Positions 1 to 34,591 of a stretch of 34,591 nucleotides of DNA are shown piece after piece. The notes beneath the pieces were generated by a model. It saw nothing but the letters and a program-made list of their open reading frames with translations, was not told the DNA's origin and did no database searches. This DNA comes from an uncultured Planctomycetaceae bacterium (GTDB lineage: Bacteria; Planctomycetota; Planctomycetia; Planctomycetales; Planctomycetaceae). The stretch lies in assembly GCA_913031625.1 (NCBI GenBank), contig CAJWGB010000033.1, positions 1 through 34,591 of the forward strand. The letters are read 5' to 3'. Position 1 is the stretch's first letter. Each line of letters starts with the position of its first letter. The translations under genes and the position numbers were made by a program.

Positions 1-91
1 CTGAGTTAATAAGCCTTAAGTGCTCCAAGTCCGCTTTATTGATACTGTCAACACTTGTTTGACTGTAAGTCCTTGTAATAAATTTAGGCAT
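1..91 (-). CDS. Partial virus-like small ORF at left edge
   Basis: An open frame starts at the ATG at 91-89 and runs 30 codons without a stop off the left end of the window. It begins MPKFITRTYSQTSVDSINKA. Its start overlaps the end of the upstream 84-aa gene by 8 bases (ATGCCTAA), and AAAAGG lies about 9 bases upstream as a possible ribosome-binding site. Compact overlapping starts and AT-rich sequence are typical of phage genes and unlike the rest of the window. I do not recognise the protein; too little is present to assign a function. Confidence 0.45.
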   Translation of the reverse strand, partial: MPKFITRTYSQTSVDSINKADLEHLRLINS

Positions 92-338
92 ATTCAATAC
101 CTTTTAAAAAAGTATTTTCTAGTTTTTCTTGGCTCATCTCCTCAACTTTGAAGTCTGGAAGAATCCAAGAGTTAATGTGTCTTGATGTTGTGCGGCTCCA
201 ATTTTTAGAAGTTCTTATATATTTCCCATTAGTGAAAACACTAACTAAAGTATTATAAGAAAATAGAAGCGATAAACCCGAAAGATAATTAATCTCGACC
301 TTATTTTGGCCGAGATTTTTAAGAGAGTAATTTTTCAT
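84..338 (-). CDS. DUF8033-like small protein, virus-type
   Basis: This 84-residue protein shows a pattern I associate with the DUF8033 family, common in phage and environmental viral contigs: an N-terminal stretch with SLLFSYNTLVSVFTNGKYI, followed by a conserved W-S-[RT]-T-T-[SG]-[KR]-H motif (here NWSRTTSRHINSW). The family's function is unknown to me. The start ATG at 338-336 overlaps the preceding TAA as TAATG, with a strong ribosome-binding site (GAAGAGGG) just upstream. That implies translational coupling to the frame fused onto nuoD. Base composition is clearly AT-rich and codons favour A/T endings, unlike every gene to the right. Family assignment is from memory of the motif and is moderate. 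Confidence 0.6.
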   Translation of the reverse strand: MKNYSLKNLGQNKVEINYLSGLSLLFSYNTLVSVFTNGKYIRTSKNWSRTTSRHINSWILPDFKVEEMSQEKLENTFLKGIEYA

Positions 339-1015
339 TATTTACCCTCTTCAATTTTGATTTCCTCTTTGATTCGCTTCTCGAGCCACTGCAGGAAGGT
401 TTCGATTACTTCAAAGAACGGTGCACGCTGGCCTTTGTCAATCTTCAGCAGAGCAGCCAGGCCATCCGGGATTTCAATCTCTTCCGGCAGGTCATGAGTG
501 GCTCCGCCGACAGTCAGGTAACTGCAGGTCAGTCGCGCACCACAGACTTCTTCAAAGAAGTCGAGAATGACTTCACGTTCACGGAATGCATAGAGGAACG
601 GGCTAAAGGTGCCGAGGTCCAGGCCGTACGCCCCCATGCCGACGAGGTGACTGGCGATGCGACCAAGTTCTGCGATGAAGACTCGCAGATGCAGGGCCTT
701 CTGATTGACCTCCATTCCGATGAGCTTTTCCACGGCCAAAGCAAAGCCGAGGTTCATGTTCATGGCGGCCAGGTAGTCCATGCGGTCCGTGTAAGGGATC
801 CACTGTGGCGTCGCCAGGTTCTCGCCGATCTTCTCAGCACAGCGGTGCAGATAGCCAATATGCGGCGTGCACTCGTGAACAATTTCACCGTCGGTTCGCA
901 GCAGCAGCCGCAGTACGCCGTGGGTGCTTGGGTGCTGAGGCCCCATGTTGACGAGCATCTCGTCAGTCTGGACGTCGAATTCTACGATTCGTGGATCTTC
1001 GATTTGCATACTCAT
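338..1015 (-). CDS. nuoD: NADH-quinone oxidoreductase subunit D, truncated
   Basis: NuoD (49 kDa subunit) forms part of the quinone-binding peripheral arm of respiratory complex I. The sequence shows the family's N-terminal landmarks: MGPQHPSTHGVLRLLLRTDG near the start, HIGYLHRCAEKIGENLATPQ, the PYTDRMDYLAAMNMN segment, and FLYAFREREVILDFFEEVCG. NuoD is usually about 400 residues; this frame has 225 and stops after an abrupt lysine/glutamate-rich tail at the AT-rich junction. The C-terminal half, with much of the quinone-site framework, is missing, so the product as written would not be functional. It follows nuoC by about 55 bases in the same direction. The truncation is probably an artefact of a chimeric join rather than a natural short NuoD. 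Confidence 0.9.
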   Translation of the reverse strand: MSMQIEDPRIVEFDVQTDEMLVNMGPQHPSTHGVLRLLLRTDGEIVHECTPHIGYLHRCAEKIGENLATPQWIPYTDRMDYLAAMNMNLGFALAVEKLIGMEVNQKALHLRVFIAELGRIASHLVGMGAYGLDLGTFSPFLYAFREREVILDFFEEVCGARLTCSYLTVGGATHDLPEEIEIPDGLAALLKIDKGQRAPFFEVIETFLQWLEKRIKEEIKIEEGK

Positions 1016-1070
1016 AATTTTGACCGTCGGTCTGAGCGTTCTCTTTGTCTATGCAGACATGCGTGAAGGT

Positions 1071-1604
1071 CTAGCGATTTCGAATGCCGTGGTAGTCCAG
1101 TGGCATTTCATAGTCCTTACGCAGGGCGTGCCCTTCCCAGTCTTCAGGACACAGAATTCGACGCAGGTTGGGATGACCAGTGAAGTGAATTCCAACAAGG
1201 TCGTAACATTCACGTTCGTGCCAGTCAGCAATTGCCCACACAGAACTGACGGAAGGAACCTCCGGCAGACTGCCTTCCGCATTGTCTTTCCACCGAGGAA
1301 CTGAAACCTTCAGTTTCATACGGTGAATCAGACTCATGCTGGAGAGGTGATAAACCACTTCCACATGCGGCTCGTGGTCAAATTTCTTCGCCTTCTTTTC
1401 ATCAGGCTCGAAATAGTCGCAGCCACACAGGTCGTTCAGGTGGTCGAAACGCATTCGCTCATCATCACGCACAAACGTGGCAACGTCGACAATCGATTCA
1501 GCAGCCACCTGAATCCATGGGTCAATGCAGTCATGTGGTGCGGCTCCGACAGCAGCTTCACCGAACTCTTCCAGCAGGATTGCGTGGATTTCGTTGATGT
1601 CCAT
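1071..1604 (-). CDS. nuoC: NADH-quinone oxidoreductase subunit C
   Basis: NuoC (30 kDa subunit) is a soluble peripheral-arm subunit of complex I that packs against NuoD and NuoB. The 177-residue product has the expected middle section (FDHLNDLCGCDYFEPDEKK, then HLSSMSLIHRMKLKV) and the signature near the C-terminus: ADWHERECYDLVGIHFTGHP followed by LRRILCPEDWEGHALRKDY. This is a separate NuoC rather than a NuoCD fusion. Its ATG is preceded by AGAGGA about 9 bases upstream. It sits between nuoA and nuoD with short gaps, in one apparent transcript. nuoB, which usually lies between nuoA and nuoC, is absent. Confidence 0.95.
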   Translation of the reverse strand: MDINEIHAILLEEFGEAAVGAAPHDCIDPWIQVAAESIVDVATFVRDDERMRFDHLNDLCGCDYFEPDEKKAKKFDHEPHVEVVYHLSSMSLIHRMKLKVSVPRWKDNAEGSLPEVPSVSSVWAIADWHERECYDLVGIHFTGHPNLRRILCPEDWEGHALRKDYEMPLDYHGIRNR

Positions 1605-1628
1605 TTGGGGTAGTCCTCTGCAAATGCG

Positions 1629-2156
1629 CTACGCGGCGCTTGTGGTCTGGTCAGCTGCCTGTTGCGACTTCTTCGTCAACGCCCGAATCCAGTCGAGGTC
1701 GCCACGCTTCCAGACGTAGGCAAATCCAACCAGCAGGACGACAAAGAACACCAGCAGGTCGAAGAATCCAGTGATGACCACATTCTTTGCGGCCTCGGGC
1801 AAGATTGTGGAAGCACTGCCAAGATCCTGGTCCAGCAATCGAGCACTCAGAACTTGCCGTGCTTTGTCCTCTAGTGCAGTGTCAGCGAGTTGTACGGCAT
1901 TCCCGTAAATTGCGGCCCACGGAAAGAAGAACGCGACTTCCACATCAAACACGATGAACAGCAGCGCAACCACATAAAACCGGAGGTCGAACTGGATGTA
2001 GCTGGAACCAATTGCCGGCTCACCACATTCGTAGATCGAGTCCTTTTCCGGCGTGGGGAGTTTTGGCCGCACCAGCTTCCCCACGAAAATGGGCAGCGCC
2101 AGCAGCACACAGACGGAGCCGCCAAACAACAACAAGTGACCGACCAGATCTACCAT
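1629..2156 (-). CDS. nuoA: NADH-quinone oxidoreductase subunit A, with extended loop
   Basis: NuoA is a small three-helix membrane subunit of complex I next to the quinone channel. The product has 175 residues, longer than the usual 120-150. It shows the first helix (GHLLLFGGSVCVLLALPIFV), the conserved loop with YECGEPAIGSSYIQFDLRFY (the NuoA signature YECG), and the second helix (ALLFIVFDVEVAFFFPWA). A hydrophilic insertion of about 45 residues follows before the third helix (GFFDLLVFFVVLLVGFAYVW). The extra loop and alanine-rich tail explain the length. GAGAGAG lies just upstream of the ATG. Gene order is DUF2203 gene, then nuoA, then nuoC. Confidence 0.93.
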   Translation of the reverse strand: MVDLVGHLLLFGGSVCVLLALPIFVGKLVRPKLPTPEKDSIYECGEPAIGSSYIQFDLRFYVVALLFIVFDVEVAFFFPWAAIYGNAVQLADTALEDKARQVLSARLLDQDLGSASTILPEAAKNVVITGFFDLLVFFVVLLVGFAYVWKRGDLDWIRALTKKSQQAADQTTSAA

Positions 2157-2188
2157 TTGATTCTCTCTCGCTTTGCAGCGTCTTTTCT

Positions 2189-2593
2189 TTATGTCCCGGC
2201 ACTCTGCCCAACGGGATTCAGGGGGCGTCTGTCATCCGGCTGCTCGTGCCAGTGACGCCACCAGTTCACTTCCTGCTCGCCAAACTTCCAGCTGAGCCAG
2301 ACGGGATCACCATCAAGCACAGAGCGAAATTCAACAACTCCCTCGAGCGGATCCGCCAGAATAGCGTCGATCTGACGCAGCTCCTCATGGAGCTCATCCA
2401 GGCGAATCTCTTCGCTTTCAATCACCTCTTCCAGCAGGACAGCAGTTTCTGTCTCGCCGGCAGTTTCATGTTTAAGAACTTCCAGCTGTTGTCGGGCCAA
2501 ACCTGCCTTAACAGCCATCGCATCCTTGACGATGACACGAACAAGCGGGAGCCGGCTCGTCGCCTCTTCAATCGTCAGACTTCGACTATCCAT
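2189..2593 (-). CDS. DUF2203 family protein within the nuo cluster
   Basis: This 134-residue protein matches the DUF2203 pattern: LTIEEATSRLPLVRVIVKD at the N-terminus (the family's 'TLEEANxLLPxVR' start), a long charged helix, then LADPLEGVVEFRSVLDGDPV and VWLSWKFGEQEVNWWRHWH near the C-terminus (the family's 'GxxVDFP..GR.VyLCWrlGE..I.fwH'). Its biochemical role is unknown. It has no cysteine cluster or transmembrane segment. It lies between nuoI and nuoA, about 50 and 30 bases from each, so it is probably co-transcribed with complex I genes. Whether it has a role in complex I or is a passenger cannot be told from sequence. Confidence 0.85.
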   Translation of the reverse strand: MDSRSLTIEEATSRLPLVRVIVKDAMAVKAGLARQQLEVLKHETAGETETAVLLEEVIESEEIRLDELHEELRQIDAILADPLEGVVEFRSVLDGDPVWLSWKFGEQEVNWWRHWHEQPDDRRPLNPVGQSAGT

Positions 2594-2642
2594 CCTCGGC
2601 CTTCAGAAGATACAGCTGGTTATCGGAAACAATCCAGACCCA

Positions 2643-3194
2643 TCAGGCATCTGTGAATTCAAACGGACTTTCTTCACCCTGCACCCACACAGGTTCATGC
2701 AACACCTTTGACTCAGCGACGGCGGTCGGATTGAGCGTTGCTCGCCCCCATGCAATTTCCAGCGGGAGTTTGGCGTAGTCCACAATACACCCATCGCGAC
2801 TATAACAACTGAGGTCATGGTTAGACCCCATGAAGATGCAGTCCACTGGACAGGGCTCCACACACAGGGCACAAAACATGCACTTCGTGTAGTCCACAGC
2901 AAACCCGTTGATTCGAAATCCCTTACCAACCGGATTCTTTACTTTCTCGATGTAAATACAGTCGACCGGACATGCCTGAGCACACTTTTCGCAACCAATA
3001 CAGGTCGTCAAATCAAACCGGTGAAAACCACGGTAACGCGGCTTCACCTTGATGGGCTGCTCGGGATAAGCGTACGTGTCGGTGAAGGTCTGTCGTTTCT
3101 GATGGTAGGTTTTGCACATTGTGATCAATGTCACAACCATCCCATGAGCAACAGTCCAGACTGCCAGCCAGACGTTTCGAAACCAGGTAACCAT
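2643..3194 (-). CDS. nuoI: NADH-quinone oxidoreductase subunit I
   Basis: NuoI is the TYKY-type ferredoxin subunit that carries iron-sulfur clusters N6a and N6b, passing electrons towards NuoB and the quinone site. Two full [4Fe-4S] binding motifs are visible in the 183-residue product, [12 protein letters not shown] and [12 protein letters not shown], each followed by VDCI. The N-terminus has an amphipathic or hydrophobic stretch ([18 protein letters not shown]) that anchors it at the membrane arm, and [13 protein letters not shown] leads into the first cluster. It is the first visible gene of the cluster, followed about 50 bases later by the DUF2203 gene. In most bacteria nuoI sits late in the operon after nuoH, so this order is unusual. 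Confidence 0.95.
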
Positions 3195-3494
3195 GTGGAA
3201 TTCTCTTGGGTGTGCAACCGCACGAAATCGTTGGAATTCAGGTCAAAATCGTCGGATTTCAACGCGTGGAATTATAGGTCTGACCGAGGGGCACGCAAGC
3301 ACGTGAACGGACCTCCCAGCATTGAGAAGCTAATCCCTCACGACCCGGCGGCGCGCAGTGCCGTGCCCGGAATGTTGTCGACCTGATGGCGCCGATCGAG
3401 GCATGAACGAGAGCCCTCGGGAAAACCGACCCGAATGCTTCTCAACCACCTTGTCAGGCTCTCAGGAGGCAACTGTGAAGGGAGCGAGCCCGCC
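3195..3494. other. Intergenic region upstream of nuoI
   Basis: These 300 bases separate the nuoI start from the stop of the FAD oxidoreductase, both on the minus strand. I see no convincing gene. The region should hold the nuo-cluster promoter, but no clear -35/-10 pair or strong terminator stands out. Several GGAATT/GGATTT-like words recur between 3230 and 3275 without obvious symmetry. Confidence 0.4.
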
Positions 3495-4871
3495 CTATTT
3501 GAGCAGATAGCGGTTGGCAATCGTGATTCCCGACAACATCGCTCCGACAATCCCGAGGAATCCCTGGTCAGTACCGCAGAGATACAGGTTCTTGACCGGC
3601 GTCTGACCGTTCACATACTTTCGGGGAGCACCATAGACGCAGCCATTATCATGACCTGTGAAACGACGAATCGTCCGCGGCGTGAAGACATCCTCGTCAA
3701 CAATATGCGGCCGAAAGTCCGGTATGTGGTTCAAAGCAGCCTCGACGATACGATCATTCCACTCCGCTTTCCGCTCCTGATATTCCTCTTCCGGCAGATC
3801 AATCCAGTAGTCCGGTTCCGCCAGAGCCGTAATCCGAATGCGCCCATCTTCCAGCGGGCGGGAATAGTCAAAGTTATTCGGGGAGCAGATAATCCCACTG
3901 CGAAGGTCGACCGGTTCTTCGGGACGCTCATAGTGAAACGTCTCCGCATCATTGTAGAATACGATTGTGTCGTGATGCCCAAGATGTGAAGGCTCCCGAT
4001 TGAGCACAGAAATGGACTCTACAAAAGAAATATTACCCGGGCGTGGCCGCTCGACGGGAGCATTTGGGTCAATCAGTCGCATCGTCTCCGCAGCACCAGC
4101 GGACGACAGGACATTGTCGGCTGTAATCTCCGTTCCGTCGTCGAGGATCACCGCCTGAGCCTTACCATTTCGGTGCAGAATTTCATTAACGCCCGCTCGG
4201 AGCTTCAGTTGTCCGCCCAGCGACTTAAAGTGCCGAACCAGCTTCTTCAGGATCAGACGAATCCCGTCAAACGGCCGGCCAAATCCCTCGTAAAAGATGC
4301 TCTTGAACATGATCACAAACTGACTGAAGTCCATGTCGTGCGGTGTGGCACTCCCATAGAACATCAGGGGGCAAAACAGCATGTCGACCAGCGTGGGATC
4401 GTTGATGTGTGACGTAACGACTTGTCGAGCAGAACTGGTGGACCGCTCCAGATTCAGAGCGTCATGTGTATCGATTGCCTCAAGCAGCTTGCGGAAACCG
4501 TCGATCTGTGCCGGAAATGCTTCTGCAACCTGCTGAAACAGGAATGCGAAGTCGTTCGTGAACCGCAGAGTGCAGCCGGGGAAGACGATGGAGGACTGCA
4601 ACTGAGGTCGAAGATCAAAATCCTCCCATTTCATCCGCAGCTGTCGCAGGAGTTTGCTGAGCGGACCGCCTTTACTACCAGGTTCAGCGTAGTTGGTGAC
4701 TGCGTGTAACCCAACGTCGTAATTGCGCTTGCGAAGGCGATAGAAGGAATTCAGCCCGCCGATCGTCGTGTGCCGCTCAAGAATGCACACCTTCTTTTCG
4801 TAGTACGCGAGGCGAACTCCGGCTGAAAGTCCGGACATCCCTGCACCGATGATGACGGTGTCGTAGTGCAC
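3495..4871 (-). CDS. CrtI-like FAD-dependent oxidoreductase (phytoene desaturase family)
   Basis: This is a flavoprotein of the phytoene desaturase/CrtI/isomerase superfamily. The N-terminus has the dinucleotide fold YDTVIIGAGMSGLSAGVRLA followed by an ERHTTIGGLNS segment. The C-terminus has the matching NLYLCGTDQGFLGIVGAML closure. I prefer the GTG at 4871, giving 458 residues: GGAG lies 7 bases upstream, and the Rossmann motif starts directly after it. The longer ATG at 4976 would add 35 unconserved residues and would read through the terminator hairpin at 4937-4963. It follows a ketosynthase and an ACP in the same direction, suggesting oxidation, desaturation or isomerisation of a polyene or acyl chain. 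The substrate is not predictable from sequence; carotenoid activity is possible but not implied by the neighbours. Confidence 0.85.
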   Translation of the reverse strand: MHYDTVIIGAGMSGLSAGVRLAYYEKKVCILERHTTIGGLNSFYRLRKRNYDVGLHAVTNYAEPGSKGGPLSKLLRQLRMKWEDFDLRPQLQSSIVFPGCTLRFTNDFAFLFQQVAEAFPAQIDGFRKLLEAIDTHDALNLERSTSSARQVVTSHINDPTLVDMLFCPLMFYGSATPHDMDFSQFVIMFKSIFYEGFGRPFDGIRLILKKLVRHFKSLGGQLKLRAGVNEILHRNGKAQAVILDDGTEITADNVLSSAGAAETMRLIDPNAPVERPRPGNISFVESISVLNREPSHLGHHDTIVFYNDAETFHYERPEEPVDLRSGIICSPNNFDYSRPLEDGRIRITALAEPDYWIDLPEEEYQERKAEWNDRIVEAALNHIPDFRPHIVDEDVFTPRTIRRFTGHDNGCVYGAPRKYVNGQTPVKNLYLCGTDQGFLGIVGAMLSGITIANRYLLK

Positions 4872-4926
4872 AACTGACTCCGCAAAACACGTTGGGAATG
4901 TGGGAGAAGGCGAGAGGGACGGCAGA

Positions 4927-4963
4927 AAACAAAAATGCCTCGAAGGAGATTCTACTTCGAGGC
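4927..4963 (-). terminator. Intrinsic terminator after the acyl carrier protein gene
   Basis: A perfect 9-bp stem (GCCTCGAAG with CTTCGAGGC, loop of 9) lies at 4937-4963. On the minus strand it is followed directly by ATTTTTGTTT. It sits about 70 bases past the ACP stop codon and before the preferred GTG start of the FAD oxidoreductase. It would end or attenuate the ketosynthase-ACP transcript and argues against the longer start for the downstream gene. Confidence 0.85.
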
Positions 4964-5033
4964 GAAACAGGCTCACCAGATCAGGACTGGTTTCAATTGC
5001 AGATCCAACACAGGTTTTTGTCCCGAGTTCGGG

Positions 5034-5294
5034 TCAGGCAACGGGTACGTCCTTGAGCTTCGGGGTGAGGTACTCCACCGTGGAACCCATGGTGTTGAGA
5101 TTTTGGTAATCCTCTTCCGGAATCTGAACTCGATAGGCTTTCCGCAGTTCCATGACGATGTCAAGGAAATCCATGCTGTCCAGCTCCATCTGGTCGCGGA
5201 ACGGAACGGCATCATCCAGGTCGGACAGATCCTCATCTGGAGCAATTCGCTCCAGAATGTCCAGAACGACCTGCCTGATCTCCTCACCCGTCAT
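5034..5294 (-). CDS. Acyl carrier protein
   Basis: This 86-residue acidic protein is a carrier for acyl or ketide chains. Helix I (GEEIRQVVLDILERIAPDED) leads to the phosphopantetheine site in MELDSMDFLDIVMELRK, where Ser40 takes the 4'-phosphopantetheine arm (DSMDF in place of the housekeeping ACP's DSLD). It lies 66 bases downstream of a ketosynthase gene on the same strand and before a CrtI-like oxidoreductase. That marks it as a dedicated pathway ACP rather than the housekeeping AcpP, which usually sits with fabD, fabG and fabF. An intrinsic terminator follows. Confidence 0.93.
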   Translation of the reverse strand: MTGEEIRQVVLDILERIAPDEDLSDLDDAVPFRDQMELDSMDFLDIVMELRKAYRVQIPEEDYQNLNTMGSTVEYLTPKLKDVPVA

Positions 5295-5360
5295 CGTCTT
5301 ACCTCACACGCCTCAAAAGTCTGACCGCTGCGGCCCGGAATCGGCTGATTCGCGGATTGG

Positions 5361-6596
5361 TCAGCCTTGGTATTTCTTCACAACCAGTACGGAATTGATG
5401 CCCAGCATTCCGAACGAGTTGTTGAGTATATAGTCCACCTGGCCGAGATTTCGCGGTTCATTGGCCACTAAATTGGGTAAAGCACATCTTGAGTCCTGAT
5501 TCTCAAGATTGATTGTAGCGTGGGCAATGCCATCGTCAAACGCGGGCAAATTGCCTAGTAATTCGAGCGCACCGGCTGCTCCCATGGCGTGGCCGATAAA
5601 GCTCTTGGTGTTGTTGATGACCGCACTGGTTCCCTCAAACGCCCGGCGGAGAGCAGTCGCCTCCTCAATGTCCCCCTGCTCAGTCGCAGTGGCGTGACTA
5701 CTGACAATGTCGATGTCGTCCGCCGATATTCCTGCTCGACCGAGTGCCAGCTCGATACATTCGGCCTGACGTGTGGAATTTGGCAGCACAAAGTCCGACG
5801 CGTCTGAATTCATCGCATACCCGACGATTTCTCCGTAAATCTTTGCACCGCGTGCCTCAGCATCCTGCAATCGCTCCACCGTACAAATACCGCCGCCTTC
5901 AGCGACAACAATGCCATTCCGATCAACGTCAAAGGGACGACAGGCCTTTGTCGGATCTTCGTGAGTCGCCAAAGCCCCCTGACTTTGGAAGCTCGCAAAG
6001 ATCCCGAATGTGTGAATGCTCTCTGAGATCCCGCCCGCTACGGCGATGTCACACTCTCTCAGCCGCAGCATCTGAGCCGCCTGGATAAATCCGGCATTGC
6101 CCGCCGCACAGGCGGCTCCAATCGTGAGATGAGGGCCTGTGATTCCAAGGCTCAAGGTCACTTCGCCAGCAGGATTGTTGGCGACTGTCCGAGGATTATG
6201 GTGGTGAGACCAGACCTTGGTGTCGTAGTCAAACTGGGAGATTTCGTAGATCTCATTCTCAGTCTCAACATTGCCATGCTCCGTGATCCCGAGATACACG
6301 CCCACACGGCTTCTGTCGACGGACTCCCAATCGAGTCCGGCATCCGCAATCGCCTCATGAGAACAATAGACGGCAACGGATCCAGCACGCGTTCCCCGAC
6401 GCACTTCCTTCCGCTTTTGATATCTCAACTCGTCAAAATTACAGACACCAGCCAACACGGGAGGCATGTAGCGGGTCTCGTAATCCACAACGCCCGACTT
6501 GCCCTCCAGCAGATTCTGGCGGTATTCCGCCAGATTATTGCCGTTGGGGGCAGTGAGCCCGATCCCGGTGATGACAATGCGGTCGTCCAGTGCCAA
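5361..6596 (-). CDS. Beta-ketoacyl-ACP synthase (KAS II/FabF-like)
   Basis: This enzyme condenses an acyl chain with malonyl-ACP. The 411-residue product covers the whole thiolase-fold length. The active-site cysteine is Cys163 in TIGAACAAGN, with His301 in SSHATATEQGD and His336 in KSFIGHAMGAAGALE. The first histidine motif reads HATAT instead of the usual HGTGT, and the C-terminal motif reads NNSFGMLGINSVLV instead of the FGFGGxNxxLV seen in FabF, so it is a divergent paralogue. The start is a TTG at 6596-6594 directly before ALDDRIVITGIG, where the domain begins; no in-frame ATG fits and the ribosome-binding site is weak. It pairs with the ACP immediately downstream. A secondary-metabolite or unusual-fatty-acid role is more likely than core fatty-acid synthesis. 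Confidence 0.92.
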   Translation of the reverse strand: MALDDRIVITGIGLTAPNGNNLAEYRQNLLEGKSGVVDYETRYMPPVLAGVCNFDELRYQKRKEVRRGTRAGSVAVYCSHEAIADAGLDWESVDRSRVGVYLGITEHGNVETENEIYEISQFDYDTKVWSHHHNPRTVANNPAGEVTLSLGITGPHLTIGAACAAGNAGFIQAAQMLRLRECDIAVAGGISESIHTFGIFASFQSQGALATHEDPTKACRPFDVDRNGIVVAEGGGICTVERLQDAEARGAKIYGEIVGYAMNSDASDFVLPNSTRQAECIELALGRAGISADDIDIVSSHATATEQGDIEEATALRRAFEGTSAVINNTKSFIGHAMGAAGALELLGNLPAFDDGIAHATINLENQDSRCALPNLVANEPRNLGQVDYILNNSFGMLGINSVLVVKKYQG

Positions 6597-6771
6597 CGTA
6601 ACAGTCTCTGATATCCTGGAGAATCGGGCTGACCAGGCAATTCGCTGGGAATTGGGTCAAAACAGCAGGCTCACTGTGAGCAGGTCGAGAGAGTACCGCG
6701 ACATATCGACACTGGCAAGTGGCGATGACCCGTCAAATCCTGGGTTTTTGGTCGTCGACAGTCCAGACGAC

Positions 6772-8037
6772 CTATTCTCCCTCAAGCCACTCAGAACGCT
6801 CCCTGCGAAGTCGCCGCAACGTCGCCTCACGAAATTGATTGTCAAAATCTCCCTGAGGGCGCCCGTCGAACTTCTCTGGTGCGATTACGCGGGCAATCTG
6901 CTTCCCGAATCCAATACTCGGATTCAGATAGAAGCTGAGCGTCGCCGCCTCCACTTTTTCTGCCCGATCCTCAACGGCTCTGCTCAGAAGCAGGTATGCC
7001 TGCCCGACGAGGACCGCCGCATCACTCCCTGCTTTCGCGACAGCCCGAACCTCAACATCCTTCAGTGCGCGTTTGAGAATCATCTCGGCCCGATCAGACA
7101 GCCCGAGCGCCAGATACCGCGAAGCAAGGTCGGTGACGAGGTCAAGTCCCTCCGGCCGCTCTTCGACAGCGGCAGACAGCCGTGCGATGTCCTGAGGAGC
7201 CAGACGTTCGCCGGGAGCAGTAAACTGATCGCGAATTTCCTGAGTCACCGGCCTGAGTGGACCAGCAGACTTCAGCTGAGTCTCCCACCTTCGAGCCGAG
7301 TGGATCACCCCATGCTCGTCAACAAAGAACGTCCTGGGAACGGCACCAAATCCAGTCGCATAGTCTGCATCCGCCAGAACTGGAAACTTCACACCAAACC
7401 GCTTGTAGTATTGATTGGCGGCAGAGACCCCATCGATATCAAGCGCTAACCCAACAATCGTGAAGTCGTCGTTTCCGTACTGCTCGAATTTCTGCTGCCA
7501 CACGGGCAACTGATTCCGGCAAAATCACCAACTGGCCCAACAGTAGAGGATGTAGCGTTTCCCAAGGAACTGCGACAACCGTACTTCTTCACCTTCCATA
7601 TTAGTCAGAGGAATATCCGGCACGGTCTGACCAATTCCGAATCCACGCCCCTTCCCCCATGCAGCGTTCCATGCCGGAGGAGCATCCGTCACCAGTTGTT
7701 TGGTCTGTTGAAGCACAACAGAGCCACCTGCTGTTTTCACGTCGATCTGCAGAGCTCTGGAAATCGATTCCCTCGACAGGAACAACGATTCGACCTCGCT
7801 CGAATCAGACGGTTCAAAAATGTGATTGTCGTTTGTGAGGCGAATTGGAATGCAGATTTCGCCATCATCTGGATTACTGCAGATGGTGAGCAGAGCCCTT
7901 GAAACGAGTTTGGCCTCCATTTTCCGGCTGGCTGCCAGATCGACCACATTGATGTACTGCTGCCCTCCCTTTTTCTGCACGCGAATCTGCGCAGCAGCCA
8001 GAGAAGAAAGCATCAGGGCGCAAATGAGCAAACGCAT
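6772..8037 (-). CDS. Secreted TlpA/thioredoxin-like protein with in-frame TGA (selenoprotein candidate)
   Basis: Read through one in-frame TGA (7527-7525), this encodes 421 residues. The start ATG at 8037 has GGAG 6 bases upstream and a signal peptide (MRLLICALMLSSLAAAQ). An N-terminal domain of unknown type precedes a thioredoxin fold of the TlpA/AhpC type: GIGQTVPDIPLTNMEGEEVR, then RYILYCWASW, TGA, FCRNQLPVWQQ, then VGLALDIDG and AVPRTFFVDEHGVIH. The last third is helical and TPR-like. The TGA falls where relatives have the first cysteine of W-C-x-x-C-R, although only one residue separates it from the remaining cysteine (W-TGA-F-C-R). The frame stays open for 250 codons beyond it with clear homology. 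A hairpin follows (separate entry). It is either a selenocysteine protein, a recent pseudogene, or carries a sequencing error. TGA is an ordinary stop elsewhere here, for example in ftr and the alcohol dehydrogenase. Confidence 0.75.
7494..7527 (-). promoter_or_regulatory. Candidate bacterial SECIS-like hairpin after the in-frame TGA
   Basis: On the minus strand, 14 bases after the TGA, GTTGCC (7510-7505) pairs with GGCAGC (7499-7494) in a 6-bp stem with one G-U pair, around the 5-base loop CGTGT. The loop starts 20 bases after the TGA and has G as its second base. As I recall, bacterial SECIS elements need a short stem-loop roughly 16-37 bases past UGA with a G in the first loop positions, so it fits. 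Short hairpins are common by chance, so this alone is not proof. Confidence 0.35.
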
Positions 8038-8252
8038 CGCGAACTCCATGAGGAACAAACACAAGCTGGTATCATTCTGCCTCGAGCCGGAATAGTCCGG
8101 AAGCCCGAATCTGTTTCTATGAGGTATCGCACCAGCCCCCCAGGAATTGTGTACTCACTCACGGGCAGGATCATTGTCAGCGGCAGGAGAGTTCCGGATG
8201 ATGTCGCGACATCACAAAGACCAATACTGAGTCTCCCTTCAGGAACATGAAT

Positions 8253-10964
8253 ATGGACCGCCGAAAGTTTCTCCGGGTATCTGCGTCAGCCGCCCTGCTT
8301 GCTGCGGGTGAAAACGCTCGCAGCGCGAATGCCATCGCCGCTGATATGCAGGTCGTTGATGACTTTGAGCGTGCCGATTCGCTTTACCACGGTGATGGCT
8401 GGGAGAGCCTGAACCCAGGCTACTGGCAGATCGAAGACAATTCGCTCCGTCGAAGACTTTTAAACTACGGCGATCGAGCCAGGTCAACCGGGTTTCCCTA
8501 TCACTATGAAACCCATCAGCAGAAGGCGATGCCGGTTGAGTACGATCCGTCCCTGCCACATGGAGCCATTTATCGTCGTGACTGGAATCTGACCGGCAAC
8601 TATTCCGTCTTGATTCGCGTGACTGTGAAAGAACGCCATCCGGAAATGCGCGACGGCGACGACCCTAAATGGAAGATGTACCAGCCCGGATACGGGCAGA
8701 TGGGCATTTCTTTTGGAGCGAAGACTCAATTCGACAGCTACCGTGTCAGCAATCGCGCATGGCAGCTCGTCTGGCAGGACAACAACACTGTTCGTCTCGC
8801 TGCCCCTCAACGCCATCGCCGTGGGCAACAGAACAACAAACGAATTGTCGTAACCGAGCCCACAGAGCAGCTATCGCCAGGAGACACTGTCTCCATTCTT
8901 CTTCGGGTTTCGGGGGATAATCAGCAGGTTGCAACGGTCAGTGGTTCAATCACTGACGACAACGGCAAGACAATCGCGTCCGTGTCGGCCGATCGAGTCC
9001 CCCGACGTGCGATCGAAGGCTGGTTTGGAATCGCAGGTCGAGGGCTGCTCGACTTCGAAGTCAACACAGTCATGCTGGACAAGGGAGACAACACAGCACT
9101 GGATGCTCCTCAGAACGACTGCCTGAACTGCTACGCGCTTGGGACAACGCTTCGAAAGAGCGGCGAAGCATGGAAAGTTAAGTTCATCGGTCTGTTTCGC
9201 AGCGATGGCAGAAGGGCCGAAGTCAGAATCTCTGATTCACCAGATCCCAAAGGTGGATGGAATTCGGTGCCCGTCGCAGGCGCGGCAGAAATCATCTCCA
9301 ATGACTTTCGCCGAAACACGGCCGTCATCGACGCAACGCTGCCCATTAACCCTGCCTCGGCAACCCTGTACTACACAGTCTGGAAAGATGGCCAAAACGT
9401 AACGACGGACGAGCGCATCGGAACAGACTCAACCGGTCCGGGAACCGGACTTGTTGGCGACGTTCCTTCGAGCGGCATTTACGTTGGACGACTTCCGCAA
9501 CTGACAGCTCCGTACCGAATGGCCGGCCTGAGCTGCCATGCAATTAACCGCAGCGTGGCAGATCCCACTGATCAAAATCGACCAACTGGCGTCGACGGAT
9601 CGTTTGATGTCCGCGACCAGCCTACCTACGAGGCCTATCGTTATCTCGACGACTACAACATGCAGATCATGGTGTGGGAAGACGACGTCTGGTACATGGA
9701 GTTGTTGATCTATCCGCCGAGCCCGGACGATGCATGGAAAATCGTCAACACGACGATCAGTGGCCCCACTGCCCGCTGGCAGATGATGCGCCACTGGAAC
9801 GTGATCAATCCGGGAGACCATGACTACGGCATGGATGACGTGAAGGGGCCGGAGCAAATTGTGATCCGGATGAAAGATGGTCTGGGCCAGGACCGCAATT
9901 ATATGCGGCGCAACTTTCAGATCGTACATCATCTGATCACAGGCGATGAGAAAGTCGACCCGGTGGCCAATCCAAAGAAATGGCGACAATGGAAGATGCC
10001 CAACCGCGATTTCTCACTGCTCGTTGTGGACTCCCGCCTCTGGCGGACCAGCCAGGACACAAAGATGTGGGACGACGAAGGCTGGGGGCACATGCCGTCG
10101 CTTTACGATCGTGCAGATCCCACACGCACACTCCTTGGCGAAGAACAGTTCGCATGGCTGCAGGAAGTCATTCGCACTGATTCATCACCACTGATCTGCA
10201 TCACCGGCATCAATGGGCTGCACACGGTCTGGACGGGCGGAAAGTCCTATAGCAAGACAGACGAAGAGTTCGCTCAACGCGACCGTGTGGCCGCCGACTA
10301 TGCCGGCTGGGTGGCAGCTGGTTCGGATCGAGTCATCGAACTGCTGGGAAGTCGAGATGGAGTCGTGAGCGTCTACGGAGACGTCCACAACGGCTGCATC
10401 ATGAAGAATACGGCCCACCGACTGTATGAGTGTTCCTTTGGACCAATTGGCCGGACCGGTGGTCGAGCAGTCATCGAAGGGTTTGGCCCGGTGATGAAAG
10501 ACTTTGATGGCCGTGACCTTACCGTGCAGGCCCTCTACCACAAGTCGTATCAGTCACCGGAGCTGGAACCACTCAAAGGGCCGATGTACTGGAACTTTCT
10601 TGAAATGGAATTCGACCCAACGGCCGCGGATCCCGGCATTGCACTGCGTGTGCGAAACATAATTGACAAACCGACTGATGAGCCGCGCGGTGGCGGATCT
10701 GCGACGGACGTCTCGTCTCAGACCGGCCGCCCTGCTGCCTCAACCATTCCGGACATCAGGTTGATGGCCAGGTCGGACGTTCATGTGGCAGTCCTCAACG
10801 GACAATCGATCCGGGGAACGAGAACCGGGGCCGACGGAACCCTGCGACAACGCTCCCTGGCAGACGTTCCTCCGGGCACTCAACTGATTCTCACGGCCCA
10901 CGACGGAACACGGGCAGAAGCACAAATCGTGACAAGCGAGGCACCTGCTCAGGGCCAATCGTGA
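8253..10964 (+). CDS. Tat-exported PhoD-like metallophosphoesterase with N-terminal concanavalin-like domain
   Basis: A large secreted protein of about 903 residues. The start ATG at 8253 has AGGA 8 bases upstream and begins MDRRKFLRVSASAALLAAG, a twin-arginine signal; an ATG at 8247 is the alternative. Residues ~35-270 (VVDDFERADSLYHGDGWESL through WFGIAGRGLLDFEV) look like a DUF1080/LamG-type carbohydrate-binding fold. From about residue 420 the sequence resembles PhoD-type alkaline phosphatases or phosphodiesterases: AGLSCHAINRSV, WEDDVWYMELLIYPPS, NPGDHDYG, LLVVDSRLWR, LGEEQFAWLQEVI and VVSVYGDVHNG. The GDVHNG and GDHDYG motifs carry likely metal ligands, but the usual GDxxYE motif is altered (EDDVWYMEL), so activity is uncertain. 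The C-terminal ~80 residues form a separate beta-rich tail. It stands alone, divergent from the thioredoxin gene. Confidence 0.8.
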   Translation: MDRRKFLRVSASAALLAAGENARSANAIAADMQVVDDFERADSLYHGDGWESLNPGYWQIEDNSLRRRLLNYGDRARSTGFPYHYETHQQKAMPVEYDPSLPHGAIYRRDWNLTGNYSVLIRVTVKERHPEMRDGDDPKWKMYQPGYGQMGISFGAKTQFDSYRVSNRAWQLVWQDNNTVRLAAPQRHRRGQQNNKRIVVTEPTEQLSPGDTVSILLRVSGDNQQVATVSGSITDDNGKTIASVSADRVPRRAIEGWFGIAGRGLLDFEVNTVMLDKGDNTALDAPQNDCLNCYALGTTLRKSGEAWKVKFIGLFRSDGRRAEVRISDSPDPKGGWNSVPVAGAAEIISNDFRRNTAVIDATLPINPASATLYYTVWKDGQNVTTDERIGTDSTGPGTGLVGDVPSSGIYVGRLPQLTAPYRMAGLSCHAINRSVADPTDQNRPTGVDGSFDVRDQPTYEAYRYLDDYNMQIMVWEDDVWYMELLIYPPSPDDAWKIVNTTISGPTARWQMMRHWNVINPGDHDYGMDDVKGPEQIVIRMKDGLGQDRNYMRRNFQIVHHLITGDEKVDPVANPKKWRQWKMPNRDFSLLVVDSRLWRTSQDTKMWDDEGWGHMPSLYDRADPTRTLLGEEQFAWLQEVIRTDSSPLICITGINGLHTVWTGGKSYSKTDEEFAQRDRVAADYAGWVAAGSDRVIELLGSRDGVVSVYGDVHNGCIMKNTAHRLYECSFGPIGRTGGRAVIEGFGPVMKDFDGRDLTVQALYHKSYQSPELEPLKGPMYWNFLEMEFDPTAADPGIALRVRNIIDKPTDEPRGGGSATDVSSQTGRPAASTIPDIRLMARSDVHVAVLNGQSIRGTRTGADGTLRQRSLADVPPGTQLILTAHDGTRAEAQIVTSEAPAQGQS

Positions 10965-11072
10965 ACTGCAAAACGCTGACGCTCTCACTGCACACTAAAC
11001 AAATTCAAGCCTACACTCTTTCGGAGATCTGAATAAGATTCCAGACTCCAGTCCTCAGTCCGTCGTGATGTG

Positions 11073-12272
11073 ATGCCACGATCTAACAAATTCCACCACC
11101 AGCAGTACCCAACCACGCTGTCGACTCCGCCGGAGTTCGTGCAGGTTGAAATCGGTGACGGAGCGGAAGCTGCCCACGACGAGTTGCACACCCAGCACCG
11201 CATCCGCAACCTGGTGCTCGTTCATGGCACCTTCATGGGTTCAGACGGTTTTGCAGTCGCCGACATTCTGGAGTCCATCGGAAATGAGATGGGCGTCCTG
11301 AAAGGGCCGTTAACGGGAGCGGCTGAGAAGCTGCGTGCTCACGTCAAGCCGCTGACCGACAAGGTGGCTGCTGACATCGGGAACTTCACGCCGGAATTCT
11401 GCGGACAGCTCCAGAAGCTCGTGGGTACTGATCCACACATCGAACGACTCTCGCCGACCTGGAGCAGCCAGAACCACCACTATGCACGCGCTGACCTTGC
11501 GGCTCGGTTATTCCATCGTCTTACGCAACTGCAGCCGCAGCCAGATGCGCGCACGTTGTTGTGGGGACACTCTCATGCCGGAAATGGGTTTGCGCTACTG
11601 ACAAATCTCCTGGGAAGTGACCGTGAAACACGTCGTCAGTTTCTGGCGGCGTGTGGGCATACACCAAAAACGGACAAACAACCGGAACACTGGATCACGG
11701 TCGTTGAGTCACTTTGGGACCTGGAAGGCCCGGTTACATGGGCGAGCGCAGTCGACATCGTAGGATTTGGAACACCCGTTCGTTACGGGTGGGAGACTCA
11801 GGGCTGCGGACAGCTAATTCATGTGTTGCACCACCGGAACTTTGAAGCTGACACTCCGCACCTCACTAAGCCCCTCTTCCCGCCTCATCTGCCTCACGAT
11901 GTCATTCACGCCAAATGGGGAGACTGGGTACAGGCACTCGGAATTGCGGGCACGGATGTTCCCCCACCCACGCTTCTCAAGCGGGACCGGGCGGTCGCCG
12001 GGATCGTGGAACAGGGGCTTGTGAAGCCAGGCGGGCTGAAAATTGTCCCGGAGAAAATCAGAGCAACCTGCGCCCGCTGGGCAACCGGCACCCGCTGTCA
12101 CGCCGATGGCCGCAATCTGCTGCTGACGTATCAGGCGAGCGGCGAACGGTCGAGGCTGGGAGTGCCACTCGAAGAATCGATGTTTGGCCATGGAGTGGCG
12201 ACGTCAGAACCATGGCTGCCCACCCACCTTGCATTGGTCAATCGGGCGTTGCGGGGACGCCTTGGGGACTGA
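11073..12272 (+). CDS. Alpha/beta hydrolase-fold protein
   Basis: A roughly 399-residue soluble protein with an alpha/beta hydrolase pattern. It has an oxyanion-hole type strand (NLVLVHGTFMGSDGF) and a nucleophile elbow in LLWGHSHAGNGFALL, where the serine of GHSHAG is the probable nucleophile. The elbow is G-x-S-x-A rather than the canonical G-x-S-x-G. Probable acid and histidine positions fall in the VDIVGFGTPVRYGW and HVLHHRNF regions, but I cannot assign them firmly. The C-terminal part (VATSEPWLPTHLALVNRAL) is not one I recognise. No signal peptide is seen. The GTG codon at 11070 directly precedes the ATG and neither has a clear ribosome-binding site, so the start is uncertain. Substrate unknown. 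Confidence 0.65.
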   Translation: MPRSNKFHHQQYPTTLSTPPEFVQVEIGDGAEAAHDELHTQHRIRNLVLVHGTFMGSDGFAVADILESIGNEMGVLKGPLTGAAEKLRAHVKPLTDKVAADIGNFTPEFCGQLQKLVGTDPHIERLSPTWSSQNHHYARADLAARLFHRLTQLQPQPDARTLLWGHSHAGNGFALLTNLLGSDRETRRQFLAACGHTPKTDKQPEHWITVVESLWDLEGPVTWASAVDIVGFGTPVRYGWETQGCGQLIHVLHHRNFEADTPHLTKPLFPPHLPHDVIHAKWGDWVQALGIAGTDVPPPTLLKRDRAVAGIVEQGLVKPGGLKIVPEKIRATCARWATGTRCHADGRNLLLTYQASGERSRLGVPLEESMFGHGVATSEPWLPTHLALVNRALRGRLGD

Positions 12273-12478
12273 ATTGACTTCATTAAGCGGCGTGGACGCG
12301 AATTCTTTGCAAAAACACGGGATTATCGAGCCAATTCGACAATTGGACAGCACTTTCGTGCGACCATGGGGTTCCAGATTCCAGAACAGTGGTCTTTCCG
12401 CCGCTTCAGAAAACAACTCCTTCCATTTTCAGGTGCTTCCCTGGCACGCCCGGGCAGGCAAATTCTCAGGAGCAATCC

Positions 12479-13486
12479 ATGATGACATCTCGGTTTTTGA
12501 AGTTTTCCCTCCTTTCCTGCTTTGCGGCTGCACTGATGATGACCGCAGCAGAAGCTCAGCCGCCAGGAGGCCGTGGTGAGGGCGGACGTGGCCAGGAAGG
12601 TCGTGGACAGCGTGGTCAGCAGCGTGGCGGATTCCAGTTTGGTGGACAGCGCGGCAGCCAGTTCGGTCAACGAACTGCTCGGGTCCCTTCTTTTTCAGAA
12701 CTGCTGCGATCAGAAGACGTTCTCGAAGAACTGAAAGTTGGCGAAGCACAGAAGGCCACAATCGATGCAGCGATGGAAAGCTACCGGGCTGAATCAGCCA
12801 AGCTGCGACCAAGCCGCGAAGCATTCGAGGGCCTGGACAGCGATGCTCGTCGTGAAATGTTCGAGAAGATGCAGAAAGATGGACAGGAACTGCGAGACAA
12901 GACCGACGAAATCCTGACAGCTCTGCTGGAAAAAGAGCAGATTGCACGACTGAAGCAGATTCAGTTCCAGATTCAGGTTTCTCAGAGTCTGACAGCTTAC
13001 ATGAAGAGTGATGAAGGGCGAAAAGCTCTCAGCATCACTGATGAGCAGTTGGCAAAGATTGAAAGCGTCGAAGAAGAAGCTCAGAAGGGCAGCGAAGAGG
13101 CACGCAACAAGATGCGAGAACTCTTTAGCGGTGGTGAGCGACCTTCTCGCGAGGAGATGCAGGAAATTTTCGCGAGGCTCCGAGAAGAAAGCACCAAGCG
13201 TCGCGAAGAAACAACCAAAAAGATCGAAGGCGTTCTGACTGAAGAGCAGCAGGCAAAGCTGGCTTCTCTGAAGGGTGACGAATTCAAGTACGATCGTGCT
13301 GCAATGTTTGGCCGTGGCGGCCGAGGTGGTCAGGGCGGTCCTGGTGGCGGTCGACCTCAGGGTGGCTTCGGTCGTGGCGGACAGGGTGGCGAAGGCGGAC
13401 GTGGTCGCGGCGGACGTGGCGAAGGCGGACGTGGCGAAGGTGGCGGCGAACGACGTCGTCCAGCCATTGAAGACGACGCTGTCTAA
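12479..13486 (+). CDS. Secreted protein with RGG-rich ends and a helical LTxxQ-like core
   Basis: A 335-residue protein. The start ATG at 12479 has AGGAG 6 bases upstream and is followed by a signal peptide ([20 protein letters not shown] ending AEA). The mature N-terminus and the last ~50 residues are arginine/glycine-rich repeats ([17 protein letters not shown] near the start; [19 protein letters not shown] and [19 protein letters not shown] near the end). Between them lies a charged coiled-coil core ([56 protein letters not shown]). The last segment resembles the LTxxQ motif of Spy/CpxP-like periplasmic proteins. This is a known planctomycete protein style of uncertain function. The RGG repeats could bind RNA, DNA or anionic polymers, but that is inference. 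An intrinsic terminator follows directly. Confidence 0.8.
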
Positions 13487-13512
13487 TTCGAGACGCACTC
13501 CTGAATGAACTG

Positions 13513-13545
13513 AGGGCTGTCCGACCCGGGCAGCCCTTTTCCTTT
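13513..13545 (+). terminator. Intrinsic terminator after the RGG-rich protein gene
   Basis: AGGGCTGTCC (13513-13522) pairs with GGGCAGCCCT (13528-13537) around the loop GACCC, a 10-bp stem with one G-U pair. The run TTTTCCTTT follows at 13537-13545. It lies 27 bases past the stop codon. Confidence 0.88.
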
Positions 13546-13719
13546 GTAATCAGGCTGAGTCAGTTTCAGCACCGTCCGGTTATCTTTGCCGAATTCAGCT
13601 GGAAGTGTGGTATTCACCTCAGCGACGAGCGAGAATCCAGCCTGTGGCGAGGCTACCATCGCCCCGCCAACTCTGGTAGGGTTTCGCCGTCGTTTCGAAC
13701 AACATGCAGAGGATCACCT

Positions 13720-14085
13720 GTGTCTGAGGTACTGGATAGTTTTGAACTGGAATGGCACGGCAATATCGTCGTCGTCGTCCCCGCCAAGACGGTGGAGTCA
13801 CTGAACTGGGAACTGGTCGAACAGGCAGCCGATGTCATTATGGAGCCGCTGGGATCTCAGGAAGTTCCCATGGTGGTCGTAGACCTTAAGGATGTGGGCT
13901 TCTTCGGCTCCGTATTCCTCGCACTTCTGCTGCGATGCCACAAGTTTCTGAAACGCCGCGGCGGTGAACTCGTTCTGTGTGGCGCAAACGATATGGCGCG
14001 TGAACTGCTGAAAATTACCGCTCTGGACACCATCTGGGCGATCTACGACACTCGCGCAGAAGCGATGCAGGCCATCGACGGCTAA
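13720..14085 (+). CDS. STAS-domain protein lacking the phosphorylatable serine
   Basis: A 121-residue single STAS domain, the fold of anti-sigma factor antagonists such as SpoIIAA. The start is GTG at 13720, with AGAGGA 6 bases upstream. The pattern is clear: [20 protein letters not shown], then [20 protein letters not shown], then [19 protein letters not shown] and [20 protein letters not shown]. SpoIIAA reads M-D-S-S-G in the phospho-site; this protein reads F-G-S-V-F, so the phosphorylated serine aligns with valine and the aspartate and glycine are lost. Control by an SpoIIAB-like kinase is therefore unlikely, and a constitutive partner-binding role is more plausible. It lies 48 bases upstream of the LOG-family gene in the same direction; no kinase or sigma factor gene is nearby. 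Confidence 0.88.
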
Positions 14086-14133
14086 CGAGTAATCCAGACA
14101 ATTTGATTCGCATGTGAGAACAGGAGTCTCCTC

Positions 14134-15174
14134 ATGGCGAAACGCCGATATCAGGCTCGACCCACTGAATCAGAAGGTGAGGTCATCGAGCACGTTGAAG
14201 AGTTGCGCCAGCACTCTGAACTGATCGATGAGATCAAACACACGGCTGACCGACTTGCCGAAGACGGAGCTACTCGCGGGGACCTGAAAATCCTCAGTCG
14301 AGCACTACGCGAACTGCGATACGCGTTTAAGGTGTTCACCCCTTATCGGCGCAATCGAAAGGTGACCGTGTTTGGTTCTGCCCGAACAAAACCGGAAGCC
14401 GACGAATGGAAGCAGGCAGAGCTGTTCGGACGACGCATGGCCGAGGAAGGCTGGATGGTCGTCACCGGAGCCGGTGGCGGAATTATGGAAGCCGCCCACG
14501 CCGGATGTGGCCGCGAAATGGCAATGGGCCTGAACATCATGCTGCCTTTCGAGCAACAGGCCAATCCCATCATTGATGGGGACGAAAAGCTGGTCAATCT
14601 GAAGTACTTCTTCACTCGCAAACTCCTGTTTGTGAAAGAAGTTCATGCCGTCGTCTCCTGTCCTGGCGGTGTCGGCACACAGGACGAAGCCTTTGAAACT
14701 CTCACCCTTGTCCAGACCGGCAAACGCGACCTGATGCCAATGGTGTTTCTGGATAAACCAGGCGGCACCTACTGGTCATCATGGCTGGACTACATTCGGA
14801 CCGAACTTCTTAAGAAGGAAATGATCTCACCCGGTGACATGAGCCTGTTCAAGGTCACCGACGACGTTGAAGAAGCCGTGGACGAGGTGCTTGATTTCTA
14901 CACGGTCTACAACAGCATGCGGTTTGTTCGTAACAAACTGATCCTGAGACTTCACAGAGAGCCAACGGACCAGGTCATCGAACGGCTCAACGATGAATTC
15001 GCTGATGTAGTCGCTGAAGGCCGAATCGAAAAAGCAGAGACTCACTCACTGGAGGCAGACGACGAGCACCTTGTTCAACTGCCACGAATTGCATTCCAGT
15101 TTAACCGCCGGGCCGTCGGTCGATTGCGTCAGATGGTCGACGTGTTGAATGACACGCTGGTTGAAGACGAGTAA
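14134..15174 (+). CDS. LOG-family (TIGR00730-type) Rossmann-fold protein
   Basis: This family includes cytokinin-activating phosphoribohydrolases (LOG) and nucleotide 5'-monophosphate glycosidases. The 346-residue product has [31 protein letters not shown] and the signature [20 protein letters not shown] with PGGxGTxxE at 177-185, the nucleotide-binding and catalytic motif. An extra N-terminal stretch of ~70 residues (a charged helical region, [20 protein letters not shown]) and a C-terminal extension (~100 residues, helical) surround the core, so it is longer than classic LOG (~200). The substrate is probably a purine monophosphate, without a visible basis to choose. It follows the STAS gene closely and may share its transcript. 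Confidence 0.88.
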
Positions 15175-15389
15175 GCCGGCTCACTGCAGCATCAACCAAC
15201 ACAGCAGCCGCTGGGGCCGACAGAAGCCACTCAGGCGTCTTCGGATTCCTGACTCTCGGCCTGCTCTGCGTTCGCCCGTGAAACCTCGTGGGCAGCTTTA
15301 CTGATGCGACGTTATTGGCGGGCCTGAACTGAAATGATCCCGCAGCCCATCGTCAGATTTCCAGCCAAAGCGGCAGCGAAGAGGGACAT

Positions 15390-15653
15390 AAGTCGTTTGG
15401 CAGCCTTGCCCATTGTTAGCCGAGACGCGTGAGCGTCCGGGCGAAACGCACCGCCTGGCCGCTCGTTGACCCCGAGGCCCTGGCCTTCGGCTATCTGGTG
15501 ACAGCTTCATAGAAGATAGAGGAGCGGCGTGCGCGCCCAGCCGAGCACGCTTAAGAGTTGGCTGCCGGACTGGTCAATTCGAACTCGGAAGGCGGTTCGG
15601 CCGGAGTGCTTCCGCACTTCCGATGACAAGAGGCACTTCCTGCAGCAATACTT
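15390..15653. repeat. Dispersed repeat, copy A with 5' extension
   Basis: Copy A. Its core (15522-15653) runs from GAGCGGCGTGCGCGCCC to TGCAGCAATACTT and matches copy B at a constant 171-base offset with few substitutions and no indels. The left part (15390-15520) also matches copy C: AAGTCGT[T/C]TGGCAGC and CTTCGGCTATCTG...CAGCTTCATAG occur in both. The extension includes ACGCGTGAGCGT, with a small internal inverted repeat. The minus-strand peptide reading is noted under findings. Confidence 0.8.
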
Positions 15654-15683
15654 GATACCCGGGCTCGTGTGGTAGCCGTCCCG

Positions 15684-15826
15684 TTCATAGAAGAGCGGCG
15701 TGCGCGCCCGGCCGAGCACGCTTAAGAGTTGGCTGCCGGACTGGTCAAGTCGAACTCGGAAGGTGGTTCGGCCGGAGTGCTTGCGCACTTCCGCTAACAA
15801 GAAGCACTTCCTGCAGCAATACTTAA
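15684..15826. repeat. Dispersed repeat, copy B (tandem with A)
   Basis: Copy B repeats the core of copy A 171 bases downstream, beginning after TTCATAGAAGAGCGG. It differs by scattered single bases, for example TTCCGC/TTGCGC and GGCGG/GGTGG. A short stem (AGTGC with GCACT, loop TTGC) lies within it at about 15776-15789. The exact phase of 171 bases keeps a minus-strand frame open across both copies. Confidence 0.8.
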
Positions 15827-15966
15827 GGTGATGATCTGTGATGAGTCGCTGGAGCGTATTCTTTGTTTCGATGTTCGGCCGCTGTAAGTGGCTTCTCGTG
15901 ACAACCAATCGAAATTACGGCGACCTCATGCGCAGACACCCGTCATACAGATTCAGCGCAACAAAA

Positions 15967-15992
15967 AAGGGTCACCGAAAACGGTGACCCTT
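15967..15992 (-). terminator. Intrinsic terminator of the DUF1559 gene
   Basis: A perfect 11-bp stem (AAGGGTCACCG with CGGTGACCCTT, loop of four) lies 23 bases beyond the DUF1559 stop codon. On the minus strand it is followed by TTTTTTGT. Confidence 0.92.
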
Positions 15993-16014
15993 CTGCGTAG
16001 TCGTTCCAGCCAGA

Positions 16015-17100
<1,086 letters not shown>

Positions 17101-17580
17101 AGTTTTCTCCGAAGGTTGTTGCTGACAGAGTATTCAGGTCCGGACTCATCCGGAAATAATCATCTGGCTACTTACAAATACAAAAGCTGAGGGAGGTTGA
17201 AAACACTCTCAATTCAACCCTGCAGCATTAACGCAAATTCTGGAGCAATTCCGGTCAAAAATCCTGATGAATTGCTGGTCAGGCCAAAATTCATCGTAAT
17301 TCCCGGCGAAACGGAACTTCAGAGCCATTCAGCGGTATCATCCCGTTAACCGGATTCAACCATTTTTCAGCACTGTTGCAGGATGATGCGCTTCAAAATG
17401 CACCAGTTGCCGAGCAATTTTGCTCAGATCGCGCGAAGTAGCCATCGGCAGGACCAGCAAGGTTACCCGCATAGTTTGCTCAAATTTGCCGCCGGACAGC
17501 CATGGGCGGTGTGAGAATCGCGGAATAAGCGGAGGACCTGCGGTGACCTGAATGGGGTAATCACCTGACTCCTCGCAGAA
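17101..17580. other. Long upstream region of the DUF1559 gene
   Basis: No gene is visible in these 480 bases. Two features stand out. A 7-bp inverted repeat, GGTTGAA (17195-17201) and TTCAACC (17213-17219), lies about 100 bases before the DUF1559 start. A cluster of AATTC(C/T)GG-like words follows (17236, 17247, 17270, 17299). Both could be regulatory, but neither matches a site I know. The pyrophosphatase stop is at the right end. Confidence 0.4.
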
Positions 17581-18198
17581 TCACTCACCAAACTCTTCGT
17601 TATAGTCGGCAATTGCGGCCTCAATCACCTTCTCCGCACGATATCGACCGTAAATGTTGTCGATGGAAACGGTCGGGCTGTCTTCTTCACCCGGCATAAT
17701 TTTGTAAGTAGAGAAGTAGTGTCGAATGCGATTCACCAGCGCAGACGGCACCTCGTCAATGTCCTGGACATCAGCCCAGATGTTATCAGAAGCCAGCACG
17801 GCAATGATCTTGTCATCCGCCTCTTCGTTGTCCAGCATCGGCAATCCACCAATCACGCGGGCATTCAGAATGACCTCCGACTTGGTGATGGGCCGTTCGC
17901 TGAGGACACAGATATCCAGCGGATCGTGGTCCCCACGTCGGGAGGACGGCATCAATGCCGCGACGCGTTTTCCGCAGTATGTCCGGGGAATAAAGCCGTA
18001 GAGCGCCGGTGGCTGCGACGAAGTCCGCTGCGGACGGTCCACCCGCAGATACCCGGTAACCTTGTCGACCTCGTATTTGACAAGGTCAAATGGTGAAATC
18101 TCAATGAAAGCGTGGACCAGCTGAGGCGGCTCCGGACCAACTTCAAGCCCGTGCCATGGATGTGGTCGCCACTTGAAAAACGGCTGGGGAAAACTCAT
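17581..18198 (-). CDS. ppa: Inorganic pyrophosphatase (family I)
   Basis: A soluble, Mg-dependent enzyme that hydrolyses pyrophosphate. The metal-binding signature [15 protein letters not shown] is present (Asp90, Asp92 and Asp95 of the D-x-D-P-x-D motif). Flanking family motifs are [30 protein letters not shown] and the IIAVLASDN segment. The start at the ATG 18198 (205 residues) has AGGA 4 bases upstream; the upstream ATG at 18240 adds an unconserved 14-residue leader. The length is slightly above the usual ~175 because of an N-terminal extension. It is divergent from ftr across about 215 bases. Confidence 0.9.
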
Positions 18199-18413
18199 GG
18201 CGTCCTGCCAATCGGTGGTTCCGGGGTGTCGCGGCCTCACTGACCACGGAAATTCGGACAGTGTGAATTTCTGCGGACTGTCCGGATTACTTTCTTCTTC
18301 GGCTATTGATTTTGGAAAGTTGATTCCAGGCCCCGCGTCAGTACGCGCGACAACCGTTTCATTCCTTTATCCTGTTGTAGTTGTTCTACACCACCCATTT
18401 CTCCACCGAGCCC

Positions 18414-19322
18414 ATGTCTACTCCACGGATTGACGACACATTTGCCGAAGCGTTTCCGATGGTTGGAACGCGGTTGATCATTACCGCTTTCGACCTCGAT
18501 CTGGCGATTCTCGCCGGGATGGAGTTCTCCGGAAACGCGTCGAGTGTCATTGGGTGTGATGCGGAAGCAGGCATCGAACGCGGACTGTCGCCGGATCTGA
18601 CACCGGACGGTCGACCAGGTATCAGCGTACTTGCATTTGCGTTCAACCAGAAATCTCTGGAAGCCGCAGTCGCCTCACGCATCGGACAGAACGTACTGAC
18701 CTGTCCCACCACAGCCTGCTATTCGGGACTGAATGACAGTCCCAAAGAAAAGCGAATTAAAGTCGGAGCCCAACTGCGATACTTCGGTGACAGTTTTCAG
18801 ATCGCCAAGAAACTTCAGGACCGGCGTTTTTGGCGAATCCCAGTCATGGATGGTGAATTTCTCTGCGAAGATGTGTTTGGCACACAGAAAGGCATTGGAG
18901 GAGGCAACCTGCTGATCTGCGGTGACTCACAACTGAATGCACTAAATGCCGCTCGAGCAGCAGCAACCGCGATCAACGATCTTGAAGACGTTATCCTGCC
19001 GTTTCCTGCAGGTGTTGTCCGAAGCGGCTCCAAAGTCGGCTCACGGTACCCTCAGCTGAAGGCCAGCACGAATGACAAGTGGTGCCCAACGCTGACCGGC
19101 CAGACTGAGTCTGACCTTCAGGAAGGGGAACGAGCGGTCTATGAAATCGTGATCGACGGATTCTCTGAATCAGCAGTCGCGCGGGCGATGCAGACCGGAT
19201 TGGAAATCGTCGCAGGTATGCCAGGAATTCTAAGGGTTTCCGCAGGCAACTATGGTGGCAAACTTGGCCCTCACCATTTCCACCTGCAGCGTCTTGACGA
19301 GCAGATGGAAACTGCTTCCTGA
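18414..19322 (+). CDS. ftr: Formylmethanofuran:tetrahydromethanopterin formyltransferase
   Basis: Ftr (FhcD in methylotrophs) transfers the formyl group between methanofuran and tetrahydromethanopterin in archaeal-type C1 metabolism. Planctomycetes are among the few bacteria with this pathway, so it is a strong lineage indicator. The 302-residue product begins RIDDTFAEAFPMVGTRLIIT, the family's DTFAEAFP start. It continues with ASSVIGCDAEAGIERGLSPD, TCPTTACYSGLND, VMDGEFLCEDVFG and GNYGGKLGPHHFHL. Length matches the family (~300). No other pathway gene (fae, mch, mtdB, fhcABC) lies in the window. The ribosome-binding site is weak; an ATG at 18381 would add 11 unconserved residues. Confidence 0.95.
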   Translation: MSTPRIDDTFAEAFPMVGTRLIITAFDLDLAILAGMEFSGNASSVIGCDAEAGIERGLSPDLTPDGRPGISVLAFAFNQKSLEAAVASRIGQNVLTCPTTACYSGLNDSPKEKRIKVGAQLRYFGDSFQIAKKLQDRRFWRIPVMDGEFLCEDVFGTQKGIGGGNLLICGDSQLNALNAARAAATAINDLEDVILPFPAGVVRSGSKVGSRYPQLKASTNDKWCPTLTGQTESDLQEGERAVYEIVIDGFSESAVARAMQTGLEIVAGMPGILRVSAGNYGGKLGPHHFHLQRLDEQMETAS

Positions 19323-19349
19323 CAAAGTCGAACAGCCTGTTTCACTGTG

Positions 19350-19368
19350 GCCCCCACGTTGTGGGGGC
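19350..19368. terminator. Hairpin between convergent genes, possible terminator
   Basis: GCCCCCAC and GTGGGGGC form a perfect 8-bp stem with loop GTT between the stops of ftr (plus) and the zinc-ribbon protein (minus). No T-run follows on either strand, so it is a weak or Rho-assisted terminator at most. Confidence 0.4.
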
Positions 19369-19415
19369 TCCCGACCGTCCCACCTGCGATCACTGTGTGG
19401 ATCCAACCGTCGCGA

Positions 19416-21875
19416 CTATTCCTTCTCGTCGTCTTCCTCGGGCACTTCCGCTGACAGCTGCATATGTCGCAGAGCAACGGGGTACCATGCCACAACGCGT
19501 TCGGCTGATGTCATCATTGAGATGCCAGTAAGCAACGTGCCGAACTTCCGCGGATCACTTCGGGCGGCAAACTGCAGAGTTGCCATTTCAAGGCAGTTGC
19601 GTCGCCACGTTTCGACGGGAATCTTCAGGATCTCTTCCAGACGTTCGCGTGTCGGCTGCTCGCTGCTGATTCGAAGTTCGGTCAGACGAGTACAAATGGC
19701 AGCTCGAAATCCGGGGAGTTCCGGAATCCTGCTCAGCTGAGCAAACGCCGTCAAATCTCCATCTGCCCGAATCTTTTCAGCGACCATCACGCAAACCGGG
19801 GCGATTTTGTAGAAAGCAGATGGTGACGTCCGGGCTTCCCGTGCTGGCGGCACCTTCAGACTGCTGTCCGGAACTGTCAGTTGAACCTGTTCCTTACTCT
19901 CAAGTGCACAGAGCTTCAGCACAGCGATCAAATCGTCGACGGCAACCTCCTGGGTCGTCATGTTTTCACTGTCGCCCAAAATCGAATTCACAAGTGCTCC
20001 TGCGCCTGCCTGAACCATATGGCCAAGTTGCTGCAGCAAATGAACACGGCGCTGTTCCGAAGCACGGACCATTCGGTCCACCGACTTTCGGTAAGCAAGG
20101 AACTTATTCCGTGCGTCATCAAACTTGCGGATCCCCAGACTCTTCGCCACCTCAGCCTGAACGCCTTTGGCGTTGGCATCAATCTCTGTGGCCAGGCCCC
20201 GAACAACGGGGGTCGGAGGAACTTCTGCCATCAGCATTGTGGTCAGTTTGGCGACAGCTGCGACGGCCCGGTCTGATTCACCGCGTTCCTGAGCGGTAAT
20301 CGCAAACTCGGTCAGTGCGCCTGCCATTGGGAGTAGTTCTGGCATGTCCGGGCGTTCAGCGTCAATGATTTCGGGGATCGATCCCGGAACTGCCACGTCC
20401 GTCTCTGCCAGAGCATCAACAAGTTCACCAACACGCTGCCATGCGGGGGCCTGAGCCTGATCGCGAGCAATAATACTGGTCACCGCGATCTCGGTGACAC
20501 CGCCCTGCTCTCGGGCAGCATCGAGAATGGCGGTCTGCACATCGCCACCTGCGTTGAGCTGAATCGACAGAGACGCGACAACGGAAAGCGAGTCGCAGAC
20601 AGTCTGTTCTTGCTCTGATTTCTTCGACAGGTTGATCGCCGACTGCCAGCTGCCGTTGAGTGCCAGGCCAACAACCGTTGCTGTCACAAGTGGATCGTTC
20701 CAGGTGTACACACGCAACACAGAGAGTGAAGGCTGACGGTGCTGCCACAGCTTTTCCGCCGTGATATGCCATGCCGTCCCGCGTACCCCGTCATAGTACG
20801 TCCCTGTAGTCTGATCGCGCTGATGATTGACAACCAATTGAATGGCCGCATCCAGTTGGCCCGCATCCGCCATGACTGCTGCCAGGCTGACGGCAAAATT
20901 TGTGGATAGACCACCAGTCAATGGGATTTTATCAGCGAGCGGTTGTGCCTTATCCAGGGCAGCCTTCGCGCTGGCCGCATCACCGGCAGCTTTCAGCTGC
21001 CAGTATCGTGTTGTATAGGGGCCTACAATGTAGTGATCAGATTTTTCGCGATGTCGAACAGACACCACCCGCATCTGATTGAATTCCTGTTCGGCATTTT
21101 CGTGGTCGCCGAGTTGCAGAAAGGCGTCTCCCGTAAGCCGGCGTGAATGTCCGCGCTGCTGATTATCGTTTGCCCGGGCAGCCTCAATCATGCTGGCAAT
21201 TACCTGACGGGCCAGCGCATCGTGGTCCGTCTTTTCAACAACAGGATTCTGGTCTCCTCCCTGTACTTCCGGCTCATCTTCGTCCGACCCTCCCGAGCCG
21301 ATTGGGATGTCAGGAGGCGGCAACTGCGTCTCACCGGTCTGATTCTGAAAATAGAATGCGATTCCCAGTCCAAGTGCGATCAGGACGACTCCACCACCAA
21401 TCTTGACCGCAATGCTTCCTTTACTGCTTCCGGCAGCATCAGTCGCGGTCGGAACCGGAGCCTCTTCATCGCTGATCCGCATGGGCACTTTTTCTTCGGC
21501 TTTGTCCGGCGACTCAGCAGTGAACACCGGCACCATGCACTCTTTGTTGGCACAGCGGACCTGTTTGCCAAATGCGGACCTGGGGATATAGCCTGCCCTA
21601 TCGCACATGGGACAGACGACTTTTCTCGTTCGTCCTTTGATGGGTTTACGCGCACATTGAATTACCTTGCGTGGCTGAGGCGCGCCGGTGAGTGCAAATG
21701 GGTCGTCATCATCACCCCCCGACGAACTACTGGTGACCGCCGGTTTTGTTTCAGGCGCAGGTGATGGTGGAGCAGCCTTTCCCGATCCATCCATTGCTCC
21801 CCCACAGAATGGACATTCTGCAGCGTCATCGTCGAGGACAGACTGACCGCAATGTGGACATGTTGGCAGGTCCAT
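19416..21875 (-). CDS. Zinc-ribbon, single-pass membrane protein with long helical domain
   Basis: An 819-residue protein of a planctomycete style I know only as hypothetical. It starts with a zinc ribbon (Cys6, Cys9, Cys21, Cys24), then a disordered Pro/Ser-rich linker, then a second cysteine cluster (Cys88, Cys91, Cys108, Cys113). One transmembrane segment follows at about 156-176 (VKIGGGVVLIALGLGIAFYF), then an acidic linker (GSGGSDEDEPEVQGGDQ). The remaining ~600 residues are alpha-helical and TPR-like, with repeated alanine-rich helix pairs (for example ALARQVIASMIEAARANDNQ). A zinc-sensing or scaffolding membrane protein is plausible, but no catalytic motif is visible. It is preceded by a structured leader (21954-22014) and lies downstream of the hydrolase gene on the same strand. 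Confidence 0.75.
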   Translation of the reverse strand: MDLPTCPHCGQSVLDDDAAECPFCGGAMDGSGKAAPPSPAPETKPAVTSSSSGGDDDDPFALTGAPQPRKVIQCARKPIKGRTRKVVCPMCDRAGYIPRSAFGKQVRCANKECMVPVFTAESPDKAEEKVPMRISDEEAPVPTATDAAGSSKGSIAVKIGGGVVLIALGLGIAFYFQNQTGETQLPPPDIPIGSGGSDEDEPEVQGGDQNPVVEKTDHDALARQVIASMIEAARANDNQQRGHSRRLTGDAFLQLGDHENAEQEFNQMRVVSVRHREKSDHYIVGPYTTRYWQLKAAGDAASAKAALDKAQPLADKIPLTGGLSTNFAVSLAAVMADAGQLDAAIQLVVNHQRDQTTGTYYDGVRGTAWHITAEKLWQHRQPSLSVLRVYTWNDPLVTATVVGLALNGSWQSAINLSKKSEQEQTVCDSLSVVASLSIQLNAGGDVQTAILDAAREQGGVTEIAVTSIIARDQAQAPAWQRVGELVDALAETDVAVPGSIPEIIDAERPDMPELLPMAGALTEFAITAQERGESDRAVAAVAKLTTMLMAEVPPTPVVRGLATEIDANAKGVQAEVAKSLGIRKFDDARNKFLAYRKSVDRMVRASEQRRVHLLQQLGHMVQAGAGALVNSILGDSENMTTQEVAVDDLIAVLKLCALESKEQVQLTVPDSSLKVPPAREARTSPSAFYKIAPVCVMVAEKIRADGDLTAFAQLSRIPELPGFRAAICTRLTELRISSEQPTRERLEEILKIPVETWRRNCLEMATLQFAARSDPRKFGTLLTGISMMTSAERVVAWYPVALRHMQLSAEVPEEDDEKE

Positions 21876-21953
21876 ATTTCAGCTTTTCACATTGAGATTC
21901 ACGGATTGGAATCGCAGCCCGGAACGGGCAGAGACAGGTAGTATTTAGTTGAT

Positions 21954-22014
21954 TTCTCTCACCGGAAGTTCCGGTCGATCTGAGAATTCTCTGCATTGTA
22001 GGAATGCGAGAGAA
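21954..22014 (-). promoter_or_regulatory. Structured leader upstream of the zinc-ribbon gene
   Basis: Two stem-loops share an edge. The first pairs TTCTCT-GCATT with AATGC-AGAGAA (21987-22014; loop GTAGG, one bulged base). The second is a perfect 7-bp stem, ACCGGAA/TTCCGGT with one central base (21961-21975), enclosed by TTCTC (21954-21958) and GAGAA (21982-21986). They lie about 80-140 bases before the ATG, where a 5' leader would be. This could be an operator, an mRNA structure or chance; no known riboswitch is recognised. Confidence 0.4.
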
Positions 22015-22124
22015 AAAAGTCGTGAGAGTGCCTGTTGACAGGATATTCCAGAGGAGATTGTAACGACGGAAAATCCCGTGAATTGGCGACGTCCGTCACA
22101 GGAATTGTCAGCCGCACTCGTCAT

Positions 22125-23123
22125 TTAACGATTTTTTGAAGCCGCCATCCGACGATTTGTGCCGTCCCCCGCTGTTCGATCGTCGGAAAGGACTCCACGT
22201 AGAGACCCGGTCTGCGACAGACAGTCGAACTCATCCTGAACTGCTTCGCTCATTTTCGCTTGACCTTCCGAGTGGCTTCGGGAGAAAAAGTCGTCAAGCT
22301 GAAGCTCCCAGGATCTGCCAGGCAGGTCATTGTGTCCTCCGGACGTTGTCACAAATGCTTTGTCGGCATGCTTCGCTGCCTCAAACAGCCGGTTACCCAA
22401 CTCGAATGGAACGACCTTATCGCGAGTCCCATGAGTCTGGAGAAGTGGTCCCGAAAACCGGCCGATCCGACTGATCGAATCGAACTCCTGCGACACCATC
22501 AGTGACACGGGTAGCCACGGAAAATGATGCCCTCCAACATCTTCCATGCGCGTAAAGGTGCTCTCAAGAATCAGCCCGGCCGCCCCGCCATTGACCGCAA
22601 GCTCAACAGCGACTGCCCCACCCAGCGAGCGGCCCATCACCACCACCTCATTCGGGTTAAAGTGCCGTCGCTCTGCAAGCCAGTTGCGAGCGGCTCTTGC
22701 ATCCTGATACATGTTGGATTCTGAAGGGACTCCGTCGCTGGCACCGTACCCTCGATAGTCAAACCCAAGGATGGCGATCTGGTATGTGTCACGCATCCGA
22801 CTTAGCCGTGGAATCCGGTCTACGATGTTCCCCGCATTACCATGGCAGTAGATAACGACCGCCCGCGGATCAGGGTGATCAAAGTAGAGAGCGTGAATCT
22901 GCTCGTTATCCGTTACCTGAATCCGGATGGACTCCATTCCTGCCTTAGATTCCGGCACCGCATCAACACCCCGTGGGTGAAACATCATCTGTTGTTCGAA
23001 TGAACGAACCGGATTGAGCGTGGTACATCCCGTCATCAGGCCCATCAGCACGGCCGCAACGAAGTTGCGTGTCTGATATGATTCGAGGGCAACAACACCA
23101 ACAGACAGAAGAGAGTTTTTCAT
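22125..23123 (-). CDS. Alpha/beta hydrolase, probable lipoprotein
   Basis: A 332-residue serine hydrolase of the Bem46/ABHD-like type. The N-terminus has a hydrophobic stretch ending in GLMTGC, giving a plausible lipobox with Cys33. Catalytic features are clear: HGNAGN (94-99, oxyanion loop), GRSLGG with Ser166, HGTRDKVVPF with Asp235, and SGGHND with His264, the full triad in the family order. FDYRGYGASDG (121-131) is the conserved strand and loop after the oxyanion motif. The last ~50 residues are low-complexity and look disordered. No clear ribosome-binding site precedes the ATG, so a later start is possible. It is divergent from the ThuA gene. Substrate is unknown. Confidence 0.85.
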   Translation of the reverse strand: MKNSLLSVGVVALESYQTRNFVAAVLMGLMTGCTTLNPVRSFEQQMMFHPRGVDAVPESKAGMESIRIQVTDNEQIHALYFDHPDPRAVVIYCHGNAGNIVDRIPRLSRMRDTYQIAILGFDYRGYGASDGVPSESNMYQDARAARNWLAERRHFNPNEVVVMGRSLGGAVAVELAVNGGAAGLILESTFTRMEDVGGHHFPWLPVSLMVSQEFDSISRIGRFSGPLLQTHGTRDKVVPFELGNRLFEAAKHADKAFVTTSGGHNDLPGRSWELQLDDFFSRSHSEGQAKMSEAVQDEFDCLSQTGSLRGVLSDDRTAGDGTNRRMAASKNR

Positions 23124-23294
23124 GTCGGTTCAGGACTTCAATGAAAAGACAGTTCTGACTCGAGAAGGCAACAGGAGAGTCATCGACGCAGCACCGATGA
23201 TTTTGATGGAATCTATGGAAATGAGACGAATCGGTTGCCTGAAGATACACCGAAAGTCAGAGTGTTGAAACAGCAATTCGAACTGGAAAAAACC

Positions 23295-24251
23295 ATGACA
23301 CGTCACCTGATTGCTCTGTCTGTTGCACTCACCGTATTGAGCCCGGTTTCTGTGGTCGCAGCAGAGAAGACCAAAGTAGTGCTGATCGCCGGACAGGTGA
23401 GCCATCCATCAGGGCAGCACGAATTCAACGCCGGTTGCATAATTCTGGCCCGCGCTCTCAACGAACAAAGCGGTCTCCCCATCCATGTGGAAGTCGTCCA
23501 CAACGGCTGGCCGAAGGACGAGTCTGTGTTTGAAGGTGCCAAAGCAGTCATCATTTATTCGGACGGGAACGACCGTCACCCGACAAAAGGGCACGAAGAA
23601 TTCATGGACTCCCTGATCGACAGGGGTGTAGGGCTGATGTGCATGCACTATGCGGTCGAAGTTCCCGCTGGTCCTCGTGGGGAGTACTTCAAGAAGTGGA
23701 TCGGCGGGCACTATGAAGCCGGATTCTCCTGCAATCCACACTGGACAGCACCGCTGGATCCTAAATCCGATCACCCGATTGCTCGTGGAATTCCGGCGTT
23801 TCCAGCCAATGACGAGTGGTACTACAACATGCGATGGGCCAGGCCAAAATCAGCGATCGACATTCTGACGTCGGTTCCAGCGCGAGACAAAATCAATCGC
23901 TACATCCACTGGACGCCGGAAGGTGAAAAGGCACTGGGTTCACGACAAACTCTCATGTGGGCCATCGAACGCAAAGATGGCGGTCGCGGCATTGGATTTA
24001 CCGGAGGCCACTGGCATCGCAACTGGGCAATTGATGATTTTCGACGCGTCGTTCTGAACGCCATGATCTGGACGGCCGGTATGGAAGTCCCGAAGAATGG
24101 CGTCAAGAGCCTCCCTGTGACGGAGAAACAGCTCAACGAAAACCTGGACAAAAAGCGGAACATGGTTCACATCAACCTGCCGGGTGATGCGGACCTCAAC
24201 CAGGGTGAAGCGGAGCCCGTGGACTTTCGTTGGCCCGGTAAGAAGAAGTAG
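23295..24251 (+). CDS. ThuA-domain protein, secreted
   Basis: A 318-residue secreted protein. The start ATG at 23295 begins a signal peptide (MTRHLIALSVALTVLSPVSV ending AA). The ThuA fold (glutamine amidotransferase-like) follows: KVVLIAGQVSHPSGQHEF, AKAVIIYSDGNDRHP, GVGLMCMHYAVEVP, KWIGGHYEAG, and RGIGFTGGHWHRNWAIDDFR near the end. ThuA-type proteins are associated with trehalose and other sugar uptake or modification and are abundant in planctomycetes; the catalytic role is not established. An upstream in-frame ATG at 23235 would add 20 unconserved residues before the signal peptide, so the later start is preferred. A repeat copy follows the stop. Confidence 0.88.
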   Translation: MTRHLIALSVALTVLSPVSVVAAEKTKVVLIAGQVSHPSGQHEFNAGCIILARALNEQSGLPIHVEVVHNGWPKDESVFEGAKAVIIYSDGNDRHPTKGHEEFMDSLIDRGVGLMCMHYAVEVPAGPRGEYFKKWIGGHYEAGFSCNPHWTAPLDPKSDHPIARGIPAFPANDEWYYNMRWARPKSAIDILTSVPARDKINRYIHWTPEGEKALGSRQTLMWAIERKDGGRGIGFTGGHWHRNWAIDDFRRVVLNAMIWTAGMEVPKNGVKSLPVTEKQLNENLDKKRNMVHINLPGDADLNQGEAEPVDFRWPGKKK

Positions 24252-24270
24252 GAAATTGCATCTGTCGACG

Positions 24271-24482
24271 TAAGTCGTCTGGCAGCAATGCTGATTGTAG
24301 CTGAGATGCCTTGCGGTCTTCGGCTATCTGATTGCAGCTTCATAGCCGAGCGCCGCGAGCCGCCCGGCCGAGCAGGCTTACCAGTTGGCTGCCGGATTGG
24401 TCAATTCGAACTCGGAAGGTGGTTCGGCCGGAGTGCTGGCTCACTTCCGCTAATGAGTTGTGCTTCATGCAGCAAAGCTAAA
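24271..24482. repeat. Dispersed repeat, copy C
   Basis: A third, more diverged copy. The left part matches the extension of copy A (AAGTCGTCTGGCAGC and CTTCGGCTATCTG...CAGCTTCATAG). The core matches A and B from about 24366 (GGCCGAGCA...) through TTGGCTGCCGGA, GGTCAATTCGAACTCGGAAG and TTCGGCCGGAGTGCT to GCAGCAA. It lies directly after the ThuA gene in the 345-base gap (24252-24596); the rest of that gap shows no gene. Confidence 0.78.
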
Positions 24483-24596
24483 CGTGACGCCCAGTTACAA
24501 CGACACATGCAATTTCCTGTGACGCTGCGGGCCAGTGTGGGCTTCAACGCTCGACTCTGAAAGCCCTCAGGAGCGTTGTCGCGTCTTCAGTTGGCA

Positions 24597-26057
24597 TCAG
24601 CTGATGATGTCCCAGATCGGCTGAGCTCCCTCTACACCAACAAGGCGGTTATCGAGACCTCCGAAGAAGTAGCTGAGCTTATTCGGATCAAGCCCCATCT
24701 GGTGCAGCACCGTGGCGTGGAGGTGCTTCACATGGAAGGTGTCGTCCACAGCCCTGCTTCCCAGTTCGTCTGTCGTTCCGAGACTCACCCCTCCCTTGAT
24801 ACCACCGCCCGCCATGAACATGGTAAAGCCGTAACTGTTGTGGTCGCGACCCGTACCCTTGGCATATTCAGCAGTGGGCTGACGTCCAAACTCCCCTCCC
24901 CAGATGATCAGCGTATCGTCCAGCATGTTACGCTGCTTCAGATCCTTGATGAGTGCTGCCAGCGGTCGGTCTGTCTCACCCGCATGCAGATTGTGATTGT
25001 GCACAAGGTCTCCATGTGCATCCCAGTTGGCATCGTTGTGAGCGCCCCCGGAATAGATCTGCACCATCCGTACGCCGCGTTCAATCAAACGGCGAGCCAG
25101 AAGACACTGGCGTCCCACTGCCGAGCACTTCTTATCATTCAGACCATACAGGTTCTGCGTTTCCTGAGTTTCCTGAGAGATATCGACCGCCTCCGGAGCT
25201 TCTGACTGCATCCGATAAGCCAGCTCGTACGAAGCAATCCGGGCTGCCAGATTACTGTTGTCGGCGCGAGACTGCTGGTGCTGCTCATTGTACTTTCGCA
25301 GCGCATCCAGAATTCGTCGCTGGCCACCTCCTTTGAGATCACCTGGAGGTGACAGGTCCAGAATTGGGTCTCCCTGGGAACGCATTACGGTCGCCTGGTA
25401 GGTCGCAGGCATATAACCGCTGCTCCAGTTCTTCGCCCCGCTGATCGGGCCCCCTCGAGGATCCAGCATCACAACAAATCCCGGCAGATCCTGGTTTTCG
25501 CTACCCAGCCCATAGTTGACCCACGACCCAAGACACGGGTGTCCGCTCAACACCCGGCCCGAATTCATCATCAACATGGCAGAACCATGGATTGGTGAAT
25601 CGGCCGTCATGGAATGGAGAAACGCAATGTCGTCAACGCAGGTTGCCAGTTCCGGAAACAGGTCACTCACCCACTTCCCGCACTGACCGTATTGTTTGAA
25701 CTTCCATCGTGGTTCAACAATCCGCCCCTTGCTGCGATGACCGCCTCGACCAAACGTCTTCACGTCGACCGTCTTGCCGTCCATCCCGTACATGTCCGGC
25801 TTGTAATCGAATGTGTCAATGTGGCTCGGTCCGCCGTAGCAATAGAAGAAGATCACATTCTTTGCTTTGGGCGCAAAGTGTGGCTTTCTGGGGGCCAGGG
25901 GGTTCTTCCACTCGGTCACACCATCAGCGGCAACGGACTGCTTTCCGAAGAAGCCTTCCTGATCCAGCATGGCCGTAAGACCAAGTCCGGTGAATCCGGC
26001 ACCTGCCTGCCAAAGCATTTCTCGTCGCGTACGACCGCAGAAGTTTGCACGTTGCAT
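24597..26057 (-). CDS. DUF1501 protein, Tat-exported
   Basis: DUF1501 proteins have a sulfatase/alkaline phosphatase-like fold and are strongly expanded in planctomycetes. The 486-residue product starts with a twin-arginine-like leader (RTRREMLWQAGAGFTGLGL). Family landmarks follow: VIFFYCYGGPSHIDTFDYKP, the PGFVVMLDPRGGPISGAKNW segment, RGVRMVQIYSGGAHNDANWD, NMLDDTLIIWGGEFGRQPTA and GTGRDHNSYGFTMFMAGGGI. No formylglycine motif is present, as expected for this family, so it is not a classical sulfatase. It follows the PSCyt/PSD1 gene by 51 bases on the same strand: the usual planctomycete pair. Confidence 0.95.
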   Translation of the reverse strand: MQRANFCGRTRREMLWQAGAGFTGLGLTAMLDQEGFFGKQSVAADGVTEWKNPLAPRKPHFAPKAKNVIFFYCYGGPSHIDTFDYKPDMYGMDGKTVDVKTFGRGGHRSKGRIVEPRWKFKQYGQCGKWVSDLFPELATCVDDIAFLHSMTADSPIHGSAMLMMNSGRVLSGHPCLGSWVNYGLGSENQDLPGFVVMLDPRGGPISGAKNWSSGYMPATYQATVMRSQGDPILDLSPPGDLKGGGQRRILDALRKYNEQHQQSRADNSNLAARIASYELAYRMQSEAPEAVDISQETQETQNLYGLNDKKCSAVGRQCLLARRLIERGVRMVQIYSGGAHNDANWDAHGDLVHNHNLHAGETDRPLAALIKDLKQRNMLDDTLIIWGGEFGRQPTAEYAKGTGRDHNSYGFTMFMAGGGIKGGVSLGTTDELGSRAVDDTFHVKHLHATVLHQMGLDPNKLSYFFGGLDNRLVGVEGAQPIWDIIS

Positions 26058-26108
26058 TGTGAGTTCTCTTAAGTGATATTCGGATAGCGCGTCCTGAAAT
26101 CAGAAGCG

Positions 26109-28619
26109 CTAGTCGAGGTAAATGAATTCGTTGAGGTTAAGTGCGATCAGGCAGAAGTACTTTCGGGCATGTTCAGGAGAAAGACCATCCTCTTTTTGCA
26201 ATGCAACAATCAGGTCCAGCCCCTGCTGAACTTCCTGTGCGGTTGGCGGACGCTGCATAACGCGCGTTAACGCCAGCTGAACCTGATCCTTCAGGGAGCC
26301 TCCGGCGGACTGTGACAGATATTCGGAGAACACCTGAGCCTGCTTCAGAATGAATTCACTGTTCAGCATTCCCAAAGCCTGGGTGGGCTGCGTGGTCACG
26401 AACCGTACCGGACATGTTTGATCCGTATCTGCAAAGTCAAAACTCTCAATCAGTGGATCAAGCAACGAACGCTTCACATGAATGTAGACGCTTCTCCGGA
26501 CCTTATCTTCAGGAGCTGAGTTGCCCCAACCGGCGCCAGGTCGCGACTGCCCATGCTTAACAGCGGCCGGAATATCCGTATAGATACTGGGGCCAAACAT
26601 CTTCTCACTGTTCAGGCTGCCATTTGACCACAGAATTGAGTCCCGAATCTCCTCCGCTGACAGCCGCCGCATATCAAACCGCCAAAGGAGATCATTCACA
26701 GCATCTGCTGCGTAGGCATCTGCATTTCCCTGCGACGACATCTGATACGTCGATGAGCTCATGATCAGACGATGCATGTCTTTAATTGACCAGCCGTTCT
26801 CAACAAACCTGGCAGCAAGCCAGTCCAGCAATTCCGGATGTGTTGGTTTAGAACCCTGAAAACCAAAATCGCTGGGAGTCCGCACAATCCCGCGCCCGAA
26901 GTGATATTGCCAGATTCGGTTGACCATTACACGAGCCGTCAATGGGTTGGCTGGACTGGCGATCCAGCGTGCCAGCACACGACGACGACCAGAGCTGGCT
27001 GCTCCATCCGGTACCTCCGGAACCACAGCCGGTGGGGGCGACAGCACAGATGGAAACCCAGGTGCCACTTCTTCTGCCGGAGCATGCGGGTTGCCGCGGG
27101 TCAGTACATGAACGGGGCGAATATTGACCACGTCTTCTTTTACGCACAGAGCTGACGCCAGCCCCTTGGGCTTGTTTTCCCGCAGTTTTTTGAGGCGATT
27201 GAACTGATTGACATAGTTATTGAACTGCTTGTCGTTCAGCAGTGTTCCCTTCCGCTTCTGCAGGATTGGAATCTTGTTCATATCAAACTGGAAGTCTTCC
27301 TTCTCGACCTCCTGCAGGTCCTCCCAGACAATCTTCTCGATCCGCTCCATTCGGGTCGTGGCATCTTTAACGTCATTGTTATAGCGGTCCATTGCAGCTT
27401 TGATCGTTGCCGGATCCCCAGGTCGATCAATCTCAGTCACCGAAGCAGAAAGAACCGTGTCGTGACCGCGAACTCCGTAACGCCGCACGTTATGGAAGAA
27501 CGCGACCATTCGGTAGTAATCCTTCTGTGGGATCGGATCGATCTTGTGGTCATGGCAACGAGCACAGTTCACCGTCAGACCCAGAAAAGTCTGCGCAGTG
27601 GTTGTCACGATGTCATCGATGTCATCGTAGAAGGCAAGTTTGGGGTCCGCTGGTTCATCATCCCAGCGGCCCAGCCGATAGAACGCGGTGGCAATGACTG
27701 AATCCGGTGTTGGGTTCCGAATTTCATCACCTGCCAGCTGTTCAGTGATGAACTGATCATACGGCTTGTCGTCATTGAACGACTGGATGACGTAGTCGCG
27801 ATACCTCCAGACGAATGGCTTCGCCCCGTCACGTTCATAGCTGTTGGTTTCAGCATAACGAACAAGGTCCAGCCAGTGGCGGCCCCAGTGTTCACCGTAG
27901 TGCGGGGATTCAAGGAGTTGATCAACGAGCCGACTCACTTCCTTCTGATTCAAAGCACCATTGGGCTTACGGATCCTTGCCACCCATTGAGCGACAAACT
28001 GAGGATTAGGCGGCAGGCCAAGCAAATCGTAGTGCATACGTCGCACCAGTTGCTCAGCGCTCGCCGGCTTGACGCGTGTGACCCCGGCTTCCTTCAGTCG
28101 AGCATCCACGAATGCATCGATCTCATTGTTTCCCGATCCAGGTGGAACCTTCTGAGGCTTCACAGGCTGAAACGACCAGAACTTCTTCGTCTCGTCATTT
28201 ACCGGGGGCGGCCCGGCATCCGTATGAAACTCAATGGCCTGAAGTTTCCTGGGCCATGGCAATCCTAACTCGACCCATTTCGTGAGCACGCCTATTTCCT
28301 TCGGCGACATTTTGCCGACGGGAGGCATCTCAAAAGATTCGTAGCGGATAGCCTGAACCAAATGGCTGTTCCCCACGTCCTTCAGATCAACAGCGGCCCC
28401 TGACTCTCCCCCCTTGAGAATCAATTCTCGCGTCGTCAGATTGAGGCCTCCCTTGGGCGCATTGCCCGAATGGCACTTCAAACACCGTGACTTCAGAATC
28501 GTCTGCACCTGCTCTTCAAAAAACTTAATGTCGTCTTTCGAAAAGTCCGCGCGTTCATCGGCGGCGAGGATCGGGGCAAAAAGCAGGACGCTGCACAATA
28601 TGGTCAGGCAGGAGCGCAT
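26109..28619 (-). CDS. PSCyt1/DUF1549/DUF1553 secreted cytochrome protein
   Basis: An 836-residue planctomycete-type secreted protein. A signal peptide (MRSCLTILCSVLLFAPILAA) is followed by a PSCyt1 c-type heme region with CLKCHSG (Cys46, Cys49, His50) and the LNLTTRELILKGGESGAAV segment. Next is DUF1549 (PSCyt2), with SPHYGEHWGRHWLDLVRYAE and LGLTVNCARCHDHKIDPIPQ, which contains a second CxxCH. The C-terminal DUF1553 (PSD1) part has ANPLTARVMVNRIWQYHFGR, TPSDFGFQGSKPTHPELLDW and RLIMSSSTYQMSSQ. Its function is not proven; it is thought to take part in polysaccharide breakdown with its DUF1501 partner, and the two are adjacent here. The ribosome-binding site is weak. Confidence 0.95.
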   Translation of the reverse strand: MRSCLTILCSVLLFAPILAADERADFSKDDIKFFEEQVQTILKSRCLKCHSGNAPKGGLNLTTRELILKGGESGAAVDLKDVGNSHLVQAIRYESFEMPPVGKMSPKEIGVLTKWVELGLPWPRKLQAIEFHTDAGPPPVNDETKKFWSFQPVKPQKVPPGSGNNEIDAFVDARLKEAGVTRVKPASAEQLVRRMHYDLLGLPPNPQFVAQWVARIRKPNGALNQKEVSRLVDQLLESPHYGEHWGRHWLDLVRYAETNSYERDGAKPFVWRYRDYVIQSFNDDKPYDQFITEQLAGDEIRNPTPDSVIATAFYRLGRWDDEPADPKLAFYDDIDDIVTTTAQTFLGLTVNCARCHDHKIDPIPQKDYYRMVAFFHNVRRYGVRGHDTVLSASVTEIDRPGDPATIKAAMDRYNNDVKDATTRMERIEKIVWEDLQEVEKEDFQFDMNKIPILQKRKGTLLNDKQFNNYVNQFNRLKKLRENKPKGLASALCVKEDVVNIRPVHVLTRGNPHAPAEEVAPGFPSVLSPPPAVVPEVPDGAASSGRRRVLARWIASPANPLTARVMVNRIWQYHFGRGIVRTPSDFGFQGSKPTHPELLDWLAARFVENGWSIKDMHRLIMSSSTYQMSSQGNADAYAADAVNDLLWRFDMRRLSAEEIRDSILWSNGSLNSEKMFGPSIYTDIPAAVKHGQSRPGAGWGNSAPEDKVRRSVYIHVKRSLLDPLIESFDFADTDQTCPVRFVTTQPTQALGMLNSEFILKQAQVFSEYLSQSAGGSLKDQVQLALTRVMQRPPTAQEVQQGLDLIVALQKEDGLSPEHARKYFCLIALNLNEFIYLD

Positions 28620-29103
28620 AAATCTGTTGTCACAGAAAGAGAAACAAAAAGTGACGGTCTCAACCCTGGCAATCTACCAGAGGCTGAATTAATAATGAAT
28701 GTAAAGAAATTGATTGTCCAGCAAATTTCCCGGGTTTTGTGCGTTTCCATGCGTTGCGGCCGAAGCGGTTTGTCTCGAACAGTGAATTCGCCTCCCTTTT
28801 CACACGATCAGGATCTGTCGCGGACGCTTTATCATAGAGAGACAAGCCAGCTCGTCACCCTGCCAAACCTGTTGGCAGCATCATGAGTGTCAACAATCAA
28901 TATTCACCGCCCCATTCGAGGGGTGCGATCAAGAGCCAGTAAGAGAGTAATGGCGGATCCTTCAGAAATTTCAGCTGTTTCGAGAACTGACACTCGGAAT
29001 TCTGTTCTTGATCGGGGGCAAAAGAAGCTGGCAGAATCCGGCATCTGGATCGAGCCAGAGCTCTGATGGTCACTGAATTCCCCGGAATCGAAAACTGGAA
29101 CCC
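28620..29103. other. Intergenic region between divergent genes
   Basis: About 480 bases separate the PSCyt/PSD1 start (minus) from the ArfB-like start (plus). I see no gene, tRNA or repeat. A GTCAC/GTGAC pair with a purine-rich spacer lies at about 28628-28654, close to the PSCyt start, and could be an operator. The rest is unremarkable. Confidence 0.4.
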
Positions 29104-29520
29104 GTGAACATAAACCAGCAGATCCAGATTGACGACAGTGAACTGGACTTCAGCTTCGCGAGAAGCGGAGGACCGGGAGGCCAAAACGTCAATAAAGTCA
29201 GTTCGAAGGCGATTCTGCGGTGGAACGTTAAGAGGTCGGGTGCGCTGCCCCCAGGCGTCAGAACGCGGTTTCTGGAGAAGTACTCTTCCCGCCTCACGAA
29301 GGACGGGGACCTGATTCTGCAAAGTCAGAAGTATCGTGACCAGGGTCGCAATGTCGTCGACTGCATGAACCGACTGCGGGATATGATTCTTTCCGTGGCC
29401 GCTGCTCCCAAAAAACGTCGGAAGACAAAACCCTCAGCAGGAGCAAAGCAACGTCGACTCAATGACAAGAAGCGGACCTCTGAAAAAAAACAGTCGCGCC
29501 GGCGTCCCTCGATGGATTAA
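29104..29520 (+). CDS. ArfB-like peptidyl-tRNA hydrolase (release factor family)
   Basis: A 138-residue member of the ArfB (YaeJ) group, which rescues ribosomes stalled without a stop codon. The catalytic GGQ loop is at residues 25-27 within RSGGPGGQNVNKVSSKA, followed by LPPGVRTRFLEKYSSRLTKD and ILQSQKYRDQGRNVVDC. The C-terminal ~45 residues are strongly basic (KKRRKTKPSAGAKQRR... KKQSRRRPS), the tail that enters the empty mRNA channel in ArfB. There are no codon-recognition domains, which excludes RF1 and RF2. The start is GTG at 29104; its ribosome-binding site is weak. Confidence is high for the family. Confidence 0.92.
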   Translation: MNINQQIQIDDSELDFSFARSGGPGGQNVNKVSSKAILRWNVKRSGALPPGVRTRFLEKYSSRLTKDGDLILQSQKYRDQGRNVVDCMNRLRDMILSVAAAPKKRRKTKPSAGAKQRRLNDKKRTSEKKQSRRRPSMD

Positions 29521-29669
29521 AAACAGCTCAGAAACCGATCCGACTGCAATAAACACTACATCACAATGGTTTCTGAGCTTCCGGATTTTCAGCTCGTGCT
29601 TTTATATGGACACACGTCCCGGATTCCGCCACTCTTCCCGCTATAGATAATAACTGCGGAGTTTTCCTG

Positions 29670-30671
29670 ATGGCTAAGATCCTCGTCACCGGTGCTGCCG
29701 GATTCATTGGCTTCCACACATCTCAAAAGCTGCTCGCTCGCGGCGACGAAGTTGTTGGTCTGGACAACCTGGTACCCTATTACGATGTGCAGCTCAAACG
29801 TGATCGACTTGCCATTCTGCAGGAAACGTCCGGGTTCTCGTTTGAGGAAGCAGGACTCGAAGACAGAGCCGCAGTCGATCGCGTATTCTCCGAGCACCAG
29901 TTTGACAGCGTCATTAATCTGGCCGCCCAGGCCGGAGTCCGCTATTCGCTCGAGAATCCGCAGGCATACATCGATTCCAACATTGTTGGATTCACCAATA
30001 TTCTGGAAGCCTGTCGCCATGCAGGAACGGGTCACCTGGTGTATGCGTCCAGCAGCAGCGTCTACGGCGCCAACCGCAACAAACCGTTTTCAGTGGAAGA
30101 TCGAGTCGACCATCCGGTGAGCCTGTATGCGGCCTCCAAGAAGTCGAACGAATTGATGGCTCACACGTACAGCCACCTGTTCGGGCTGCCAACGACAGGC
30201 CTGAGATTCTTTACGGTCTATGGGCCCTGGGGCCGCCCGGACATGGCGATGTGGCTGTTCACAAAAGCGATCTACAACGATGAACCCATCAACGTGTTTA
30301 ACCACGGAAAGATGCTGCGAGACTTTACGTTCATCGATGACATCGTCGAAGGAATCGTTCGCGTCAATGACAATGTGCCGGCAGCAAATCCGGACAAGGA
30401 CCCGATGGACGATTCCACAACGGCTGCTCCTTATCGACTGTACAACATCGGGAACAATCAACCCGTTCAACTGATGCACATGATCGAAACCCTCGAAAAG
30501 TGTCTCGGCAAAACGGCTGAAAAGAACATGATGGACATCCAGCCTGGAGATGTTCCGGAAACATACGCCAATATTGACGCGCTGCAGCAGGCAGTTGGCT
30601 TTCGACCAAACACACCCATTGAAACCGGAATTGCCCGCTTCGTAGAGTGGTACAAGGCGTACCACGCGTAG
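29670..30671 (+). CDS. UDP-glucuronate 4-epimerase-like NAD-dependent epimerase
   Basis: A 333-residue extended short-chain dehydrogenase. NAD binding is at GAAGFIG (8-14). The catalytic set is SSSSVYG (127-133) with Tyr153 and Lys157 in YAASKKSNE. It matches UDP-glucuronate 4-epimerases rather than GalE through LDNLVPYYDVQLKRDRL, LAAQAGVRYSLENPQAY and YGPWGRPDMAMWLFTKAI. It interconverts UDP-glucuronate and UDP-galacturonate, supplying sugar acids for surface polysaccharides. The start ATG has GGAG upstream (GGAGTTTTCCTGATG). It lies about 150 bases after the ArfB-like gene on the same strand; the two need not be linked. Confidence 0.93.
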   Translation: MAKILVTGAAGFIGFHTSQKLLARGDEVVGLDNLVPYYDVQLKRDRLAILQETSGFSFEEAGLEDRAAVDRVFSEHQFDSVINLAAQAGVRYSLENPQAYIDSNIVGFTNILEACRHAGTGHLVYASSSSVYGANRNKPFSVEDRVDHPVSLYAASKKSNELMAHTYSHLFGLPTTGLRFFTVYGPWGRPDMAMWLFTKAIYNDEPINVFNHGKMLRDFTFIDDIVEGIVRVNDNVPAANPDKDPMDDSTTAAPYRLYNIGNNQPVQLMHMIETLEKCLGKTAEKNMMDIQPGDVPETYANIDALQQAVGFRPNTPIETGIARFVEWYKAYHA

Positions 30672-30816
30672 CCCTCAAGGCCACGACATCTGCTGACAAT
30701 CAGGATGGGTTCATTGAACCACCGGGACGCTCGAATAAACCAGCGTTTTCATCACCGTCAAGGATACTAACTTCGCCCGAGTTTCGATTAATCGTTACGC
30801 TGATCCGGCAATCGCA

Positions 30817-31089
30817 TCAGCCGCCGGAAATTGGTGGCAACAGCAGGACGACATCACCTTCGTTAACCGGAGCGTCAAAGTCAGTGACCGGCGCATCATT
30901 TATGAACGCAAGCACGCTGCGTGAAACTGAACGACCGCTGTCCAGTACGGCGTTGGCCAGTTCCGGCGTGTCGCCCACAGCGGACTGAATCGCGGCCTGA
31001 AGGGTGCATCCGTCAGCCACCTCAATTTGTCGATCTGCGCCGCCGGCCAGCTGTCGCAGCTGGGCCTCAAACTGAATCGTAAGTTGCAT
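30817..31089 (-). CDS. MoaD/ThiS-family sulfur carrier protein
   Basis: A 90-residue ubiquitin-like protein ending in the diagnostic double glycine (VVLLLPPISGG). It starts MQLTIQFEAQLRQLAG, with ELANAVLDSGRSVSRSVLAF and VNEGDVVLLLPP giving the MoaD/ThiS pattern. MoaD delivers sulfur for molybdopterin and ThiS for thiazole; sequence alone does not choose, although FEAQLRQLAG leans towards MoaD. Its ATG overlaps the stop of the upstream alcohol dehydrogenase (TGATG), so translation is probably coupled, with GGAAAGC upstream. No other molybdopterin or thiamine gene lies nearby. Confidence 0.88.
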   Translation of the reverse strand: MQLTIQFEAQLRQLAGGADRQIEVADGCTLQAAIQSAVGDTPELANAVLDSGRSVSRSVLAFINDAPVTDFDAPVNEGDVVLLLPPISGG

Positions 31090-32132
31090 CAGCTTTCCAT
31101 CGTTGGACAAAGCAGAACTTTCATGGCATCCGGTTCGCCGCTGTAAAGCCGCTCGAACCATTCATGGCCCTGCTCAAGTGGTGCTCGAGCAGTAATCATA
31201 TCTTCAACCTTAATCCGTCCGGTCGCCAGCAGGTCGACGCAGGCTGGATACTCACCAGCAGAAGCACAGCTGCCGTAGACGCTGATTTCACGTGTCACCA
31301 CCGACTGAAGTGGGAGTTCGACTGTCGGTGCAAGATTCCCGACCAGAGTGACTGCCCCTCCCTTTCGAGTGCAGTCAATCGCCGACTTGACCGTCGGAGT
31401 GGCACCGACGACCTCAAGCGCCACGTCGGCCCCCCTGCCATTTGTCAGTTCAAGGACGCGGGCCACCGGATCTTCTTCCGACACGTTGATCGTAGCGTCC
31501 GCGCCAAGCTTCCTGGCAACCTCAAGGCGAGACGCATTCAGGTCAGTGGCAATCACCTGAGTGCACCCCTTCTGCTTAATCGCCTGGATGACAAGCAGAC
31601 CAATCATGCCACTGCCCACAACAACTGCTGTGTCTCCCAGAGTGACCGGCGTGCGATTGGCGGCGTGAACGGCGACTGAAACAGCTTCAATCAGAGCCGC
31701 ATGTTCAAATGACAGGCTGTCGGGCAAATGACAGCAGATCCGCGCCGGTACACTTACGTATTCAGCGAAGCAGCCGTATCTGCGATAGTCTCCACAGCTG
31801 ACACCAAGCACCATCCGGTTCTCACAGAGGTTGGACTGCCCACTGAGACAGAACCTGCAGTTGCCGCACCAGACCATTGAGTCGAAGGTAATTCGGTCAC
31901 CCTCTGTATAACCTTTGACATCACGCCCAACCGCGGCCACTGTCCCGGCCGCTTCATGCCCCATCACGAGTGGCGGAACACGACGGCCACTGCTGCCGTC
32001 CCAGCCATGAATGTCACTGCCGCAAATGCCACAGGCCTGAACCTGAACCAGAATGTCCTCCGGACCAATCTCAGGTTGAGGGATATCTGTCAGGTCCAGT
32101 TTCTTGTATTCAGAGAGCAGAAGAGCTTTCAC
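31089..32132 (-). CDS. Zinc-dependent medium-chain alcohol/polyol dehydrogenase
   Basis: A 347-residue member of the medium-chain dehydrogenase family, close to sorbitol/threonine-type dehydrogenases. Catalytic zinc ligands are Cys37, His59 and Glu60 (ACGICGSDIHG and VMGHEAAGT). The structural zinc site is complete (Cys89, Cys92, Cys95, Cys103 in WCGNCRFCLSGQSNLCE). The cofactor fold follows in VVVGSGMIGLLVIQAIK and VIATDLNASRL; the Asp after the second strand fits NAD rather than NADP. I prefer the GTG start at 32132 with GAG 7 bases upstream; a TTG at 32144 is possible. The MoaD/ThiS gene overlaps its stop. Substrate is not predictable. Confidence 0.9.
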   Translation of the reverse strand: MKALLLSEYKKLDLTDIPQPEIGPEDILVQVQACGICGSDIHGWDGSSGRRVPPLVMGHEAAGTVAAVGRDVKGYTEGDRITFDSMVWCGNCRFCLSGQSNLCENRMVLGVSCGDYRRYGCFAEYVSVPARICCHLPDSLSFEHAALIEAVSVAVHAANRTPVTLGDTAVVVGSGMIGLLVIQAIKQKGCTQVIATDLNASRLEVARKLGADATINVSEEDPVARVLELTNGRGADVALEVVGATPTVKSAIDCTRKGGAVTLVGNLAPTVELPLQSVVTREISVYGSCASAGEYPACVDLLATGRIKVEDMITARAPLEQGHEWFERLYSGEPDAMKVLLCPTMES

Positions 32133-32144
32133 AGGGCGTCTCAA

Positions 32145-32479
32145 ATGATGGAGGATGCTGTCAGAATGGCACGCTCAGCGTACCACTGCTGTATATCCTA
32201 CCGCGGTTCCTCAATTCAGCAACGCAGCGTCTGAACGAAGTTATTCCATCTTCATTCCTCAAGGAAGATAAGGGCGAATTCGAAGTCCCTCAATGTCGTA
32301 GAGGACCTGTTGCATCACGGAACACGTCTGTCGTTTCACCGACGACAATGGCCCACGCGTCAAACGTTTAAATCTCACAGAATATCGGCTCTGTGGTTCT
32401 CTGTGGCAATCCGTTTTCGCACCACAGTCAGCAGGGCGTTATCAGCCCCCTGGTTGTGGTCCGGATCTAAACGACATGT
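32145..32479. other. Intergenic region between the DUF2784-like gene and the dehydrogenase
   Basis: These 335 bases on the way from the DUF2784-like stop to the dehydrogenase start (both minus) hold no gene or repeat I can support. They should include the dehydrogenase promoter. No terminator-like hairpin with a T-run is evident. Confidence 0.4.
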
Positions 32480-32878
32480 TCACTGTGGCATGTGCGGGCC
32501 CTCGCTCCGGCCTGCAATTCTTCGATCTCGCCACCATACCGCTGCAGTACAGATGAGAATTCCAATCAACACTGAAACCGTCAGGACATCAGCAAAGTTT
32601 CGACTGACCGTGACGCCAGGAATCTGGTTAAGCAGCAGTTCTGTGTAGCTGCTTTCACCTCGATGAATGCCCAGCTCTCGCCGCACGGCAAAATGCATGT
32701 CCGCACACCAGCAATACCCCCAGCCTTTCCACGCTCCCATCACCAGCCAGGAAAACAGAGTCATGCCGATTGCCGCCAGATGCCAGCGACGAGTCCGCCT
32801 CGGAATCCAGCCAAACATGTTGAAGACGATCAGGACATTGTGAATCACAAACCAGAAGATGTTGAGGAAGCTCAGCAT
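32480..32878 (-). CDS. DUF2784-like small membrane protein
   Basis: A 132-residue protein with three or four hydrophobic segments: FLNIFWFVIHNVLIVFNMFG near the start, AAIGMTLFSWLVMGAW in the middle, and VLTVSVLIGILICTAAVWW near the end. Between them lie GYCWCADMHFAVRRELG and SSYTELLLNQIPG, which resemble the membrane-protein family I know as DUF2784 (with its 'GYC..TDWHW.V...LG' segment in Bacteroidetes relatives). Function is unknown. The start is the ATG at 32878; the MLSFLNIFW beginning fits the first helix. No neighbour indicates a role. Confidence 0.7.
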   Translation of the reverse strand: MLSFLNIFWFVIHNVLIVFNMFGWIPRRTRRWHLAAIGMTLFSWLVMGAWKGWGYCWCADMHFAVRRELGIHRGESSYTELLLNQIPGVTVSRNFADVLTVSVLIGILICTAAVWWRDRRIAGRSEGPHMPQ

Positions 32879-33013
32879 GAATCACATTGTGTACCGTCAT
32901 CATTCGTTTCGCCAGAACGGTTTGGAAATGCTGGTCCGACGGCAGCTTCATTGTGACCCATGCCGGATTGGCCTATGGTGGCCCACACAAATCCATGCCT
33001 TGAAGGTGACCCC

Positions 33014-34435
33014 ATGCCTCGAACCGTAGTAGCCATTCTGGCCATCTGCTCACTCGCCAGCTTTTGCACGGCGGCGGATCGGCCCAACATCCTGTTCATG
33101 ATGACTGACGATCAGGCTCCATGGGCAACCGGAGCGTTTGAGGGACACACTCACGCCGACACGCCGAATCTTGATCAGCTATTTAAGAGTGGCGCTTACC
33201 TGCCCAATACATTTGTGGTGACACCAGTCTGTAGTCCGTCACGCGCTGCACTGGCAACAAGCCGTTACGGGTCAGAACTGGGCATTACGGACTGGATCCA
33301 TCCCGGTCGCGAACCAAACCTCGGACTGAACCCCGAAACCCTCACATGGTATGAAGTCGTCCAGATCTCCGGGTATCACACAGGGCTGGTTGGGAAATGG
33401 CATCTGGGGCTAAAAGACGCTCACCATCCAACAGCAACGGGATTTGATTACTTCATGGGCCATCGCGGAGGTGGCTGGTCTCCTAAGGACCCGACCCTGG
33501 AAAAGGACGGAAACCAGCAGAAGTTCAAGGGGCTGACAACGGATATCCTGGCCGACCACGCCATTGAGTTTCTCAGGAAGCGCCCTGAGGACAGGCCGTT
33601 TCTCCTTGTGCTGCACTTTCGAGCCCCACACGCCCGATGGCTGCCCGTTGCACCGGAAGACTGGGCTCCGTTTGAAGGATTGAAACCGAAACTCCCACAC
33701 CCGGATTACCCGGGCCTTGATGTCGGTCGTGTCGAGCGGATGACACGTGAATACCTCGCCAGTGTGCGAGGAGTTGACCGAAACGTTGGACGCGTTCTTT
33801 CCACACTCAAAGAGACAGGTGAAGCCGATAACACGGTCGTCGTGTTTACCTCAGATCACGGCTACAGCATGGGACACAACGGAATCTGGCACAAAGGAAA
33901 TGGTCACTGGGTACTCAAGAAGGAAGCACTCCCGGCAGCAACAGAGAACATTCCACGTGGCCAGCGACCCAACATGTATGACAACTCTTTACGTGTCCCA
34001 ACCGCTATTCGATGGCCAGGCGTTACGACAGCAGGAAAGACGGTCCGGATGAGTGTTACGCAGCTGGACTGGTTTCCAACCATGGCTGCGATCAGTGGCG
34101 GCACTATTCCCAATGGAAAGATCGTTCGGGGCCGAAATCTGGCTCCAATGCTGAAGGGTGAAACACCCGAATGGCAGAACAACGTGTTTACGCAATACTC
34201 AACCAAACACCAGTCGAAGACACACATGCGCTGTTATCGCACACCGGAGTGGAAACTGGTGAGAGACTTCCTGAATCCGGAGCGAGACGAGCTGTTCCAT
34301 CTCACGTCAGATCCTGGTGAGTTGAAGAATCTGATCGATGCGACGAAGCATGCAAGCGTCGTTGACAGGCTGCATGCCGAAATCGTGAAGCACATGCAGG
34401 AGATTGACGATCCGGCACTCAGTTTCGTGAAGTAG
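33014..34435 (+). CDS. Secreted sulfatase with formylglycine motif
   Basis: A 473-residue arylsulfatase-family enzyme. The start ATG at 33014 has AAGGTG 6 bases upstream; the first 20 residues are a signal peptide (MPRTVVAILAICSLASFCTA). The upstream in-frame ATG at 32960 adds 18 residues before it and is less likely. Metal-binding DD lies at 32-33 (ILFMMTDDQAPWATG). The active-site Cys73 in VCSPSRAAL (C-x-P-x-R) is the residue converted to formylglycine. GKWHLGLKDAHHPTATGFDY and VVFTSDHGYSMGHNG are the other family landmarks. The substrate is probably a sulfated polysaccharide. No specific sulfatase-maturase gene is in the window. Confidence 0.95.
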   Translation: MPRTVVAILAICSLASFCTAADRPNILFMMTDDQAPWATGAFEGHTHADTPNLDQLFKSGAYLPNTFVVTPVCSPSRAALATSRYGSELGITDWIHPGREPNLGLNPETLTWYEVVQISGYHTGLVGKWHLGLKDAHHPTATGFDYFMGHRGGGWSPKDPTLEKDGNQQKFKGLTTDILADHAIEFLRKRPEDRPFLLVLHFRAPHARWLPVAPEDWAPFEGLKPKLPHPDYPGLDVGRVERMTREYLASVRGVDRNVGRVLSTLKETGEADNTVVVFTSDHGYSMGHNGIWHKGNGHWVLKKEALPAATENIPRGQRPNMYDNSLRVPTAIRWPGVTTAGKTVRMSVTQLDWFPTMAAISGGTIPNGKIVRGRNLAPMLKGETPEWQNNVFTQYSTKHQSKTHMRCYRTPEWKLVRDFLNPERDELFHLTSDPGELKNLIDATKHASVVDRLHAEIVKHMQEIDDPALSFVK

Positions 34436-34488
34436 GCTCTCAAGAGTCATGCTTCTCGAATAAGAGGCCTACTCTTCACCTCAGAAGC

Positions 34489-34591
34489 CTACTTCTCCGG
34501 CTGCGAATCAGTCCTGATATTGTATGCGTAAACCAGCTTCAGCTGTTTTGCTCGCGCCATGTCTGCCGGCGTGATCATCATGCGGTTAAGA
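34489..34591 (-). CDS. 3' end of an unidentified gene at right edge
   Basis: On the minus strand an open frame enters from the right and ends at TAG (34491-34489). The last 33 residues include MMITPADMARAKQLKLVYAY and end in TDSQPEK. This is not enough to assign a family. It converges with the sulfatase; two short hairpins (AAGAG/CTCTT and AGAAG/CTTCT with loops of CCTA type) lie in the short gap. Confidence 0.4.
   Translation of the reverse strand, partial: LNRMMITPADMARAKQLKLVYAYNIRTDSQPEK

Follow-up and report, generated by a model that had tools for sequence, protein, structure and literature searches.

The minus strand of the window, the whole 34,591-nucleotide stretch of DNA analyzed here, carries a gene that most probably encodes an exported ResA/TlpA-like selenoprotein, with selenocysteine (Sec171) inserted by way of a hairpin that follows its codon; we assign this reading as a whole a probability of roughly 0.93. 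Judged from sequence comparison, it is nearly certain that the gene encodes a genuine selenoprotein, and decoding of the UGA as Sec is strongly supported. The first-pass annotation had put the selenocysteine reading at about even odds; a TGA conserved in 8/8 sequences, a covarying hairpin and the presence of selA, selB and selD now speak in its favor. The features are as follows.

6772–8037, minus strand: putative selenoprotein gene, 421 residues, counting the TGA as Sec (from frame, homologues, Pfam and predicted secondary structure)
7975–8037, minus strand: probable export signal peptide, approximately residues 1-21 (read by eye)
7300–7635, minus strand: AhpC-TSA/redoxin domain, residues 135-246 (Pfam)
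7525–7527, minus strand: in-frame TGA, proposed Sec codon 171, TGA in 8/8 aligned sequences with the window included
7519–7521, minus strand: TGC codon of the partner cysteine C173, Cys in 8/8
7494–7510, minus strand: putative SECIS hairpin GTTGCC-CGTGT-GGCAGC, with covariation in 20 TGA genes and in the clade of 8

Read from 8037 to 6772, the gene consists of 421 codons and a stop in a single frame that is interrupted once, by the TGA at 7527-7525, with 170 residues before the interruption and 250 after it. The codon lies in the context YILYCWASW-TGA-FCRNQLPVW, and frame, position, flanks and motif all proved to be as first described. The start of the putative signal peptide is preceded by GGAG at 8047-8044 (by eye), and export of the protein, for which the signal peptide read by eye is the basis, is probable. 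The protein is laid out as an N-terminal domain, a TlpA/ResA-like domain with U171-F172-C173, and a C-terminal helical part. Pfam AhpC-TSA (PF00578) matches at 59.7 bits against a cut-off of 26, and the match spans residues 135-246 across the TGA. Within the N-terminal domain, a pair of cysteines, C53 and C62 (TIC...EIC), is encoded at 7881-7852 on the minus strand; an internal relay or a metal site is possible.

A structure was predicted from an eight-sequence input with Sec modelled as Cys (pLDDT 78.5, pTM 0.77). In the model, residue 171 is placed immediately before a helix formed by residues 172-187. By fold, the nearest solved structures are ResA and other members of the thioredoxin family, with TM ~0.7 by target and the match confined to the redoxin domain; 1-Cys peroxiredoxins (AhpE) stand lower in the list. 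By sequence, the nearest solved structures are likewise of the ResA/thioredoxin family (3kcm, E 6.1e-16). The ResA/TlpA oxidoreductases 1st9, 3kcm and 1jfu have the same thioredoxin fold, with ResA first by fold; their chains of 143-186 residues correspond to the redoxin domain of the window protein only. 3kcm shares the VP-T-F stretch after the site, whereas the active sites of 3kcm and 4nmu are C-x-x-C and that of the window protein is U-x-C. The initial description of a TlpA/thioredoxin-like protein thus holds, in the form of a ResA/TlpA-like protein, by Pfam domain, sequence matches and fold matches.

On these grounds the protein is somewhat more readily seen as an exported disulfide reductase than as anything else. 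The alternative that survives best, a selenoprotein that acts as a peroxidase instead, is unlikely. It would fit the best domain match, which is Pfam AhpC-TSA, and the published neighbor family, which was first named Prx-like in the accessible part of PMC2398784. However, the peroxidatic motif of peroxiredoxins, given as T-x-x-C/U in the available text of PMC13188914, is absent: the site reads W-A-S-W-U-x-C-R, the residue three before U being A and not T, and the best solved relatives are ResA and the thioredoxin family, even though AhpE appears further down the fold list. A peroxiredoxin proper was rejected for want of T-x-x-U.

In the mechanism that we propose for a disulfide reductase, SelB with Sec-tRNA-Sec would bind the hairpin, and Sec would be inserted at codon 171. 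The reaction would take place outside the cytoplasm. There Sec171, which directly precedes the fold's first long helix, would attack a disulfide or other oxidized sulfur of a partner, and a U-x-C selenenylsulfide would form as Cys173 resolves the mixed bond. Which partner is used would probably depend on the regions to either side: the N-terminal domain, in which a further pair of cysteines is conserved, and the helical C-terminal part.

Relatives were sought across the family, in 170 genomes, with a match threshold of E <= 1e-20, and 7/170 genomes were carriers. Six of the 7 matches, that of the own genome among them, cover the site, and the TGA located there is the only one in each; the remaining match (L027) is a fragment from which the site is missing. 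An order-level search of 170 genomes, apparently identical to the family set, returned the same 7 carriers. A second genome scan gave 8 loci, namely seven relatives with TGA (L028-L034) and L035, a distant C-x-x-C protein. Five loci were common to both scans, and the non-redundant set comprises 8 sequences including the window, the seven site-covering homologues being 45-62% identical to the window protein. In all 8 the redox codon is TGA and x-C-R follows, within the common pattern W-[AS]-S-W-U-[FTS]-C-R; the middle residue of U-x-C is F in 6, T in 1 and S in 1. The sequences come from eight different genome bins, two of which (those of L030 and L032) carry one project name. Nearest to the window gene by tree is L031 (Fuerstiella sp.; 67% over 129 columns), whose genome (G017) belongs to the same genus as that of the window.

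Codon-position divergence downstream of the TGA argues that the reading frame past it is under protein-level constraint, since the differences are rich in third positions: seven comparisons with the window gave 0.28-0.39 for first, 0.17-0.32 for second and 0.60-0.66 for third codon positions (0.31, 0.27 and 0.63 for L031). Among the 8 clade members no Cys form was found at codon 171; the alignment with relatives, which had been suggested as a check, placed TGA at this exact codon in 8/8 and Cys at the same position in L058, a distant homologue outside the clade with C-x-C (CTC). The first-pass annotation had cautioned that U-x-C, in place of U-x-x-C, could mean a small deletion, an error or a pseudogene. 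This concern is not borne out, as retention of U-x-C in 8/8 sequences indicates that it is the normal form of the clade and not damage. A deletion in a C-x-x-C site private to the window gene was ruled out, the same spacing being present in all 8 and in 7 U-G-C relatives.

It is accordingly very improbable that an ordinary TlpA protein has had its Cys codon damaged, whether as a pseudogene or through a sequencing or assembly error. The assembly is indeed a draft of 444 contigs, and L033, one of the relatives, carries additional stops in the upstream part of its matched stretch, yet the same TGA and U-x-C recur in 8/8 sequences from eight genome bins, on which a pseudogene or error was rejected, and the hairpin described below covaries.

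The 5' part is incomplete or disrupted in three of the relatives, L031, L033 and L034, the last of which also runs out at a contig end. The disruption in L033 (L091) lies upstream of 5325; its matched stretch contains four TGA codons, the Sec codon included, and one TAA, which suggests that this copy has decayed or been frameshifted, either in the genome or in its assembly. The contig of L034 (JACZYK010000273.1) is binned as Bacteroidetes and bears a gene of the planctomycete clade, reflecting either a binning error or transfer. None of five window proteins tested had a match beside the gene in the 7 relatives, and flanking genes are shared among relatives only between L031 and L033; with no neighbor matched, gene context gives no function. 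Elsewhere in the window, an ORF at 15507-15908 contains two copies of a repeated peptide, EVRKHSGRT...RVR.DQSGSQLLSVLG.ARTPL, and is probably an intergenic repeat.

The hairpin downstream of the TGA consists of GTTGCC (7510-7505), the loop CGTGT (7504-7500) and GGCAGC (7499-7494). It begins 14 bases past the TGA, its loop lies 20 bases past the TGA with G as the second base, and the stem has one U-G pair. This 6-bp stem and its loop had been noted from the window alone, and they covary in 20 genes. The gap-free SECIS alignment, which is phylum-wide, includes the window and every fetched TGA locus, each genome once (8 clade members, 7 U-G-C genes and 5 U-x-x-C genes). In a shuffle test that is inflated by the relatedness of the sequences, 97.1% of the 140 cells of seven hairpin pairs were paired vs. 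81.0% after shuffling (0/500), cells with double-sided changes numbered 21 vs. a shuffled mean of 6.7 (0/500 as high), and the covariation score was 0.437 vs. 0.140 (0/500). Sliding the partner by 1-3 columns, a control that preserves relatedness, lowered pairing to 33.6-64.2%. Two weaker measures gave less: pairs with double-sided changes numbered 3 vs. 2.7 shuffled (reached by 352/500), and further pair types numbered 10 (reached by 22/500). In the clade of 8 alone, 94.6% of cells were paired (9/500), the covariation score was reached by 4/500 shuffles, and the two weak measures were reached by 50 and 37 of 500.

Positions 7504 and 7501, first and fourth in the loop, covary as a further, possible inner pair, being C-G in 13, G-C in 6 and A-U in 1 of the 20 genes (columns 13 and 16). 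Pairing of these bases would in effect reduce the apical loop to GU or GG, with one more U left unpaired, an arrangement that we take to resemble the loop of the E. coli fdhF SECIS. Codon choice also agrees with a SECIS: outside the hairpin in these genes, 46% of Leu codons end in TG and 66% of Gln codons are CAG, and inside it, in the clade, Leu is CTG or TTG in 8/8 and Gln is CAG in 7/7. Folding of single sequences offers weak support, and conservation carries the case. The window segment folded alone gave a z of -1.68, with 12/200 shuffles folding at least as well. In 40-base folds the hairpin was the minimum-energy structure in 1/5 sequences, because an upstream CUGCCGC competes; in 54-base folds it was present in 13/20 by our reading, and in 3/8 of the clade. 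Taken together, the comparative data indicate that the hairpin past the TGA has the behavior of a bacterial SECIS element.

These data also bear on the view that the UGA is a true stop that separates a short N-terminal protein from a separately started downstream protein. A TTG start is available at 7509, just past the TGA, and the mechanical ORF list cuts the gene in two there. TTG 7509, however, encodes the Leu with which the conserved LPVW begins, and a protein started at this point would lose the first part of the thioredoxin fold; moreover, the codon is TGA in 8/8 and never TAA or TAG, and it stands at the redox position with a SECIS. We consider two separate proteins highly implausible.

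For a selenoprotein, the genome should also provide a decoding apparatus, and three of its genes were identified in the own assembly, a draft that is 96% complete. selA scores 506 bits, selB 320 (over positions 2-575 of 581) and selD 246, in each case above the curated cut-off and with no internal stop. selD forms part of a single 723-residue ORF (337-2508 of L019) with no internal TGA, the front part of which is pyridine-nucleotide oxidoreductase-like by eye. selC was the one member of the expected sel gene set not found in this draft: tRNA-Sec was not detected by Rfam, by pattern, by DNA similarity or beside selA. The best RF01852 match among the RNA candidates scored (150 of 938) reached 46.1 bits, below the cut-off of 47, and is tRNA-Ser according to ARAGORN; the best DNA-similarity match was 17 bases inside tRNA-His. 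In related genomes, by comparison, tRNA-Sec was found in 9/9 (seven of the same genus and two of other genera of the family) at 72-80 bits, with ARAGORN in agreement. An assembly gap would be the simplest reason for the missing selC. selA is present in 70/170 genomes of the family and in 7/7 carriers, an outcome that would have a chance of ~0.002 were the genomes independent. They are not: within the genus selA is present in 8/8 genomes, including three without the window gene at E <= 1e-20.

The same genome contains 27 AhpC-TSA matches, 23 without TGA and 4 with one in-frame TGA, which in all 4 frames, the window gene included, falls at the redox motif. The other three are AhpC-TSA-type frames (L093, L102 and L104 on contigs C252, C219 and C7) with the TGA in TGGU, NWUPHC and LTUPPF, respectively. 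The TGGU frame is peroxiredoxin-like, the NWUPHC frame is Prx-like, and the LTUPPF frame presumably resembles deiodinase-type selenoproteins; all three are probable selenoproteins of this genome, which, with its sel genes and four TGA-bearing redoxin frames, looks like a regular Sec user. By eye, L104 and three of the five U-x-x-C genes (L072, L076 and L078) share an HWNN motif and a late C-terminal Cys pair, and different Sec redoxin heads may on this evidence carry similar tails.

Reading of the UGA as some other residue (Trp, Cys or by a general suppressor), or a changed code, could draw on the tRNA-Sec missing from the own assembly, but it can be set aside with little hesitation: selA, selB and selD are present, the AhpC-TSA matches are TGA-free apart from those with TGA at the redox motif, and TGA terminates 9 of the 23 long window ORFs that we picked as likely genes, in line with the earlier remark that it serves as an ordinary stop elsewhere in the window. 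A code change was rejected on these TGA stops and the TGA-free matches.

The kind of protein is already known, and its closest published counterparts are a 'Prx-like (UGC-containing)' family of 46 Sec sequences in the available text of a 2008 Global Ocean Sampling study (PMC2398784) and a 'UGC-containing TlpA disulfide reductase family protein' with motif UGC in Table 1 of a 2026 review (PMC13188914, accessible portions), which also cites PMC5029168 for this family; neither 'UGC' nor 'TlpA' appears in the available main text of PMC5029168. The family as described in these excerpts has in common with the window protein a TlpA/AhpC-TSA domain, the U-x-C spacing and the placing of Sec at the first redox position. 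Where that family has G as the middle residue, the window clade has F, T or S; it is set apart from the papers' sequences by description. One domain with different Sec motifs is treated as different subfamilies in the accessible part of a 2022 review (PMC9312934). More remote comparisons, by description only, are a single Prx-like UXC sequence in Table 3 of a 2005 Sargasso Sea study (PMC1088965, in part), which is U-x-C as in the window protein, and algal TlpA selenoproteins, which have the TlpA-type name in common with it and are, in the available text of PMC7539508, eukaryotic and said to bear a hemerythrin domain. None of the terms UGC, TlpA and UxC occurs in PMC12013277. Selenoproteins are recorded in two of three planctomycetes in the accessible text of PMC4807772.

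The best NCBIfam match of the window protein is NF041054 (WAxxUGC_long, ResA-like WAxxUGC motif-containing protein; E 1.1e-23, redoxin domain). At 84.2 bits for the window protein and 83.6 for L029, both fall below its cut-off of 300 bits, whereas 7 U-G-C relatives score 105-307 bits, with 1/7 over 300; the clade lacks the U-G-C motif of the model, having UFC in 6/8, UTC in 1/8 and USC in 1/8. As the ORF list splits the gene and the NF041054 cut-off is missed, annotation of this gene as fragments is likely. The F/T/S-middle clade was not met in the selenoprotein literature searched, which included few subscription papers, and the supplement of PMC4807772, beyond its available text, might list a relative. 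A search for selenoprotein and Fuerstiella found no paper, and one for selenocysteine and Planctomycetota turned up nothing on the window clade in titles and the beginnings of abstracts. As judged from these comparisons, the window clade is a new branch of a known protein kind.

The placement of this branch was examined with a phylum scan, which listed 46 matches in 40/392 genomes. Thirty were read as loci (L056-L085); the 16 left out comprise one inside L079 and others among which 8 have TGA, one of them three times. The tree began with 38 sequences, from which L035, L057 and L074 were dropped as unmatched by the motif expression (L035 and L074 are C-x-x-C types and L057 is without a redoxin domain), leaving 35 redoxin domains. 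The 8 U-x-C sequences form one clade with 100/100 support. A branch with 98/97 support separates 12 C-x-x-C proteins from the other 23 under a midpoint root only; among the 23 are a U-x-x-C group (100/100), one C-T-C and two D-x-S sequences, and U-G-C sequences in two groups, neither of which joins the window clade with support.

In the 7 Planctomycetota U-G-C genes the SECIS is placed as in the window gene. By eye, the U-G-C and C-T-C relatives consist of an N-terminal domain with a Cys pair, a redoxin domain and a C-terminal helical part and appear to share the window protein's plan, the N-terminal pair being spaced C-x4-C in the 7 U-G-C relatives and L058; profile matches extend into the N-terminal part for L058 and L059 only. 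Pfam TPR matches were obtained in all four relatives scanned, L058, L059, L060 and L062, the U-G-C genes accounting for three of these (3/3 scanned, with L059 alone over the models' cut-offs), whereas no TPR match over cut-off was found in the window protein or the 3 other clade members scanned. In two sequences, L066 (FASW-D-N-S-R) and L080 (WASW-D-A-S-R), D and S replace U and C, so that both redox residues are lost. In L057 (G242:C119), again by eye, the N- and C-terminal domains seem to abut, with neither redoxin domain nor Sec site between them, and the N-terminal Cys pair is kept.

A broader scenario, which we regard as doubtful but offer tentatively, is that Planctomycetota have a wider superfamily of exported proteins with three domains, of which the window gene's clade is a Sec-only member. 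Across the superfamily the redoxin site would have been remodelled repeatedly (U-x-C, U-G-C, U-x-x-C, C-x-C, D-x-S, or redoxin domain absent), and in the Sec-only clade a tight U-x-C selenenylsulfide would act in concert with the conserved N-terminal Cys pair, forming an internal relay.

The present analysis adds a Sec-only U-x-C clade to an uncharacterized selenoprotein family, and covariation within the loop lends comparative support to a closed two-base apical loop in a bacterial SECIS element. With the natural U-x-C, C-x-C and U-x-x-C relatives it can be tested what a thioredoxin fold gains from selenium and from having a single residue between the redox positions. If the superfamily scenario is true, the finding of no Cys version among the 8 sequences would mean that the function of the clade may depend strictly on selenium.
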